Of a DNA stretch of 64,000 bases, positions 1-64,000 are shown in pieces. A program made the position numbers and the translations under genes. The notes below the pieces were generated by a model. It was not told where the DNA came from, made no database searches, and saw only the letters and a list, made by a program, of their open reading frames with translations. The number at the start of each line of letters is the position of its first letter. Positions within the stretch are counted from its first letter, which is position 1. Source of the stretch: Arcobacter sp. (GTDB lineage Bacteria; Campylobacterota; Campylobacteria; Campylobacterales; Arcobacteraceae); contig PKUJ01000011.1 of assembly GCA_002869565.1 (NCBI GenBank), forward strand, positions 186,001 through 250,000. Direction: 5' to 3'.

Positions 1-1
1 G

Positions 2-94
2 ATAGAAAGAGATAATAATATCCCTCCTTTGGATGTTTTAGCTGCCGAGTACAAACAGATGAAAAAGATTGTTAAAAGAGTTCAAAATGCTTAG
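2..94 (+). CDS. MNIO/DUF692 family protein, C-terminal end only (partial)
   Basis: Only the last 30 codons lie in the window, read in frame from base 2 to the TAG at 92-94. The tail holds a Pro-Pro-Leu-Asp motif followed by a Leu-Ala-Ala-Glu helix and a basic end. This resembles the C terminus of DUF692/MNIO enzymes (HvfB/BufB), multinuclear iron oxygenases that modify cysteine-rich RiPP peptides. The stop overlaps the start of the next gene by 8 bp, and that gene is the usual MNIO partner, which strengthens the call. The assignment is inference from a short tail plus context; the catalytic domain and any precursor peptide gene would lie upstream. Confidence 0.6.
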   Translation: MERDNNIPPLDVLAAEYKQMKKIVKRVQNA

Positions 95-779
95 TAAAAC
101 AGAAGAAAAAAGCATTGAAAAAAGATTTTTAGATAATCTTATAAATCAAGATGAAAAAGTTGAAAATAGTGCTATAAAAGTATATCAAAGACTTGTATTA
201 AGTAGGTTTTTGGATGTTCTTGAAAATAGTTTCCCTCTTTTAAAAAAACAAATATCTGAAAATAGTTTTGAAAAATCTGTTATAAAATTTATGAAAGATA
301 CGCCCTCCACTCCTTTTGTCTGGCAGATTCCAAATGACTATAGAAAGTTTGTAAAAAGGAATAAGATTTTTAAGAATAAAAAATATTTGTATGAACTTCT
401 ATACTATGATTGGATAGAAATTGAAATTTACATGAAAGAGTATAAGTTCAAAAAACAAAAAAAGTTTTCATATAAAGAGATTTATACTTTATCTAAAAGT
501 GCAAGAATCAAGAACTTTAAGTATGATATTATAAATAGTGATTATAAAAACAAAAGAGAAAACTTTTTAGTGATTTATTATGATTTTATTACAGATGAAG
601 TTGTATTTAGAGAAATCAATCAGCTTATTTATGTACTTTTAGGAAATTTGAACAAGAAAGAATCTCTAGGTGAAGTTTTAAAAAATTTGTGCCATGAAAA
701 TGAGATAAATTTCAAAGAAGCAAAAGCTCTTTTGAGAGAACCTTTGGAAGAACTATTTTCAAATAAAGTTTTTATTTAA
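87..779 (+). CDS. HvfC/BufC-type (DUF2063) peptide-modification partner protein
   Basis: A protein of 230 residues from the ATG at 87, preceded by AAAGAG. An in-frame TTG at 69 is less likely. The N-terminal 90 residues show the DUF2063 pattern: an RFLDVLENSFPLLKK helix, then a segment in which a Pro-Ser-Thr-Pro turn precedes a Pro-Asn-Asp-Tyr motif. In known families this domain works with an MNIO enzyme, probably bringing the precursor peptide to it. The rest is lysine-rich with no membrane segment, so it is probably cytoplasmic. It overlaps the upstream MNIO-like tail by 8 bp, which suggests translational coupling, and overlaps the convergent hemD at its 3' end. Family call fairly firm, substrate unknown. 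Confidence 0.7.
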   Translation: MLSKTEEKSIEKRFLDNLINQDEKVENSAIKVYQRLVLSRFLDVLENSFPLLKKQISENSFEKSVIKFMKDTPSTPFVWQIPNDYRKFVKRNKIFKNKKYLYELLYYDWIEIEIYMKEYKFKKQKKFSYKEIYTLSKSARIKNFKYDIINSDYKNKRENFLVIYYDFITDEVVFREINQLIYVLLGNLNKKESLGEVLKNLCHENEINFKEAKALLREPLEELFSNKVFI

Positions 780-1674
780 TTTCTATTGCTTTTCTAACAC
801 AAGATTCTAAAGAAGTAGTATTTGCAATCTTATAAGAGACATAACTTGGAAAATATTTTGCAGTTGTTTTTCCTATTGAAATTACTTTAAAACTTTTTTG
901 CCAAATAATGTTTTTGAAAAAACACTCTATGGTTGAAGGTGAAGAGAATATAATTGTTGAATCTTTAGGTAACTCAATCTTTTCTTTGAAGTTTTTATAA
1001 ACAGTTTTATAAACAACTTTTTCATCACATTTTACTTCATTGTCATTTAATATTTTTGTAAAATTAGAAACAATTTTTTCTGCTTTTAAATATAAAACTC
1101 TTTTGTTTTTTAATTGATTTATTAGTTCGTATGCAAACTCATCTCCATGATGTGATTTACCCACAAATGCAAGTCTTCCTTTTAACTCTTTTACAACTTT
1201 TGCTGTTTGTGGAGCTATAACATACGCAGGGATATTCTTCCATTTGGAGTTAAATTTATTTAATGAATAAACGCCATTCTTTGATGTAAAAATTATAGCA
1301 TCGTAATCTGAAAAATCTATGTTTTGCGGTATAACTTCAATATCAAACAATGATAAATTTTTTGCCCATTTTACTTTTTTGTTTCCTAAAATATAAATAT
1401 TTGAATTTCTATTTTTAAAATTCTCAACTAAAGTATTAAAGTATTTACGAATAGTAGAAGATATAAAAGATGATGAAGCAGATAAAGAGATTGATTTGTC
1501 ATTATTTACATGAAATGTAATATTATGTTTACTTAACATAAAAGTTATTTTTATTAGTTCTTTATAGGAGTGTTCATTTGGAATTTCATCAAGAAGAAGA
1601 CTATTTTTTTGTTTGTCATATCTATAATAAATAAGATTTAATTTATTTAATAATTCCAAAATATCCATCTTCAT
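772..1674 (-). CDS. hemD: Uroporphyrinogen-III synthase with an N-terminal extension
   Basis: HemD closes the linear tetrapyrrole hydroxymethylbilane into uroporphyrinogen III for haem synthesis. The last 210 residues carry the two-lobed HemD pattern: YDAIIFTSKNGV, VGKSHHGDEFA, a VVYKTVYKN hinge, IIFSSPSTIECF and a VISIGKTTAKYF segment. The protein is 300 residues, while the family is usually near 210-250. Residues 1-90 match nothing I recognise and there is no Met close to the HemD domain start. The ATG at 1674 has AGGAG ten bases upstream. Its 3' end overlaps the convergent HvfC gene by 8 bp. Domain call good; role of the extension unknown. Confidence 0.82.
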   Translation of the reverse strand: MKMDILELLNKLNLIYYRYDKQKNSLLLDEIPNEHSYKELIKITFMLSKHNITFHVNNDKSISLSASSSFISSTIRKYFNTLVENFKNRNSNIYILGNKKVKWAKNLSLFDIEVIPQNIDFSDYDAIIFTSKNGVYSLNKFNSKWKNIPAYVIAPQTAKVVKELKGRLAFVGKSHHGDEFAYELINQLKNKRVLYLKAEKIVSNFTKILNDNEVKCDEKVVYKTVYKNFKEKIELPKDSTIIFSSPSTIECFFKNIIWQKSFKVISIGKTTAKYFPSYVSYKIANTTSLESCVRKAIEIK

Positions 1675-1737
1675 AATAAACTGCTCCTAATTAAAAATAG
1701 TAATTATATTATACTGTATTTATTTTTATTAATAAAG

Positions 1738-3156
1738 TGAAGCTAATTTTATCAGATAGTAGTTTGATATAATATTTGAGGAGTTATCAAAAGCTTTTGA
1801 CTGTTTTAATCTACTCTCAAATCCCCATTTGATATAATAACTATATGAAACTTTAAAGATTCCTGTGGGTTTTAATCTACTCTCAAATCCCCATTTGATA
1901 TAATTATACAGCTTTACTTGCAAGAACTGGATGGTTTTAATCTACTCTCAAATCCCCATTTGATATAATAAAAATCTTTTTCAAAATCAAAAGGAATACG
2001 TTTTAATCTACTCTCAAATCCCCATTTGATATAATACTTATTATAATTTCGTCCGTTGCAAGACAGTTTTAATCTACTCTCAAATCCCCATTTGATATAA
2101 TTGGTCGAGGATGGAAGACATTGAAAAATACGTTTTAATCTACTCTCAAATCCCCATTTGATATAATATAATTTAGTAGCTTGTAGAGAAGTTTACAGTT
2201 TTAATCTACTCTCAAATCCCCATTTGATATAATGATACATCAAGAAACTTAATAAATAGCTATGTTTTAATCTACTCTCAAATCCCCATTTGATATAATA
2301 TTATAATTTAGCTTTTGAAATAAAAGAACGTTTTAATCTACTCTCAAATCCCCATTTGATATAATAATGTCAGATATTAAAAATCTAAAAGAATATGTTT
2401 TAATCTACTCTCAAATCCCCATTTGATATAATCTATGAATAAGTATATTGGCTATTCTGTTGTTTTAATCTACTCTCAAATCCCCATTTGATATAATTTG
2501 ATTTTATATCAGTAGGTGTAACAGCCAGTTTTAATCTACTCTCAAATCCCCATTTGATATAATATATGAGAGTAATCCATATATTATTACTGCGTTTTAA
2601 TCTACTCTCAAATCCCCATTTGATATAATTTAGATAAAACAATTCTCTAAGTGGTGCATGTTTTAATCTACTCTCAAATCCCCATTTGATATAATAAAGA
2701 AAGCATATTCAGTCGAATACCTACTGTTTTAATCTACTCTCAAATCCCCATTTGATATAATACGAAATTACAGAAAAGCTAAAAAAAGATGGTTTTAATC
2801 TACTCTCAAATCCCCATTTGATATAATAAACATTAATTATCAACAGACAAAGAAATGGTTTTAATCTACTCTCAAATCCCCATTTGATATAATAAATATC
2901 CCAATTTAAACCTCTTACATCATGTTTTAATCTACTCTCAAATCCCCATTTGATATAATTTAGTAAAACATTAATGCAAGATGCACAGCGTTTTAATCTA
3001 CTCTCAAATCCCCATTTGATATAATCACAAAAAAATATGATGTTGAGTATTTAAGTTTTAATCTACTCTCAAATCCCCATTTGATATAATAGAAGTATCT
3101 AACTTAAAAGGACTCATAGGGTTTTAATCTACTCTCAAATCCCCATTTGATATAAT
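1738..3156 (+). CRISPR. Type II-C CRISPR array, 21 intact repeats plus one degenerate repeat
   Basis: Twenty-one identical 36-bp repeats start at 1803, 1869, 1934, 2000, 2066, 2132, 2198, 2264, 2330, 2397, 2462, 2528, 2594, 2660, 2726, 2792, 2858, 2924, 2990, 3055 and 3121. Each begins GTTTTAATC and ends TTTGATATAAT. Spacers are 29-31 bp, mostly 30. A degenerate copy at 1738-1773 keeps only the last 11 bases plus scattered core matches, giving 21 spacers in all. The orientation follows from the tracrRNA anti-repeat at 4479-4515, which is transcribed from the opposite strand. The repeat 3' end is a perfect extended -10 box, as in Neisseria and Campylobacter II-C arrays. The degenerate end is probably the old end, with new spacers added next to cas2. 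A T-run at 3197-3203 may end transcripts. Confidence 0.98.
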
Positions 3157-3204
3157 AGAGTATTTTAAAACTTCGATTTATAGGCTTGTATAGAGCTTTT
3201 TTTA

Positions 3205-3555
3205 CTAAAAAACAAGCACTGTTTGTGTTTGTTTTTGTAGTTTTTTCTCTGGTTTTTCTCGATAATTTTCAATAATGAGCATATTTTTATATTGGGCTTC
3301 TGTAATTTTTACAACTCTTATTGAACCACCTATAGGTGCTGATAGTTCTATTTTCTTTTCATATTTTTGTGCAATAGCTAAACTTCTACAAAATCTTATA
3401 TAAATAGAATACTGAAACATAATAAATCCCATCTCCAAAAGTTTTTTACGAAATTTTGTATATTTTTTTATATCTCTTTTTGTATTTGTGGGCATATCAA
3501 ACATTGTAAATAAAACCATTTTTCTATACCTACTTATATTCTCTATATTTTTCAT
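3205..3555 (-). CDS. cas2: CRISPR-associated endonuclease Cas2
   Basis: Cas2 forms the dimeric core of the Cas1-Cas2 spacer integrase. This 116-residue protein has the typical ferredoxin-like start, with VLFTMFDMPT holding the conserved Asp after the first strand, then a KKYTKFRKKLLEMGFIMFQYS helix-strand and a VVKITEAQY strand near the end. Length is normal for the family. The start ATG overlaps the cas1 stop as ATGA, so the two genes are translationally coupled. The CRISPR array begins 48 bp downstream. No cas4 or csn2 is present, consistent with subtype II-C. Confidence 0.95.
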   Translation of the reverse strand: MKNIENISRYRKMVLFTMFDMPTNTKRDIKKYTKFRKKLLEMGFIMFQYSIYIRFCRSLAIAQKYEKKIELSAPIGGSIRVVKITEAQYKNMLIIENYREKPEKKLQKQTQTVLVF

Positions 3556-4424
3556 AGCTCAAAAAGAATTAACTTTTCACATTTTGATAAACAAATTGAT
3601 TGATAATTTGCCACAATAGCTTTCATACAATTTGAAACGGTTGCATTTTTATTATCATAAAAAACTGTTTTATATAAAAGCTTTAATAAATCAATTTTTA
3701 TTTTGCTATTTAATTCCATATCATTTTTTATATTTTTTACTACATAATCATCTACGATGGGACGAAAAGGTTCTATTAAGTCATCTGCTAGATTAAAAGC
3801 ATTTAGTTCACTACTATGATGTATCCCAAAAGCAGGATTTAAACCATACGCTATTAGGTACCTACAAATAGAACTTCTAAAAATAGCATAGCCAAAATTT
3901 AAAACTGCATTATTTATATTTTCAGGGTCATTTCTTGTGAAATCTTTTCCAAACAATTCTTTAAAATAATATGCAGCAGCTGTAGCTTCTATACTCTCTT
4001 TATCATTTGATTTAATTCTTGGTATGATTAAATCTAAATAGTCACTATTTTTATGAATTATTTTTAAAACTTTTGATTGGTTTGTTACTTTGTATATAAT
4101 TATATTTTTCCAAATTTGATTTAATTTTGCTTTGGACACCTCTATTTGGGCTTTTTGTATTTTAGTTGTTCTACTATTTTTGTTAATCCCAACTAAAATA
4201 GAACTTGGCATAAACTTTTCATCACAAAATATTACATTTATATCTGCTTTTGAAAGTTGAGATAAAAGAGCTGAGGTTATAGTACTTTGTTGATTTTCTA
4301 TGATTATGGTATCTATATCATCAAAACAAACGGTGGTTTCATAATCATCAATTTTTATGGATATGAGATTGTGTTTATAGCTAAGATATGATCGGTTTTT
4401 AATATATAGTTTTTGAAGAGACAT
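3552..4424 (-). CDS. cas1: CRISPR-associated integrase Cas1 (type II)
   Basis: Cas1 is the metal-dependent nuclease/integrase that inserts new spacers. The 290-residue protein is the usual size for type II Cas1. The helical C-terminal domain shows NNAVLNFGYAIFRSSICRYL, then a GLNPAFGIHH segment with the catalytic-type His, and ELNAFNLADDLIEPFRP with the following acidic residues. Its start at 4424 directly follows the tracrRNA terminator-like hairpin, and its GGAG ribosome-binding site (4432-4435 on the minus strand) is in the 3' arm of that hairpin. cas2 follows with a 4-bp overlap. Probably functional, since all expected motifs are present. Confidence 0.95.
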   Translation of the reverse strand: MSLQKLYIKNRSYLSYKHNLISIKIDDYETTVCFDDIDTIIIENQQSTITSALLSQLSKADINVIFCDEKFMPSSILVGINKNSRTTKIQKAQIEVSKAKLNQIWKNIIIYKVTNQSKVLKIIHKNSDYLDLIIPRIKSNDKESIEATAAAYYFKELFGKDFTRNDPENINNAVLNFGYAIFRSSICRYLIAYGLNPAFGIHHSSELNAFNLADDLIEPFRPIVDDYVVKNIKNDMELNSKIKIDLLKLLYKTVFYDNKNATVSNCMKAIVANYQSICLSKCEKLILFEL

Positions 4425-4517
4425 TAAAACACTCCGACTTGAAGGATAAACCTTGCGTGGCTCGGAGTAACACCACTTGTTTTAATCATACTATCAAATC
4501 CCCATTTGATATGAGAA
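4425..4517 (-). ncRNA. tracrRNA for the type II-C Cas9
   Basis: Between cas9 and cas1, bases 4479-4515 match the CRISPR repeat almost fully, with one inserted A and few changes, including an unbroken 18-base match centred on the repeat core. Read on the minus strand this is an anti-repeat. It is followed by a structured tail: a CTTGAAGG/CCTT-type small hairpin (4442-4454) nested in a longer stem ACTCCGA (4468-4462) with TCGGAGT (4437-4431), then GTTTTAATG, a weak terminator. A TATTAT -10 box lies at 4524-4529 just beyond the cas9 stop. The transcript ends are estimates. Location between cas9 and cas1 on the cas strand is compatible with II-C loci. Confidence 0.88.
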
Positions 4518-4523
4518 TATTCT

Positions 4524-4529
4524 ATAATA
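4524..4529 (-). promoter_or_regulatory. Likely tracrRNA -10 box
   Basis: On the minus strand TATTAT lies immediately after the cas9 stop codon and about seven bases before the anti-repeat begins, so a start near 4517 would give a transcript opening with the anti-repeat. No clear -35 box is seen; upstream sequence is inside cas9. Confidence 0.45.
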
Positions 4530-7500
4530 TTATTTCTTAAACTCTTCATAGGAAATATCTCCTTGGTAATTTATAAATACTTTTTTAGCAATAGTATCTT
4601 TATTTAAAGTTATTTGAAATTCATCTTTTGTATTAATTGATTTTAAAACCAATTTATTATTACCAGCTGATATTTTTCCACCTCCATTAAATACATAATA
4701 TTTTTTTGTATTATCTTTAAGGTTTTCAATTTCTATTAAATCACCCTTTTGGATAGTAATTTTATCTTCAAAATCTTTTATCAAAGGAATTTTTGTTTTA
4801 TATATTTTAGGAGACATATCATTTTTAATAGATGAAAAATAATTTAGCCCTATTACTTGACCTTTAATTGTGTTGTACAAATCTACATTTAAAGTTGTAT
4901 CATTTAGTTTGGCTACAAAAGGCGTATCATTCGATTTTAGCTCATCATAAATATCTTTTGTAAGTCTTTGCACTCTAGAAGTTTTTGCTTTATCAGTAAT
5001 AATGATACTATCTACTTTTGAAGCCTCTTTTGTTTTTATTTTGATATTTCGTATAATTTGTTTTTGTCTTTTATTGGTCAGAAAATAACAAGGTTCATTT
5101 TGTATCTCATTTTGAGTTTGTTTTTCTTTATCTAAAACTTTCATTTGTTCTTTTATATCTAAAGTCTCAGGTGTATCAATGTAATCTTTTTTATTAGGTA
5201 AATTACCTTTTAAACCTTTGATATGTTCTTCTAAGCTCTTGATTTTTGTTCTAGTTAAAAGTAAATTTTCTTTGTAGTTTAATATTGCCTCTTTTATATT
5301 ATTTTGTTTTTGTAAATCTAATTTATTAACCAATTCATCTACAAATTTTTCTACTTCATTATCACTTCTTTCTTTTTCATTTTGTCCTTCTTTTTTAAAT
5401 AAAATTGATTTAATACTAATTTCGTGCTTGTCCAGCTGACAAAACTCTTTTTTCTTTTCATCCCAATACAGTTTTATATTACCATCTTTAAATCCTACAA
5501 TATTATCTCTTTTTTTTATCATAGGGCAGATATAGAGTTCATTATTTTCATATTTTGTAACTTTTTCTTTTACAAAATCAACCAAAGAGACACCATTTTT
5601 CGTTTTTGGAAATCTTGAACTTAAATTTTCTAAAATAGCTTTTGTCTTAAAGCCATCTTCATTTTGTTTAAAAAAATCATTTAAAGCTTTTTTTGCTGAA
5701 GAGTTTAAAAGTGAAATTACAATAGCGTCTATAGTATGATGATAGTTTGTAGTTCTGTCTTTTTTATCATTTTCATTTTTTGGTTGAACTTTATTTACAC
5801 CCCAAAGTCGTTTTAGTTCATTTATTGCTTTTCCCGTAACTCTTATGATATTTGAGTTTGTTTCATCTTTTCCATGCTCGTTTTGTTTTGGATATAAATA
5901 GTGTTCAAGATAGTTTGCTATGATTTTTGTAGCACTTCTTGTATCATTTAAAAACCTATCTTCAAGGTTTTCTCTTTCCCAATTTTTATTTATATTTTCT
6001 TCATCTGTAAGCCAAAATATTTTACTTTTATTGGTTATGTTTTCTTTTACTCTTTCAATAAAATCTTCCCAAGTATTTTTTGATCTGAGATAAATTATTG
6101 GGTGTTTATCACTTTTATTTTGATTGTATTTTTTGAAAACTAAAATTTTATTTTTATATGAATTTATCCAAATCTTACTTCTAGGAATAAAATGCTCAAC
6201 TTCACTTACCGTTTCATCTAAAGCATCTTCTATAGTCATAGGATTTCCACTATATAAACATTTTGCTTTTTGTTCAGTAAATAATCTTACTCGTTCTATA
6301 TTTTTGTTTGTTATTTCATATTTATTGGCTTTTAGTAATTTTTCAGCCTCTTTTATTTCTTTTCTACTATTAGCTTGAGATTCTTTTATTTTATCTTCTT
6401 CTTTTTTTGAGTTTAACTCTCTTGCCGTTTCTATAATAATTTGATCAATTTTCCCATGTTTTTTTGTCAAATCATTTACAAGTTTTCTTAAAATTGAGAT
6501 AACTCTTTTTACATTTGGCGAAACCAAGGGTTGATAAAATAGATGTTCTACTTTAAAATTTTTTACATTTTTTTTAAGCCATTTTATATCATTTAGTGAT
6601 GGATTTAAAGGTGGAAGATAATCATAAGGTTTAATATCCAAATATTTTCTAAAATATCCAATCTCAGTTAGTGAATCTTGATAACTTTTCCCCTCTTTCA
6701 TTTTTGCTAATAATTCATCTACAAAAAGAAGTGAAAAAGAAGCATAAGACTCTTTATTTCCTTTATCTACTTTTGATAATTTATCAATGGTTTCATCATC
6801 TAAAATATTTTGAATATCAACTTTTTTTATCTCTTTTACTATTTGGTCTTTATTTACAAAATAATGGATTTTTTCTAAAATCTTTGTATATAAATCTCTG
6901 TGTTTTTCAAAAATATCTATATTTGTATCTATAAATATTTCTAAAATCTGCTTATGTAATTTTATATCTAAGATAGTATCATCTTGTTTCTCAGCTATTT
7001 TTATTTTAATATTTTTAAGCCCTGCTTTATCAAAAATATTTTTTGTATTAATTGTTTGAATCGGTGGCTTTTTAAGCCATAATTCTATGGTATTATTTAT
7101 TTCTTCTTGGGTTGGATTGTAAAATTCCCCTGTTTTATCATTAAAAATTAGATTTCCTAAGATAGAATTTTCTATTCTTTGTCTAAGAGTAAATTCTATA
7201 CTTGAAATATGGGATTTTGAAACTCTTTTTTGTGGGTTTTCATGATAAAGATTATAAAAACTACAATATCCAACCATCCCTTCCATACTTTTTAAAGGTC
7301 TTTGTTCAAATATTCCTAAAGAGTTTTTATTTACACCCTTTAAAAGTTTATGTTTAAAAGTTTCATATTTATCAATATCTTCAAAAAGTTCAAGATTATT
7401 TTTTTGGCTATCTAACAATATTTCCAACTCTTCTTGCCAAAGTTCTCTACCTAAAGAGTTGTTATAATTGTCTTTTTTATTTCTAATGGCAACATTTATA

Positions 7501-8042
7501 AAACCATCTTTTTCAAGTTCTGTTTTTTTATTTAATAAAACTAAAGATGGTACAGCTAATTTGTCTTCTAAATAAATTGTTTTATTTTTTTTAATTGGTT
7601 CTGTAATAACACCATCATCTTTAGAATCTTCTGTTTTAAATTGATTTGAATAACCTCTTCTTGAGATAATTGAATAAAGAGCAAAAGTAAATTCATCTTT
7701 TGTAAGACTTTTGCCATTAACAGCTAATTTTCTTAGTATATATGGATTTTGATTTTGCGATAGTTTATTGAAGTATTTTATTGGTTGTGTAAGTATTATA
7801 TTATCTGCAAGATTAAAATCAAAAAGGAGTTTTCTAACTATTTGTTTTCTTCTGTTATTTCTTTCATTTCTTCTTCGTCCGCTTCTAAACTTTCTTCTAT
7901 CTTCTGCTTTAATATATTCACTAAAAATAATACTATTAGAAATTAATTCATTAAAAGTTGTTTGCTCATTTTTGATATTAATTTCATTTAGAGAAAAACC
8001 TATACTATTTGTACCAATATCTAAACCTAAAATTTTACGCAT
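4530..8042 (-). CDS. cas9: CRISPR-associated endonuclease Cas9 (type II-C)
   Basis: RNA-guided DNA endonuclease of 1170 residues. RuvC-I is at the N terminus (LGLDIGTNSIG, Asp8), followed by an arginine-rich bridge helix at about 49-71. RuvC-II is IIIETAREL (Glu538). The HNH domain has CLYSG, then VEHFIPRS (His617) and KKYNQNKSDK (Asn640). RuvC-III is YHHTIDAIVI (His769, Asp772). All catalytic positions look intact. It is longer than the 980-1080 residues usual for II-C, partly because of a charged helical stretch at about 885-985 between RuvC-III and the C-terminal PAM-reading region. tracrRNA, cas1 and cas2 follow on the same strand. An AAAGG ribosome site precedes the ATG. Confidence 0.97.
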   Translation of the reverse strand: MRKILGLDIGTNSIGFSLNEINIKNEQTTFNELISNSIIFSEYIKAEDRRKFRSGRRRNERNNRRKQIVRKLLFDFNLADNIILTQPIKYFNKLSQNQNPYILRKLAVNGKSLTKDEFTFALYSIISRRGYSNQFKTEDSKDDGVITEPIKKNKTIYLEDKLAVPSLVLLNKKTELEKDGFINVAIRNKKDNYNNSLGRELWQEELEILLDSQKNNLELFEDIDKYETFKHKLLKGVNKNSLGIFEQRPLKSMEGMVGYCSFYNLYHENPQKRVSKSHISSIEFTLRQRIENSILGNLIFNDKTGEFYNPTQEEINNTIELWLKKPPIQTINTKNIFDKAGLKNIKIKIAEKQDDTILDIKLHKQILEIFIDTNIDIFEKHRDLYTKILEKIHYFVNKDQIVKEIKKVDIQNILDDETIDKLSKVDKGNKESYASFSLLFVDELLAKMKEGKSYQDSLTEIGYFRKYLDIKPYDYLPPLNPSLNDIKWLKKNVKNFKVEHLFYQPLVSPNVKRVISILRKLVNDLTKKHGKIDQIIIETARELNSKKEEDKIKESQANSRKEIKEAEKLLKANKYEITNKNIERVRLFTEQKAKCLYSGNPMTIEDALDETVSEVEHFIPRSKIWINSYKNKILVFKKYNQNKSDKHPIIYLRSKNTWEDFIERVKENITNKSKIFWLTDEENINKNWERENLEDRFLNDTRSATKIIANYLEHYLYPKQNEHGKDETNSNIIRVTGKAINELKRLWGVNKVQPKNENDKKDRTTNYHHTIDAIVISLLNSSAKKALNDFFKQNEDGFKTKAILENLSSRFPKTKNGVSLVDFVKEKVTKYENNELYICPMIKKRDNIVGFKDGNIKLYWDEKKKEFCQLDKHEISIKSILFKKEGQNEKERSDNEVEKFVDELVNKLDLQKQNNIKEAILNYKENLLLTRTKIKSLEEHIKGLKGNLPNKKDYIDTPETLDIKEQMKVLDKEKQTQNEIQNEPCYFLTNKRQKQIIRNIKIKTKEASKVDSIIITDKAKTSRVQRLTKDIYDELKSNDTPFVAKLNDTTLNVDLYNTIKGQVIGLNYFSSIKNDMSPKIYKTKIPLIKDFEDKITIQKGDLIEIENLKDNTKKYYVFNGGGKISAGNNKLVLKSINTKDEFQITLNKDTIAKKVFINYQGDISYEEFKK

Positions 8043-8113
8043 GAAGTAGCCTTTAAAATCATATAGTTACATATTATTTAAAAAAGCCTTAAAATAATGA
8101 ATAGGAATATTTT

Positions 8114-9463
8114 TTATACACAAAGCTTCTTTAACAAGTTTTGTGTATAAATATAGGCAAATATAGCGGCACTATAAATCATGATTAGAACTCCGACCCA
8201 TAGATAAATATAATCAAGAGCTAACCAGCTTACTATTATAACAGCTACTAGATATTTTGCTATGATTTGTCTATAAAGTGCAATATAAAAAATCATTTTA
8301 GGTCTTTTGATTGCTTGTAAGGTAGAGATACAAACAAATAGTATTACATATCCATAGAAAATCCAAACTTCAATTAAAATATAATCAAACCCATAGGCTA
8401 TAACTTCTAAGTCATTATCAAATTGTTGGATTATTAGTTTTCCAAAGATGTATAAAAATACTATTCCAAAAGTTGAAATATAGAAACCATATTTTAAAGC
8501 TTTATTTACCGTCTCCTGAACCCTATCATACTTTTTAGCACCAAAGTTATTAGAAACTATAGAAAGAACCGCTGAGCTTAATCCTAGAGCTGGTAAAAGC
8601 ATAAGCTGTTCAACTCTAAATCCTATTCCATATCCTGCCACTGCTTTTACACCATATAAAGAGACAAAATACATCAAAATAATAGAACCTAAAGCCATGA
8701 TAAGCATATTCATACTTGATGGAATACCTTGTGTTATCAAATCTTTATAGATTTTTTTGTGAGGGAAAAAGTATTTTACATTTTCAAAATGTATTAGTTT
8801 TGTTTGAAGAACTTTATAAAACATATAAAAAGCATTAATCACTTGAATTAAAACTGTAGCAAGGGCAATTCCTTTTATTCCCATTGCTGGAATAAAAGCA
8901 AATCCATATATAAATAAAGGATTTAAAATCAAGTTTGCAAAGAAACCAAAGATTAGTGAATTTCTGTATGTTTTAGTATCTCCTCTTGAAACTAACACTG
9001 CATTTAATGCAAAGTTTGTCATAAAGAAAATAGTACCAGCTAGAATTACATTCATGTAGTCAAGGGAAATATCCAAGTAATGTCCACTTGCTCCTAAAAG
9101 TTTAAATAAAAATGGTGATGTAGCAAATCCAATTATTGTTAGGAGCACAGCAAGCAACTGCATAAAGAAAATACCTTTGTGAGCATATAAAGAGGCTAAA
9201 AAGTATTTGTTTTTTCCACTAGCATTTCCAATTAAAGCGGTAATCGCTGAAGAAAATCCATAACCTAATCCGATAACTGTAAAGAAAATCATAAAAGATA
9301 AAGATAAAGCAGATATAGCTTCTGTTGAAATAAGTCCGGCGTAGAAAGTATCTACTACATTATACATTGTATTAAAAAACATTCCAGTACTAGCAGGAAT
9401 TGCTATTTGTTTTAGTAAAGAAGGAATATCATCATTTAAAAGATGTTTTGTATCATTTTTCAT
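8114..9463 (-). CDS. MATE family multidrug efflux transporter
   Basis: An integral membrane protein of 449 residues with about twelve hydrophobic segments, the usual MATE size and topology. The N-terminal half has IPASTGMFFNTMYNVVDTFYAG, close to the MATE/NorM signature in which the first helix precedes a V-D-T-x-(Y/F) motif, and the second half repeats the pattern with GIPSSMNMLIMALGS. Such pumps export cationic drugs or dyes in exchange for Na+ or H+. It ends 72 bp upstream of cas9 on the same strand, so read-through into cas9 is possible. The substrate cannot be told from sequence. Confidence 0.9.
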   Translation of the reverse strand: MKNDTKHLLNDDIPSLLKQIAIPASTGMFFNTMYNVVDTFYAGLISTEAISALSLSFMIFFTVIGLGYGFSSAITALIGNASGKNKYFLASLYAHKGIFFMQLLAVLLTIIGFATSPFLFKLLGASGHYLDISLDYMNVILAGTIFFMTNFALNAVLVSRGDTKTYRNSLIFGFFANLILNPLFIYGFAFIPAMGIKGIALATVLIQVINAFYMFYKVLQTKLIHFENVKYFFPHKKIYKDLITQGIPSSMNMLIMALGSIILMYFVSLYGVKAVAGYGIGFRVEQLMLLPALGLSSAVLSIVSNNFGAKKYDRVQETVNKALKYGFYISTFGIVFLYIFGKLIIQQFDNDLEVIAYGFDYILIEVWIFYGYVILFVCISTLQAIKRPKMIFYIALYRQIIAKYLVAVIIVSWLALDYIYLWVGVLIMIYSAAIFAYIYTQNLLKKLCV

Positions 9464-9519
9464 AAAGGTCCAATAGGATTAGATAAAGCGGATTCTATCT
9501 TAAAAAAGTTTTAAAGAGG

Positions 9520-9549
9520 TTAGAATAGAAGATTAATCTTCTATTCTAA
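9520..9549. repeat. 30-bp perfect palindrome over the hom stop codon
   Basis: Bases 9520-9534 and 9535-9549 are exact reverse complements. The centre falls on the hom stop codon, so the last five hom codons form half of the palindrome. On the minus strand it could fold into a hairpin after hom, but no T-run follows at once, so it is not a standard terminator. It may still stop transcription or protect the mRNA end. Confidence 0.7.
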
Positions 9550-10792
9550 TCATTACTGGTTTAGCTGTAATATCAGCCATTTTTTCGATTTCTATTAATG
9601 CTTCAACAACATCTTTTTCTATAGAAGTATGAGTTGAAAGTAAAATATGTGCACAAGTTCTATTTAATGGTTTCTGCATCATTTTCTCAATAGATATATT
9701 TTTATTACCCAAAATTGTTGCAATTCTTGCAAGAACTCCAACTTTATCTTCAACTCTAAGTCTTAAATAGTATTTTGTTTGAATATCATCTTTTGACATA
9801 AGTTTTAAATCCTCACCATAAGTTGATTCAAAACCTAACATTGGTGAACCTTTACCTCGTCTAGCAATATCTACGATATTTGCAATTACAGCTGAAGCAG
9901 TAGCATCACCCCCTGCTCCTGGTCCATAATACATAGTTTCCCCAACTTTATCTCCTATTACAGAAACTCCATTCATAACACCTTCTACTTTTGAAATCAT
10001 TTCAGAGTTTGGAATAAATACAGGATGAACTCTTAATTCAATCTCACTTCCAACTTTTTTTGCAATTGTAAGAAGCTTGATTGCATAATCAAACTCATTT
10101 GCAAAGTCAATATCTTCAGGAGCTATATCTTGAATACCTTCTATTAAAATATCTTCAGGTTTAGCATCTATTCCATATGCAATTGAACCAAGAATAAGAA
10201 GTTTGTGTGCAGCATCAAATCCACCCACATCAAAAGTTGGATCAGCTTCTGCATAACCTAACTCTTGAGATTCTTTTAAAATTGTGTCGTAATCTACACC
10301 TTCGTTTATCATTTTAGTAAGCATATAATTACAAGTACCATTCATGATACCTCTAATTGATAAAATATGATTTGCTGTTAAACCTTCTCTTAAAGCATTT
10401 ATAATTGGAATACCACCAGCAACTGCTGCTTCGTATTCAAATGGAGTATTACCTGCTAAATCTTGCAATTCATATCTATGATATGCAAGAAGAGCTTTAT
10501 TCGCTGTAACCACTGCTTTTCCATTTGCTAAAGCTTTTTTTACAACTTCGTAAGGTTTTTCTATTCCACCCATAAGTTCAACAATAATATCAATTGAATC
10601 ATCATTTAAAACTTTTTCAATATCATCTGTTAGTTCAATTGTTACATCTCTATCTTTTGAAAGATTATTTACAACTCCAATTACTGGTGTGATTTCACAA
10701 CCAGCACGTGCAGTTATAATATCTTTATTATCTCTTAAGATATTTGCAACACTTGCTCCAACAGTACCAACTCCAATTATTCCTACTTTCAT
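9533..10792 (-). CDS. hom: Homoserine dehydrogenase
   Basis: Reduces aspartate semialdehyde to homoserine with NAD(P)H, the branch point to threonine and methionine. The 419-residue protein starts with the nucleotide-binding loop VGIIGVGTVGASVA, has the VTANKALLA segment, the substrate-binding GGIPIINALREG and LGYAEADPTFDVGGFDAAHK motifs, and a C-terminal ACT domain from about residue 345 (VEDKVGVLARIATIL), which usually mediates feedback control. It lies 10 bp after the AlaC-like aminotransferase on the same strand, the order seen in Campylobacter jejuni. Confidence 0.96.
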   Translation of the reverse strand: MKVGIIGVGTVGASVANILRDNKDIITARAGCEITPVIGVVNNLSKDRDVTIELTDDIEKVLNDDSIDIIVELMGGIEKPYEVVKKALANGKAVVTANKALLAYHRYELQDLAGNTPFEYEAAVAGGIPIINALREGLTANHILSIRGIMNGTCNYMLTKMINEGVDYDTILKESQELGYAEADPTFDVGGFDAAHKLLILGSIAYGIDAKPEDILIEGIQDIAPEDIDFANEFDYAIKLLTIAKKVGSEIELRVHPVFIPNSEMISKVEGVMNGVSVIGDKVGETMYYGPGAGGDATASAVIANIVDIARRGKGSPMLGFESTYGEDLKLMSKDDIQTKYYLRLRVEDKVGVLARIATILGNKNISIEKMMQKPLNRTCAHILLSTHTSIEKDVVEALIEIEKMADITAKPVMIRIED

Positions 10793-10801
10793 TAATTATT
10801 C

Positions 10802-12010
10802 CTATAAACTATTTAAATATTTCTTTATATTTTTTGCTGCTTGTCTAATTCTTTTTTCATTTTCAATTAATGCAATTCTTACATATTTGTCACCATAATG
10901 ACCAAATCCAATACCAGGACTCACTGCAACTTTTGCTTCTGTTAAAAGTTGTTTTGAGAACTCCATACTTCCAAGATGTTGTGCACATTCAGGAATTTTT
11001 GCCCAAATAAACATTGAGGCATTTGGTTTGTCCATTTCCCATCCTGCATCTTTAAATGCTTCAAGCATTACGTCTCTTCTGTAATTGTATTTTGCGATAT
11101 GCTCATCAACACACTCTTGTGGTCCATCAAGTGCAATAGTAGCTGCAACTTGAATTGGTGTAAACATTCCATAATCAAGCCATGACTTGATTCTTTTCAA
11201 AGCACCAATTAGTTTTTCATTACAAACCATGAAACCAACTCTCCATCCTGCCATGTTGTATGATTTACTTAAAGTAAATGATTCAACTGCAACATCAAGT
11301 GCCCCCTCCGCTTGGAAAATTGATGGTGTAACATATCCATCAAAAGTAATATCAGCATAAGCAATATCCGAGATAATATAAAATCTCTCTTTTTTAGCAA
11401 GGTCAACTAATCTTTGGTAAAATTCAGGTCTAACTGTTGCACAAGTTGGATTATGTGGAAAGTTAACTAAAACATATTTTACTTTTGGAATTGATTCTTT
11501 TAGTGTTTTATTTAATCTTGCAAAAAACTCATCTTCATCTACTCTAAAGTCATTTCCAAATGGTAATTCAAAGTTATGAATTCCTGCACCTGCTAACATA
11601 AAAGCATATGAATGAATAGGGTAGGTTGGATCTGGAACAACTGCCACATCACCAACATTTACAATTGCTTGAACCAAATGAACATAACCCTCTTTTGAAC
11701 CCATAGTTGCAACAGCATGTTTATTTGGATCTAAGTAATCAACTCCATATTTTCTTTTATACCAATTACAAATTGCTAATCTTAATTTATAAATACCAGC
11801 AGACGCTGAATATCCATGATTTTTTGGCTTATCCGCTGTCTCTTTTAATTTATCTATAATATGTTGTGGCGCTGGACCGTCTGGGTTTCCCATAGAGAAA
11901 TCTATAATATCCTCACCCGCACGTCTAGCTTCCATTTTGATGTTATTAACTTCTGCAAACACGTAGTTTGGAAGTCTTTTCATTCTTTCAAATTCTATTT
12001 CTGGAAACAT
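10802..12010 (-). CDS. AlaC-like PLP-dependent aminotransferase
   Basis: A class I/II fold aminotransferase of 402 residues. It strongly resembles E. coli AlaC (alanine transaminase): ARRAGEDIIDFSMGNPDG near the start, GSKEGYVHL, VPDPTYPIHSYAFMLAG, a VNFPHNPT loop, and TLSKSYNMAGWRVGF with the PLP lysine in SKSYN. The same wider family contains LL-diaminopimelate aminotransferases, so databases may name it that way. Alanine or diaminopimelate synthesis are both possible. It is 10 bp upstream of hom and 6 bp after the periplasmic-protein gene, apparently in one operon. Confidence 0.85.
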   Translation of the reverse strand: MFPEIEFERMKRLPNYVFAEVNNIKMEARRAGEDIIDFSMGNPDGPAPQHIIDKLKETADKPKNHGYSASAGIYKLRLAICNWYKRKYGVDYLDPNKHAVATMGSKEGYVHLVQAIVNVGDVAVVPDPTYPIHSYAFMLAGAGIHNFELPFGNDFRVDEDEFFARLNKTLKESIPKVKYVLVNFPHNPTCATVRPEFYQRLVDLAKKERFYIISDIAYADITFDGYVTPSIFQAEGALDVAVESFTLSKSYNMAGWRVGFMVCNEKLIGALKRIKSWLDYGMFTPIQVAATIALDGPQECVDEHIAKYNYRRDVMLEAFKDAGWEMDKPNASMFIWAKIPECAQHLGSMEFSKQLLTEAKVAVSPGIGFGHYGDKYVRIALIENEKRIRQAAKNIKKYLNSL

Positions 12011-12016
12011 TTATTA

Positions 12017-12835
12017 TCACTCCTTAATAATTACACTTAAACCACGTTTTATATTTGTTAACGTGTATATATCATTTATTTTGATATATGTTGTCTCTTC
12101 AGGTATTTCCAACTGAAGAGAATCATATTTATTGTCTTCTTTTACAATATCTAAAATATTTAGATGCTTATCATAAAATACAATTTGCGGAAACCATTGG
12201 TTACCTGGTTTTGATAAAATATTTAGGTTTTTTGACCCTTCTACTTTTATAAAATATGGTTTTAATGGTTTTCTAAAATCAACTCTTTCTCCAGAACTTA
12301 TAAGCTCTGCTTTTGAAATAATCGAATCTGATGTATCAATCGTATACATCCACTTTATATATCCCTCTTTTCTGATATCAATGAATTGACAGTTATGGTT
12401 AGATAACTCTTTTGATAACATAAGAGGGTCAATGGCGGCTTCCGTTTTTAGGTTTATTGTCCAAGTTAAATTGCTATTTTGATCATATAACAAATGTTTT
12501 GTGAAATAATGATAGTATCCCAAAGCTTTTAATGAATCAGAAATGATTTTAATTGATTTAATTGGATCATAGTTTATATTAAAAGTAATAATTAAATCTT
12601 GAGGTTCACTATAAGCCATTTTCAATAAACCATTAAGTTTTAGTTTTTCCATAACTACAAGATAATTTAGGGAACCATTTTTATAATATGCTTCTTTATT
12701 TGAAAATAAATGGTCTATTAAACCTTTGTTTTGTGAATATTCATTATAGCCAATAATATTAATTATTTTTTCATTAAAAGTGATTGCATTTAGTGATGCA
12801 AATAAAATTATAGAACTTATAAATATTTTAAACAT
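12017..12835 (-). CDS. Conserved exported protein of unknown function
   Basis: Of 272 residues, the first 17 form a short signal peptide (basic start, hydrophobic core, ending in ASLNA), so the protein is probably periplasmic. I recognise no domain. The remainder is mixed alpha/beta with two aromatic-rich stretches and a C-terminal half of short strands. In Campylobacter jejuni an unassigned periplasmic-protein gene occupies the same slot between the aminotransferase and the rRNA methylase, so this is likely its counterpart. It sits 6 bp before the aminotransferase gene and 4 bp after the SpoU-family gene, in the same operon. Confidence 0.7.
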   Translation of the reverse strand: MFKIFISSIILFASLNAITFNEKIINIIGYNEYSQNKGLIDHLFSNKEAYYKNGSLNYLVVMEKLKLNGLLKMAYSEPQDLIITFNINYDPIKSIKIISDSLKALGYYHYFTKHLLYDQNSNLTWTINLKTEAAIDPLMLSKELSNHNCQFIDIRKEGYIKWMYTIDTSDSIISKAELISSGERVDFRKPLKPYFIKVEGSKNLNILSKPGNQWFPQIVFYDKHLNILDIVKEDNKYDSLQLEIPEETTYIKINDIYTLTNIKRGLSVIIKE

Positions 12836-12839
12836 TTTC

Positions 12840-13571
12840 TTATCTTTTTAGTGTGTACATTAATATTGCAGCAGCAACTGATGCATTAAGTGAATCAAAA
12901 TTATTTGACATTCCAATTGATACTTTCAAATCAAGTTTTTTTATAACTTTATTTGAAATACCTTCCCCTTCATTCCCTATGATTAAAGCAACTTTATCTG
13001 ATGCTTCAATTTTTCCATATTTTTTTAAATCAATACCATCCATTGTTGCACCAATTAAAGCAAATCCTGCTTGCTTTAATTCATTTGCAACATCCAAAGT
13101 ATTTTCCATTTTACAAAATGGTATATCTAACATAGCCCCTGAGCTTGTTCTTACAAGTCCAGACTCTTTTAATGTTTTTACACCAGATGCAATAACTCCA
13201 TCAATACCTAATGAATATGCCGATCTTAATATTGCACCTATGTTTCCAACATCTGTTAGTCCATCTAGTACAACAACAAAGTTCATATCTTTCATATCTT
13301 TAAATGAAGTATATTCAAAAATTGAGATTTTTAAGAAGTATCCTTGATGGTTCCCACCTTTAGCCAATGCTTGTGCTTTTTGGTTATCAAGTTTATGTAT
13401 TTTCTTTCCAAGTTTTAAAAACTTTGAAAACAATTTTTTCTCTATCTCTTTTGAAAAAAATATCTCTTCAATTATTTCAGGGTGTTTTTCGAGTACAAAC
13501 TGCACTACTTGTTTTCCATATATTATCATGGGCAAGATTTTATCTAAATATTGTTGATAAACGACTTTCAT
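12840..13571 (-). CDS. rlmB: TrmH/SpoU family RNA 2'-O-methyltransferase, RlmB-like
   Basis: A SPOUT-class SAM methyltransferase, probably acting on 23S rRNA. The C-terminal domain shows the three motifs: LDGLTDVGNIGAILRSA, LIIGNEGEGIS and SLNASVAAAILMY. An N-terminal substrate-binding domain starts MIIYGKQVVQFVLEKHP. That Met at position 15 (13529) matches the usual family start, so the true protein may be 229 residues; neither start has a strong ribosome site. Neighbours match the C. jejuni order of this methylase followed by the periplasmic protein, aminotransferase and hom. The exact RNA target is not shown by sequence. Confidence 0.85.
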   Translation of the reverse strand: MKVVYQQYLDKILPMIIYGKQVVQFVLEKHPEIIEEIFFSKEIEKKLFSKFLKLGKKIHKLDNQKAQALAKGGNHQGYFLKISIFEYTSFKDMKDMNFVVVLDGLTDVGNIGAILRSAYSLGIDGVIASGVKTLKESGLVRTSSGAMLDIPFCKMENTLDVANELKQAGFALIGATMDGIDLKKYGKIEASDKVALIIGNEGEGISNKVIKKLDLKVSIGMSNNFDSLNASVAAAILMYTLKR

Positions 13572-13654
13572 AAAATAATTTAAAAAAATTGTATATCAAA
13601 AATATTATTTACTTTTGATAATTTACTTAATTAAACTAAGTGCTCTATTTAAGC

Positions 13655-13660
13655 TATAAT
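13655..13660 (+). promoter_or_regulatory. -10 box upstream of the FIST chemoreceptor
   Basis: TATAAT at 13655-13660 lies 40 bases before the ATG at 13700, in an AT-rich tract with no clear -35 box, as is common for housekeeping promoters in this phylum. Confidence 0.5.
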
Positions 13661-13699
13661 TATATGTTATGATAAAAAAAAATTATTAAAGAAAAAAAT

Positions 13700-15685
13700 A
13701 TGACGACTGAAAACTCTAACTTTATAAAAATCGTGGATACTAATGAGAGTGATTTAAGTGAATCAACTTTACAAGATTTATATTTTGAAGGTAATGCCCC
13801 TAAATTAGTTTTAGGATTTATATCTCCACATATAAATTTTAGTCAAATTTCTAGGATGATAAAAGCATCTTTACCAACTGAGACAAAAGTAGTATTAGCA
13901 ACAACTGCTGGTGAACTTTGTACATTTAATTTGGAGCATAAAAAAGATTCTCTTTATCATGATGCAAGTTCACCTTGGAATAATATAGTATTGCAGGCTT
14001 TTAGCGCAGATATGATTGAGCAAGTTGAAGTATTAACTGTTCCTTTATTTAGTGAAAATATTACTGAGCAAAGAATTTCACATAAAGATAGAATTAGTAG
14101 AATTAGAGATGAGATAGATAAATTAGATATTCCATTTAAAATAAATCACGAATCTACTTTTGCTATGACTTTTGTAGATGGATTGTCAAATAGTGAAAGT
14201 TTTTTTACTGAGGCAGTTTATAAAAGTGGAAAACTTCCTTGTCTGTTGATTGGTGGTTCAGCTGGAGGAAAATTAGATTTTAAAGATACTTATATTTTTA
14301 ATAATAATGAAGCTGTAAGACATAATGCGGTTGTAACACTAGTAAAATTAAATCCAAATATTAAATATGGAGTTTTTAAGTCTCAGAGTTGTGATTTAAC
14401 AGATGTTTCTTTCTTAATAGCACAATCAAATGTTTTAAATAGAAGTGTTCAAAGTGTACTTGATACTAGGAATAACAAGATTATAAATTTTGTAGATGCT
14501 TTATGTTTAAAATTTAATTGTACTTTAGAAAATCTTCCAGATTTATTATCTCAATATAGTTTTGCAATAAAATTGGATGATGAAATATACATAAGATCTG
14601 TTTCAAACTTAGATATAGAAAATAAAAATATATCGTTTTATTGTGATATTGCATTTGGGGATGTTTTATATTTAGTAAAAAATAAAGAGTTTGCTTCTCA
14701 AACAGATGCTGATTATAAAAAATACTCTTCACGAAAAAGACAAAAACCAATTGGTGCAATATTTAATGACTGTATTGTAAGAAGACTTTTTAATGCAAAT
14801 AATTTAAACTCTATAAAAACATTTAATGATATTCCTCTTGCTGGAAGTTCCACATTTGGGGAACTTTTAGGTTTAAATATCAATCAAACATTAACTGCAT
14901 TATTTTTCTATGAAATTAGTGAAAATGAAGACTTTTATGATGAATATGTTGATGGATTTGTAAATAAATATGCCTTGTTTAGTACATATTTTAAAGAGCG
15001 TGAAATCCATCAATATCAACTTTTATCGAGAGTAAGAACTACATTATTAGAAAATTTAAAGAAAACATTTCCTTTAATTCAAGATATGGTAAATATACTA
15101 AATTTTGTTTATGAAAATACTTCTGAGGGAAATATCATTATAGACGAAGTAACAAAGAAATTTGAACTATTTACAAAAGAGATTTTAAATAATGTTGAAT
15201 CAAATGATATCCTTGTTGATGACATGCACAACTTAACTTCAAATGCTGCACAGATTAAAAAAGTATTAAGTTCAATTTCTGGTATTGCAATACAGACTAA
15301 TCTTTTAGCTCTAAATGCTGCAATTGAAGCTTCAAGGGCAGGGCAATATGGAAATGGTTTTAAAGTTGTTGCTGATGAGGTAAAAAAACTTGCTCAAAAA
15401 ACACAAGTAAGTTTAAAAGAGAGTAATGATTCTGTGGATATTGCAATAAAAGGTATAAATACAGTATCTGATTCTATTACAACTGCAAGTGATAAATTAG
15501 GAAGTGTATCTTCGAATATGGAAACAATAAACGAATCAATAGAAAAGATTTATAATAGTTCTAAACAAAGTAATAATTTTATTGAAGATAAGAAAGAGAA
15601 TTTTGATAAGTTAATTGTTAGTATAAATGGAATTGAGAGCATACAAAATGAATTAGATAAATTAGAAGATAGTTTCCAAAACTAG
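13700..15685 (+). CDS. Soluble chemoreceptor with FIST sensor domains
   Basis: A 661-residue methyl-accepting chemotaxis-type protein with no membrane segment, thus cytoplasmic. Residues about 30-230 form a FIST_N domain ([27 protein letters not shown]) and about 240-420 a FIST_C domain ([13 protein letters not shown]). A short signalling hairpin follows, with the conserved tip [17 protein letters not shown] and then [17 protein letters not shown] domains are thought to bind small ligands such as amino acids. The helical region is short, with few obvious methylation sites. It is inserted, on the opposite strand, in an otherwise Campylobacter-like gene order. It overlaps the 3' end of rsmI by 4 bp. 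Confidence 0.9.
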
Positions 15686-16497
15686 TTTGACTCTAGTAAA
15701 GTTTGATAAATATCTTTTATATTAGCTCCAGTCATTTTAGCTATTAGTTTAGCTTTTATTTTTGGGGCTATGTCTAAGGTTTCAATATCTGAGACACTAA
15801 GTGTTTGACCTTGAAAGTTTACAGGTTCTATGACTATGACCCATTCTCCTCTGATATTTTCTTTTTTGAAAGTTTCAAAAATATTTAAAGCAGAGTCTTT
15901 ATATGTTTTTTGATGAAGTTTAGTAATCTCTTTTGCTAAAAAAATTGTTCTATTTTCATCAATGTTTTTTATCTCTTCGATTGTTTTTAGTAATCTATGC
16001 GGTGATTCGTAAAGAATTGATAATATTGAACTTTGCATAACTTGCGTCAATTTTTCTTTTCTCTCTTTTCCTTTATGCTCTAAAAAACCAAAAAAAGTAA
16101 ATTCAGTTTGCATAAACCCACTCATTGCAAAAGCAGTTAAAACGGCATTTGCTCCTGGCAGTACATCATAAGAAATATCATTTTCAATACAGTATTGAAC
16201 AAGAGTTGCTCCAGGATCTGACACACAAGGCATTCCTGCATCACTTACATATACAATATTTTTTTCAAAATCTGAAGGTGTAAGAGTTTTTAAAACTTGT
16301 TTTTCATTATGTGAATGAAAAGATTTAAAATCAGTACAATTAAATTTTAGATTTTCTCTTTGAGATAAAAGTTGGAGGAGTTTTTTTGTGACTCTTGTAT
16401 CTTCACAAAAAATAAGTTCTGCATCCAATAGGGCACTAAGTGCACGCTTAGAGATATCTTCTAAGTTACCTATTGGAGTTGGAACTAATGTTAACAT
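15682..16497 (-). CDS. rsmI: 16S rRNA (cytidine-1402 2'-O)-methyltransferase
   Basis: RsmI methylates the ribose of C1402 in the 16S rRNA decoding centre. The 271-residue protein has the tetrapyrrole-methylase fold signature: [15 protein letters not shown] at the start, [12 protein letters not shown], the [16 protein letters not shown] loop, [15 protein letters not shown] and [12 protein letters not shown]. Length is typical. It lies 16 bp after rpmE on the same strand, matching the order in C. jejuni. Confidence 0.96.
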
Positions 16498-16512
16498 ACT
16501 AAATAATAAAGA

Positions 16513-16716
16513 TTATTTAGCAGCTGCATATTTAGCTTTGAATTTCTCAACTCTACCAGCAGCATCAACAATTTTGTGCTCTCCAGTAAAGAAAGGGTGA
16601 CAAGCATTACAAATATCTATTCTCATAGTTTCAACATTTGATTTAGTTTCAAATGAATTTCCACAAGCGCATGAAACAGTACAAGCTTTGTAATCTGGGT
16701 GTATTTCTTTTCTCAC
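16513..16716 (-). CDS. rpmE: 50S ribosomal protein L31
   Basis: A protein of 67 residues. I chose the GTG at 16716 because it gives the usual L31 start (RKEIHPDYK) and has AAGGA eight bases upstream; the in-frame TTG at 16749 would add a non-family leader. The zinc-type L31 cysteines are present in CACGN and CNACHPFF, followed by a GRVEKF segment. L31 sits at the ribosome's central protuberance near the 5S rRNA. Zinc-form L31 also serves as a zinc reserve. It precedes rsmI. Confidence 0.95.
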
Positions 16717-16806
16717 TTCATTTTCCTTAAAATAATTAATGTCTAACAAAAGGTCGAATCTTTGTCGCCCTTTACTAAACTCTTTAAAAATGGAGGACGA
16801 TTATAT

Positions 16807-17676
16807 CTAAAAATACTTAATAATATCTGAATTTAAGTTGTTTATTATGTTAGTAGTTTTGTTTTGAAATTGACCTTTGTTAAAAGTATTTTGTCTTTTT
16901 GCTAGCTTTGCAGTATTTAAAGTGATTTTTTCTTCAAGTTGTTTTTTATCAATTTTTCCATCTAAATACTCTAAGGTTTCAAGAATTCCAATCGAATTCA
17001 TAGAATTTGTACTTCTTCTATATTTTTTCTCCAAGAAAATTACTTCATCTATAACTCCATCTTGAATCATTTGTTTAGTACGAAGTGCAATTCTTTTTCT
17101 TAATTCTTCTCTCTCCCAGACTATTTCAAATATTTTTAAATCTTTAGAAATAGGTTCTTTAGGATTTTCTTTAAAATATTCAGAAGGAGTCATTTGGGTT
17201 TGTTTATAAATTGCATATGCTTTTTCTACTCTATATTTGTCATTTGAAGCAATTCTAGACATGTAATCTTTATCTAAAGAGTATAAAAGTTCATAGGCTT
17301 CAGGTAATGGAATATCAAGTTTTATATCTTCTTTTATCCCTGTTGATAAACCTTCAACAAGTGCTTTTAAATAAAATCCAGTTCCACCTACAATAATAAG
17401 ATTTTTATTATTGTCTTGGGCATATGTTTTTGCTTTTTTATAACATTGAAAAAATTGTAAGACATCAAATCTTTCATCGGGAAACACTTCATCTATTCCA
17501 AAATGAATAATATCTCCACGCTCTTCTTTTGTAGGTTTGGCAGAGGCAATATCAATCTCTTTATAAACTGATAATGAATCAAGAGATAAAATTATTGAGT
17601 TAGTTTGTTGTGCTATTTCTATTGATAAGCCAGTTTTTCCTGAGGCAGTTGAGCCAATGATTGCAATTTCTTTCAT
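16807..17676 (-). CDS. miaA: tRNA dimethylallyltransferase
   Basis: MiaA adds a dimethylallyl group to A37 of tRNAs reading codons that begin with U. The 289-residue protein has the P-loop IIGSTASGKTGLS, the SLDSLSVYKEIDIASAKPT substrate motif, VGGTGFYLKALVEGL and, near the end, LAKRQNTFNKGQF, a variant of the usual KRQ-TWFR motif. Size is slightly short but normal for this phylum. It lies on the same strand upstream of rpmE, with about 90 bp between them. Confidence 0.94.
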   Translation of the reverse strand: MKEIAIIGSTASGKTGLSIEIAQQTNSIILSLDSLSVYKEIDIASAKPTKEERGDIIHFGIDEVFPDERFDVLQFFQCYKKAKTYAQDNNKNLIIVGGTGFYLKALVEGLSTGIKEDIKLDIPLPEAYELLYSLDKDYMSRIASNDKYRVEKAYAIYKQTQMTPSEYFKENPKEPISKDLKIFEIVWEREELRKRIALRTKQMIQDGVIDEVIFLEKKYRRSTNSMNSIGILETLEYLDGKIDKKQLEEKITLNTAKLAKRQNTFNKGQFQNKTTNIINNLNSDIIKYF

Positions 17677-17764
17677 AAGAAAGATTGTATCAAAATAAAT
17701 ATTTTATGAGTGTAAAAGAGGGGTGTTTCTCCGTTTTTATTTCTTTTTTGATATACTTCATTCC

Positions 17765-18619
17765 ATGAATAAAATATCTAAACTTTTAAACGACTTTAAT
17801 GAACTTGTAATGTTCAAACACTCAATTTTTTCTTTGCCATTTATTTTTATTGCAATGGTTGTGGCAGCTCAAGGCTGGTTTGGTTTCAAACTTTTAATTT
17901 TGGGAATATTAGCAGCAATAAGTGCCCGAAATTTTGCAATGGGATTTAATAGATATATGGATAGAGATATTGACGCTTTAAATCCAAGAACGGTAAATAG
18001 GCCAAATGTTGACGGAAGAATTTCTGCAACACAAATGTTAATCTTTACAATAGCGAACGCACTTCTTTTTATAGTAGTTGCATATTTTGTAAATAATTTA
18101 GCTTTATATTTATCAATACCAATTTTATTTGTGATTGGTTCTTACTCTTATTTTAAAAGGTTTTCTTATTTAGCACATCTTATTCTTGGTGTATCACTTG
18201 CCTTAGCTCCTATTGCCGGTGTAGTTGCTGTTAGTGAAGAAATTCCTTTATGGACAATACTTTTAAGTATTGGTGTAATGTTTTGGGTAGCAGGATTTGA
18301 TTTACTTTATTCTTTACAAGATATTGAAGTAGATAAAGAACTAGGCTTGCATTCTATACCTAGTAAATTTGGACCTAAAAAAACAATGCTAATATCAAAA
18401 GTTTTTCATCTACTGACAGTTTGTTTCTGGTTACTTTTTGTAATTAGTTCAAATAGTGGTATTTTTGCATATCTAGCTGTAGCAATAAGTGCAATTATGT
18501 TAACTTATGAACATATACTTGTAAATAGAGATTTTACAAAAATAGATAAAGCTTTTTTTACGGTTAATGGCTATTTAGGAATTATATTTTTCATTTTTAT
18601 TGTAATTGACTCTTTTTAA
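17765..18619 (+). CDS. mqnP: UbiA family prenyltransferase, probably menaquinone MqnP
   Basis: A membrane protein of 284 residues from the ATG at 17765; the earlier in-frame start at 17723 lacks family support. It has about eight hydrophobic helices and both Asp-rich prenyl-diphosphate motifs: NRYMDRDIDALNPRT and YSLQDIEVDKELGLHSIP. UbiA enzymes attach a polyprenyl tail to an aromatic ring. Campylobacterota make menaquinone by the futalosine route, where this enzyme is MqnP; the older label is UbiA. It is divergent from miaA. Class is firm, pathway is inferred from taxonomy. Confidence 0.88.
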   Translation: MNKISKLLNDFNELVMFKHSIFSLPFIFIAMVVAAQGWFGFKLLILGILAAISARNFAMGFNRYMDRDIDALNPRTVNRPNVDGRISATQMLIFTIANALLFIVVAYFVNNLALYLSIPILFVIGSYSYFKRFSYLAHLILGVSLALAPIAGVVAVSEEIPLWTILLSIGVMFWVAGFDLLYSLQDIEVDKELGLHSIPSKFGPKKTMLISKVFHLLTVCFWLLFVISSNSGIFAYLAVAISAIMLTYEHILVNRDFTKIDKAFFTVNGYLGIIFFIFIVIDSF

Positions 18620-18702
18620 TACATTTGTGTTACATAATTTAAAGTTTGATTAAATTGAATCTACTATAATTACAGAATTTAATTCTGTCTAGGAGCAATT
18701 TA

Positions 18703-19506
18703 ATGAGTAATAAACTAAAAGAGGTTACCTATCTTACTGTAAAGAATTTAAAATCGCATGATATTATTCTCCCTGGAAAATATTCAAATACCTTCTCAAA
18801 TATAGCGAAAAAATTACAAGTTGATTTTAGTGAAGAAGACATAATATTAAAAGATTTACATCAAAATGAAGAACATGTGAATAAAATAGTAAAAAAAACA
18901 AGTGAAAGTTTAGATACTCTTCAAAAATCTACTACTGAAGCGCGAGAAGCAATACAATTAAAAGATGATGAATCACTAAATGGAATAAATCTTGAATTAA
19001 TAAAAATGCAAGAACAAATTAATTTTCTTCAAAAAGAATTATTCTCAGATCCTTTAACAAAAGCTTACAATAGAAAATGGTTTGCTGATTATTATCTAAA
19101 AAATGATAAATTTCAAAAGAATGGTTCTATTGCTTTTATAGATTTAAATAAATTCAAAATAATTAACGATACTTATGGGCATTTGGTTGGGGATCAAGTA
19201 TTAAAGTATTTAGTAAGATTTTTAGAAAAAGAATTACCTTATTCTGGTATTGATATTGTTAGATATGCAGGGGATGAATTTCTTATATTATTTGATATGA
19301 AAAAAACATCTTCTTTAGATATAAAAGAAATAATGAAAAAGATTCAAATTAAATTACTAAAACAAAAACTTAAATCATCAAAAATAAATGAACTTAAAAT
19401 TGGATTTTCTTTTGGACTTACAGATTTTAAGAAAGATCAAGAGATAGAATATATATTAGAAATAGTAGATACCCTTATGTATAAGAACAAACAAGAGAAT
19501 ATATAA
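18703..19506 (+). CDS. GGDEF-domain diguanylate cyclase, soluble
   Basis: A 267-residue protein with no membrane segment. Residues 1-110 are largely helical and probably coiled-coil. A GGDEF domain fills 117-267, with DPLTKAYNRKWF, FIDLNKFKIINDTYGHLVGDQVL and the active-site loop as AGDEF (189-193), Ala in place of the first Gly. This substitution is tolerated in some active cyclases. The product would be cyclic di-GMP. No RxxD inhibitory site is visible five residues upstream, so feedback inhibition may be absent. It stands alone between mqnP and a tRNA gene. Confidence 0.88.
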   Translation: MSNKLKEVTYLTVKNLKSHDIILPGKYSNTFSNIAKKLQVDFSEEDIILKDLHQNEEHVNKIVKKTSESLDTLQKSTTEAREAIQLKDDESLNGINLELIKMQEQINFLQKELFSDPLTKAYNRKWFADYYLKNDKFQKNGSIAFIDLNKFKIINDTYGHLVGDQVLKYLVRFLEKELPYSGIDIVRYAGDEFLILFDMKKTSSLDIKEIMKKIQIKLLKQKLKSSKINELKIGFSFGLTDFKKDQEIEYILEIVDTLMYKNKQENI

Positions 19507-19535
19507 GTTTTATAAAAAAGATATAAGCTTATATA

Positions 19536-19544
19536 TGGTATGAT
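19536..19544 (+). promoter_or_regulatory. Extended -10 promoter of the tRNA-Arg gene
   Basis: TGG followed by TATGAT places transcription start about ten bases before the tRNA 5' end at 19562. No clear -35 is seen. Confidence 0.55.
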
Positions 19545-19561
19545 TCCGTCTTTAATTTTAA

Positions 19562-19638
19562 GCGTCTGTGGCTCAACTGGATAGAGCACTGGGTTTCGGC
19601 CCCGGCGGTTGGGGGTTCGACTCCCTCCAGGCGTACCA
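19562..19638 (+). tRNA. tRNA-Arg (anticodon UCG)
   Basis: A 77-base cloverleaf can be folded by hand. The acceptor stem is GCGTCTG with CAGGCGT (one G-U closing pair), the D arm stem GCTC/GAGC, and the anticodon stem CTGGG/CCCGG around loop TTTCGGC, giving TCG. The T arm has the TTCGACT loop, and the CCA end is encoded at 19636-19638 after discriminator A. It reads CGA and probably other CGN arginine codons. A strong terminator follows directly, so it is a single-gene transcript. Confidence 0.96.
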
Positions 19639-19641
19639 TTT

Positions 19642-19692
19642 AAAAGCCCGATTTAATCACTTCTTTGCAGTGTTTATGTCGGGCTTTTTTTA
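19642..19692 (+). terminator. Intrinsic terminator after tRNA-Arg
   Basis: AAAGCCCGA and TCGGGCTTT pair with a loop of about 27 bases, followed by a T-run. It immediately follows the tRNA 3' end. Confidence 0.85.
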
Positions 19693-19852
19693 TTCCCACT
19701 AAAAAGTCAATTTACATTAAATATTTAACTTCGGAATGATTTGACAAATATAGTGTTTATTCTTATATTAAAATGACTGTATATATCTAAAGTTCTTTTA
19801 TCAAAATAAGGATATGATTTAATCAATATTTATTTTAGTATGAGGGAAAGTG

Positions 19853-20851
19853 ATGAATTATAAAGCATTGGGAAATACGGGTGTATTAGTTTCTGAGTTA
19901 TGTTTAGGCACAATGACATTTGGCTCAGATGCGGATGAAACGGAATCTACACGTATATTTAATCGATGTAGAGATGCTGGAATTAATTTTTTTGATTGTT
20001 CAAATAATTATAGCGGTGGAAAATCAGAAACTATCCTTGGAAAACTTATTCAAGATTGTAGAGATAATGTTGTAATAACATCAAAAGTATCTCAAAGAGT
20101 TGGCGAAGATGTCAATGCTATAGGCTCTTCAAGGCGACATATTATGCTTTCTATAGAGCAAAGCCTTAGACGATTGAATACTGATAGAATTGATATCTAT
20201 TTTATACATCATTTTGATCCAATAACTCCCATGGAAGAAACATTACAGGCTTTGGATGATTTGGTAAGGCAAGGAAAGATTTTGTATTTAGGAGTTAGCA
20301 ATTGGGCTGGATGGCAGATTGCCAAGGCACTTGGTATTTCAGCTAAAAATGCACTAGCTCATTTCGAATGTATAGAACCTATGTATAATTTACTTAAAAG
20401 ACAAGCCGAAGTAGAGATTTTACCTTTGGCTGTTTCAGAAAAACTTGCTGTTATTCCTTATAGTCCACTAGCTGCTGGTTTATTGACAGGCAAATACACA
20501 AATAATAATAAATCAGTTTTGGGAAGAATTGCTCAAAAAGAGCAGTATTCAAAACGTTATAGCAATCCTAGATATTATGAAATTGCACAAGAGCTTAGTT
20601 CTTATGCAGATAAATTGGGAGTAACTCCTGCTTCTTTAGCTCTTTGTTGGGTTATGTCAAATCCTGCAATAACTGCTCCTATCATAGGTGCTAGAAATTT
20701 ATCTCAGTTAGAAGATTCACTTGAGGTACTTGATTTAGATGTTGAGCTTGAGATATTGCACAATATTACAAAATTGTCAGATAGTCTAGCAAATGCGACA
20801 GATCGTTTAGAAGAAGAGCTGGACGATGGATTTAAATTAAGAAATAGATAA
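19853..20851 (+). CDS. Aldo/keto reductase
   Basis: A 332-residue NADPH-dependent oxidoreductase with a TIM barrel. I take the ATG at 19853, with GAGGG just upstream, over the GTG at 19850. The catalytic tetrad positions can be seen: Asp and Tyr in FDCSNNYSGGKSE, Lys in VITSKV and His in IYFIHHFD. GVSNWAGWQ and IPYSPLAAGLLTGKY are typical of the YajO/PLP-reductase-like branch. The cofactor site near APIIGARNLSQLE supports NADPH. It is a single gene between the tRNA and a bidirectional terminator. The substrate is unknown; general carbonyl detoxification is a guess. Confidence 0.92.
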   Translation: MNYKALGNTGVLVSELCLGTMTFGSDADETESTRIFNRCRDAGINFFDCSNNYSGGKSETILGKLIQDCRDNVVITSKVSQRVGEDVNAIGSSRRHIMLSIEQSLRRLNTDRIDIYFIHHFDPITPMEETLQALDDLVRQGKILYLGVSNWAGWQIAKALGISAKNALAHFECIEPMYNLLKRQAEVEILPLAVSEKLAVIPYSPLAAGLLTGKYTNNNKSVLGRIAQKEQYSKRYSNPRYYEIAQELSSYADKLGVTPASLALCWVMSNPAITAPIIGARNLSQLEDSLEVLDLDVELEILHNITKLSDSLANATDRLEEELDDGFKLRNR

Positions 20852-20869
20852 AGATAAAAACATAGTATA

Positions 20870-20898
20870 AAAAAGGCTAGTGTTCTACTAGCCTTTTT
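20870..20898. terminator. Bidirectional terminator between the aldo/keto reductase and glnS
   Basis: GGCTAGT (20875-20881) pairs with ACTAGCC (20887-20893) around a five-base loop, flanked by an A-run and a T-run, so it can end both convergent genes. Confidence 0.9.
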
Positions 20899-20907
20899 AT
20901 TAGTCGA

Positions 20908-23163
20908 TTATTTTAGTTTTTGTTCTACAAGTTCGTTTACTACTTTTGGATTCGCTTTGACCCCTGTAGCTTTTAGTACTTGACCTACAAAGAACCCTAA
21001 AAGTTTAGTATTACCTGCTTTAAATTTAGCAACGTTATCTGGATTTTTTTCTATTACATCATCAATAATAGGTAAAATCTTAGCTGGGTCACTTATTTGT
21101 ACAAGTCCTTTATCTTGAACTATTTGTGTTGGATTCTCTCCTGATTTAGACATTTCTTCAAATACTTGTTTTGCGATTTTACTAGAAATGGTTCCTTCAT
21201 CAATTAGTTTAACTAGTTCTGATATTTGTTTTGCATTGAATTTTAACTCTGATGATTCTTTTAATTCTCTAGCAACCTCAGTTACTATTATGTTTGCAAT
21301 TGAAATAGGACTATTTAGTTTGGTTAAAGCCTCTTCAAAAAACAGTGAAAGTTTTTCATCTCGAGCTAAAATATTGGATACCTCAGTATTTAGTTCGAGT
21401 TCATTTGTGTATCTTTCAAATAATGCTTTTTGTTCTTCACTCATAGCTACTTCAGTACCAACTACTTGAGCTTTTTTTACTTCTACCTTAGACTCAATTT
21501 TTTGTACTATTTTTTCTGTTTTTGTTTTTTTAGCCCAAGAGTCTTTAAGTCCTACAATTTTATTAAACACAGGTTTTTCATCTGTGTAATCAATTGGATC
21601 AGCATAAAAATACCCTTGTCTTTCAAACTGGAATCTTTCATCAGGTTTTTCCAGTATAACAGCAGGTTCAATTAATGCATCTTTTATAACTATTAAAGAA
21701 TCTGGATTTATATCTTCAAGTCCTTCTGGTGCTTCATCTTTAAATAATCTATCGTATAACCTTACTTCTACAACTTTTGCTTCTTTTGCACTAAGCCACT
21801 GTATGGCACTTTTAACTTTTATTCCACTAGTGTCAGAACCACTTTTAGAATTAGGGTGATATTCTGCTTTTATTTCTATAATATTGCCACTATCATCTTT
21901 TATAACTTCTTTACAAGTTATTATATATCCATGTCTAAGTCGAACAGCTTGAGTAGGAGTAAGACGGAAATAATCTTTTGGAGGATTCTCCATAAAGTCA
22001 TCTCTTTCAATATAAAGCTCTTTGGAGAAAGGGATTTTTCTAGAACCTTCTTTTGGTACATCATGTGGGTAATATGGAGCATCAATTTCTTCTGAACCTT
22101 CATAATTTTCAATAGTCACTTTAAGTGGGTCAAGTACACACATAACTCGGGGAACTTTTTTATTCAAATCATCTCTTATACAAAATTCAAGCTGAGCAAC
22201 ATCAACCATTGAGTTTGCTTTGGCAATTCCAATTTGATCACAGAAGTTTAAAATTGATTCAGGTGTATATCCTCTTCTTTTATATCCTGCAATAGTAGGC
22301 ATACGAGGGTCATCCCATCCACTAACTTTCTTTTCATTAACAAGTTCTAAAAGTTTTCTTTTACTCATAACTGTATAATTAATTCCAAGTCTAGCAAATT
22401 CATGTTGATAAGGACGTGGTAATTCAAGTGATAGCGTATCTAGTACCCAATCATAGATGTCTCTGTTATTTTCAAATTCTAATGTACATATAGAGTGAGA
22501 AACACCTTCTATATAATCAGATAAACAATGAGCAAAGTCATACATTGGGTAGATGTTCCACTCATCACCTGTTCTAAAATGGTGTGCATGTCTAATTCTA
22601 TATAAAAGTGGGTCTCTCATTTTCATATTGGCAGCACTCATATCAATTTTAGCACGAAGAACATGTTCTCCATCTTTAAATTCGCCATTTTTCATTTTTT
22701 CAAAAAGCTCTAGGTTTTCTTCAATAGTTCTTTGTGCATACTTGCTTCGTTTACCTGCTTGGATAACAGTTCCCCGATATTCTCGGATTTCTTCTTCAGT
22801 TATACTATCAACGTATGCCTTACCCATTTTAATAAGTTCAACTGCATAATCATATATTTTTGGGAAATAATCAGAAGTAAAATATACATCTTTCCCCCAA
22901 TCAAATCCAAGCCACTGTACTGCATCTTTAAGAGCCTCAACATATTTTGTATCTTCTGTTGTTGGGTTTGTATCATCCATTCTTAGATTACAGTGTCCTT
23001 GATAGTCTCTGGCAATACCAAAATTGATACATATAGATTTAGCATGTCCAATGTGTGGGAAGCCGTTAGGTTCTGGGGGAAATCTTGTAACAATCTTTTT
23101 ATACTTGCCTTTTTTTAAGTCCTCTTCAACTATCGTGCGTAAAAAATCTTTGTTTTCACTCAT
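20908..23163 (-). CDS. glnS: Glutaminyl-tRNA synthetase with C-terminal GatB/YqeY-like domain
   Basis: Charges tRNA-Gln directly with glutamine. The N-terminal 550 residues are a class I GlnRS: RFPPEPNGFPHIGHAKS holds the HIGH motif, followed by NLRMDDTNP, SDYIEGVSHS and VMSKRKL as the KMSKS equivalent, then the anticodon beta-barrels. After a Lys/Glu linker, residues about 600-751 form a helical domain resembling the GatB tail/YqeY family, which binds tRNA. At 751 residues it is some 200 longer than E. coli GlnRS. A similar fusion is known from Deinococcus. Many Campylobacterota lack GlnRS and use GatCAB. The gene stands alone. Confidence 0.93.
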   Translation of the reverse strand: MSENKDFLRTIVEEDLKKGKYKKIVTRFPPEPNGFPHIGHAKSICINFGIARDYQGHCNLRMDDTNPTTEDTKYVEALKDAVQWLGFDWGKDVYFTSDYFPKIYDYAVELIKMGKAYVDSITEEEIREYRGTVIQAGKRSKYAQRTIEENLELFEKMKNGEFKDGEHVLRAKIDMSAANMKMRDPLLYRIRHAHHFRTGDEWNIYPMYDFAHCLSDYIEGVSHSICTLEFENNRDIYDWVLDTLSLELPRPYQHEFARLGINYTVMSKRKLLELVNEKKVSGWDDPRMPTIAGYKRRGYTPESILNFCDQIGIAKANSMVDVAQLEFCIRDDLNKKVPRVMCVLDPLKVTIENYEGSEEIDAPYYPHDVPKEGSRKIPFSKELYIERDDFMENPPKDYFRLTPTQAVRLRHGYIITCKEVIKDDSGNIIEIKAEYHPNSKSGSDTSGIKVKSAIQWLSAKEAKVVEVRLYDRLFKDEAPEGLEDINPDSLIVIKDALIEPAVILEKPDERFQFERQGYFYADPIDYTDEKPVFNKIVGLKDSWAKKTKTEKIVQKIESKVEVKKAQVVGTEVAMSEEQKALFERYTNELELNTEVSNILARDEKLSLFFEEALTKLNSPISIANIIVTEVARELKESSELKFNAKQISELVKLIDEGTISSKIAKQVFEEMSKSGENPTQIVQDKGLVQISDPAKILPIIDDVIEKNPDNVAKFKAGNTKLLGFFVGQVLKATGVKANPKVVNELVEQKLK

Positions 23164-23240
23164 TTTTATTAAACCTTTTGATTTTGAAACTCTTATAATC
23201 GTTGTATTTTATCAAATAAGAGCTTATATCATGTTAGATA

Positions 23241-24329
23241 TTAAAAGAATACTACTTGATTCCGTCCCTGATTTTTAGCCATATAGAGTGCTTCATCTGC
23301 TCTTTTTATAATAGAAGGAATAGAATCATCATTTTTAGATAAAGTTATACCAAGACTTACTGTTTTTGAACCTACTGATTTAAATTTATGTAATTGTATT
23401 ATTCGACGTAGATTTTCTGCATGATTTAGAATATTTTCTTTATTTGTTTCAAGGCATAATATGATAAATTCTTCTCCTCCCCATCTAAAAATAATATCAG
23501 TAGATCGAGAATTATTTTTAATAAGATTAGAAATTTCAATTAAAACTTTATCACCAATTTGATGGCCGTAAGTATCATTAACCTCTTTAAAGTGGTCTAT
23601 ATCTAAGAGAATAAAAGCAAAATTATGATTATATCGTTTGCTTCTATTTAATTCGTTTTGTAAAATTTCATCTAATTTTGTTCGATTATATAATCCTGTA
23701 AGGCTATCTGTTATCGCTAAATCTTTTAGTTTTTTATAGGTAATAAAGTTTTTCATACTTAATCTTTCTAAAAGAAATGCTCCAACAAAACCAAAAGATA
23801 ATACGGCAAATACCCAAAAACTATGCATTATAAATAATTCTTTTGGTAAAGGAAAAATATAATAATAGTTAATAAATGCAATAAGTGATATAAAGAAAAC
23901 ACTTATTGACGATTGTTTGAGTTTTAGGCCTGAAACAGTAAACACCCAAAATATTATTAAATAAATTTCTGTCATATATGTTGTAAATGATTCAATATTC
24001 GTAACTAAAATTAGATTTACAATAGCCGCACAAATTGGAGCTATCATTAACATAAATATCATTTTAGTATAATATTTTGGGAAATATGTAAGGAAACTAA
24101 TAATAAATAAAATTGGGGCAATAATATATAAGTGAAAGTTTGATGCAATATTCATAATATCTTCAGGAAGTATGTATTGATCAATTTTAGAATAGACTAT
24201 ATATAGAATTCCTGTAAGTATTGTTATTGCTCTTATCTGTATAAGTCTGAATGTTTGTATTGATTTATTATATTTTTCATCATCAATAAATATTTTTGAA
24301 AATAATGATATATCTTCTTTACCTTTCAT
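23241..24329 (-). CDS. Membrane-bound diguanylate cyclase (GGEEF)
   Basis: Of 362 residues, the first 190 hold about six membrane segments of no recognised sensor family, followed by a cytoplasmic GGDEF domain. The domain has DSLTGLYNRTKLDE, LLDIDHFKEVNDTYGHQIGDKVL and an intact GGEEF (284-288). An RSTD inhibitory-site motif stands five residues upstream (275-278), so product feedback by cyclic di-GMP is likely. It lies downstream of, and on the same strand as, the Cache histidine kinase, with about 40 bp between, so co-transcription is possible. The signal sensed is unknown. Confidence 0.92.
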   Translation of the reverse strand: MKGKEDISLFSKIFIDDEKYNKSIQTFRLIQIRAITILTGILYIVYSKIDQYILPEDIMNIASNFHLYIIAPILFIISFLTYFPKYYTKMIFMLMIAPICAAIVNLILVTNIESFTTYMTEIYLIIFWVFTVSGLKLKQSSISVFFISLIAFINYYYIFPLPKELFIMHSFWVFAVLSFGFVGAFLLERLSMKNFITYKKLKDLAITDSLTGLYNRTKLDEILQNELNRSKRYNHNFAFILLDIDHFKEVNDTYGHQIGDKVLIEISNLIKNNSRSTDIIFRWGGEEFIILCLETNKENILNHAENLRRIIQLHKFKSVGSKTVSLGITLSKNDDSIPSIIKRADEALYMAKNQGRNQVVFF

Positions 24330-24372
24330 ATAAAACTATTCCTTAAATACTATGTACTAAGAATAGCATAGA

Positions 24373-26331
24373 TTAACTCAGTGGCAAGGTTATTGTAAAC
24401 TTTGCCCCAGTATATTCTTTATTTTGATATGAAAATGTTTCATTCTCTACAATAATAGAACCATTTAAATGCTTTGTAATTATTTGATAAGTCATATATA
24501 AACCTATCCCTGTACCTTTTGCTTGATGTTTTGTTGTAAAATATGCATCAAATATCTTTTCGATAATATTTTGTGGAATTCCTCCTGCATTATCACGAAT
24601 TATTATTTCCATATATCTTATTTCTGATTCGTCACAACTTGAAGTTTCACAATCTTGAAATTTACTCTCTTTTATATTTTTAATACTGAAAAAAATAAAT
24701 TTATTTTCTTCTTCTTTTTCTTTAAAAGCGTCAATTGCATTATTCAAAATATTTATAATTGCTTGGATAAGTTCATTTTCATATGTAATAAAATTGAAGT
24801 TTTCAATTTCCTCAATTAATAGTATATCCTTATTTGAAAATCTTGAAGAGTTTAGTATCATAGTTTTTTCATATAAATCTTCGCTATTTAATTCTTTTGC
24901 AATTTTATGTGGATTAAAAAATTCTCTAAAGTCATCAATGGTTTGAGACAAATATTTTGTAGATTTTATTATAGCTTCTAAGGATTCATTATGGGATTCT
25001 TTAGTAATAATTTCTAATTCATTCTCAATTTGGATTCTACTTGCTGCCGTGCTTATTAAACTTAATGGTTGTCTCCATTGATGAGCTATATTTCCAATCA
25101 TTTCACCCATTGATGCCATTTTTGATTGTTGATATAAAATTACATCTTTCTTTCTATTTGCACTTATTTCTCTTGATATTCTTTCATTATAGTCATCAAA
25201 AAATGTTTTTAATATATTTGAAATATATGTGGCAAGGTATAGTAAAACAATTGAAATTACAAAACTTATAAATAATGTTTTTTTCAAAGATTGAGTATTT
25301 ATCTCTTTTAATTCTTTTTCTTTTTTATCAAGATATTGTAGTAATTCTATATCATAATAACCTGAACCTATTGCCCATCTCCAATCTTGAATACCTTTGA
25401 CATAAGTTGTTTTCTTTGCCGGTTTACCTGTTTGTGGGATTATTGTTCCAATATAACTTATAAAACCACTTCCTTCTTTTGCTTTTTTGATTATCTCTTG
25501 AGTTATTTTATAACCATTTTTATCTTCTAAATTTATTCTATTAAGACCTATATAGGATTTTTTAATATGAGCTATTTGAGTACCATCATAATCAAATACA
25601 AACATATATCCATTTTTACCAAAAGAAATTTTTTGAATGTAATCTAACATTCGTTTTTGAAGCTTTATTGTAAAATTGTCAAGATATTCACCTGAACTAA
25701 TAACCAAATTAAGTGGTTCATATTTTTTATTGAAAGTAAACTTTTTATATTGATTGATTTTATTTTTTGGTTTTGTCCAATAATAGCTATTAAAGTATTC
25801 TTCTTTATTATCCAAGTTTTTAATAATATCTTGTATAAAATGAAAGCCCTTACTATCTTTTATTTCAATGGCAGAATTCCCTTCATAAGACGTCATAAAT
25901 GGATGTAAAACAGTTTTCCCATTCATATCAAAAAGATAAAAGTAACCTCTCCCTTCATTAAATCTTAAATTACGCAAGGCTTCTTTTATAAGATAGAGGA
26001 CTTTCTCATTTCCTTCATTTTTAAATTTATTATGTATATTTTCAACAATTGAATATGCTTCATAAACTCTATTTTTAAGATTTTGATGAAGTTCTTCTTT
26101 AAGTACATTTTTTTCATTTATGATATCATTATTAACATTTTCAACTAAGGTTTTAACTATATTTTTATTAGTTTCTATGTAATTTTTTTTGTAGATAGAT
26201 AAATCTTTTTTATAATTTTTTTCATTTTGATAGTATATTAATGCATTAACAATTATTGCAATAATAGCGATGACAATTATTGGGGAGTATTTTACAAAGT
26301 TTAAAAGTTGTTTTTCACTTTTAATTATCAT
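24373..26331 (-). CDS. Cache-domain sensor histidine kinase
   Basis: A 652-residue membrane kinase. A first helix at 15-34 and a second at 351-373 enclose a periplasmic region with two Cache modules: GYFYLFDMNGKTVLHP near 129-143 and GYMFVFDYDGTQIAH near 241-255. After the second helix comes the dimerisation helix with GNIAHQWRQPLS (His417) and an ATPase domain with NNAIDAF, DNAGGIP and GTGIGLY boxes. No response regulator is adjacent, so the partner lies elsewhere. Its start overlaps the lipoprotein gene by 11 bp. Cache domains commonly bind small organic acids or amino acids; the ligand is not known here. Confidence 0.94.
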   Translation of the reverse strand: MIIKSEKQLLNFVKYSPIIVIAIIAIIVNALIYYQNEKNYKKDLSIYKKNYIETNKNIVKTLVENVNNDIINEKNVLKEELHQNLKNRVYEAYSIVENIHNKFKNEGNEKVLYLIKEALRNLRFNEGRGYFYLFDMNGKTVLHPFMTSYEGNSAIEIKDSKGFHFIQDIIKNLDNKEEYFNSYYWTKPKNKINQYKKFTFNKKYEPLNLVISSGEYLDNFTIKLQKRMLDYIQKISFGKNGYMFVFDYDGTQIAHIKKSYIGLNRINLEDKNGYKITQEIIKKAKEGSGFISYIGTIIPQTGKPAKKTTYVKGIQDWRWAIGSGYYDIELLQYLDKKEKELKEINTQSLKKTLFISFVISIVLLYLATYISNILKTFFDDYNERISREISANRKKDVILYQQSKMASMGEMIGNIAHQWRQPLSLISTAASRIQIENELEIITKESHNESLEAIIKSTKYLSQTIDDFREFFNPHKIAKELNSEDLYEKTMILNSSRFSNKDILLIEEIENFNFITYENELIQAIINILNNAIDAFKEKEEENKFIFFSIKNIKESKFQDCETSSCDESEIRYMEIIIRDNAGGIPQNIIEKIFDAYFTTKHQAKGTGIGLYMTYQIITKHLNGSIIVENETFSYQNKEYTGAKFTITLPLS

Positions 26332-26923
26332 TATTCTCCAACTCTTTTATAATATCAATTTTTGCTCTATTTGATAAAAAGTTTTGATATAAGGTTTTAT
26401 CTACATTGAATAATAACTTACTGCTATATTGTATTTGTTCTGCTACTTTAGATGAATCAACTGCAATTTGAATATATAATTCATCATTTGAACTTATCCA
26501 AGTATTTATAATTTTAGAATGAGTAAGAGATTTTAGTGAAATATGCTCTGCAAACTTTTTTATATCTTTATCAAATACATTTGGATTTTCAAGTTTTTCC
26601 ATGTAGTTTTTATAAAGGTTTATGGTTTTAAGATATATTTTTTTTGCCAAATTTTGACTTGCTGTAATTAAAGCTTTCTGTTTTTGGAATTCAAGCTCTT
26701 TTTTATCTAATTCTTTTTTTGTTTTACTGTATCCAATTGCAGAGATAGTATTATTTATTCTACGTTCAACTAGCCATAAAGGTGCATCTTCAGGAATTTC
26801 AATTTCTTTCTTTTTTATTATTTCCTTTTCAGTTTCAGTTGAAAATGGATTTAATGAGGAAACGGAAAAACATCCAGAAAAAACAAGCGTAAAAATAATA
26901 GATAAAAAAAGAGTTTTTTTCAT
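26321..26923 (-). CDS. LPP20-like lipoprotein
   Basis: A 200-residue protein from the Met giving a standard signal (KKTLFLSIIFTLVFSGC). The lipobox LVFSGC places lipidated Cys at about residue 18. An in-frame upstream start at 26944 would add seven residues and is less natural. The body contains PLWLVERRINNTISAIGYSK, a pattern seen in LPP20-family lipoproteins of Helicobacter and Campylobacter, followed by charged helices. It is probably anchored in a membrane facing the periplasm. Its 3' end overlaps the histidine kinase start, which hints at a shared role in envelope sensing. Confidence 0.75.
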   Translation of the reverse strand: MKKTLFLSIIFTLVFSGCFSVSSLNPFSTETEKEIIKKKEIEIPEDAPLWLVERRINNTISAIGYSKTKKELDKKELEFQKQKALITASQNLAKKIYLKTINLYKNYMEKLENPNVFDKDIKKFAEHISLKSLTHSKIINTWISSNDELYIQIAVDSSKVAEQIQYSSKLLFNVDKTLYQNFLSNRAKIDIIKELENNDN

Positions 26924-26933
26924 TTTAATTCTT

Positions 26934-28103
26934 TCAACAATCACTAAATTTTTTGATAATTTCTTTAGATTTCTCTAAAGCAACTTCACTAGAATCTTTA
27001 TCAAAAGTTAAAGCTACAGCCATTCGTCTACCCACATGTGATTGTGGTTTTCCAAAAACTCGAACATATGAATCTTTTGTAAAAGCACTTTTTTTGATTT
27101 TAATTTCTGGGGTAAAAGTATCAGATTTTGCTTTATAAGCAGCACTTGCTCCACATCCATAATCAATATAATCTAAAGGTAATCCTAATACTGCTCTAAC
27201 ATGAAGTGCGAACTCACTTTGAGATTGAGTAATCATTGTAACCATACCTGTATCGTGAGGTCTTGGGCTTACTTCTGAAAAATAAACTTCATCACCTTTT
27301 ACAAACATTTCAACACCAAAAATACCACGACCACCTAATCCATCAGTTACAGTTTTAGCAATTTTTTGTGCATTTTTTTTAGCTTTTTCACTCATATTCA
27401 TTGGTTGCCAAGAGAAGATGTAATCTCCATCTTGTTGGATGTGTCCAATTGGTTCACAAAATACTGTTTGCTCTCCATTCCGTACAGTTAGCATAGTAAT
27501 TTCATAATCAAATTTAACAAAGGCTTCAACAATTAATTCACTAGCATCTCCTCTAGCTTCTTTTGCAATTTCCCAAGAAGTTTTTAAATCATCTTCACTT
27601 TTTGCAACACTTTGACCATGTCCTGATGAACTCATTACCGGTTTTATAACACAAGGAAATCCCATATTTTTTGCTGCTTTTTCTAATCCTTCAAAAGTAG
27701 AAACAAATTCATATGATCCAGTTTTTACTTTTAATTCTTCTGCTGCAAACTGACGAATGTTTTTTCTATTCATTGTTTTATTTACTGCATCAGCATTTGG
27801 AATTACGTGAAAACCTTCTTTTTCTGCATCAAATAATGCCTCAATATTGATTGCTTCAACTTCAGGTAGGATGTAAGTTGGTTTTTCTCTTCTTATTACA
27901 TCTAATATTTCATTTTTATTTTTCATATTGATTGTATAAGCTTTATTTGCAACTAATTGTGCTGGAGCATTATTATAACTATCAACTGCAATTGTTTCAA
28001 TTCCTAGTCTTTGTGCTTCAATAATAACTTCTTTTCCAAGTTCTCCACTTCCTAAAAGCATTATTTTAGTAGAACAAGTTTTTAATGGCGCGGTAAATTT
28101 CAT
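26934..28103 (-). CDS. purT: Formate-dependent phosphoribosylglycinamide formyltransferase
   Basis: PurT makes formyl-GAR from GAR, formate and ATP in purine synthesis. The 389-residue ATP-grasp protein begins with [22 protein letters not shown], has [26 protein letters not shown] as the ATP-binding loop, and [25 protein letters not shown] with the metal ligands. Length is normal. Its ATG at 28103 lies inside the 3' end of the Bax-like gene (38-bp overlap) and has GGAAG just upstream, so translational coupling is likely. Confidence 0.95.
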
Positions 28104-28884
28104 TTTCTTCCTTCTTTGGTATTAATTCTTTTTTTTCTTTTTCTTTTTCTTTTTCTTTTTTGAGTTTATTATAAAATTCTTTATCAAAATTTGTAAGATG
28201 ATTTTTTCTAATAATAGATTGTAATATTTTAATATAATCATGACCTATTCCTGAATATTTTGACATAGTGGAACTTAATTTCATTCCATCAATATATTCT
28301 CCTGATATTCTCATTTCTTTTCTTTTTAATCTAAATTCATAATAGGCAGCTGTACGATTAAGATTTCTCATGTAGGCTGAAATTGAAGTTTGTAAATCTG
28401 GAAATATTCTAATAAAATGTTTTTTATCTGACTGTCGTCTAAGGGGCAACATTCCTATTTTGGGGTTATATGTCCAGTGTCCGAAAATATTGTTTGCTTC
28501 TTTAAAAAACCTACTCTTACCCCAGCCACTTTCAACTGCAGCTTGTGCTAATGCCAAAGATGGAGGAATAATATCTATTCTTTCTAAATACCTAGAATAG
28601 TCATATATTGTCTGAATTTTGTATTTTATTTGTAGTTCTTGAAGTTCTTTATACTCTTTTGATTTGGGATCTAAATGTTTATTTTTATTTAAAGATTCAA
28701 TAAAAGCTCTTTCTTCTAAAATATTTCTATTTTCAATTTCAATCTCTTTTTTAAAGAAGTTTATAAAATATTTTTTTTGTTTACTTATATGAAGATTATA
28801 ATAATTTTTAGAAAAACTAGCATCTGCATTAATTGTGATTATAAATGCAGATACTAAAAATATAACTTTTGATAAAAATTTCAT
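28066..28884 (-). CDS. Bax-like glucosaminidase-domain protein
   Basis: A 272-residue exported protein with an N-terminal signal of about 20 residues. The glucosaminidase domain covers about 85-220, with the catalytic-type Glu in [17 protein letters not shown] and the NNIFGHW motif, then [22 protein letters not shown] and YSGIGHDYI. It is expected to cut peptidoglycan glycan strands. The C terminus is very basic/acidic ([11 protein letters not shown]), encoded by a run of GAAAAA hexamers at about 28129-28161. Its start shares one base with the dapF stop. It overlaps purT. Confidence 0.85.
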
Positions 28885-29633
28885 TATATAGTAACCGTAA
28901 AAACCTGTTTAACCGTTCCTTTAAAATAAATTTCTTCATTTATTTTTGAAATAGTTAGTTCTTCATTACTTTTTGGATAGACAAAAGTTTTGTTTTCTAC
29001 AAAACCTAATTCATTAGCTCTTAAAAAACAAGCAACCATTCCTGTTCCGCAAGCTAAAGTTTCTCCTTCTACTCCTCTTTCATACGTTCTTACTTTTAGT
29101 ATTTTACCATTTTCGCCATTTTCAATTTTTGCAAAATTGACGTTTGCATTGTGTTTATATCTCATTTTTGCACATAAATCATGGTTATATTTTTCTAAAT
29201 CATCTACTATTGTTACTAAATGAGGAACTCCTGTATCAATTAAATACCAAGTTAAACCTTCTTGCTCAAACTCTTCTTTTATAACAATTGGTTTAGTCAT
29301 TTGTGTTTCAACAATATTTTCATTTACTTCTGATTTAATTAATCCAGCTTTAGTTAAAAATTTCATTTTCGAAGGAGCTAATCCATTGTTAAAAGCATAG
29401 TGAGATACTGCTCTAGTTGCATTTCCACACATTGCAGCATCACTTCCATCACTATTGTAAAATTGCCATTTGAAATTTGCTTCTTCACATGGTAACAAAG
29501 CTACAAGTCCATCTGCTCCAATACCTTCTGTTCTATTACACAGTTTTATTGCATCTCTAGTATAATCTTTTTCAATGAATGTATGAAAAATTACAAAATC
29601 ATTTCCACTAGCAGAATATTTTGTATATGTCAT
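28884..29633 (-). CDS. dapF: Diaminopimelate epimerase
   Basis: Converts LL- to meso-diaminopimelate for lysine and peptidoglycan. The 249-residue protein has the first catalytic Cys in SDGSDAAMCGNATRA and the second in GVEGETLACGTGMVA, with KYSASGNDFVIF at the start and TGVPHLV in between. Length is a little short but within family range. Its ATG overlaps the coaE stop (ATGA) and its stop overlaps the Bax-like start, so coaE-dapF-bax-purT form one tight operon. Confidence 0.96.
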   Translation of the reverse strand: MTYTKYSASGNDFVIFHTFIEKDYTRDAIKLCNRTEGIGADGLVALLPCEEANFKWQFYNSDGSDAAMCGNATRAVSHYAFNNGLAPSKMKFLTKAGLIKSEVNENIVETQMTKPIVIKEEFEQEGLTWYLIDTGVPHLVTIVDDLEKYNHDLCAKMRYKHNANVNFAKIENGENGKILKVRTYERGVEGETLACGTGMVACFLRANELGFVENKTFVYPKSNEELTISKINEEIYFKGTVKQVFTVTI

Positions 29634-30220
29634 AAAATCTCCTCTATTATTCTTTCTACTTCTTTTTGCAAATTTTTTAAATTTGTCGAGTTGTCAATTA
29701 CTAAATCTGCCAATTCTTTTTTCTCATCAATATCCATTTGATTTGAAATTTTTAATTTTGCTTCATCTTGACTTATTCCATCTCTTTGCATTAATCTTTG
29801 AATTTGTATCTCTTTTGGAGTATAAATCACTAAAGATTTTGGGATTGGATAATGCATTTTTTCAAAAAATAGTGGAATATCTATGAAATAGGGTTTATTT
29901 TGTTTCTCAAATATCACAGCTTCTTTTACAATTTCCTCTTTTATTAAAGGATGAATAAAAGCTTCCAATTTAAGTTTTTCTTCTTCATTAGAAAAAATTA
30001 TTTTACCTAATTCTTTTCTTAGAACTTTTCCATTTTCTACAAACTTTTGCCCAAATATTTGTGCAATTTTTGCACTGTGCATATCAAGTAGCTTATGTGC
30101 AATTTTATCAGCATCTATTGTTAAGAAGCCATGAAGCTTTAGTAGATTACCAACTGTACTTTTTCCTGTTGCAATTCCACCTGTTAAAGCTATTGCATGT
30201 TTAAATAAATCATTACTAAT
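29630..30220 (-). CDS. coaE: Dephospho-CoA kinase, no canonical start codon
   Basis: CoaE performs the last step of coenzyme A synthesis. The first ATG in frame (30082) would lose the ATP-binding loop. Upstream the frame stays open and encodes HAIALTGGIATGKSTV and then IDADKIAH, the proper CoaE start, back to about 30220. There is no ATG, GTG or TTG between the last in-frame stop and the P-loop; only ATT codons occur, and I tentatively start at the ATT giving SNDLFKHAIALTGG. A 50-base hairpin at 30203-30252 covers this exact spot. Downstream motifs such as FIDIPLFFEK are normal. Total near 196 residues, typical size. Confidence 0.8.
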   Translation of the reverse strand: MSNDLFKHAIALTGGIATGKSTVGNLLKLHGFLTIDADKIAHKLLDMHSAKIAQIFGQKFVENGKVLRKELGKIIFSNEEEKLKLEAFIHPLIKEEIVKEAVIFEKQNKPYFIDIPLFFEKMHYPIPKSLVIYTPKEIQIQRLMQRDGISQDEAKLKISNQMDIDEKKELADLVIDNSTNLKNLQKEVERIIEEIL

Positions 30221-30252
30221 AGTAATAATTTTACTATAATAATGATTTATTT
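30203..30252. repeat. Long hairpin at the 5' end of coaE
   Basis: Bases 30203-30215 and 30240-30252 are a perfect 13-bp inverted repeat. Inside it, 30219-30225 and 30231-30237 form another perfect 7-bp pair around a five-base loop. The whole would fold as a long, slightly bulged stem. It covers the expected translation start of coaE. No T-run follows on either strand, so it is not a classic terminator. Confidence 0.75.
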
Positions 30253-30280
30253 TGGGTTATTTGAGATTTAAAGAGAGAAT

Positions 30281-30823
30281 TTATCTTTTTGCTATGCCAT
30301 TTAAAGCTTTATGTTGCGCTGCTGGAAATACAAAAGATGCATGGTGAATTTCAGTTGAATAATATTCTAAATCATCAAGTAAATCTGATCTTTGTAAAAC
30401 AATATCCGCTGTTGGATGATATTTTTTAGAAGCTAAAACTGCTGTATCATGACCAAATTTAAAAGGCATTGCAATCCAGAAGTTTTTTCCTACCAATTCT
30501 AAATCAGATTTTAATCTATTCTCATCATTTGAAAAACTTGAAGTTGAAAAAGAAAGAATTCCGTCATCATTTAATACTCTTTCGATATTTGCCATTAATA
30601 GTTCATCAACTTTTACATCAGTTAAAATGATTGCATCGATATTTTTTTCATTTTTTGATGTTAATAAAGAGGCATCCCCAAACTCAATATTTCCTGTATG
30701 TTTTGAAGCTTCTTTTTTTAAATTATCATTTACTGTCCCAATTATTAAAACGTTTTTAGCTTCTTTATGTGTACATAATGGTGTATGTACCATCATTTCA
30801 TTAAAGGCTTGATTATCTTTCAT
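30281..30823 (-). CDS. Short spermidine-synthase-like protein
   Basis: A 180-residue protein resembling the Rossmann core of SpeE-type aminopropyltransferases as seen in Campylobacterota: FNEMMVHTPL at the start, NVLIIGTVND as the nucleotide loop, and a C-terminal stretch with DIVLQRSDLLDDLEYYSTEIHHASFVFPAA. Full SpeE enzymes are 260-290 residues, so the N-terminal beta domain is missing and several substrate contacts cannot be seen. It may be a diverged or inactive relative. It is upstream of coaE on the same strand; about 60 bp and a hairpin separate them. Confidence 0.6.
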   Translation of the reverse strand: MKDNQAFNEMMVHTPLCTHKEAKNVLIIGTVNDNLKKEASKHTGNIEFGDASLLTSKNEKNIDAIILTDVKVDELLMANIERVLNDDGILSFSTSSFSNDENRLKSDLELVGKNFWIAMPFKFGHDTAVLASKKYHPTADIVLQRSDLLDDLEYYSTEIHHASFVFPAAQHKALNGIAKR

Positions 30824-30857
30824 TTTGGTGAGTCCTTATATTTTATTAAATTTTGGA

Positions 30858-30863
30858 TATAAT
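30858..30863 (+). promoter_or_regulatory. Likely purM -10 box
   Basis: TATAAT preceded by TTTTGGA lies about 115 bases upstream of the purM ATG. A long leader would result. It overlaps the region upstream of the divergent SpeE-like gene. Confidence 0.4.
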
Positions 30864-30978
30864 ACCAAAAAATTTTTAAATAACAAGGATATATTAACAG
30901 TGTTATGAAATTTACATCAAATTTTAATAACAACTAGTTTAATAGAATCACTTTTAATACTTAAAGAGAAGGAAATAA

Positions 30979-31974
30979 ATGTCAACAGTTAGTTACAAAG
31001 ACGCTGGTGTAGATATTGACGCTGGAAATCAATTTGTAGAAAATATCAAACCCCATGTAAAGTCAACAATGATTCCAGGTGTTTTAGGAGGAATTGGTTC
31101 ATTTGCTGGTGCATTTGAACTTCCAAAAGGTTATAAAGAACCAGTAATTCTGTCAGGGACAGATGGAGTTGGAACAAAACTAAAGTTGGCAATAGATTCT
31201 AAGAAATTTGATACAGTTGGTATTGATTTAGTTGCAATGTGTACAAATGATTTATTATGTAATTTTGGAGAACCACTTTTCTTCTTAGATTATTATGCTA
31301 CTGCAAAATTAGATGTTGCAGAAGCTACTGATGTGGTAAAAGGTATTGCTGAGGGTTGTATTAGATCTGAATGTGCTCTTGTTGGTGGTGAAACTGCTGA
31401 AATGCCAGGTATGTACAAGGAAGGTGATTTTGATTTAGCAGGTTTTTGTGTTGGTATTGCAGAAAAAGCAGAATTAAATAGAATTGAAAGAATTGAAGCT
31501 GGTGATACACTAATTGCACTTCCAAGTTCTGGTATACATTCAAATGGTTTTTCACTAGTTAGAAAATTACTTTTTGATAAACTTGGAATGACTTTAGAAG
31601 ATGAATTTGATGGCAAAAAATTAAGTGATGTTTTATTAGAACCTACAAGAATTTATGTAAAAGAGTTCAAAGCAAATAAAGAAAATATAAATGCCTTAGC
31701 ACATATTACAGGTGGTGGAATTACAGAAAACTTACCAAGAGTTTTACCTGATAATTTTAAAGCAGTTGTAAAAAGAGATGCAATTAAAGTATTACCTATA
31801 TTTGAATTTATGGGACAATTTGTTGAGGTTGAAGAGATGTATAGAACATTCAATATGGGTGTTGGTATGGTTTTAGTAGTTAACCCTGCAAATGTAGATG
31901 CTGTTTTAGCTAATACTGATGGTTATGTTATTGGTGAAATTGCAGAGGGTGAAAAAGGAGTTGAATTCGTTTAG
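30979..31974 (+). CDS. purM: Phosphoribosylformylglycinamidine cyclo-ligase
   Basis: PurM closes the imidazole ring to form AIR in purine synthesis. The 331-residue protein has the start YKDAGVDIDAGNQFVE, the SGTDGVGTKLKLA glycine loop, VAMCTNDLLCNFGEPLFFLDY, and LVGGETAEMPGMY, all hallmarks of the family, with HITGGGITENLPRVLP near the end. GAAGGA precedes the ATG. It is a single gene ended by a strong terminator. Confidence 0.97.
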   Translation: MSTVSYKDAGVDIDAGNQFVENIKPHVKSTMIPGVLGGIGSFAGAFELPKGYKEPVILSGTDGVGTKLKLAIDSKKFDTVGIDLVAMCTNDLLCNFGEPLFFLDYYATAKLDVAEATDVVKGIAEGCIRSECALVGGETAEMPGMYKEGDFDLAGFCVGIAEKAELNRIERIEAGDTLIALPSSGIHSNGFSLVRKLLFDKLGMTLEDEFDGKKLSDVLLEPTRIYVKEFKANKENINALAHITGGGITENLPRVLPDNFKAVVKRDAIKVLPIFEFMGQFVEVEEMYRTFNMGVGMVLVVNPANVDAVLANTDGYVIGEIAEGEKGVEFV

Positions 31975-31994
31975 AGTTCAATTTTAATATTTTA

Positions 31995-32028
31995 AAGGTA
32001 AGTTCAAATATTGAACTTACCTTTTTTT
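31995..32028 (+). terminator. Intrinsic terminator after purM
   Basis: AAGGTAAGTTCAA pairs with TTGAACTTACCTT, short loop, followed by a run of T. Confidence 0.9.
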
Positions 32029-32071
32029 ATGCTTGTGTAAAATAGAATTTTGATAAATATAAAGGGATTAA

Positions 32072-33004
32072 ATGAGAGTTATAACAGAATCAGAAGTAAA
32101 AGAAGTAATTAAATATCCAGTATTAATTGAGGAATTAAGAAATGCTTTTAAAGCAGATATAAATGTCCCTGCTAGAATGCATCTTGACTATGAAAATCCA
32201 AAAGAAGAAGTAGATTCTACACTTTTACTAATGCCCTCTTGGGAAGCAAGTGAAGAGCTTGGTATAAAGATATTAACGGTAAGCCCAAATAATTCAAAAT
32301 ACAATTTACCAGGAATTAGTGCAGTTTATTTATTATTTGATGCTCATAAAGGTGGAATAAAATCTGTTATAGAAGCAAAAAGATTAACATCAATGAGAAC
32401 AGCTGCTGCTTCAGCTCTTGCGAGTTCATATTTATCAAGGGAAGATTCCAAAGTAATGTTAATGATAGGAACTGGTGCCTTGTGTGAAGAGTTAATAAGG
32501 GCACACAGTACAGTTAGAAAATTACAGAAGATATATGTTTGGGGTAGAAACAAAGAAAATGCTTTAAAAATTGTAGATAAATTAAAAGATGAATTTGATA
32601 TTGAAGCTGTAAATACAATAGAAGAGAAGATTGGAGACTGTGATATTATCTCCTGTGCAACATTATCAACTGAACCTTTGATTAAAGGTGAATTTATCAA
32701 GTCAGGGCAACATTATGATTTAGTTGGTTCTTTTAAACCGAATATGAGAGAGGTTGATGATCAACTTATTTCAAATGTTGATATTTTTATTGATAGTGAT
32801 ATGGCAAAAAAAGAGACAGGTGATTTAAAAGTACCACTTGAAAACGGTATTATTTCTGATAGTTCAATAAAAGCAGATTTATTTGAATTAACAAGAAAAG
32901 AAAAAGAGGGTAGAACATCAAAAGGACAAATTACTCTATTTAAATCAGTAGGTCATGCTTTAGAGGATTTTACTATCGCTAGATTAATTGATAAAGAGTT
33001 ATAA
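32072..33004 (+). CDS. Ornithine cyclodeaminase/mu-crystallin family protein
   Basis: A 310-residue NAD(P)-dependent protein. It has the family features: PARMHLDY near residue 32, LLMPSW, a KRLTSMRTAAASALASSYL stretch with the Lys/Arg substrate contacts, MLMIGTGALCEELIRAH as the nucleotide loop, IYVWGRNKENA, and DIISCATLSTEPLI. Members act as ornithine or alanine dehydrogenases, ketimine reductases or in siderophore synthesis, so the substrate is not settled. It stands alone between the purM terminator and a shared terminator with the pirin gene. Confidence 0.85.
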   Translation: MRVITESEVKEVIKYPVLIEELRNAFKADINVPARMHLDYENPKEEVDSTLLLMPSWEASEELGIKILTVSPNNSKYNLPGISAVYLLFDAHKGGIKSVIEAKRLTSMRTAAASALASSYLSREDSKVMLMIGTGALCEELIRAHSTVRKLQKIYVWGRNKENALKIVDKLKDEFDIEAVNTIEEKIGDCDIISCATLSTEPLIKGEFIKSGQHYDLVGSFKPNMREVDDQLISNVDIFIDSDMAKKETGDLKVPLENGIISDSSIKADLFELTRKEKEGRTSKGQITLFKSVGHALEDFTIARLIDKEL

Positions 33005-33007
33005 AAA

Positions 33008-33033
33008 ATAAAAGCCTAGGGTAAGGCTTTTAT
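33008..33033. terminator. Bidirectional terminator
   Basis: ATAAAAGCC (33008-33016) pairs with GGCTTTTAT (33025-33033) around an eight-base loop, with A and T runs in the stem. It separates the convergent cyclodeaminase-family and pirin genes. Confidence 0.85.
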
Positions 33034-33049
33034 TAACTATCTAATTATT

Positions 33050-33757
33050 TTAAACTTCTTTCATCTCGATAAAAAGAAAATGAGAGTTTGTAATTGCTTT
33101 TATATCTAGTTTAAGCTCTTGTGTAATTTCCATCGCATCACCATTATTTAATTCAATACTATTTATAGAAGAACTTCCTTCTATTTGTACAAAATAAACT
33201 TGTCGATTTTCTTCAATCTTAAAATTTAAACTTTTTGATTTATCTAGTTTACTTACATAAAAATTCACATCTTGATGAATTCTTATTTTTGCATCGCCAT
33301 TTTCTGATGATACAATATTTAAAAGTTTATTTTTCTTTTCATCTTCTTTAAATTTATGAGAACCATAAAGTTTTGGTAAGCCATTTTTAGGAGGTAAAAT
33401 CCAAATTTGCAATAATCTTAAATCTTCACTTTCATGAAGATTATGTTCGCTGTGATATATACCATTTCCTGCACTTAAATACTGAACTTCACCCGCTTTT
33501 AGTGTTTCTGCATTTCCCATTGAATCTTTATGGGTTATCTCTCCATCAACAACATATGAAATGATTTCCATATTAGCATGTGGATGAGTGTCAAATCCAG
33601 TTTTAGCATGGATAATATCATCATTTAAAACGCGTAAAACTCCAAATTGTATATTTGTAGGGTTTCTATATTCAGCAAAAGAGAAATGAAATCTACTCTC
33701 AAGCCAACCTAGATTTGAGGTTCCCATATTTTCTCTTGGTAATTTTTTTAACATCAT
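33050..33757 (-). CDS. Pirin family protein
   Basis: A 235-residue bicupin of the YhhW/pirin type. The N-terminal cupin has FGVLRVLNDDIIHAKTGFDTHPHANMEIISYVVDGEITHKDS with the His-x-His and Glu metal ligands, then GNGIYHSEHN. Bacterial members can act as quercetinases or as redox-sensitive regulators. It is the last gene of a four-gene operon (yceI, extradiol dioxygenase, FMN reductase, pirin), 10 bp after the reductase. The set suggests handling of aromatic or quinone compounds under control of the neighbouring MarR regulator. Confidence 0.92.
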   Translation of the reverse strand: MMLKKLPRENMGTSNLGWLESRFHFSFAEYRNPTNIQFGVLRVLNDDIIHAKTGFDTHPHANMEIISYVVDGEITHKDSMGNAETLKAGEVQYLSAGNGIYHSEHNLHESEDLRLLQIWILPPKNGLPKLYGSHKFKEDEKKNKLLNIVSSENGDAKIRIHQDVNFYVSKLDKSKSLNFKIEENRQVYFVQIEGSSSINSIELNNGDAMEITQELKLDIKAITNSHFLFIEMKEV

Positions 33758-33766
33758 AAGCCCTTT

Positions 33767-34264
33767 TTAAATCAATTGTAAAAATTGTTTAAGTATTCTC
33801 TCTCTACTATTTTTGTCTAAACTATTTTGGAAAGTCGTTACAATTTCTCTTGGTAAAACAATTGCTCCAAGTTTAGTAAACTGTATTCTCATTGCATGCA
33901 TTACATCATTTCCTCCACCGCCACTGTGCGTTGCTAATTGAATACGCTTTAGCGTGAATAGTTTTCTGAAATCATCACCAACTCTCGATACCCAAGCAAT
34001 AGTATTAACTAATACAGGAGGAAGAGAATAGTTATATTCCGGTGATACAAATATATAAGCTTCGCTTTCTTGCATTTTAGTAATTAAGTTATTGATTTGA
34101 ATAGGTATTCCATCATGTTCTTCTTTATAGCTATCATACATCGGAAGTTCTAATTCAATAAGATTTATAATTTCACTATCTTTTCCTAAAGTATTGAGTT
34201 GTTCTTGTAAAATTTTTGCAAGTTTCATATTTTCATTTAAACTTGCTACAAATATAAGTATCAT
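33767..34264 (-). CDS. NADPH-dependent FMN reductase-like flavoprotein
   Basis: A 165-residue flavodoxin-fold protein. FVASLNENMKLAKILQEQL at the start fits the flavin phosphate loop, and FVSPEYNYSLPPVLVNTIAWVSR is the typical FMN-contact signature of the NADPH-dependent FMN reductase/quinone reductase family. THSGGGGNDVMHAM follows. It lies 3 bp after the dioxygenase and 9 bp before pirin, so it is co-expressed. It may reduce quinones or supply reduced flavin. Exact electron acceptor unknown. Confidence 0.88.
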   Translation of the reverse strand: MILIFVASLNENMKLAKILQEQLNTLGKDSEIINLIELELPMYDSYKEEHDGIPIQINNLITKMQESEAYIFVSPEYNYSLPPVLVNTIAWVSRVGDDFRKLFTLKRIQLATHSGGGGNDVMHAMRIQFTKLGAIVLPREIVTTFQNSLDKNSRERILKQFLQLI

Positions 34265-34267
34265 ATT

Positions 34268-35041
34268 TTAATCCTTAAAAATTATGGTATCCATTGAGAG
34301 GTTACCATACATATAAACATCATGTAAAGATTTACCAACTTTATTTTTTGATGCCCCCAAACTAACAAAAAGAGGAAGTAAATGTTCTAAAGTAGGATGA
34401 TTTTCTCCTAAAAAAGGGGATTTTCTTCTATAATTAATAAGTGATTCAATATCTGCATTTTCTATTTTTTCAACAATCCAGTTTCTAAAGGCTTTTGCAG
34501 AAGGTTTCACATAACTATTCTCATCTCTGTTCATGCCTCTAAGATTATGAGTTAGTGAGCCACTTCCTATAATTAGGGTATTTTCTCTTAAATTTGATAA
34601 GACTTCCCCTAGATTTATTAACTCTTTTGCATCATAATTATAAGGCAAAGAGATTTGAATAATAGGAATATCAGCATTTGGATATAAAAATTTAAGAGGT
34701 GACCATACTCCATGATCATAACCACCTCTAGAAACATCTTTTTCTATTTGAATTCCATTTGACTCAAGTAATTTTACTATTTCATCATTTTTTTCTTTTG
34801 AAGAAGGCGCTCCATAAGTTAAATCATAAAGTTCATCAGGAAAGTTATAAAAATCATATATAGTAGATGGGCTATCCTCATATAAGATTTTTAAATTGTT
34901 ACTTACCCAATGGGCAGATATTACCAAGATATATTTTGGTTTATCAAAAGTTGATGAAAGTTCTTTCAAAAATTTTGTACTTTGATTATTCATCATCATC
35001 AACATTGGACTTCCATGAGAAATATACAAACTTGGTAACAT
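34268..35041 (-). CDS. DODA-type extradiol ring-cleavage dioxygenase (YgiD-like)
   Basis: A 257-residue class III extradiol dioxygenase of the DODA/YgiD branch. Metal ligands are seen as His in LYISHGSPML, His in VISAHWVS and His in GGYDHGVWSPL, followed by IIQISLP and LIIGSGSLTHNLRG. Such enzymes open catechol-type rings or have unknown physiological substrates. It follows yceI on the same strand and is followed by FMN reductase and pirin, forming a unit with possible aromatic or quinone substrates. Confidence 0.92.
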   Translation of the reverse strand: MLPSLYISHGSPMLMMMNNQSTKFLKELSSTFDKPKYILVISAHWVSNNLKILYEDSPSTIYDFYNFPDELYDLTYGAPSSKEKNDEIVKLLESNGIQIEKDVSRGGYDHGVWSPLKFLYPNADIPIIQISLPYNYDAKELINLGEVLSNLRENTLIIGSGSLTHNLRGMNRDENSYVKPSAKAFRNWIVEKIENADIESLINYRRKSPFLGENHPTLEHLLPLFVSLGASKNKVGKSLHDVYMYGNLSMDTIIFKD

Positions 35042-35066
35042 TTCTTTGCCTTTTCTTTTTAACTAA

Positions 35067-35633
35067 TTATTTAGCTAAAATTCCTTCTAATTCAATACTT
35101 AATTTAACAGTTTCACCAACAAGAACACCACCAGCTTCTAAACCTTTGTTCCAGTTAAGACCATAATCTTTTCTATTGATTTTACCAGTTAGTTCTAAAC
35201 CAACTCTTTTATTTCCCCATGGATCTACAGCCGTTCCATTGTTTTCAAAATCAAGTTTAACGTCTTTCGTAATACCTCTTAAAGTTAATTTACCATAAGC
35301 AGCATCTCCATCAACTTTGTCTAATTTAAAAGTAAGTTTAGGATGATTTTTTGCATCAAAGAAATCTGCTGATTTAAGGTGACCATCTCTTTTTTCATTT
35401 TCAGTATTAATTGAAGATACTTCAACATTACCAGTTAATGCTTTTAAAGTGTTTGTTTTTTCATCATATTCAATTGAACCAGAAAATTTATCAAATTTAC
35501 CTGTTACATTTGAAATCATTAAATGTTTTACTTTAAAGCCTACATTTGAGTGACTTGCGTCTACATTATAAGTTCCTGCATATAATGCCGCCGCTGCTAA
35601 AACTGACGCTAATCCTAATTTTACTAAATTCAT
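35067..35633 (-). CDS. YceI family periplasmic protein
   Basis: A 188-residue exported protein with a signal peptide of about 19 residues (hydrophobic, ending in ALYAGTY). The mature part has the YceI lipocalin-like barrel pattern: YNVDASHSNVGFKVKHLMISNVTGKFDKFSG, then HPKLTFKLDKV and KLDFENNGTAVDPWGNKRVG, ending with GETVKLSIELEGI. YceI proteins bind isoprenoid-quinone-like lipids. It is the first gene of the operon; a palindromic operator lies 30 bp upstream. Confidence 0.94.
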   Translation of the reverse strand: MNLVKLGLASVLAAAALYAGTYNVDASHSNVGFKVKHLMISNVTGKFDKFSGSIEYDEKTNTLKALTGNVEVSSINTENEKRDGHLKSADFFDAKNHPKLTFKLDKVDGDAAYGKLTLRGITKDVKLDFENNGTAVDPWGNKRVGLELTGKINRKDYGLNWNKGLEAGGVLVGETVKLSIELEGILAK

Positions 35634-35662
35634 TTTTTTTCCTTTTATTATTACTAAGTTGT

Positions 35663-35674
35663 TACTAATTAGTA
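35663..35674. promoter_or_regulatory. Palindromic operator 1, upstream of yceI
   Basis: TACTAATTAGTA is a perfect 12-bp palindrome about 30 bp upstream of the yceI start. It resembles the two sites upstream of marR, so it is probably a binding site for that regulator. A further TTACTAA half-site lies at 35650-35657. Confidence 0.7.
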
Positions 35675-35693
35675 GTATTTATTAAAAAAAAGT

Positions 35694-36143
35694 CTATGCT
35701 TTATAGACTTTTCTCAACAATGTGTATAAAGTATTTAATTCTTCATCATCTAAAATATTCATATAATCATGAATATTTTGTGCATGTTGTGGGAAAAGGC
35801 TACTCATCTTATCTTTACCTTTTTGAGTAATTGATAAGATATTTGCTCTTTTATCTTTTGGATCTGATATAGATGTAATCCAATCATCTCTTTTAAGATT
35901 TTTTATAACAACTGTTATATTCCCTGGAGTACTCAAAATTAATTTTGTAATATCTCCTATATTTAAATTTCCTCTATGATAGAGAACCTCTAATACTTTA
36001 AACTGGTTAAATGTTAGTTCATGATTTAAAAAATATTTTAACTCTTCACTAAAAAAACGATTATATGTTTTTGAAACTTGGACCCAAGTTTTCATGGCTT
36101 TATCTGTTCGTTCACCGTAACTAATTAAACTTTTTTTATTCAT
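35694..36143 (-). CDS. MarR family transcriptional regulator
   Basis: A 149-residue winged-helix regulator. It has the MarR layout: helices 1-2 with TWVQVSKTYNRFF, recognition region NLNIGDITKLILSTPGNITVVIKNLKRDDWI, the wing DPKDKRANILSITQKGK with the conserved Asp-x-Arg, and a C-terminal dimer helix. Cys residues are absent, so it is more likely ligand-controlled than thiol-controlled. It is upstream of yceI on the same strand and flanked by matching palindromes on both sides, so it probably represses itself and the yceI operon. Confidence 0.92.
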   Translation of the reverse strand: MNKKSLISYGERTDKAMKTWVQVSKTYNRFFSEELKYFLNHELTFNQFKVLEVLYHRGNLNIGDITKLILSTPGNITVVIKNLKRDDWITSISDPKDKRANILSITQKGKDKMSSLFPQHAQNIHDYMNILDDEELNTLYTLLRKVYKA

Positions 36144-36168
36144 TTCCTAACTCCTGATGAAATTATAG

Positions 36169-36180
36169 TACTAACTAGTA
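36169..36180. promoter_or_regulatory. Palindromic operator 2, upstream of marR
   Basis: TACTAACTAGTA, identical to operator 3 and one base from operator 1, lies about 26 bp upstream of the marR start and overlaps the probable promoter region. Confidence 0.7.
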
Positions 36181-36202
36181 GTAAATGTCAAGAGTTAAAA
36201 AA

Positions 36203-36234
36203 TAGAGTTTAGTACTAACTAGTACTAAACTCTA
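36203..36234. promoter_or_regulatory. Palindromic operator 3 within a 32-bp inverted repeat
   Basis: TACTAACTAGTA at 36213-36224 sits in the centre of a larger inverted repeat with 14-bp perfect arms (36203-36216 and 36221-36234) and a four-base centre. It may be both an operator and a hairpin upstream of marR. Confidence 0.65.
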
Positions 36235-36453
36235 TTAGAGAGTCTTAGCTATAGGCATAGCTAAATTTTGAAATTTACAACAATAAAGCTTTATAGAAAA
36301 ATAAAATATCTTAGAAGTTGATTGTTTTTTTAATTTTATGAATATATTTATAAAAAAATGAGCTAGAAATTTATTGAAAAATTGCTTAACCTTTCCGTAA
36401 TAAAATTTTAGATAAAATATCACGTTTTACTAAAAGGTTATGAAGGAATTTAT

Positions 36454-37563
36454 ATGTTATTAACACCAGGACCAACTCCTGTACCGGAATTTGTAAGAAA
36501 GGCTATGGCTGATGTAACCATTCATCATAGAACGCCAGAGTTCGAGCAAATATTTAAAGAAACAAGAGAATTATTATTAGAAGTTTTTGATATGTCTGAA
36601 GTTGTGATGCTTGCATCAAGTGGAACAGGTGCGATGGAAGCTTGTATAACAAACTTAACTCATAAAAAAGCATTAACTATTAATTCAGGAAAATTTGGTG
36701 AAAGATTTGGAAAAATCTGTGAAGCCTTTGGTATTGAATCTACTGAAATTAAAAATGAATGGAATACTCCTGTTTCAGTTGAAGCAGTTGTTGAAGCTAT
36801 AAAATCAGATTCAGATATTGATGCAATCTTTATCCAAATCTGTGAAAGTGCAGGGGGATTAAGACATCCTGTTGAACAAATAGCAGCCGAGGTTAAAAAA
36901 ATTAATCCAAATATTATGATTGTTGCAGATGGAATTACTGCAATTGGTGTTGAGAAAGTAGATACTACAAATTTAGATGCAGTTATTACTGGAAGTCAAA
37001 AAGCTTTAATGCTTCCTCCTGGATTGTCAATGATTGGATTATCTAATGCTGCGGTTGAGAAAATAAATAAAAAAACAGCTGGTTATTATTTTAACTTAGC
37101 TACTGAAATTAAAAAACAAAAAACTAATACAACAGCTTGGACTGCTGCAACAACTTTAATCATTGGACTTAGAGAAATCTTATTACATATTAAAAACAAT
37201 GGTGGCTTTGAAGTTTTATATGAAAAGACTGCCTTAAGAGCTAGTTCTACAAGAGAAGCATTAAAAGCGATTTGTTGTGAAATTTATCCATCAAGTCCTG
37301 CTGATGCAATGACTACTATTTATACGGAAAATGCTCCTGCAATCAGAAAAATTTTAAAAACAAAATACAATGCAAATATAGCTGGTGGACAAGATCACAT
37401 TAAAAGTTTAATTTTTAGAATTAATCATATGGGATTGGTTGAAGATTTCGAGGCTTCTTGGGTTGTAAATGCAATCGAATTAGCAATGGATGAATTAGGT
37501 CTAAGAGTATTTGATGGAACTGCAAATAGAGTTTTCGCATCAAATATGTTTAAAGGTAATTAA
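36454..37563 (+). CDS. Class V aminotransferase (alanine-/serine-glyoxylate type)
   Basis: A 369-residue PLP enzyme. The start MLLTPGPTPVPEFVRKAM and HHRTPEFEQIF are typical of the serine/alanine-glyoxylate transaminase branch (COG0075). SSGTGAMEACI binds the PLP phosphate, VADGITAIGVEKVD has the Asp, and GSQKALMLPPGLS the PLP lysine. It may serve in serine or glycine metabolism in this phylum. It is first in an operon with hisZ (1-bp overlap), purA, DUF507 and carA. AAGGAA precedes the ATG. Confidence 0.88.
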   Translation: MLLTPGPTPVPEFVRKAMADVTIHHRTPEFEQIFKETRELLLEVFDMSEVVMLASSGTGAMEACITNLTHKKALTINSGKFGERFGKICEAFGIESTEIKNEWNTPVSVEAVVEAIKSDSDIDAIFIQICESAGGLRHPVEQIAAEVKKINPNIMIVADGITAIGVEKVDTTNLDAVITGSQKALMLPPGLSMIGLSNAAVEKINKKTAGYYFNLATEIKKQKTNTTAWTAATTLIIGLREILLHIKNNGGFEVLYEKTALRASSTREALKAICCEIYPSSPADAMTTIYTENAPAIRKILKTKYNANIAGGQDHIKSLIFRINHMGLVEDFEASWVVNAIELAMDELGLRVFDGTANRVFASNMFKGN

Positions 37564-38408
37564 TGGTTTTTGAACATGAAATACCAAAAGGAAGTAGATT
37601 ATACTTTGGTAAAGCAGCTCGTGCAAAAAGAGAGTTAGAGTACAAGATTAGCACTTTATTAGATGAAAAAGGCTTTGAAGAGATTGTTACTCCAAACTTT
37701 TCATATTCGCAGCATCAATCAATTGCAAATGATAGAAAACTTATTAAATTTTCAGATGAGAAAAATGAACAAGTATCGTTAAGAGCCGATTCTACTTTGG
37801 ATGTAGTTAGAATTATCACAAAAAGATTAGGAAGAACTACTGACCATAAAAAGTGGTTTTATGTTCAGCCGGTTTTTACATATCCTTCAACTGAAGATTA
37901 TCAAATTGGTTGTGAGTGGATTTGTCATAATAATATTGTTGATATTTTAAATTTAACTGGAAGTATTTTAGATAGCTTAAAAATAAATCCAATCTTACAA
38001 TTATCAAATATAAATATTCCAAAACTTGTTGCAAGTGAATTGGATATAGATATTGATTTATTTAAGAATGGTGAAATTGCAAAATTATTGGAAATAAATA
38101 TCTCTTGGCTAAATGATTTGATAAAAGTTAAAAATATTGAAGATTTAGAAAAATCTATGGGCTTAGTTCCCGATATAATAAAAGTAGAATTAGAAAAACT
38201 TTTAAAAACAGCAAAAGAGGTAGAATACAAAAGTCTTGTTATCGCACCACTTTATCATGGTACATTAAAGTATTATGACGACGTTTATTACAGAGTAATT
38301 CAAGATAATCATGTAATTTGTAAGGGTGGGAAATATAGTGCTGATGGAATCAGCTCTTTAGGCTTTGCACTTTACACAGATAGTTTATTAAAAATTTTAG
38401 AGGATTAG
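37563..38408 (+). CDS. hisZ: ATP phosphoribosyltransferase regulatory subunit
   Basis: HisZ is a catalytically dead HisRS-like subunit that activates short-form HisG in histidine synthesis. The 281-residue protein has the class II synthetase core: YKISTLLDEKGFEEIVTPNFSY, VSLRADSTLDVVRI as motif 2 region, WFYVQPVFTYPS, and a short motif 3 with GISSLGFALYTDSLL. No anticodon domain is present, which separates it from HisRS. It shares one base with the aminotransferase stop and lies 6 bp before purA. A short HisG is therefore expected elsewhere. Confidence 0.88.
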   Translation: MVFEHEIPKGSRLYFGKAARAKRELEYKISTLLDEKGFEEIVTPNFSYSQHQSIANDRKLIKFSDEKNEQVSLRADSTLDVVRIITKRLGRTTDHKKWFYVQPVFTYPSTEDYQIGCEWICHNNIVDILNLTGSILDSLKINPILQLSNINIPKLVASELDIDIDLFKNGEIAKLLEINISWLNDLIKVKNIEDLEKSMGLVPDIIKVELEKLLKTAKEVEYKSLVIAPLYHGTLKYYDDVYYRVIQDNHVICKGGKYSADGISSLGFALYTDSLLKILED

Positions 38409-39665
<1,257 letters not shown>

Positions 39666-39669
39666 GCCT

Positions 39670-40221
39670 ATGAGAATGAAATTACATCATACAGAATATA
39701 TATCAAGAAGAATCGCAAGAGATTTAGCTACCTGTGAAGTTGTAGAAGTTAGAAAAACTAAAGAAGAGATCGCAGTTGAGATTGAAAAAATATTAGATGC
39801 TGACATTGAAAAAGAGCATGACTTAGATGAAAAAGTTGCTGATATTTTAGAAGAGCAAGAAGAAAATATTGAGTTTTATAATGCAGATTATAGACAACTA
39901 TTTTGGCTTACTAAAAAAAGATTAGCAAATGACTATGGAGTTATTTTAAATAATGAAGATAGGTTTTCTGATATGGCTCATAAAATCTTAGATTATTTAT
40001 GGGAAGAAGATTATATTCATTATACTTGTTCAGATAATCAAGTTAAAAATATAATTTTTACTTCAATAGATCAATTTTTAAAAGGTTTTGAAGAGTCAGA
40101 TTCAGCAGTATTAGAGAAGTTAAAACATTATAAGAGAAAACTAATACCAGGAACTGATGAGTATGATATTGTATATCATAGATTATACGAAGAAGAACTA
40201 ATTAAACGAGGGTTAATGTAA
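39670..40221 (+). CDS. DUF507 family protein
   Basis: A 183-residue protein starting at the ATG at 39670, which has AGAGG eight bases upstream; an open reading extends upstream inside purA without family support. DUF507 proteins are found in Campylobacterota and Aquificae and have no established function. The sequence is acidic and helical (YISRRIARDLATCEVVEV, then an EEI-rich stretch, later DYLWEEDYIHYTCSDNQ). No signal or membrane segment, so it is cytoplasmic. It lies 4 bp after purA and 1 bp before carA. Confidence 0.82.
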   Translation: MRMKLHHTEYISRRIARDLATCEVVEVRKTKEEIAVEIEKILDADIEKEHDLDEKVADILEEQEENIEFYNADYRQLFWLTKKRLANDYGVILNNEDRFSDMAHKILDYLWEEDYIHYTCSDNQVKNIIFTSIDQFLKGFEESDSAVLEKLKHYKRKLIPGTDEYDIVYHRLYEEELIKRGLM

Positions 40222-40222
40222 A

Positions 40223-41344
40223 ATGCAAAAAATATGGATATATTTAGAAAATGGGACTTTTTTAGAAGCTAATTCATTTGGTGCAAAAGGAACAAGTGTT
40301 GGTGAAATTGTTTTTAATACATCACTTACAGGATATCAAGAAATTATCACTGATCCATCATATGCAGGTCAGTTTGTAACTTTTACTATGCCAGAGATTG
40401 GTAATGTTGGTGTAAATGAAAATGATATGGAGAGTTCTACTGCACATTGTAAAGGTGTGTTAGTTAGAAATTACCATCATGAATATTCAAATTTTAGAGC
40501 TCAAGGTGATTTAGATTCACTTTTAAAAGAGCATAATGTTTTAGGTATTTGTAATATTGATACTAGATATTTAACTAAAATGCTAAGAGATGAGGGAGCT
40601 ATGATGATGATTGCTTCAACTGAAATTAGTGATAAAGATACTCTTGCAAAACAATTAGAAAATAGTCCTAGAATTGAAGATATAAACTATATTAAAGAAG
40701 TTTCTACAAAAGAAGCATACGTACATAAATTTGGAGCTTGGGATCATGAACAATTAGCTTATAATAAAGCTATGATGAGTGATAAAAAAGTTGTTGTAGT
40801 TGATTATGGTGTTAAAAGAAATATCTTAAATGAACTTGTAGAATCTGGACTTGAAGTAGAAGTTGTTCCTTCTTCATTTAAAGCGGAAGATTTAATTGCA
40901 AGATTTGAAGCGAAAGAGATAGGTGGAATATTTCTTTCAAATGGGCCAGGTGACCCTCTTGTATTAACTGAAGAGAAAGCAGAAGTAGAAAAACTAATCA
41001 ATGCAAATATCCCAATGTTTGCTATTTGTTTAGGGCATCAAATGTTATCAATAGCACATGGATATGATACATATAAACTAAAATTTGGACAACATGGTGG
41101 TAACCATCCTGTTGCAAATCCAGAAAGAATAGTAGAAATAACTGCACAAAATCATAACTATAATGTACCTGATAATATTATAGAGATTGCAGAAATTACA
41201 CATCAAAACTTATTTGATAATACTATTGAAGGTGTTAAATATAAAAATAAAGAGATTTTCTCAGTGCAACATCACCCAGAAGCAAGTCCAGGGCCGCATG
41301 AGTCAAAGTATATTTTTAACGAATTTGCTAAGATTGTAAAATAG
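40223..41344 (+). CDS. carA: Carbamoyl-phosphate synthase small subunit
   Basis: CarA is the glutaminase subunit that feeds ammonia to CarB for arginine and pyrimidines. The 373-residue protein has the N-terminal CPSase domain (GEIVFNTSLTGYQEIITDPSYAGQ) and a class I amidotransferase domain with GGIFLSNGPGDP, the catalytic Cys in FAICLGHQML and His/Glu in SVQHHPEASPGPHE. carB is not in the window. It is the last gene of its operon; a large palindromic element follows at 41373-41430. Confidence 0.97.
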   Translation: MQKIWIYLENGTFLEANSFGAKGTSVGEIVFNTSLTGYQEIITDPSYAGQFVTFTMPEIGNVGVNENDMESSTAHCKGVLVRNYHHEYSNFRAQGDLDSLLKEHNVLGICNIDTRYLTKMLRDEGAMMMIASTEISDKDTLAKQLENSPRIEDINYIKEVSTKEAYVHKFGAWDHEQLAYNKAMMSDKKVVVVDYGVKRNILNELVESGLEVEVVPSSFKAEDLIARFEAKEIGGIFLSNGPGDPLVLTEEKAEVEKLINANIPMFAICLGHQMLSIAHGYDTYKLKFGQHGGNHPVANPERIVEITAQNHNYNVPDNIIEIAEITHQNLFDNTIEGVKYKNKEIFSVQHHPEASPGPHESKYIFNEFAKIVK

Positions 41345-41372
41345 TTTACCTTTTTTGCGCAATCTCTGCGTT

Positions 41373-41430
41373 GAAGTTTGAAAATAGTTCATCACATACT
41401 TTAGTATGCTCCTCTCTATTTTCAAACTTC
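41373..41430. repeat. Nested palindromic intergenic element after carA
   Basis: GAAGTTTGAAAATAG (41373-41387) and its exact reverse complement (41416-41430) enclose an inner pair CATACT/AGTATG (41395-41408). The flanks hold CGTTG and TTGCGCAA-like sequence and an A/T run on each side. It lies between convergent carA and mrr and may act as a two-way terminator or belong to a dispersed REP-like family. No gene fits here. Confidence 0.75.
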
Positions 41431-41471
41431 GCCTTGACCTTACACAAAACGGAAAACTCTTTTACAATTTT

Positions 41472-42394
41472 TTAATCTTCTAGGAAATAATCACTGTCAA
41501 TTTTTTTGATTTCATAAACTACAGATATTGTTGAACCTAAGTCATAATCAATCATAAGATTGACAAGCTTTTTACCATCAATGAGTACAACTTTAGGATC
41601 AATATTTTCTACATATTGAATTGCAACATCGGAAAATTTCCCCGTAGTGATAAATACACCTTTTTTTGCTCTTTGTCCATGCAGTGCTCCAACAAATTTC
41701 TGTATCTCAGGTCTACCTACTGTTCCTTCCCATCTTTTTGCTTGTAAGTATATTACATCTAGACCTAGTTTATCTTCATTGATAATACCATCTATACCTT
41801 CGTCACCACTTCTACCAATAGATTGACCTGCATCAGCTCTAGAGCCACCATATCCCATAGCTATCATTAAGTCAACAACCAACTTTTCAAAAAAATCTGG
41901 AGTATTATCTTTTATTTTTGTTAGTAATTCTGAAGCTAAATCATTTCTAATACTTTGATATGATTTTTGTAATTGTTCCTCCGGTGTCTCATCTGAACTT
42001 GTATTAAAAGATATATCAATAGATTTATTTTTTGAAGAGGAATTATTTCTAGTTGGAGATTGAAATTCAACAAATTCTTCATATTGGTTTAAAATACTTA
42101 TATTAATCTTTTCATGACCCCTTTTAATAATTCTAATCCTCTATTTGTTATTTTAAAATGAGCACGTTTGGTTGCTTCTAATACTTTTGCTTGAATAAAG
42201 TAACTTTTTGCCCACGCAACTCTATTATCAAACTTACTTTGTGTACCACTTGGAAGAATCTCTTTTAAATCCTCTTCTGTTAAATTCATTTGATTTGAGA
42301 TAAATAATCTTGCTTCTCTTAATGAATGTTCAACTTCATCTGCTGATAACTCTAATAAAGGTTTAAAAAAAGATTGAAAATCTGGTACTGCCAT
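41472..42394 (-). pseudogene. mrr: Mrr-type restriction endonuclease, frameshifted
   Basis: Two reading frames together make one Mrr protein. The 98-residue N-terminal part (VPDFQSFFKPLLELSADEV) is the Mrr DNA-binding winged helix. It stops at 42098. The second frame is open from before 42110 and encodes KINISILNQYEEF, a linker, FFEKLVVDLMIAMGYGG and the nuclease core with GDEGIDGIINEDKLGLDVIYLQAKRW, where Asp and Gln-Ala-Lys are the catalytic pattern. Adding one base in the AAAAGGGG tract (42118-42125 on the plus strand as CCCCTTTT) would restore the frame. Mrr cuts methylated DNA. It could be a dead gene, a phase-variable gene or a sequencing error. Confidence 0.82.
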
Positions 42395-42463
42395 TACATG
42401 CCTTTAAATTATAATTATTTAGTATATCTTTTTTAATTTAGAGAATTCTTATTTAATAATTAA

Positions 42464-44026
42464 TTATAAACCTGGCGCTTTCCACATAGAAGTAGTTAAG
42501 CCTTGGTCTACAAGTTCTAATTGCTTCCTATAAAGTTCTTGCCATTTTATTTTTATCTCATCATATAGTTTTTTATTTTCCATATTTGGAAAATACTCTT
42601 TATCCCAAACTACAAGTTCTTTTGCAGCACTTGTTAGGTCTTCGTATACTTCTGCTCCAACTCCTGCACTCATTGCAGCTCCTAGTGCTGTAGCTTCTGT
42701 TACTTTTGGGATTTTGATTTTGCATCCTGTTACATCAGCTAGGGTTTGGCACCAGAGTGGTCCTTTGCTGGCTCCTCCTGCGAAGACTATTTCGTTTATT
42801 TCTAGTTTTGTGAAGGCTTTTATTTTGTCTAGGTTTATTGAGCTTACTATACAGGCATTTTCTTGTAGGGCTTTAAACATTGAGGCTTTATTGCATATTT
42901 CTGGGTCTATTGATAGGTTTATGAAACTATGGCTTGCATGATACCATTTTCCGTAATTCATACTATCTGAGAATATTGGCATAATTCCATATGAGCCTAC
43001 TGGAATATTTTTTGCTTTTTCTTCTAGTACTTCGTAGGGATCCATTCCTAACTCTTGGGCTTCTAGTTTTTCCATATCACAAAAGGCATCTCTAAACCAT
43101 CTCATTATTAGTCCACTAAAGAAAGTGATTCCTTCTGCTTGGGATTGATTTGGTATAACATGTGGATTTACTCTTAGGCTCATGTTTTCTGGTAGTTTTG
43201 CATCTGAGGATATATTTGTTATTTGTTGCCAAAATGAGCCACCTAGAATTGCAGTTTGTCCTAAGTCTATTAGCCCAAGTCCTGCGGAGCCTAATTGCAC
43301 ATCTCCTCCACCTGTTACTACTTTTGTACTTGTTGATAGTCCAGTTTCATTTGAAGCTTCGTCTGATACTGTTGCGATTACAGTTCCAACTTCATAACAT
43401 GGGCAGAATATATCATCTTTTATATCAACTTTTGAAGCCATTGAACTATCCCAAGTTCTTGTTTTCAAAGAGAAAATTCCTGTTGTCCCTCCGTTACTTG
43501 GGTCTGTTGCAATTACTCCTGAAAGTTTTGCTAAAATCCAATCTCCTATCATAGAGATATTTGCTACTTTTTCATAAATCTCAGGAGAATTATTTTTAAG
43601 CCACATGATTCTAGGAAGTGCACCTAATGCAAATGTTTGTCCAGAAATTTCATAAAACTCTTCTTCAATGCCTACAAAAGACTCTTTTAGATACTTAACC
43701 TCTTTAGAAGCCCTTGCATCAACATTTGCAACTGCCCAGAGCTCTTTTCCATCTTTATCATAAAGAACGATACCTTCTCTCATACTTGTAGCACTTAGAG
43801 CTAGTATTTCATCAGGGGTTACTTCTGATTTATTTATTACCTCTTTAATACAGTTTTTTGTTAGTTCCCAATTTGAATCAAAATCAAAGGACATAGAACT
43901 TGGTACATTTTCTTCTTCTAAATGTGTCCATTCTGTTTGACTTGATTCTATTTGATTACCATTTAAATCAAATAATACTGCTCTTACACTCCCCGTTCCT
44001 GCATCTATTGCTAAAAGATATGACAT
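42464..44026 (-). CDS. lsrK: Autoinducer-2 kinase LsrK-like (FGGY kinase)
   Basis: A 520-residue FGGY-family sugar kinase that resembles E. coli LsrK along its whole length: LLAIDAGTGSVRAVLFDLNGNQI, TSMREGIVLYDKDGKELWA, ANVDARA, DPSNGGTTGIFSL, VTGGGDVQLGSAGLG, RWFRDAFCDMEKL, PIFSDSMNYGKWYHAS, and the end LVDQGLTTSMWKAPGL. LsrK phosphorylates DPD (AI-2) inside the cell. Codon choice leans to CTA, ATA, AGC and GCC, unlike neighbours that prefer TTA, ATT and GCT, which suggests transfer. It is the last gene of a three-gene unit with an aldolase and an ABM protein. No Lsr transporter or LsrR is nearby. Confidence 0.88.
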   Translation of the reverse strand: MSYLLAIDAGTGSVRAVLFDLNGNQIESSQTEWTHLEEENVPSSMSFDFDSNWELTKNCIKEVINKSEVTPDEILALSATSMREGIVLYDKDGKELWAVANVDARASKEVKYLKESFVGIEEEFYEISGQTFALGALPRIMWLKNNSPEIYEKVANISMIGDWILAKLSGVIATDPSNGGTTGIFSLKTRTWDSSMASKVDIKDDIFCPCYEVGTVIATVSDEASNETGLSTSTKVVTGGGDVQLGSAGLGLIDLGQTAILGGSFWQQITNISSDAKLPENMSLRVNPHVIPNQSQAEGITFFSGLIMRWFRDAFCDMEKLEAQELGMDPYEVLEEKAKNIPVGSYGIMPIFSDSMNYGKWYHASHSFINLSIDPEICNKASMFKALQENACIVSSINLDKIKAFTKLEINEIVFAGGASKGPLWCQTLADVTGCKIKIPKVTEATALGAAMSAGVGAEVYEDLTSAAKELVVWDKEYFPNMENKKLYDEIKIKWQELYRKQLELVDQGLTTSMWKAPGL

Positions 44027-44035
44027 TGGTAGTTC

Positions 44036-45202
44036 CTATTTTTTTAGTTTTGCTTGTTCTAGTTCCCAGTATTCCATTTCAAAACTATCAGATAAACTGA
44101 TACTTTCATACCCACCTAGTTTATCAGCTTTTAAAACTGCATTCATAGTGTGAGATACAATATCATCTAAAATATTTGCTTCTTTTTCATTTTTCCCAAA
44201 AGTAATAATTCCAAAATCTTTTACAACAGCATAGTTTGGTGCAGGATTTAGCATAATCTCATCTTTTGAAAACTTGTTGAAATAGTTTTTATATAAAGCT
44301 TTATATTCATTAATTGCTTCTTGAATATTTTTATCTTCTATTACAAGTGGAACTCTTTTTGTTCTTATAATATGTTCAGGAGTTAAGACACCTCTTGTTA
44401 TAGTCTCTTTGTCTAAAGATGAATAATAAAGTGCTAAAGGAGTTTGATTTACTTTACACACCATATCTGTGCCTTTTTCTTTTGATATAAGTTCCAAAAG
44501 AGCTTGAACATCAAAATCATTTGCTTTTAGATTAGGTAGTTTATAAGAGGCATTTTCTTCTAAAAATTCTTCTGCTTTACTTACTGCCTCAATCATTTTG
44601 TAATAAGATTTTTTCGCATCATCATCAAAAGTAAAAATACCATGATTGTGCAAGATAATTCCTTCACAAGTATTCCAATCAATATCTTTACTCATATTAT
44701 ATATTTTTTGTGCAAGGATAAATCCTGGCATTACATATGGAACAATTAAAAAGTTTGGAAAAACTTTTTTAATATTTTCAACTCCGCTTTTAGAGTTTGA
44801 AATAGTAACCACTGCATCAGCATGGGTATGGTCTACAAATTTAAAAGGAATAATAGCATGTAAAATAGCTTCCACAGATGGATTTGGAGCAGTTTTATCA
44901 ATCATTGCAGCTTTTTGTTGTGATACCATATCCATATCAGATAAAGTCTCTAATTTAGCCATCTCTTTTAAAGTATCAAGTTTTACAGGTGCAAAACCTT
45001 CTTTTTTGATTGATACTAAATCCCAACCACTACCTTTTACATATAAAATTTCTTCCCCATCTAAAACAGATTTAACAGAAGTATTTCCTCCACCATGAAG
45101 AACTAGTTCATCACTTCTACCTAATAGATTTGAAGTATATATTCTTAAAGCTAAATCACCTTGAAAAGACTTTGCTTCATTTTCATCCCAAAGATTTTTC
45201 AT
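44036..45202 (-). CDS. Class II aldolase/adducin domain protein
   Basis: A 388-residue protein of the class II aldolase family. LVLHGGGNTSVK and LYVKGSGWDL are typical substrate/phosphate loops; HAIIPFKFVDHTHADAV gives the zinc ligand His-x-His, and ILHNHGIFTF a third His. It resembles the N-terminal half of the 650-700-residue bifunctional aldolase/short-chain dehydrogenases of the rhamnulose-phosphate type, but lacks the dehydrogenase half. It lies 3 bp after the ABM gene and 9 bp before the LsrK-like kinase. It may split the phosphorylated product of the kinase. The substrate is inference. Confidence 0.8.
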   Translation of the reverse strand: MKNLWDENEAKSFQGDLALRIYTSNLLGRSDELVLHGGGNTSVKSVLDGEEILYVKGSGWDLVSIKKEGFAPVKLDTLKEMAKLETLSDMDMVSQQKAAMIDKTAPNPSVEAILHAIIPFKFVDHTHADAVVTISNSKSGVENIKKVFPNFLIVPYVMPGFILAQKIYNMSKDIDWNTCEGIILHNHGIFTFDDDAKKSYYKMIEAVSKAEEFLEENASYKLPNLKANDFDVQALLELISKEKGTDMVCKVNQTPLALYYSSLDKETITRGVLTPEHIIRTKRVPLVIEDKNIQEAINEYKALYKNYFNKFSKDEIMLNPAPNYAVVKDFGIITFGKNEKEANILDDIVSHTMNAVLKADKLGGYESISLSDSFEMEYWELEQAKLKK

Positions 45203-45205
45203 TTT

Positions 45206-45490
45206 TTAACCTAAAATTTCTAAATGTTCTGTGTACTTCTTCTCACAAAATGGTTCAAACGATGATTTATAAATTGCATAATGTTCAGTTTTTGCATGTC
45301 CCGCTAATCCTTCTTCCGTCCAAGATTCTACTGCATAAAATTTTCTTCTATTTTCTGTACATTGAAAAATATCATAAAAAAATAGACCTGGCTCTGCTTT
45401 TGATGGTTTAACCATCGCAGTTAATAGTTCTTTCATTTTATCTTCACAACCCTCTTTTGCAATAAAAGTCACTCTTTTAGTGATAGTCAT
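45206..45490 (-). CDS. ABM-domain monooxygenase (LsrG-like)
   Basis: A 94-residue protein from the ATG at 45490, which has AAGGAT seven bases upstream; an ATG two codons earlier (45496) sits too close to that site. It fits the dimeric alpha/beta ABM (antibiotic biosynthesis monooxygenase) domain: VTFIAKEGCEDKMKELL, EPGLFFYDIFQ, FYAVESWTEEGLAGHAKTEHY. E. coli LsrG, which changes phospho-DPD, has the same fold and size. With the LsrK-like kinase two genes away, an LsrG-type role is plausible but not proven; quinol monooxygenase is the other option. Confidence 0.72.
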   Translation of the reverse strand: MTITKRVTFIAKEGCEDKMKELLTAMVKPSKAEPGLFFYDIFQCTENRRKFYAVESWTEEGLAGHAKTEHYAIYKSSFEPFCEKKYTEHLEILG

Positions 45491-45522
45491 TTTCATATCC
45501 TTATTTATTAAATTAAAGTTAT

Positions 45523-45528
45523 ATTATA
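45523..45528 (-). promoter_or_regulatory. Likely promoter of the LsrK cluster
   Basis: TATAAT on the minus strand, preceded by TATAC, lies about 35 bases upstream of the ABM-gene start. A weak -35 only. Confidence 0.4.
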
Positions 45529-45592
45529 GTATATGTTTTTTAAATAGTAATGAAGAGTAGAGAGCTTATTTATAGAGTTTAACGAAGTAAGG

Positions 45593-46063
45593 TTAGAGAA
45601 TAAACCTTACTAATAATTCATATGTTCCTGCTGCTGCAATACCACCAGCAATACCTGCAATTACATCATCTCCCATAACTCCCCAACCACCTGGAACTTT
45701 TTCATCTATTTGTCCAATAATAGATGGTTTCCAAATATCAAAAAGTCTAAAGTATATAAAGGCTAATAATCCCATAATAATTATATTTTCAGAAGTTATT
45801 CCACAAATAGAAAGGGCAATCCACATTCCTGCAAGTTCATCTATTACAATCTCTTTTCCATCGTGTGCCCCAACTTCTTTCTCATAAATATCTATTTGTT
45901 TTACAGCTATTACTGTAATTAAAATTGATAGCATAAATAGTGTTGATACATGTACATATTGAAGTAAAGCAAGACCCATAAATAAAGCTACAAAACTTCC
46001 TACTGTACCTGGAGCTTTAGGACTAAGACCACTATAAAAAAGGGTTAAAAAAAGTTTTCTCAA
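45593..46063 (-). CDS. pgpA: Phosphatidylglycerophosphatase A
   Basis: PgpA removes phosphate from phosphatidylglycerophosphate to give phosphatidylglycerol. The 156-residue protein has four membrane segments and the family motifs LSPKAPGTVGSFVAL, KEIVIDELAGMWIAL with the acidic residues, FRLFDIWKPSIIG and GGWGVMGDDVIAGIAGG. Length is normal. It lies 10 bp after the HP1021-like regulator, in the same order as ispDF, regulator and pgpA near each other in C. jejuni. Confidence 0.94.
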   Translation of the reverse strand: MRKLFLTLFYSGLSPKAPGTVGSFVALFMGLALLQYVHVSTLFMLSILITVIAVKQIDIYEKEVGAHDGKEIVIDELAGMWIALSICGITSENIIIMGLLAFIYFRLFDIWKPSIIGQIDEKVPGGWGVMGDDVIAGIAGGIAAAGTYELLVRFIL

Positions 46064-46073
46064 AAGTTAGTCC

Positions 46074-46958
46074 TTATTTCTTTTTTTCAATACCAAGTTT
46101 TTTTCTCTTTTCCCAAAGAGATTTTCTTGAGATTCCTAATTTTTTACTAAGTTCTGTATCTGGATATTTAGATTGATAAGATATAACCATCATTTTTACA
46201 TAATCATTAATTGTCATGATATTATTTGTCATCATAATCGTATCACTTTTTTGAAATTCAACTTTTGCATAAGGAAAGTCTTCTTCTTTTTCAAGTGAAA
46301 CAAGAATACATTTTTTATCATCAATTAATTTGTTTAGATTCTCTTTTGAATTTTTCTTTAGACTATGATAATCTGTAAGATACAGAATTCCATGAAATTT
46401 TTCATTTACTTGTTTTTGCCAATTATCTGAGTTTAGTGAAATAAACTTCATTTGATAATCGAGTTTTCTAGCAAGTTCAAAAGCCAATTTATCAGCACTA
46501 ATTTGCGAATTAGTTTCGATTAAAATTGGAAAAGATGTAGGTAATACAGTTCCTGTTGTATCCACTTCGTCAAATTGAAAATTAAGATATTCTCTTAATG
46601 TATGAAGTTCTTTTCTAAGTGACTTACACTCTCTATAGTGATAGATTTTTCTTACAAGCTCATCCATAATAAATGGCTTCATAATATAATCTTTAGCACC
46701 TTCTTTAATTGGATCTGTTACTGTTTCATCTGATATATAAGAAACAAGAAGTAAAATAATAGAGTCATTATATCTTCGTATGATTGTTTTACAAAGAGCT
46801 CCTGGTAAAGAGGTGGATAAAAGAATAATATCATAGTCTTTAGTTAAGTTTTCAATGTTTGGTGTTTCAACAAAATCACAATTATGTCCATCATCTAAAA
46901 GTCTTGAAACAACTTTTTGTGCTAAATAAATTTCGCTTTCTATAATCAATATATTCAT
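46074..46958 (-). CDS. Atypical response regulator, HP1021/Cj1608-like
   Basis: A 294-residue protein with an N-terminal receiver fold and a C-terminal Fis-like helix-turn-helix (TELSKKLGISRKSLWEKRKKLGI). The receiver lacks the phospho-acceptor: the Asp position in LLSTSLPG is Ser48, and the acidic pocket is changed to ES. The Lys of YIMKPF is kept. This matches the HP1021/Cj1608 family, phosphorylation-independent regulators that bind oriC and respond to redox state. Four Cys residues (in HNCDF, ALCKT, ECKSL, KKCIL) may matter for that. Position next to ispDF and near pgpA supports orthology. Confidence 0.82.
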   Translation of the reverse strand: MNILIIESEIYLAQKVVSRLLDDGHNCDFVETPNIENLTKDYDIILLSTSLPGALCKTIIRRYNDSIILLLVSYISDETVTDPIKEGAKDYIMKPFIMDELVRKIYHYRECKSLRKELHTLREYLNFQFDEVDTTGTVLPTSFPILIETNSQISADKLAFELARKLDYQMKFISLNSDNWQKQVNEKFHGILYLTDYHSLKKNSKENLNKLIDDKKCILVSLEKEEDFPYAKVEFQKSDTIMMTNNIMTINDYVKMMVISYQSKYPDTELSKKLGISRKSLWEKRKKLGIEKKK

Positions 46959-48079
46959 TATCTTTTCCAGTTATAATATTTTAATGTAGCCACTGTTTGA
47001 ACAGCAACACCTTCAGCTCTACCAATAAAACCAAGCTTTTCTGCTGTTGTAGCTTTAATATTAACAAATTGTTTTTCCAAGTTTAAGAGTTTTGAAATTG
47101 TTGTTTTTATTTCATTTTTATATGGATTTATTTTTGGTTTTTGTGCGATTATTGTTAAATCAACATTAACAATTTCATATCCCACATTATATACGAAATG
47201 CACAATTTGTTCCAATAAAATTTTTGAATCTATATTTTGGTATTGTAAATCCGTATCAGGGAAAAATTCACCAATATCTCCAGCTCCAATGGCTCCTAAT
47301 AGGGCATCAATTAAGGAGTGAATTAAAACATCTCCATCACTATGCGCTTTAAACCCATATGGAACATCAATATTAATACCACCTAAAAACATCTTTTTAT
47401 TTTCTTCAAAAGGATGAATATCAAATCCTGTTCCTGTAAAGAAATTTTTAGAAGGTGCATTTATACACTCTATTGCTTCAATATCTTCTTCGAAAGTTAG
47501 CTTTTTACTTTTTAAACTTCCTTGAATATACTTAATAGTTCCTCCAATATTTTTTATTGCAGAACTATCATCTGTAAATTCAATATTTGTATTTAGAGCA
47601 TTTATTAAAATTTTAGTATTTGAAAGTTGAGGAGTTTGGATGAGTTTTACTTCATCTCTATTTATAGTTTCTTCTTTATAAATAACTGTATCACTTACAC
47701 TTAATGTGGGAACAATACAATTTGCTTCATCTTTAGCCGAGATTAAATTTTCAATTACTTCTTTTGGAATACAGGTTCTAGCAACATCTGTTACCATTAC
47801 ATACTCTGTACTTACCTCTTTTAAAGCATTTTTCATTGATTCTTGTCTTGTTTTTCCACCTTCTACAAAAGTATAATCATCCGTGAAATTTTTCATATAA
47901 TTTAATTCTTGTTTGTGGGCAGCAATAATAATCTTGTCAAAATTAGAATAATTTTTTAGTCGGTTTGTAACGAATAACCACAATGGAGAGTTGTCAGTTC
48001 TCAACCACTGTTTTTTTGCTTGAAGTGCGAATCTAGAAGAATTTCCAGCACATAATACTATAAGTGTAACATTTGACAA
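46958..48079 (-). CDS. ispDF: Bifunctional IspD/IspF isoprenoid enzyme
   Basis: A 373-residue fusion for two non-mevalonate steps. The N-terminal 205 residues are IspD (LCAGNSSRFALQAKKQW nucleotide loop, TDVARTCIP); residues from about 210 are IspF (FTGTGFDIHPFEE with the metal Asp-x-His, HSDGDVLIHSLIDALLGA, GDIGEFFPDTD, NVDLTII). IspD makes CDP-methylerythritol and IspF the cyclic diphosphate. The fusion is standard for Campylobacterota. It overlaps the regulator gene by one base. Confidence 0.96.
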   Translation of the reverse strand: MSNVTLIVLCAGNSSRFALQAKKQWLRTDNSPLWLFVTNRLKNYSNFDKIIIAAHKQELNYMKNFTDDYTFVEGGKTRQESMKNALKEVSTEYVMVTDVARTCIPKEVIENLISAKDEANCIVPTLSVSDTVIYKEETINRDEVKLIQTPQLSNTKILINALNTNIEFTDDSSAIKNIGGTIKYIQGSLKSKKLTFEEDIEAIECINAPSKNFFTGTGFDIHPFEENKKMFLGGINIDVPYGFKAHSDGDVLIHSLIDALLGAIGAGDIGEFFPDTDLQYQNIDSKILLEQIVHFVYNVGYEIVNVDLTIIAQKPKINPYKNEIKTTISKLLNLEKQFVNIKATTAEKLGFIGRAEGVAVQTVATLKYYNWKR

Positions 48080-48135
48080 AAAGACCCTTTGAGTAAAAAA
48101 GTTACATATTATACTTCAATGTAACTTATGAAACC

Positions 48136-48957
48136 TTAAAGATCATTTTCTAATTTAAATTTTATAGAATCGATTGATTGAAGTAAAGGTTCTGTATCAA
48201 GTCCGTATTCATTAGCTTTGTTAAGTGCTCTTTGAATATTTTGATCTGATAGAGGTTCTCTGATATCAGTTAAAATTTTAATGATTTCTAAAATTTGTGC
48301 TTTTTTAATATAATCTTTAGGACAAAGTTCTAAGTCCTCAACAAAGCCAATTGAGAAAATAAGATTGTGACTTAAATTCCAATGCTTAAAGATGTTTGCA
48401 GTAATTCTTGCACATGAAAATCCTATAAATTCTTTTTCAACACTTGAAATATTTTTATTAATTGCTAGTTGACTTTTAAATTCTTCAACTTGATCATTAT
48501 CATTTATAACTTCAGCAATTACAAATTTTCCTGTTTCTTGTAAAAATGCAGGTAAAAGTAAATCTTCTTTTAAATCAAAACTTATTTTTGAAACCCAAGT
48601 ATTTACTAAATTAGATGCTAAATTAGATGAGAATATAAAATCATCTGTTCCTACTCCATAAGCATTTAAATTTGTTTCCACCAAATTTTGAATAACAGAA
48701 CCTAATGCAATTGAAATTGTAAAATTAATACCTAATAGAGAAATTGCTCGACTTGGTGTTTCAACTTGACTCACGAAACCAAACATAGCAGAATTTGCAA
48801 CCCTTAATACAGTTGTAATAATAAGAGGATCTTTTTCAATAATTTTTAAAAGATCTAGAGGTTCCTTATTTGACATTTTTCTAAATTCTTCTAATTCTAA
48901 AACAGATTTAGGCAGGGGAGGTAAGGCATCAATCTTTTCAATTATTAGTTTTTTCAT
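48136..48957 (-). CDS. HDOD domain protein
   Basis: A 273-residue cytoplasmic protein with an HDOD domain at about residues 10-205: IDALPPLPKSVLELEEF, DPLIITTVLRVANSAMFG and SRAISLLGINFTISIALG are the typical opening. HDOD proteins are HD-domain relatives lacking the metal site, often acting as scaffolds in signalling or motility. It follows the unknown 309-residue gene by about 25 bp and probably shares its transcript. Confidence 0.85.
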   Translation of the reverse strand: MKKLIIEKIDALPPLPKSVLELEEFRKMSNKEPLDLLKIIEKDPLIITTVLRVANSAMFGFVSQVETPSRAISLLGINFTISIALGSVIQNLVETNLNAYGVGTDDFIFSSNLASNLVNTWVSKISFDLKEDLLLPAFLQETGKFVIAEVINDNDQVEEFKSQLAINKNISSVEKEFIGFSCARITANIFKHWNLSHNLIFSIGFVEDLELCPKDYIKKAQILEIIKILTDIREPLSDQNIQRALNKANEYGLDTEPLLQSIDSIKFKLENDL

Positions 48958-48981
48958 TTATTCCGTCCTGGTTTGATACAA

Positions 48982-49911
48982 TTATAGTTTTGATGTTAGT
49001 ATAATATCAATTAATTGTTTATACTCATCTGTATTAAGTTTTAATAATTTGATTTTATCATCAAATATATTATGATGACCATGGTTTTGTAAATAATTAG
49101 CACTTATTGTAAAACTTCCAATAAGTGAAGATTCAAAATCAAAAATTGTTTTTATTTTATTTGATTTATTTTTTTTTGAAATTTTTTGAAATAACTCTTT
49201 TATTTTTAGGAAATAAGAGTTTTGTAAATATGAAAAATTAGGTAGATAAAAATTTAATTTATGAACCATTTTTAGAAGTAAAAAAGATGCATTATTTATA
49301 AATAACATTTCTTCAATGGATTTTTTTATTGAAGTATTATTTCCAAAATTAGAATGATATGATAACTCATATCCATGTTGGATTCTTTCTAACTTCAAGA
49401 AATATTGCTCTAAAATATAATTAATATCTTTTTCTTTTGTCATGCTCTCTTGAATATGTGTGTAATAATATAGTTGTTGCCCAATAAGATTATTTAAAAC
49501 TTGTATCTCTTCTTTTTCGAAAGGTATAGTGAGTTTTAGCATATTATTTGATTCTTTTAAAATTTGAAATATAGTATTTATTAAAAATCTTTTTTCTTTA
49601 TTATAAGAAAATAAAATGCATAGTTTTGTAAATAATTCAACTATAAGTAAATAACACTTTAATTTTAAATCAAATGCTATTTTATCTTCAGAAAAGCTAT
49701 TTTTCAATTCATTCTCATAAAATCTAAAAAGCTTAGAAACTTCATTTAAATTATAGTTATTTTTATGATGAATAATAAAAGTATTGTTTAGTTTTAAATT
49801 ATTAATTATAGATAATAAATCTTCTTCTGAATTATTTTTATTGGCTTTTGGAGTCTTTATAGATTTTTTTGATGATTCGTATAATTTTTTTAAATAATTA
49901 TTATTTATCAT
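48982..49911 (-). CDS. Protein of unknown function upstream of the HDOD gene
   Basis: I chose the ATG at 49911, which has AGG six bases upstream, over the one at 49926. The product is 309 residues and I recognise no domain. It is almost all helix, rich in Lys, Asn, Leu and aromatic residues, with no signal peptide and no clear membrane span. Two long leucine-rich stretches in the middle suggest a helical bundle. It is followed after about 25 bp by the HDOD gene, so a joint regulatory role is possible. Base composition is even more AT-rich than its neighbours. Confidence 0.6.
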   Translation of the reverse strand: MINNNYLKKLYESSKKSIKTPKANKNNSEEDLLSIINNLKLNNTFIIHHKNNYNLNEVSKLFRFYENELKNSFSEDKIAFDLKLKCYLLIVELFTKLCILFSYNKEKRFLINTIFQILKESNNMLKLTIPFEKEEIQVLNNLIGQQLYYYTHIQESMTKEKDINYILEQYFLKLERIQHGYELSYHSNFGNNTSIKKSIEEMLFINNASFLLLKMVHKLNFYLPNFSYLQNSYFLKIKELFQKISKKNKSNKIKTIFDFESSLIGSFTISANYLQNHGHHNIFDDKIKLLKLNTDEYKQLIDIILTSKL

Positions 49912-49987
49912 AAGCAACCTATTCATGAGATAAGTACAATTATATAGAAAGACAACTTATATACGTAATAAATTAAAATTAATGAAA

Positions 49988-50033
49988 TTAATTAAGTTTA
50001 TATAAATGATGAATGCCTGTGGCACTTAATTAA
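49988..50033. repeat. Inverted repeat downstream of thiD's neighbour
   Basis: TTAATTAAGT (49988-49997) and ACTTAATTAA (50024-50033) are exact reverse complements, with an inner TGCC/GGCA hairpin (50014-50024). It lies in the 148-bp gap upstream of the unknown gene and downstream of thiD; no long T-run follows. Confidence 0.5.
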
Positions 50034-50059
50034 AAAGTAATTTATTCATTATCATTTTT

Positions 50060-50884
50060 TTAATATTTGGCATTTTTTTTCTTTAAGGAGTATGCCCAAT
50101 GATTTGTTGGACCGTGACCAGAACCAATATTTAAAGGGTTACTAATAGCGGCACTTATATACTCTTTTGCTAAAATGATACTTTGTTTTATACTTTTCCC
50201 ACGTGCTAGTTCTGCAGTTATGCAAGCACTAAAAGTACAACCAGTTCCATGTGTTTGAAGAGTATCAAATTTAGGAGAGCGTAAAGTAAACTCTTCATCT
50301 TGAGTAAATACCCAATCTTCACAAATTTCGCTTGTTATATTATTTGTATTACCAGCTTTTATAACTACGACTTTAGCACCCATTTTTTGTAATATTAAAG
50401 CTGCTTCTTTTGCACTTTGTTTATCTGTTATATTTATATTTGTTAAAGCTTTTGCCTCATGTAGATTTGGCGTTATTACATAACAAAGTGGTATAAGTTC
50501 ATCTTTTATAGCCTTTATTGCGTTTTGTTCTAAAAGTCCTACTCCACCTTTTGTTATCATTACTGGGTCTAAAACAAAATATCCAAAATCATACTCTTGA
50601 ATACTTTCTGCTACACATTTTATGAGTTCACGACTTCCTAACATACCTATTTTAAAAGCTTTGATAGTAAAATCATCAGCAATAGCTTTTAGCTGTAATT
50701 GCACAGTTTGTAGTGGTATTGGGTGTATATCAAAAACACCTGTTGTATTTTGTGCAGTAATTGCTGTAATTGCAGTTGTTCCAAAAACACCTCTTTCTTG
50801 GAAGGTCTTTAAATCTGCTTGAATTCCAGCTCCACCCCCACTATCTGAACCTGCTATACTTAAAGCTTGTGCTATCTTACTCAT
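50060..50884 (-). CDS. thiD: Hydroxymethylpyrimidine/phosphomethylpyrimidine kinase
   Basis: ThiD phosphorylates HMP twice for thiamine synthesis. The 274-residue ribokinase-fold protein has ALSIAGSDSGGGAGIQADLKTF, GVFGTTAITAITAQNT, DPVMITKGG, ITPNLHEAKALT, VVIKAGN and TLQTHGTGCTFSACITAELARG with the catalytic-type Asp region shifted to the usual GTGC loop. It ends the operon tenA-thiY-thiM-thiD, 11 bp after thiM. Confidence 0.96.
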   Translation of the reverse strand: MSKIAQALSIAGSDSGGGAGIQADLKTFQERGVFGTTAITAITAQNTTGVFDIHPIPLQTVQLQLKAIADDFTIKAFKIGMLGSRELIKCVAESIQEYDFGYFVLDPVMITKGGVGLLEQNAIKAIKDELIPLCYVITPNLHEAKALTNINITDKQSAKEAALILQKMGAKVVVIKAGNTNNITSEICEDWVFTQDEEFTLRSPKFDTLQTHGTGCTFSACITAELARGKSIKQSIILAKEYISAAISNPLNIGSGHGPTNHWAYSLKKKNAKY

Positions 50885-50895
50885 GATTTGTCCTT

Positions 50896-51690
50896 TTATT
50901 CAAAACTTATATTGGCATATCTTTCTACAATTTCATCATCTATTTTTGCCAAACTATCAAGTAGGCCAATATAAAACTGACCCGTTTGAGTACTTTCTAG
51001 ATTTTCTTGTACAATTTGTCCTGCAATGGCATAAGCGGTACAAGCATTTACTGTAAGCTCAAAACTATTTTCACTTAAAGTTAAAAATGCTCCACAAACT
51101 GCACTTAAAAGACAACCAGAACCTGTAATTTTTGGGAAAAGGTGTGTTCCATTGACTATTTTTGCTACTTTTATTCCATCACTCACATAATCAATCTCTC
51201 CACTAATAGCAACGATACAATTATGTTTTATAGCTACATCTTTAGCTATTTGTGATAAATTTGCTTTTCCTGTACCTGCATCAACCCCTTTTGCACTCCA
51301 ATTTACGTGAGCAAGGTGCGCAATTTCTCCTGCATTTCCCCTAATTAAATCAAATTTTATTTCATGTAGAAGAGTTTGTACACTTTCTTGTCTAAATGTT
51401 GTAGCACCAACACCAACAGGATCTAGTACTACGGGTGTGTTGTTTTTATTTGCACTTTTTCCAGCTTTAATCATTGCTTTTACTTGGGCTTCGGTTAGTG
51501 TCCCTATATTTATAACTAATGCTTGACAAATAGCTGGCAACTCATCCATCTCTTCAATGGCACTTGACATAATAGGTGAAGCACCAATACTTAATAAGCC
51601 ATTTGCTACATAGTTAGCTACAACTATATTTGTAATATTATGTATTAATGGACTTTGTTCTCTTAACTTTTTTAGATAATTTGATTGCAT
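50896..51690 (-). CDS. thiM: Hydroxyethylthiazole kinase
   Basis: ThiM phosphorylates the thiazole alcohol, a salvage step in thiamine synthesis. The 264-residue protein shows LIHNITNIVVANYVANGLLSIGASPIMSS, NIGTLTEAQV, VVLDPVGVGATTFR, DLIRGNAGEIAHLA and ITGSGCLLSAVCGAFL with the catalytic Cys. Length is typical. It lies 11 bp before thiD and 9 bp after the substrate-binding protein, within the riboswitch-controlled operon. Confidence 0.96.
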   Translation of the reverse strand: MQSNYLKKLREQSPLIHNITNIVVANYVANGLLSIGASPIMSSAIEEMDELPAICQALVINIGTLTEAQVKAMIKAGKSANKNNTPVVLDPVGVGATTFRQESVQTLLHEIKFDLIRGNAGEIAHLAHVNWSAKGVDAGTGKANLSQIAKDVAIKHNCIVAISGEIDYVSDGIKVAKIVNGTHLFPKITGSGCLLSAVCGAFLTLSENSFELTVNACTAYAIAGQIVQENLESTQTGQFYIGLLDSLAKIDDEIVERYANISFE

Positions 51691-51699
51691 CGGTTATCT

Positions 51700-52647
51700 T
51701 TATTTTAATATTTCTTGAGCATATTCATCTAAATTTGGCAAAGTTTTGATAAGTTTGTTTTGCTTCATAAATTCAGCCATCTGATTATAAACATCTTTAT
51801 CAAATATAGCAGGATTTTGTGCAAGATAAGGTAATGTGTCACTCCAAGCAAGACGATTCAGCTCATTATTTAACTCTTTTGGTTTATAGCTTACAAAAGC
51901 TTCCCAAGATTTTTTAGGATTTTCTTTTAAATATTTTGTAGCTTCTTGTAAAGATTTTACAAAGTTTATGTATTTTTTAGAAGAGGCATTATCTTTGTTT
52001 GCTACAACTATAAGTTCATCGTATTTTGGAACTCCATAGTTTTCAGGGAAAAATGCTTTTCCTTCATGCTTCTCTAATTTTAATTGATTTAATTCAAAGT
52101 TTCTAAAAGCTCCTATTACTGCATCAACTTTTTTACTCATTAAAGAAGGAGATAATGACCAATTTACATTTATAAGTTCCACATCTTTTGCAGATAAATT
52201 TACTGATTTTAACATAGAGTCTAATAATGCTGTTTCAAATCCACTTACAGAATATCCTATTTTTTTACCTTTTAAATCTTCTATGTTATTTATATCACCA
52301 TTTTTTAACACTACTAAGCTATTAAGTGGAGAGTTTATAAGTGTAGCTATTCTAACTAATGGCAAACCTTCGGCTACTTGCATTTGAAGTTGAGGTTGAT
52401 AATCTACTGCTAAATCAGCTTTTTTTGCAGCCACTAGTTTTGGTGGCATAGATGGATCCGCTGGTTCGATAATTTCTACTTCAAGATTATTCTTTTCAAA
52501 GAAACCTTTTTGTTGTGCAATTATAATTGCAGCATGGTCTGGATTTACAAACCAGTCTAAAAGTAAACTTACTTTTTCTTTATCTGCAAAAGCAGTTGAA
52601 CTTAAAAGTATTAAACTAAGTGTTATTTTTGATATTATTTTTTTCAT
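51700..52647 (-). CDS. thiY: ABC substrate-binding protein, thiamine-precursor type (ThiY-like)
   Basis: A 315-residue periplasmic protein with a signal peptide of 21 residues (ending in STAFA). The mature part has the NMT1/THI5-like fold: VSLLLDWFVNPDHAAIIIAQQKGFFEKNNLEVEIIEPADPS, YQPQLQMQVAEGLPLVRIATL and LKGKKIGYSVSGFE. Such proteins bind HMP or its aminopyrimidine precursor. It lies between tenA and thiM under the TPP riboswitch, and permease and ATPase genes lie just upstream, so together they form an importer for a thiamine precursor. The ligand is inferred. Confidence 0.88.
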   Translation of the reverse strand: MKKIISKITLSLILLSSTAFADKEKVSLLLDWFVNPDHAAIIIAQQKGFFEKNNLEVEIIEPADPSMPPKLVAAKKADLAVDYQPQLQMQVAEGLPLVRIATLINSPLNSLVVLKNGDINNIEDLKGKKIGYSVSGFETALLDSMLKSVNLSAKDVELINVNWSLSPSLMSKKVDAVIGAFRNFELNQLKLEKHEGKAFFPENYGVPKYDELIVVANKDNASSKKYINFVKSLQEATKYLKENPKKSWEAFVSYKPKELNNELNRLAWSDTLPYLAQNPAIFDKDVYNQMAEFMKQNKLIKTLPNLDEYAQEILK

Positions 52648-52663
52648 ATTTTCCCTTTGTTAT

Positions 52664-53317
52664 TTATGATAGGTCTAAACCCATTTGCCAAAAAGATATT
52701 TCCATTCTGGTTGCTGTTGTGAAAATATCTTGTATTTTTTCCATTTGTATTTTTGATAAGTTTTTACAGAGTTCTTCAAAAAAATGTGTTGCGTCATTTG
52801 CAGAGTCTTGATACTCTTTTGAAGAATACATATTTATCCAAGATTGATATGGGTTGTTTGTTACGCTTAAATTATTTTGAGTGATGAAGTCTGCAACTTT
52901 AGCGTAACCTAGAAAACAAGGTATTAACCCTGCATAAAGCTCTGTTAAACCTCCACTTAACCCACAATCAAGCACATATCTAGTGTACGCAATACAAGCG
53001 GGTGATTCTTTTTGTTCATAGAGTAAATTTTCATCTATTTTAAACTCTTTGCAATAGTTTATGTGTAGTTGAATTTCATCTAATATGGAATTTAAAGCTT
53101 GCCTTGAAAAATTCATTTGTTCAAAATTCTCACTTTTGTACATAGCAAGTGCAAAAGCACGACTATAATGAAATAGATAAATATAATCTTGTTTTAAATA
53201 ATGTTGAAAATTTTCAAGTTTTAGTGTTCCTTGAGCTAATTCTTGTACAAATTCATGTTTGATATAATTATCCCAATATGGTTGAGAATTTTTGATAAGT
53301 TCTTGAGTAATAGTCAT
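52664..53317 (-). CDS. tenA: Thiaminase II / aminopyrimidine aminohydrolase
   Basis: TenA hydrolyses the amino group of base-degraded thiamine pyrimidine so that HMP can be salvaged. The 217-residue all-helical protein has YIKHEFVQELAQGTL, YLKQDYIYLFHYSRAFALA, and GLIPCFLGYAKVAD with the catalytic Cys, then YQSWINMYSSKEY and a C-terminal Phe/Glu helix. AAAGGAGAG precedes the ATG. It is the first gene after the TPP riboswitch and pairs functionally with the ThiY-like importer. Confidence 0.94.
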   Translation of the reverse strand: MTITQELIKNSQPYWDNYIKHEFVQELAQGTLKLENFQHYLKQDYIYLFHYSRAFALAMYKSENFEQMNFSRQALNSILDEIQLHINYCKEFKIDENLLYEQKESPACIAYTRYVLDCGLSGGLTELYAGLIPCFLGYAKVADFITQNNLSVTNNPYQSWINMYSSKEYQDSANDATHFFEELCKNLSKIQMEKIQDIFTTATRMEISFWQMGLDLS

Positions 53318-53413
53318 GACTCTCCTTTAAATTCTTAACTATAAGAAGAGAAGAGTTTATCTTAAAATAAAGATAGACAAAACTTGAAGTATAAAAATAC
53401 ATTTGCAAAAACA

Positions 53414-53495
53414 AATCCCTACGCTAGAATTACCTAGATCAGGTCCAGTGGTCGAAGTTCAAAACTTCCTCTCAGCCTATATATAAGCTCCCTAT
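53414..53495 (-). promoter_or_regulatory. TPP riboswitch (THI element)
   Basis: On the minus strand the conserved blocks occur in order: AGGGAGC, GGCTGAGAGG, a variable P3 hairpin (AAGTTTTGAACTT), GACC, then ACCTGATCTAGGTAAT and TAGCGTAGGGA. These are the diagnostic THI-box segments binding thiamine pyrophosphate. It lies about 100 bases before tenA. Weak hairpins (ATTTG/CAAAT, and TATCTT/AAGATA) follow before the tenA ribosome site. It is downstream of the permease gene, so only tenA-thiY-thiM-thiD should respond. Confidence 0.95.
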
Positions 53496-53540
53496 ACATT
53501 AAGAAAATAAATCTTATCAGAAAAAAAAATTTAAGTCAAT

Positions 53541-54287
53541 TTAATGTAAATGAGAAGCCCAAGGTATAAATTTTTTTGTTAGAAAATCTGTTAAAAAATA
53601 AATACCTAAAGTGATTACTACTAGTATAAAAAGTGCAGAAAACATCAAATCTATTTGCATTCTTGCATTTGCATGTAACATAAGATAACCAAGTCCTTTT
53701 GATGAACCAACCCATTCACCAATAACTGCACCAATAGGTGCTATGCAAACTGCAATTTTAAGCCCTGAGGCAAGGGAAGGTAAACTTGCTTTAAATCGTA
53801 CTTTAAATAAGGTTTGTAAAGGTGTTAGTTTATATGTATATGCAAGTTGTAGCCACTGTTTGGGTGTATTTTTAAGTCCATCATAACAAGCCGTAGTTAT
53901 AGGAAAATATATAATAATCACTGTCATAACTATTTTTGAAGCCATACCATACCCAAACCATAAAACTAAAAGTGGAGCTATGGCAAATACAGGAATTGCT
54001 TGAGAGATTACAAGTATTGGAAGTAAATATTTCTCGATTTTTTTAAAATAAAGTAAGGTAAAAGCTGAACCTAGACCAAAAATACAACCGATGATTAGTC
54101 CTATTATTATTTCTAAAAGTGTCGTTTGTGTATGTTCCCAAAGTAAGCTGTATTGATTTATTAGTTGAAAAAACACATCTTTTGGTTTTGGCAGAATATA
54201 ATGTGGTAAATCAAAAATCACAATAACACTTTGCCACAAAACAAATAAAAATATAATAGGAAGTAATACTTTTAAAAACTTTTTCAT
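53541..54287 (-). CDS. thiX: ABC transporter permease (ThiX-like)
   Basis: A 248-residue membrane protein with about six helices and the EAA-loop pattern of importer permeases (AYTYKLTPLQTLFKVRFKASLPSLASGLKIAV). It belongs to the SsuC/TauC/ThiX-type branch (ALAPLLVLWFGYGMASK-like segment as FAIAPLLVLWFGYG). It overlaps the ATPase gene by 4 bp. With the ThiY-like binding protein downstream, it probably carries a thiamine precursor inward. The riboswitch lies after this gene, so it seems to be transcribed from its own upstream promoter. Confidence 0.9.
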   Translation of the reverse strand: MKKFLKVLLPIIFLFVLWQSVIVIFDLPHYILPKPKDVFFQLINQYSLLWEHTQTTLLEIIIGLIIGCIFGLGSAFTLLYFKKIEKYLLPILVISQAIPVFAIAPLLVLWFGYGMASKIVMTVIIIYFPITTACYDGLKNTPKQWLQLAYTYKLTPLQTLFKVRFKASLPSLASGLKIAVCIAPIGAVIGEWVGSSKGLGYLMLHANARMQIDLMFSALFILVVITLGIYFLTDFLTKKFIPWASHLH

Positions 54288-55027
54288 ATTTGACTTTCTT
54301 TGTCTTTTTTTTGAAGCTTAGATATTAACTTTTCTTGTAAATTCCATAGTTTTTCATTTGATAATTGATGAGGTAATACTCCTTCTAAAGAAGCCGCTTC
54401 TTCTAAAACTACTTGTTGATTTTTTAAAATATAAATATGATTTGCAAGTTTTATAGCTTCTTGTGGGTCGTGGGTTACTAATAGAACAGTTTTATCTTTT
54501 AATAAATGACAAGTTAAATCTTGTAGTTGAATTTTTGTAATTGCATCTAGTGCTGAAAAAGGCTCATCCATTAAAATAAAATTTGCTTCTTGCATAAGTG
54601 TCCTAGCTAGTGCTACTCTTTGTTTTTGTCCACCTGAAAGTTCATAAGTTTTTTTATCACAGTGTTTAGACATATTTACTTGTTCTAAAAGTTCTTTTGC
54701 TTTTTGTAAAGTTTGCTTTTTTTTACTTCCTTTTAGATGATGATAAAGTTGAACATTATCTAAAACGCTAAGCCAAGGGTAGAGTGAGTTTTCTTGACTA
54801 AGCCAAGCTATATTTGTACCTTCTTTTAATACTATTTTTCCACTTGTGATATTCTCAATTTCTAAATCAGCTATACATCTAAGTAGGGTTGATTTTCCAA
54901 CTCCTGAACTTCCAAGTAAGACGGTACTTTTATTTTCGAGTATATCAAAGTTTAGATTTTTAAATAGTTTTTTACCTTTAAAATCAAGGTTTAAGTTTTG
55001 TATTTGAGCTATAAAATTATTGTTCAT
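54284..55027 (-). CDS. thiZ: ABC transporter ATP-binding protein (ThiZ-like)
   Basis: A 247-residue ATPase with Walker A in LLGSSGVGKSTLLRC, Q-loop WLSQENSLYPWLS, signature LSGGQKQRVALARTL, Walker B FILMDEPFSALDA and the switch His in LLVTHDPQEA. It is related to the taurine/nitrate/thiamine-precursor subfamily. It overlaps the permease gene by 4 bp and is divergent from thiC across 170 bp. No TPP riboswitch was seen upstream of this gene. Confidence 0.92.
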   Translation of the reverse strand: MNNNFIAQIQNLNLDFKGKKLFKNLNFDILENKSTVLLGSSGVGKSTLLRCIADLEIENITSGKIVLKEGTNIAWLSQENSLYPWLSVLDNVQLYHHLKGSKKKQTLQKAKELLEQVNMSKHCDKKTYELSGGQKQRVALARTLMQEANFILMDEPFSALDAITKIQLQDLTCHLLKDKTVLLVTHDPQEAIKLANHIYILKNQQVVLEEAASLEGVLPHQLSNEKLWNLQEKLISKLQKKDKESQI

Positions 55028-55162
55028 GTGAGTAATAATATAATAAAAGAACTAAAACCAAAGGATTTAATTAACAAATCCTTTTAATGTATCAAATATT
55101 AGCATTAATTACTGCAAAGCAAAATAATATTAAATAATTAATCTTCTCTAAATATATTTTGA

Positions 55163-55168
55163 TATAAT
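55163..55168 (+). promoter_or_regulatory. thiC promoter, extended -10
   Basis: TTTTGATATAAT at 55157-55168, the same extended -10 as in the CRISPR repeats, lies 31 bases before the thiC ATG. No TPP riboswitch separates it from the gene. Confidence 0.6.
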
Positions 55169-55198
55169 CAACGAAAAATATTTAATAGGATTTTTATT

Positions 55199-56548
55199 AT
55201 GAGAGATTGGCTAGACAATCATAAAGATGATGAAGTAAGAACTCAGATGTATTATGCCAAAAGAGGCATTATTACACCAGACATGGAATATGTAGCAAAA
55301 GTTGAAAAGATTGACCCCGAATTAGTTAGAAGTGAGATTGAAAGAGGAAGATTAATTATTCCTGCAAATGTTAATCATAAACATTTAGTTCCAATGGCGA
55401 TTGGAATTGCATCTTCTTGTAAGATTAATGCAAATATTGGTTCTTCTGCTTTAGCTTCAGATATTGAAGGTGAAATTGAAAAAGTTGATGTTTGTTTAAA
55501 ACATGGAGCAGATACTATTATGGATTTAAGTACAGGTGGTGACTTAGATTCAATTAGATCGGCTGTAATTGAACATTCTACTGTACCAATTGGAACAGTT
55601 CCTATTTATCAAATTTTACATGATGTAAATGATAAAATTGAAAAACTTGATATCGAAACTATGTTAAAAGTTTTAGAAAAACAAGCACTTCAAGGTGTTT
55701 CTTATTTCACAATCCATGCAGGATTTTTATTACAATTCATGCCTCATGTAGCAAAAAGAAAAATGGGAATAGTATCAAGAGGTGGTTCTTTAATGGCTGC
55801 TTGGATGATGCATTATCATAGAGAAAATCCATTTTACGATGCTTTTGATGAGATTTTAGATATTTGTAGAAGACATGACGTATCTTTATCTTTAGGTGAT
55901 AGTTTAAGACCAGGATGTTTATTTGATGCATCTGATGAAGCACAACTTTCAGAATTAAAAATTCTTGGAGAACTCACAAAAAGAGCTTGGGAGAAAGATG
56001 TTCAAGTTATGATTGAAGGACCAGGACATGTACCTTTAAATCAAATTGAAAGAAATATGAAATTAGAGAGAGAATATTTTCATGAAGCCCCTTTTTACAT
56101 TCTAGGACCACTAGTAACTGATATTGCTGCTGGATATGATCATATTTCTTCTGCAATTGGAGCTGCTGTTGGTGGATGGCATGGAGCTTCAATGCTATGT
56201 TATGTAACTCCAAAAGAGCATTTAGGTTTACCAAATGCACAAGATGTTAGAGAAGGTATTATTGCGTATAAAATTGCTGCACACTCTGCTGATATTGCAC
56301 GTGGTAGAAAAGATGCAAGAAATATTGATGATGAAATGTCTGATGCTAGATATGGTTTTGATTGGAACAAACAATTTGAACTTTGTTTAGATCCAGAAAG
56401 AGCTAAAGAGTATCATGATGAAACGCTTCCTCAAGATGTATTTAAAGAAGCAGAGTTCTGTTCAATGTGTGGACCAAAATTTTGTTCATATAAAATCACA
56501 CAAAAAATTGTTGAAAATCATGGCGAAGCAATGGTAAACGCTGGATAA
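55199..56548 (+). CDS. thiC: Phosphomethylpyrimidine synthase
   Basis: ThiC rearranges AIR to HMP-phosphate using SAM and an iron-sulphur cluster. The 449-residue protein is the shorter ThiC form. It has [56 protein letters not shown], and the cluster motif [13 protein letters not shown] near the C terminus. AGGAT precedes the ATG. Its last codons begin a hairpin that is duplicated downstream. It is divergent from the ATPase gene and apparently not under a TPP riboswitch. Confidence 0.97.
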
Positions 56549-56707
56549 AAAGAGTGAATAGTTTCACTCTTTCGGCGTTTACGAGGATTCGATGTGAAAT
56601 AGAAATCTTTGATTTCGTAATTGAACCGAATGCTCTGAGGAACGCTGGATAAAAAGAGTGAATAGTTTCACTCTTTCGGCGTTTACGAGGATTCGATGTG
56701 AAATAGA
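56537..56707 (+). repeat. Duplicated thiC 3'-end hairpin (two 67-bp copies)
   Basis: The 67 bases at 56537-56603, which include the last codons of thiC, recur at 56641-56707, 104 bp downstream. Each copy folds as AAAGAGTGAA with TTCACTCTTT around a four-base loop, closed by an outer AAACGC/GCGTTT pairing. The segment between copies forms an imperfect inverted repeat with the copy ends (GCGTTTACGAGGATTCG against CGAATGCTCTGAGGAACGC). No gene is present. Confidence 0.85.
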
Positions 56708-56721
56708 TAAAAAAGTTAATC

Positions 56722-56750
56722 AAGGTCAAGGTTTTCTTAGGCCTTTTTTT
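56722..56750 (+). terminator. Intrinsic terminator downstream of thiC
   Basis: AAGGTC pairs with GGCCTT (one G-T), with an inner AAG/CTT, followed by seven T. It ends transcripts that run past the duplicated hairpins. Confidence 0.7.
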
Positions 56751-56804
56751 ATAAACTTAAAATTATAAAAAATTTAATTAAGACAAAAATTATCATATTT
56801 AAAC

Positions 56805-56810
56805 TATAAT
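56805..56810 (+). promoter_or_regulatory. mrp promoter -10 box
   Basis: TATAAT about 145 bases before the mrp ATG predicts a long leader with two hairpins (56836-56851 and 56916-56934). Confidence 0.5.
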
Positions 56811-56835
56811 ACGAAAATTTTGAATATAAAATTAA

Positions 56836-56934
56836 GAGCAACTCCTTGCTCACTTTAGAGTTTGTTTCTTTATAGGGAATTTATTTCTCTTCTTAAAAGA
56901 AATTAAAAAATCAAGGTCCCTTAAAAATGGGGAC
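56836..56934 (+). other. Structured 5' leader of mrp
   Basis: Between the probable promoter and the mrp start there are two clear hairpins: GAGCAA/TTGCTC with loop CTCC (56836-56851), and GTCCC/GGGAC (56916-56920 with 56930-56934). A purine/pyrimidine stretch between them can also pair (TTTCT/AGAAA). No known riboswitch motif was recognised. It could regulate mrp, or include a separate small RNA. Confidence 0.4.
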
Positions 56935-56954
56935 TATTTATAAGGACAAAATAT

Positions 56955-58130
56955 ATGGCAACTGTAGCTGATATAAAAGAAGAATTAGGAAAAGTTCTTT
57001 ATCCAGGTTTTCAAAAATCTATTATTGAATTCGGTTTCGTAAAAGATGTTGAACTTGTAGATAATGAATCTTGTGTTGTGCATTTGGATATTACATCAAG
57101 TGCCTCTGAAGTTGAACAACAATTACAAAGAGATATTTCATCAACTTTAGCAGCAATTGGTATTACAACTGCAACTTTAAATTTAAAAAAACCAGAAGCA
57201 CCAAAACAACAAAGTAATTCTGTTAGTGGGAGTAATATAGCTCCTCAAATTAAAAACTTTGTAATGGTATCTTCAGGAAAAGGTGGAGTTGGAAAATCAA
57301 CTACAACTGTTAACTTAGCAATTGCAGCAGCAATGCAAGGTAAAAAAGTGGGTATCTTAGATGCCGATATTTATGGTCCAAATATTCCTCGTATGATGGG
57401 TTTACAAGGTCAAGAAGTAGCAGTAGTTGGGAATAAAGCGAAACCTTTTAATGCATATGGCGTTGATGTTATGTCAATGGGTTCATTAATGGAAGAAGGT
57501 CAAGCTCTTATTTGGAGAGGTGCTATGATTATGAAAGCTATCCAGCAACTCTTAAGAGATATTTTATGGGAAGAGTTAGATATTCTGTTTATTGATATGC
57601 CTCCAGGAACTGGTGATGCTCAATTAACTTTAGCTCAAAGTGTTCCTGTAACTTGTGGTGTAAATGTTACAACTCCACAACATGTTGCTCTTGATGATTC
57701 AAAAAGATCACTTGATATGTTTGCAAAACTTCACATTCCAATTGCTGGGATTGTTGAAAATATGAGTGGATTTATTTGTCCTGAATGTAAAACAGAATCT
57801 GATATTTTTGGAATGGGAACTTGTGATGCTTTAGCTGATCAATATAATACTCAAGTATTAGGAAATTTGCCAATTGAACCTGCTATTAGAGAAGGTGGAG
57901 ATTCAGGTAAACCTATTGTTTACTGTGATCCTGAGTCAGTATCTGCAAAAAGATATATGATAGCTGCATCTAAACTTATTGCTTATGTTGATGAGGTAAG
58001 TGATAAAGCTGAAAATGCTTCAATACAACCAACTACCCCTCCTGGTGTATCTGCTTGTTCTACAGCAGGTGCAGCTTCATCAGCACAAACTGAACAGAAA
58101 AGTCATTCTGGATGTGGTTGTGGTAACTAA
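56955..58130 (+). CDS. mrp: Mrp/ApbC iron-sulphur cluster carrier ATPase
   Basis: A 391-residue P-loop NTPase for Fe-S cluster assembly or delivery. The N-terminal MIP18-like domain covers about 1-80, then the deviant Walker A SSGKGGVGKSTTTVNLA and LFIDMPPGTGDAQLT. The cluster-binding CxxC is in GFICPECKTESD. The C terminus ends in a short Cys-rich tail (SHSGCGCGN). Length is longer than the core family owing to the tail. AAGGA precedes the ATG. A strong hairpin follows the stop codon. Confidence 0.95.
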   Translation: MATVADIKEELGKVLYPGFQKSIIEFGFVKDVELVDNESCVVHLDITSSASEVEQQLQRDISSTLAAIGITTATLNLKKPEAPKQQSNSVSGSNIAPQIKNFVMVSSGKGGVGKSTTTVNLAIAAAMQGKKVGILDADIYGPNIPRMMGLQGQEVAVVGNKAKPFNAYGVDVMSMGSLMEEGQALIWRGAMIMKAIQQLLRDILWEELDILFIDMPPGTGDAQLTLAQSVPVTCGVNVTTPQHVALDDSKRSLDMFAKLHIPIAGIVENMSGFICPECKTESDIFGMGTCDALADQYNTQVLGNLPIEPAIREGGDSGKPIVYCDPESVSAKRYMIAASKLIAYVDEVSDKAENASIQPTTPPGVSACSTAGAASSAQTEQKSHSGCGCGN

Positions 58131-58132
58131 AT

Positions 58133-58155
58133 AAAAAGAGGTTTTTCCTCTTTTT
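58133..58155 (+). terminator. Terminator after mrp
   Basis: AAAAAGAGG pairs with CCTCTTTTT around five T; the A and T arms make it work on both strands. Confidence 0.88.
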
Positions 58156-58168
58156 ATGAAATTATTTT

Positions 58169-58675
58169 TTAACTTGCATTGTAATTAAATTTATTTTTAT
58201 TGGGCATTACAAGTATAAATCCAATAACTGCAATTATGATTAAATTCATAGCTGTATAAAAATCCAAAGTAGTTAAAAATACTAATAGACCAATTATTGC
58301 AATAATTTCAAAGATTGCAAGATACACGAACATCATACTTATATACTTTGTACTAAAAAAATCAAATTCCTCTTCTATATTTTGAAATTTAGTTTTATTT
58401 GTTTTATCAACTAATTTTGAATAATTTTTTGTAAAAAAGAAATATCCAGCAATCAAAATTAAAATTGACACAATATGTATTAATGTATATAAGTCAATAC
58501 CAAGATAAATATTCTTATTTAATATTTCTAAACTATATATAGATTTATAAAGACCTTCTTTTAATATATAATAACAAACAAAAAGATATATTATTTGGGC
58601 TCCAAGCATTAAAAACCAAATAAACATAAAAGTATTGAGCTTATTTTTTGATTCAGCAGATAATTCTTCTAACAT
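58169..58675 (-). CDS. Membrane protein of unknown function
   Basis: A 168-residue protein with four hydrophobic helices (about 17-38, 60-80, 112-133 and 138-157), short loops and an acidic stretch (KFQNIEEEFDFFS) between helices two and three. No family is recognised. A possible Shine-Dalgarno (AAGGAAACCC) precedes the ATG. It is convergent with mrp and separated from hisIE by a 190-bp gap that holds no gene I can see. An inner-membrane location is the only safe statement. Confidence 0.6.
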   Translation of the reverse strand: MLEELSAESKNKLNTFMFIWFLMLGAQIIYLFVCYYILKEGLYKSIYSLEILNKNIYLGIDLYTLIHIVSILILIAGYFFFTKNYSKLVDKTNKTKFQNIEEEFDFFSTKYISMMFVYLAIFEIIAIIGLLVFLTTLDFYTAMNLIIIAVIGFILVMPNKNKFNYNAS

Positions 58676-58867
58676 GGGTTTCCTTTTATAATATAATTTT
58701 AAATCTTATCATTTATATAATAAATAAGTACTTTAGTTATATAAAATTAATGTTTTTTAGAGGAATTAAAGGTAATTAATATTATTTGGGAGTTTACGAA
58801 TAAATTTAGTTAAAGTACTTATTTAATAAATTTTTAAAATAGAAAACCAGAGTTTGATACTCTAGTT

Positions 58868-59551
58868 TTAAGATTCAGTTCTTGAGTTTTTTTCATCAAT
58901 TCCTGAAATACCAAATCTTCTAGCTAATTCTTGTTTAACTCTATCTGGATTTATATTTTTACTAGACATGGCTACTAGACAGTGATACATTAAATCAGCT
59001 GCTTCATAAATAATCTCTTCTTCGTCATTGTCTTTTACTGCAAATGAAAACTCACCAGCTTCTTCAACAACTTTTTTCAGCATGGAGTTTTGTTTACCCT
59101 TTAAAAGTTTTGCAGTATATGAAGTTTTTGGGTCATCATTTTTTCTTGATTCAATTATATGATAAAGAGTATCTATTACTCCATATGTAGAGTTTGTATC
59201 GACTTCTACATCTAAAATTTCTTCACCACTTTCTAAGTTAGTAAAAAAACAAGATTTTCTACCTGTATGACAAGCTACACCAATTTGTTCAACTTTTAAA
59301 AGAATAGTATCATTGTCACAATCAACTTTAATCTCTTTTACATTTTGAAGGTGTCCTGAGCTTTCACCTTTTTTCCAAATTCTTTGTTTGCTTCTAGAAA
59401 AATAGTGTGCTTGATTTGTTTTTATTGTTAAAGATAAAGCTTCTTTATCCATATATGCTAACATTAGAACTTCGTTTGAACTTGAATCTTGTGTAATAAC
59501 AGGAATTAGATTATTCATCTTTTCCCAATCAATTTTTTCTATTTGCTTCAT
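58868..59551 (-). CDS. hisIE: Bifunctional PRA-CH / PRA-PH histidine enzyme
   Basis: Carries two steps of histidine synthesis. The N-terminal HisI domain (1-115) has MLAYMDKEALSLTIKTNQAHYFSRSKQRIWKKGESSGHLQ, DCDNDTILLKVEQIGVACHTGRKSCFF with the zinc Cys and Asp residues. The C-terminal HisE domain (125-227) has KLLKGKQNSMLKKVVEEAGEFSFAVKD and EAADLMYHCLVAM with the metal Glu/Asp. The 227-residue size fits the usual fusion. It lies 8 bp after the small exported-protein gene. Confidence 0.96.
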   Translation of the reverse strand: MKQIEKIDWEKMNNLIPVITQDSSSNEVLMLAYMDKEALSLTIKTNQAHYFSRSKQRIWKKGESSGHLQNVKEIKVDCDNDTILLKVEQIGVACHTGRKSCFFTNLESGEEILDVEVDTNSTYGVIDTLYHIIESRKNDDPKTSYTAKLLKGKQNSMLKKVVEEAGEFSFAVKDNDEEEIIYEAADLMYHCLVAMSSKNINPDRVKQELARRFGISGIDEKNSRTES

Positions 59552-59559
59552 TTGTTACC

Positions 59560-59874
59560 TTAAAATTTAGTGCCTATATTAACTTTTACTCCATCAATAC
59601 TTTTGTTTTCTTTATTAAATTCAACATTTGTATCTATATTTAAATCATCTTCTTTTTTAGCTTTCTCTATTTTCTTTTCAACTGGAATCAAAAGATTCTC
59701 TTTTTTCTTATAATCTTCAGTTGTTTTTTGAGGGAGAAGTTTTAATTTGGAATCTAATATTTTTATTTCGGAGTTTTTATTAGTTAAATCAATTTTCTCA
59801 TTTGTACTTGCTTGCAATAAAAGAAGATTAAATAAGAAAATTGATATAAATATTTGTTTCATCATGATATTCAA
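59560..59874 (-). CDS. Small exported protein of unknown function
   Basis: Up to 104 residues. A hydrophobic N terminus (KQIFISIFLFNLLLLQAS) looks like a signal peptide ending near ASTNE. The mature part is short, hydrophilic and rich in Lys, Glu and Asn, and ends in a strand-like VKVNIGTKF. In-frame Mets at positions 4 and 5 are alternative starts. No family recognised. It sits between hflK-like and hisIE genes, after a hairpin terminator, so it probably starts a new transcript or is low in expression. Confidence 0.5.
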   Translation of the reverse strand: MNIMMKQIFISIFLFNLLLLQASTNEKIDLTNKNSEIKILDSKLKLLPQKTTEDYKKKENLLIPVEKKIEKAKKEDDLNIDTNVEFNKENKSIDGVKVNIGTKF

Positions 59875-59879
59875 AATAT

Positions 59880-59902
59880 AAAGAGTAGTAAAACTACTCT
59901 TT
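59880..59902. terminator. Hairpin after the HflK-like gene
   Basis: AAAGAGTAGT (59880-59889) pairs exactly with ACTACTCTTT (59893-59902) around a three-base loop. It follows the HflK-like stop on the minus strand. Confidence 0.7.
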
Positions 59903-59908
59903 ATTAAA

Positions 59909-60997
59909 TTATTGATTTATAGCTGTATCTCTATTTTTATCTTTAGTATCAACCCAAATATTTGGAGTTGAACCACCAGGTGTTAAGAAGATTTTAGCAT
60001 CTTTGTTTTCTCTAAGTGCATCATTAAATTTCCCTTGAATTTCAATTTGTTGCATTTGTAGTAATTTAGGAGTTAAAGAATCAGCAATAATTTTATTTGC
60101 AACTGCTTGCGCTTTTGCTTCAATAGTTACAGCATCTGCTCTACCTTTTGCTTCAATTCTATTCGCTTCTGCATCACCAGTAGCTTTTGCAGCTCTTTTT
60201 TCAGCTTCTTGTCTAGTTCTTAAAACTTCGTATCTAACTCTTTCAGACTCTTGATTTGCAATTTGAACTCTTTCAATCTGATCTTTGATTTTTTGAGGAA
60301 GTACAATTTCTCTTAATTGAACTGATTGTAAAAGAACTGGTTTATCCGCAAGTGAATCAATATCTTTTTGAATTCCTTCTTGAATTTTGATAGCAATTTC
60401 ATTTCTTTTTGTAGGTAGTTCTTCAGCAGTATAGTTACCTACAACGTTTCTTACAATATCTCTAACTACAGGATTAATGATTTTTTCTTCCCATGATGGT
60501 CCCCAGTTAGCAATAGTAGTAGGAGCTCCATCCGCTGTAAGTCTGTATTGAACTGTTAATTCAATAGATACAGGTAATCCTCTAGCATCAAGAATATTGA
60601 TTGCAGGATTACTTCTAATACTTTGATCAAAACCACCAGTACTTGTTTCAACAGTAGCATAATTCATAAGTCTAACTTTTGTATCAACTACTATTACTTG
60701 TTCGTATCCAGGTATTATAATATGAAAACCAGGTCTTAAAGGTTCTTCTGCATATTTCCCTAAAGTCTTTTTTATTCCAACATAACCAGATTCAATTGTT
60801 AAAAATGGTTTTGTAATGAATAAAATTGCAACTACAGCAATAATTGCATAAATAAATCCTGCTTTTTTTCCAAAGTTTTTGAAAAATTCAGGTGGCTCGA
60901 AAGGTGGTTGATAATTTCCTCCACCTCCATTGTCATTAGAGCCACTTTTTTTATTTTGTTGTTGTCTGTTCTTAAAATAGTCGTTATCTATAGGCAT
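59909..60997 (-). CDS. SPFH-domain membrane protein, HflK-like
   Basis: A 362-residue protein with a Gly/Asn/Pro-rich cytoplasmic start, one membrane helix (about 47-65), then an SPFH/band-7 domain: VGIKKTLGKYAEEPLRPGFHIIIPGYEQVIVVDTKVR, and a long helix rich in Glu/Ala (AEKRAAKATGDAEANRIEAKGRADA). In other bacteria HflK and HflC enclose the FtsH protease. Here there is no HflC neighbour, as in other Campylobacterota, so it may form a homo-oligomer. About 20 bp separate it from ilvE upstream. Confidence 0.88.
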   Translation of the reverse strand: MPIDNDYFKNRQQQNKKSGSNDNGGGGNYQPPFEPPEFFKNFGKKAGFIYAIIAVVAILFITKPFLTIESGYVGIKKTLGKYAEEPLRPGFHIIIPGYEQVIVVDTKVRLMNYATVETSTGGFDQSIRSNPAINILDARGLPVSIELTVQYRLTADGAPTTIANWGPSWEEKIINPVVRDIVRNVVGNYTAEELPTKRNEIAIKIQEGIQKDIDSLADKPVLLQSVQLREIVLPQKIKDQIERVQIANQESERVRYEVLRTRQEAEKRAAKATGDAEANRIEAKGRADAVTIEAKAQAVANKIIADSLTPKLLQMQQIEIQGKFNDALRENKDAKIFLTPGGSTPNIWVDTKDKNRDTAINQ

Positions 60998-61017
60998 ATC
61001 TTTTCCCTTAATTTTTT

Positions 61018-61938
61018 TTAGTTAATATACGTTAAATCTTTTATATATTTCTCATTTTTTCCAGCTACTACATCAAAATAAGCTGATTGTAAGACTTCTG
61101 TTATTGGTCCTCTTTCTCCATTTCCAATAATTCTTGCATCAATATCTCTAATTGGAGTTACTTCAACTGCTGTTCCTGTGAAGAATGCTTCATCTGCAAC
61201 ATAAACTTCTTCTCTTGTAAGTCTTCTTCTTATAACAGTGTATCCTAAGTCTTCAGCTAAATCAATAACAGTTGCTTGAGTAATAGATTCTAAAGAGTTA
61301 TCATTTGGCGGTGTAATAATTACTCCATCTCTAACTATAAAGAAACAAGCTCCTGATGCTTCAGCAATATAACCTTGGTCATCTCTTAAAAGTGCTTCAT
61401 CATACCCACATTCTACTGCTTCATACTTAGCCATTTGAGAATTTAGATAATTTGCTACAGCTTTTGCTTTTCCCATACCTGAAGTATTTGAGTTTCTTGT
61501 CATAGAGGCAATTTTAACTCTAACACATTTTTTCATACCTTCTTCACCTAAATATGCTCCCCATTCCCATGCAGAAATAGAAACATTTACAGGAGCATCT
61601 TTATGATAAAGTCCCATAACTCCATAACCTAAGTAAACAAGAGGTCTAATATAAGCCCCTTCAGTCAATTCATTTTTTTGTAATAATTCAATTTGTGCTT
61701 TGTTTAATTCATCTTCTGTAAAAGGTACATCAAGAAGTGTCATTTTAGCTGAATTTATAAGTCTTTTTGTATGCTCTTTTAATTTAAAAATTGCACATCT
61801 ACCATCGTGAGTTTTATATGCTTTAGTACCTTCAATAGCACCATTTCCATAATGTAATGTATGGCTTAATACATGCACTTTTGCATCGTGCCAATTAACA
61901 AATTCACCATCCATCCAGATATATTTTGCTTCTGTCAT
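61018..61938 (-). CDS. ilvE: Branched-chain amino acid aminotransferase
   Basis: A class IV PLP transaminase of 306 residues for leucine, isoleucine and valine. It has IWMDGEFVNWHDAKVHVLSHTLHYGNGAIEG, RPLVYLGYGVMGL, GMGKAKAVANYLNSQMAKYEA with the PLP lysine, YDEALLRDDQGYIAEASGACFFIV and the C-terminal EAFFTGTAVEVTPI. All are typical of bacterial IlvE. It lies upstream of the SPFH gene on the same strand. Confidence 0.96.
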   Translation of the reverse strand: MTEAKYIWMDGEFVNWHDAKVHVLSHTLHYGNGAIEGTKAYKTHDGRCAIFKLKEHTKRLINSAKMTLLDVPFTEDELNKAQIELLQKNELTEGAYIRPLVYLGYGVMGLYHKDAPVNVSISAWEWGAYLGEEGMKKCVRVKIASMTRNSNTSGMGKAKAVANYLNSQMAKYEAVECGYDEALLRDDQGYIAEASGACFFIVRDGVIITPPNDNSLESITQATVIDLAEDLGYTVIRRRLTREEVYVADEAFFTGTAVEVTPIRDIDARIIGNGERGPITEVLQSAYFDVVAGKNEKYIKDLTYIN

Positions 61939-62120
61939 TTATAATATCCTACAATAAATTTTTAGATAATAGTGTATCGAAGATTTTATTAAAATTAAGT
62001 GAGATAAAGATTTTAGATTAAAATAAAATAAAATAAGTTTTTTTAATAAAACTAAGAATGCTATTTTAAAATTACTTTTTTATTGTAAAATATTTTTAAA
62101 GAAAAAAAAGAGGTTAAAAC

Positions 62121-62723
62121 ATGAGTCAACAAGAATTTTGGAATCAAAAATTTTCTCGAGATGGTTATCTTTATGGTAGAAAACCAAATTCTTTTTTAGT
62201 TTCATGTTCAAGTAACTTTAAAAAATCACAAAGATTTTTATGTTTAGGTGAAGGTGAAGGACGAAATGCAGTCTATTTTGCTTCAAAAGGTTATGAAGTT
62301 GTTGCTTTAGATGCTTCTGACATAGGCTTAAAAAAATTAGAAGCTTTAGCTGAGGAAGAAGAAGTATATGTAAAAACAAGATGTGTTGATCTAAACGAAT
62401 GGGAACCTTCAAAAAAGTATGGCTCAATAGTTACTTCATATTTACATATGTATAAAAATGAGAGAGAAGCACTTTTTAATAAAATCGAGTCTTGCTTAAA
62501 AGAGGGTGGTTTTTTTGTAGGTGAATTTTTTTCAACAAATCAACTTAACTACCAAAGTGGTGGCCCTAAAGATATAGACCTTTTATATACGGTTGATGAT
62601 TTTTTAAATGCTTTTCCAAATTGCACAAAACACAAAGTAGAAGAGTTAGAAACCAACCTTGAAGAAGGAAATGGACATCAAGGAAAAGCTTACGTAATTA
62701 GGGTAATAATTCAAAAAAATTAA
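62121..62723 (+). CDS. SAM-dependent methyltransferase, TehB-like
   Basis: A 200-residue class I methyltransferase. FWNQKFSRDGYLYGRKPNSFL at the start and FLCLGEGEGRNAVYFASKGYEVVALDASDIGLKKLE (SAM-binding glycine motif) are typical of the TehB/thiopurine-like group, followed by IVTSYLHMYKNEREALFNKI and GGFFVGEFFS. These proteins methylate small molecules such as tellurite or thiols. No neighbour narrows the substrate. It is a single gene with AGAGG upstream. Confidence 0.85.
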   Translation: MSQQEFWNQKFSRDGYLYGRKPNSFLVSCSSNFKKSQRFLCLGEGEGRNAVYFASKGYEVVALDASDIGLKKLEALAEEEEVYVKTRCVDLNEWEPSKKYGSIVTSYLHMYKNEREALFNKIESCLKEGGFFVGEFFSTNQLNYQSGGPKDIDLLYTVDDFLNAFPNCTKHKVEELETNLEEGNGHQGKAYVIRVIIQKN

Positions 62724-62802
62724 ATTAAATATTAACTATTTGCAACTAAGTTGCAAATAAGATAAACCTGATAAAATTCACTAAAAAAGTGAATCAATAA
62801 TT

Positions 62803-63366
62803 ATGAATTTAGAAATATCAAAAATAGCTAATCTTCCTACACAATATGGAGATTTTAAAATACAATCATTTAAAGAAAATGACAAAGAGCATTTAGCAAT
62901 ATTTACAAATACTTTGCCATCAATTCCAACTGTTAGAATTCATTCAGAATGTCTAACAGGAGATGTTTTTAAAAGTATAAAATGTGATTGTGGTGAACAG
63001 TTAGATTTTGCTTTAAAAACAATTCAAAAAGATGGTGGAATGGTAATTTATCTTAGACAAGAAGGTAGAGGAATAGGATTGTTTAATAAAGTAAATGCTT
63101 ATTCTTTACAAGACATAGGACACGATACAATAAAAGCAAATGAGCTTTTAGGTTTCAAACAAGATTATAGAAAATATGAAATCGCTGATGAGATTTTAAA
63201 ATATTTTAATATCAAAAAAATAAAATTAATGACAAATAATCCATTAAAATTAAACTCTTTAAAAGAAGTGAAAGTTGAAAAAAGAGTTCCAATTATTATA
63301 AATAGTTGTGAATACAATTATGAATATTTAGAAACAAAAAAAGAGAAAATGGGGCATCTTTTATAA
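62803..63366 (+). CDS. ribA: GTP cyclohydrolase II
   Basis: RibA opens the GTP ring to start riboflavin synthesis. The 187-residue protein has VRIHSECLTGDVFKSIKCDCGEQLDFAL with the three zinc Cys, IYLRQEGRGIGLFNKVNAYSLQD and LMTNNPLKLNSL. It is the stand-alone form without the RibB domain; RibB must be elsewhere. Length is typical. It is convergent with the zinc-transporter gene across a bidirectional terminator. Confidence 0.95.
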   Translation: MNLEISKIANLPTQYGDFKIQSFKENDKEHLAIFTNTLPSIPTVRIHSECLTGDVFKSIKCDCGEQLDFALKTIQKDGGMVIYLRQEGRGIGLFNKVNAYSLQDIGHDTIKANELLGFKQDYRKYEIADEILKYFNIKKIKLMTNNPLKLNSLKEVKVEKRVPIIINSCEYNYEYLETKKEKMGHLL

Positions 63367-63398
63367 AGTAAAACCTTTAAATAGGTTTTACTTTTTTT
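63365..63398. terminator. Bidirectional terminator, ribA and znuB-like
   Basis: AAAGTAAAACCT pairs with AGGTTTTACTTT, short loop, then T-run. It overlaps the last codons of the znuB-like gene. Confidence 0.85.
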
Positions 63399-64000
63399 CT
63401 TAAAAATTGAAAAATAATTACACAAAACATACAAATAGAACTAACAAGTATAATTGAAGGTCCTGAGCTTAAATCATAAGTATATGAAACTATTAATCCA
63501 AAAATAGTAAATATCATAGAGAAAAATCCTGAAACTATCATCATCCTAAACAGAGTATTACAAAATCTTTGAGCAATATAAATAGGAATTGTAAGTAATG
63601 CAATTACTAAAATAAGTCCAACTATTTTTATGGCAATTACAATACTAAGAGCTGATAATATTAAGATTAGAGTATAAAAAAATCTAGTTTTTATTCCTCT
63701 TAAATTTGCATATTCATTATCATAAGAAACAGCTAAAATATCTCTATAGAAAAATAGTAAAGTTAGAACTATAAATCCTAATAAAACTGACATAAATAAT
63801 ATATCATCACTATTTACGGCTAAAATAGAACCAAATAAGTAACTCATCAAATCAGAATTATATCCAGGTGTTAAATCAACTAATAAAATACCAAAAGACA
63901 TTCCAATAGCCCAAGTAAGACCTATAATAGTATCTAGGTTTTCTCTTTTTTGATAAGTTAAAATAGCTATTAAAACAGTAATAAATACAGAAAAAATAGA
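63377..64000 (-). CDS. znuB: Metal ABC transporter permease, ZnuB-like (partial)
   Basis: A membrane protein whose N terminus lies beyond the window edge; the frame is open to base 64000, upstream of the internal Met at 63901. Visible are at least five hydrophobic helices, TYQKRENLDTIIGLTWAIGMSFG, LTPGYNSDLMSYLFGSIL, LRGIKTRFFYTLILILSAL and a C-terminal pair of helices. This is the FecCD/ZnuB type permease for zinc or manganese import. The ATPase and binding protein would be expected upstream, outside the window. Ion specificity cannot be told. Confidence 0.88.
   Translation of the reverse strand, partial: SIFSVFITVLIAILTYQKRENLDTIIGLTWAIGMSFGILLVDLTPGYNSDLMSYLFGSILAVNSDDILFMSVLLGFIVLTLLFFYRDILAVSYDNEYANLRGIKTRFFYTLILILSALSIVIAIKIVGLILVIALLTIPIYIAQRFCNTLFRMMIVSGFFSMIFTIFGLIVSYTYDLSSGPSIILVSSICMFCVIIFQFLRKKVKPI

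What the first reader, a model, noticed from the sequence alone, without database searches (positions are those of the whole stretch)
42464..45490. Orphan LsrK-type cluster with a class II aldolase
The kinase matches LsrK end to end, and a three-gene unit joins it to a class II aldolase and an ABM-fold protein like LsrG. Yet no Lsr importer, LsrR, LsrF or LsrB is present. This may be a different route for autoinducer-2 (DPD) phosphate, with a class II aldolase in place of LsrF, or a related sugar pathway. LsrK codon choice (CTA, ATA, AGC, GCC) differs from nearby genes, suggesting transfer. The aldolase resembles only half of a known bifunctional enzyme.
Basis: partly seen in the sequence, partly recalled or inferred. 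Interest (0 to 1): 0.65.

Follow-up and report, generated by a model that had tools for sequence, protein, structure and literature searches.

The report
AI-2 breakdown operon with swapped aldolase
A three-gene operon that looks able to break down the bacterial signal AI-2 inside the cell that makes it, using a metal-dependent aldolase where the textbook pathway uses LsrF; the same swap sits inside the complete AI-2 operon of the model bacterium Sinorhizobium meliloti.

Summary
The three genes are real: ABM protein, class II aldolase, LsrK, co-directional, 3 and 9 bp apart. The kinase is an LsrK by family score and putative DPD-site residues. In 397 Campylobacterota genomes LsrK occurs in 62 and the aldolase in 64, including all 62, although in 22 of the 62 the two were not within 5 kb on one contig; the ABM protein is in 59 of the 64 and 2 of 333 others. 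LsrF proper was found in none of the 64; LuxS is in all. luxS adjoins the aldolase in 7 genomes and the ABM gene in another. In 11 of 11 alphaproteobacterial-type lsr operons read, S. meliloti included, the same aldolase family fills the lsrF slot; among 90 LsrK loci, LsrF (66) and aldolase (14) never share a locus. Best reading: LsrK makes P-DPD, the ABM protein isomerises it, the aldolase cleaves it to DHAP plus a two-carbon product, without Lsr importer or regulator nearby. All reactions are inferred; the ABM protein fails the LsrG cut-off. LsrK's odd codon use is real but partly shared by congeners, so it does not show recent transfer. New variant of a known pathway.

The parts
45206..45496 (-). 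ABM-domain protein, 96 aa (or 94 aa from the ATG at 45490); proposed P-DPD isomerase in the role of LsrG
   Evidence: PF03992; LsrG model NF007791 24.7 bits against cut-off 135; profile match to an LsrG alignment 97.8%; predicted fold TM 0.90 to E. coli LsrG 3qmq but other ABM proteins are as close
44036..45202 (-). class II aldolase, 388 aa, aldolase half of the PRK08324 family without the SDR domain; proposed replacement of LsrF
   Evidence: PF00596; NF006196 445.6 bits over 1-400 of 657, below its cut-off of 831; E111, H125, H127, H187 conserved in 51 of 51 rows of this branch; fold closest to 3m4r, with L-fuculose-1-phosphate aldolases next
42464..44026 (-). LsrK, autoinducer-2 (DPD) kinase, 520 aa
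   Evidence: NF008187 847 bits, cut-off 528; closest solved sequence 5ya0 E. coli LsrK; 10 of 10 putative DPD-site residues as in E. coli

Best explanation
The operon is an intracellular DPD (AI-2) salvage route. LuxS, encoded elsewhere in the genome, releases DPD in the cytosol (shown: gene present; chemistry known). LsrK phosphorylates its C5 hydroxyl to P-DPD (inferred from orthology and an intact site). The ABM protein isomerises P-DPD to 3-hydroxypentane-2,4-dione 5-phosphate, the LsrG step (inferred from fold, co-occurrence and position). The class II aldolase then does the LsrF step: it breaks the C2-C3 bond, releasing DHAP as its metal-bound enediolate and, from the hydrated C2 ketone, acetate, without CoA (that it replaces LsrF is a strong genomic inference; the products are my proposal). 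With no Lsr importer or LsrR nearby, the job is probably disposal or recycling of a by-product of the activated methyl cycle rather than quorum sensing. The confidence given is for the core (LsrK on DPD, aldolase in LsrF's step); acetate as the partner product I would put at about one half.
For: LsrK identity and site; 54 of 54 Campylobacterota LsrK loci read (57 looked at, 3 gave no ORF with the motif used) have 10 of 10 DPD-site residues; the genome's other FGGY kinase has 4 of 10 by my count of the residues printed (site list from PMC8016206 passages). Co-occurrence in 397 genomes: LsrK 62, aldolase 64, overlap 62; ABM 59 of 64 against 2 of 333. Spread over 8 families and 20 genera. LsrK and aldolase lie within 5 kb in 40 of 62; in 22 they do not (18 on different contigs, 4 farther apart on one), so linkage alone does not explain it. 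LuxS 64 of 64. luxS lies 104-110 bp from the aldolase match in 7 genomes, divergent by the strands listed, and 81 bp from the ABM match in G035 (luxS confirmed by family model in two loci). metK is in or beside the cluster in L045 and L098 and, by its first residues only, L099. LsrF: 56 of 64 none, 8 only 26-30% partial matches. lsr operons with LsrB, LsrR, LsrK and an LsrG-like ABM of alphaproteobacterial type: aldolase in 11 of 11 read, LsrF in 0. In 90 LsrK loci LsrF 66, aldolase 14, both 0.
Against: I know of no activity measured for these proteins. The ABM protein fails the LsrG cut-off and is as close to other ABM proteins, and an LsrG-like ABM protein of Pseudomonas aeruginosa has another role (PMC12274486 passages); 5 of 64 genomes lack it, one at a contig edge. 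10 of 90 LsrK loci show neither LsrF nor aldolase, some on short contigs, and 9 of 31 LsrK loci of the window's family show no aldolase nearby. In the best tree the Campylobacterota and alphaproteobacterial aldolases are separate, the latter nearer to aldolases of other contexts, though one clade is not rejected (p-AU 0.316). Sagittula sp. P11 has an lsrF-annotated gene beside a class II aldolase with a different FGGY kinase, and a Shinella plasmid has an LsrF about 0.4 Mb from its LsrK-aldolase locus. LuxS is in 254 of 298 genomes of the phylum, so 64 of 64 adds little. Nine fused-type genomes put the aldolase about 1.1 kb from mtnK, hinting at another substrate. S. meliloti and Salmonella are reported not to grow on AI-2 as sole carbon source (PMC3386761 passage), so recycling as food is not shown where tested.
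Confidence: 0.74

Rival explanations
1. Reductive variant of the same core: the isomerised P-DPD is first reduced at C2 to a 5-deoxypentulose 1-phosphate, by the fused SDR domain or an unlinked reductase, and the aldolase does an ordinary retro-aldol cleavage to DHAP and acetaldehyde. (It shares the core with the best explanation, so the two odds overlap.)
For: 17 of 64 Campylobacterota aldolase matches lie in open frames over 450 aa, consistent with an SDR domain; L098's full-length enzyme passes NF006196 (1019 bits, cut-off 831). The reduced product would be the substrate type of DHAP-shunt class II aldolases (PMC12632272 passage).
Against: 47 of 64 are not fused by frame length, and no SDR was among the 40 neighbouring proteins scanned. 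The 11 lsr operons of alphaproteobacterial type have a stand-alone aldolase of 413-418 aa and an LsrG-like ABM, which points to direct action on the LsrG product.
Confidence: 0.3
2. The aldolase is a DHAP-shunt enzyme for 5-methylthioribulose or 5-deoxyribulose 1-phosphate (salvage of MTA and 5'-deoxyadenosine) and its tie to LsrK is shared use or shared ancestry, not the LsrF step.
For: mtnK lies 1071-1094 bp from the fused aldolase in 9 of 17 fused-type genomes; L098 reads ABM-lsrK-metK-mtnK-mtnA-aldolase/SDR-mqnE; mtnK lies about 4 kb from an aldolase/SDR in Ensifer sp. PDNC004. The window's own genome has MtnK, on another contig. The fold search lists two Bacillus thuringiensis class II aldolases, 6btd and 6btg, that I recall as DHAP-shunt enzymes.
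Against: Strong MtnK matches in only 7 of 29 single-type genomes tested, plus 3 weak ones (46 of the 64 genomes tested; 12 of 17 fused-type have it), yet all 29 have LsrK and aldolase. No genome of 397 has the long-frame aldolase without LsrK at the thresholds used. It does not explain the lsrF slot in S. meliloti.
Confidence: 0.12
3. A related sugar pathway, such as rhamnulose or another deoxysugar, with LsrK as a sugar kinase.
For: The aldolase family includes bifunctional rhamnulose-1-phosphate aldolases.
Against: Enzymes annotated as RhaD are 27-29% identical; the two read in rhamnose gene sets branch apart with full support and differ at H36, W60, E111 and Y156. No rhamnose genes among the neighbours scanned; the kinase scores 55 bits on rhamnulokinase against 847 on LsrK.
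Confidence: 0.04
4. A signalling module in which P-DPD is the effector of an unknown regulator and the aldolase only switches the signal off.
For: In enterobacteria P-DPD binds LsrR (PMC8016206 passage).
Against: No LsrR match and no regulator recurring across genera among scanned neighbours; the cassette sits in many unrelated gene contexts.
Confidence: 0.07

Closest known systems
Canonical Lsr P-AI-2 catabolism of E. coli and Salmonella (LsrK, LsrG, LsrF)
   Same: LsrK orthologue with intact putative DPD site; an ABM-fold protein where LsrG acts; an aldolase-type enzyme for the last step; DHAP as expected product
   Different: class II metal aldolase instead of the class I-fold LsrF thiolase; no importer or LsrR found nearby; HPr contact residues of LsrK mostly changed, some conservatively (2-6 of 9 kept in 54 loci, against 8 of 9 in 63 of 79 mostly enterobacterial loci)
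lsr operon of Sinorhizobium meliloti and other alphaproteobacteria (pSymB, L110)
   Same: LsrK, ABM protein and a class II aldolase of the same family, no LsrF in the operon
   Different: has LsrACDB importer and a LsrR-like regulator; S. meliloti aldolase about 416 aa and 38-40% identical to the window's; S. meliloti lacks luxS (PMC2561040 passages)
PRK08324 bifunctional aldolase/short-chain dehydrogenase, including RhaD
   Same: aldolase domain and the region after it align over the whole 388 residues
   Different: no SDR domain here; separate branch from RhaD of rhamnose gene sets
DHAP shunt (MtnK, MtnA, class II aldolase)
   Same: kinase, isomerase and class II aldolase yielding DHAP; mtnK close to this aldolase in nine relatives
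   Different: different kinase and isomerase; the window's genome has MtnK on another contig

Membership tests
LsrK (autoinducer-2 kinase) | passes NCBIfam NF008187 over full length | tested here: met
   847.3 bits, cut-off 528, residues 1-520
LsrK (autoinducer-2 kinase) | putative DPD-binding residues T21 S91 M92 R93 D253 V254 F276 Q278 E308 I310 (E. coli numbers) | tested here: met
   10 of 10 in the window; 54 of 54 Campylobacterota loci read of 57; list from PMC8016206 passages, itself from models
LsrK (autoinducer-2 kinase) | HPr contact surface | tested here: not met
   E122 to Y, A155 to K, M210 to K; I148, L151, L152, A211 changed to other hydrophobic residues; L123 and Y162 kept. Seen in the E. 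coli complex; I do not treat it as family-defining
LsrK (autoinducer-2 kinase) | phosphorylates DPD | not testable with these tools
   needs enzyme assay
LsrF (class I-fold thiolase) | LsrF homologue in operon or genome | tested here: not met
   none in G000 at E 0.001; of 64 LsrK/aldolase genomes 56 none, 8 weak partial matches
LsrG (P-DPD isomerase) | passes NCBIfam NF007791 | tested here: not met
   24.7 bits, cut-off 135; S. meliloti 110 and Thalassospira 121.3 bits also miss it, narrowly
LsrG (P-DPD isomerase) | ABM fold close to LsrG | tested here: inconclusive
   TM 0.90, rmsd 1.4 to 3qmq, rank 4; other ABM proteins rank as high
LsrG (P-DPD isomerase) | isomerises P-DPD | not testable with these tools
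   needs enzyme assay
Lsr uptake and signalling system | LsrACDB importer and LsrR beside lsrK | tested here: not met
   no LsrB, LsrC, LsrD or LsrR match above 45 bits in the window; one LsrA-like ABC ATPase at 28%; not searched genome-wide
Class II (fuculose-type) aldolase | catalytic Glu and three metal-binding His | tested here: met
   E111, H125, H127, H187 in 51 of 51 rows of this branch; that these match the known residues of E. coli FucA is recalled
Bifunctional rhamnulose-1-phosphate aldolase (TIGR02632) | score over cut-off and SDR domain | tested here: not met
   209.8 bits, cut-off 567.75; match ends at 405 of 676, no SDR domain
DHAP shunt | mtnK and mtnA beside the aldolase | tested here: not met
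   MtnK of G000 is on contig C18, the operon on C21; mtnA not searched in G000

The most novel reading that the evidence does not exclude
In Campylobacterota one class II aldolase is the common exit for the five-carbon leftovers of S-adenosylmethionine: DPD via LsrK and the ABM protein, and methylthioribose or 5-deoxyribose via MtnK and MtnA, all ending in DHAP. AI-2 would then be recycled by its own maker as waste, without import or sensing, and the enzyme would catalyse a new CoA-free cleavage of the P-DPD isomer to DHAP and acetate.
Probability: 0.35. Interest if true: 0.82.

Novelty: new variant of a known kind. Interest (0 to 1): 0.66.

Why it matters
Many bacteria carry luxS without any known AI-2 receptor, and whether AI-2 is then signal or waste is debated (PMC2561040 argues by its title and passages for a non-signalling role). 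LuxS-positive genomes with a dedicated kinase, putative isomerase and aldolase but no Lsr importer nearby make that question directly testable. The finding also supplies a candidate for the missing last enzyme of AI-2 processing in S. meliloti, a model AI-2 responder, and a reason why surveys that look for lsrF or lsrB would miss possible AI-2 consumers.

Tried and rejected
Recent horizontal transfer of lsrK: the codon deviation is real but three of four congeners looked at share it (L047, L050, L040; L048 less so), and the cassette sits between the same flanking genes in L048 and L050, with the one flank held also the same in L040 and L047. Rhamnulose aldolase: rejected on tree, scores and context. 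Conserved importer or regulator: Pfam scans of 40 neighbouring proteins found an ABC importer plus GDPD beside the cluster in L033 and L034 only; across genera only a cupin (5 loci) and a methyltransferase-like protein (4 loci, three of one genus) recurred. Joint ancestry of Campylobacterota and alphaproteobacterial LsrF-replacing aldolases: neither shown nor rejected. Promoter and terminator scan: no more sites than in shuffles, not used. LuxS co-occurrence: weak, because LuxS is common (34 of 34 by my count from the list, against 220 of 264; p 0.004, not corrected for relatedness). A first site check misread minus-strand loci (27 of 57 read) and was redone.

Selection: ten plasmid loci were fetched of 79 records with LsrK, chosen for variety; the 80 contig loci are the best of 508 and mostly enterobacteria.

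Literature, all by full-text search of the held library: 'LsrK' with 'class II aldolase', 1 paper, the LsrF structure; 'autoinducer-2 kinase' with 'Arcobacter', 0; 'LsrK, aldolase, LsrF, phylogenetic', 3, passages of one read, which lists a Rhizobiales gene set with a fructose-bisphosphate aldolase and a xylulose kinase as LsrF and LsrK look-alikes (PMC3420918); 'LsrK' with 'Sulfurimonas', 0; 'autoinducer-2' with 'class II aldolase', 7, passages of three read, none proposing this replacement, four seen only as listing; 'LsrF, rhamnulose, autoinducer', 2, listing, one of them known from passages; 'LsrK' with Epsilonproteobacteria, Campylobacterota or LuxS, 7, passages of two read; 'AI-2, lsrF, Rhizobium, aldolase, lsrG', 0. 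PMC2561040 gives the S. meliloti operon as lsrBDCARKG, so the lack of lsrF there was in effect already in print; its text does not hold the word aldolase, and its figure was not seen. The primary S. meliloti, LsrB-survey and LsrG papers (PMC2759681, PMC2772480, PMC3093905) are not held, so prior notice there cannot be excluded.
Full report
What is there. The window carries, on the minus strand, an ABM-domain protein (45496-45206), a 388-aa class II aldolase (45202-44036) and a 520-aa FGGY kinase (44026-42464), with 3 and 9 bp between them. The kinase passes the autoinducer-2 kinase model by a wide margin (847 against 528 bits) and its best solved match is E. coli LsrK. The ten residues proposed to line the DPD site of E. 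coli LsrK (PMC8016206, passages) are all kept, as they are in 54 of 54 Campylobacterota LsrK loci that could be read out of 57; the genome's second FGGY kinase keeps four by my count. The HPr contact surface is mostly changed, in part conservatively (2-6 of 9 positions kept in the 54, against 8 of 9 in 63 of 79 mostly enterobacterial loci), so control by HPr is less likely.

How widespread. In the window's family LsrK passes the family cut-off in 30 of 104 genomes. In an even draw of 397 Campylobacterota genomes LsrK is in 62 (E 1e-150 or better), the aldolase in 64 (E 1e-20 or better), and every LsrK genome has the aldolase; the two extra are fragmented assemblies (about 230 and 280 contigs). 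The ABM protein is in 59 of the 64 and 2 of the other 333 (E 1e-15 or better; the two are 36% identical). The 64 genomes fall in 8 families and 20 genera, so counts per genome overstate independence. The match holds although LsrK and aldolase are not within 5 kb of each other in 22 of 62 (18 on different contigs, 4 farther apart on one). LuxS is in 64 of 64, against 254 of 298 in the phylum at large, which is only weak support.

Where it sits. The cassette occupies many unrelated contexts. In seven genomes of one genus luxS lies 104-110 bp from the aldolase match on the opposite strand, with ABM and lsrK beside it in six; in the seventh the contig ends at the aldolase. In G035 the ABM gene is 81 bp upstream of luxS while aldolase and lsrK are elsewhere. 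Family models confirm luxS in L090 and L097. In L045 the order is metK-ABM-aldolase-lsrK, in L098 ABM-lsrK-metK-mtnK-mtnA-aldolase/SDR-mqnE, and in L099 ABM-lsrK-metK-aldolase, metK there named from its first residues only. These links to LuxS and to SAM synthesis fit DPD as the substrate.

The LsrF slot. LsrF proper was not found in any of the 64 genomes; eight have 26-30% partial matches to it. In lsr operons on plasmids of S. meliloti, Ensifer, Rhizobium, Thalassospira, Alloyangia, Paracoccus, Tritonibacter and a record labelled Roseateles (listed as unverified), and on three contigs of Rhizobium or Agrobacterium, the importer and the regulator-kinase pair are present, an LsrG-like ABM gene follows lsrK, and a class II aldolase lies beside lsrB: 11 of 11 with aldolase, none with LsrF in the locus. 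Over 90 LsrK loci (80 genome contigs, the best of 508 and mostly enterobacteria, plus ten plasmid loci chosen from 79 records) LsrF occurs in 66, aldolase in 14, both in none, neither in 10. Against a strict rule: a Shinella plasmid, not among the 90, has an LsrF about 0.4 Mb from its LsrK and aldolase, and Sagittula sp. P11 has an lsrF-annotated gene, a class II aldolase and a different FGGY kinase in one cluster.

The aldolase. Glu111, His125, His127 and His187 are conserved in all 51 rows of this branch, and the two RhaD enzymes read in rhamnose gene sets differ at four other or neighbouring positions, E111 among them, and branch apart. The model (mean pLDDT 85.6) is closest to the archaeal class II aldolase domain 3m4r; other class II aldolases, among them fuculose-phosphate aldolases, follow. 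The best tree keeps Campylobacterota and alphaproteobacterial lsr aldolases apart, but one clade is not rejected (p-AU 0.316), so one or two recruitments are both possible.

Mechanism. Known: LsrG isomerises P-DPD and LsrF passes the acetyl group of the hydrated product to CoA, leaving DHAP (PMC8016206, passage). The LsrF structure paper had earlier proposed C2-C3 cleavage to acetate and DHAP for an aldolase (PMC2728841, passage). Class II aldolases stabilise the DHAP enediolate on a metal ion (established knowledge), so cleaving the hydrated C2 ketone to acetate and DHAP is a small step from their normal chemistry; this is my inference. A reductive detour through a 5-deoxypentulose 1-phosphate is possible where an SDR domain is fused (17 of 64 by frame length). 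In nine of those 17 the aldolase match lies about 1.1 kb from mtnK, room for mtnA, which I confirmed only in L098; the same enzyme may thus also serve the DHAP shunt. But only 7 of 29 single-type genomes tested have a strong MtnK and 3 a weak one, and no genome has the long-frame enzyme without LsrK. Use as food is doubtful: S. meliloti and Salmonella are reported not to grow on AI-2 alone (PMC3386761, passage).

The ABM protein and a cupin. The ABM protein resembles LsrG in profile (97.8%) and fold but not specifically. A small cupin has strong matches in 11 of the 64 genomes and directly follows lsrK in 8 of the 11; cupin-domain genes also follow lsrK on Deinococcus and Lacticaseibacillus plasmids. 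It is found in 10 of 16 genomes whose ABM is under 58% identical to the window's or missing, and in 1 of 48 with a closer ABM (cut-off chosen after seeing the data, relatedness not corrected). It may stand in for the isomerase; against this, 6 of the 66 LsrF loci have both an LsrG-type and a cupin match.

Codon use.

Verdict. It is a new variant of a known pathway, P-AI-2 catabolism with a non-orthologous aldolase, with strong genomic and no biochemical evidence.

Noticed in passing
L033:10241-10615; L114:11563-11961; L115:11574-11930: A small Cupin_2 protein directly after lsrK in several Campylobacterota, and a cupin-domain gene in the same place on Deinococcus and Lacticaseibacillus plasmids; in the 64 genomes it is common where the ABM protein is divergent or missing. 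Candidate substitute for LsrG.
   Followed up: partly
L098:5153-13590: Operon-like run ABM-lsrK-metK-mtnK-mtnA-aldolase/SDR-mqnE, joining genes for AI-2, methylthioadenosine and radical-SAM by-products.
   Followed up: partly
window 41472-42394: Mrr-type restriction endonuclease domains on two separate ORFs (N-terminal domain 42098-42394, catalytic domain 41472-41882), probably a broken gene.
   Followed up: no
L124, L129, L131, L133, L135, L146: Six Serratia loci with lsrK and lsrG but no LsrF, LsrB or aldolase match within about 10 kb: another reduced Lsr arrangement.
   Followed up: no
L204:1618-6947: Sagittula sp. P11: glycerol-3-phosphate dehydrogenase, non-LsrK FGGY kinase, lsrF-annotated gene and class II aldolase in a row; function unknown, a warning that lsrF labels may not always mean AI-2.
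   Followed up: partly
L201:6001-13275: Ensifer sp. PDNC004: aldolase/SDR fusion near a sugar ABC transporter and mtnK, possibly a DHAP shunt for an imported methylthioribose or deoxyribose.
   Followed up: no
window 42464-44026: LsrK has strongly skewed leucine codons (CTA 45%, TTA 27%) while its operon partner, the aldolase, does not; most congeners looked at and L037 share the skew. Cause unknown.
   Followed up: partly
L099:8340-11066: Aldolase in a 908-aa open frame, longer than the usual aldolase/SDR fusion of about 654 aa.
   Followed up: no
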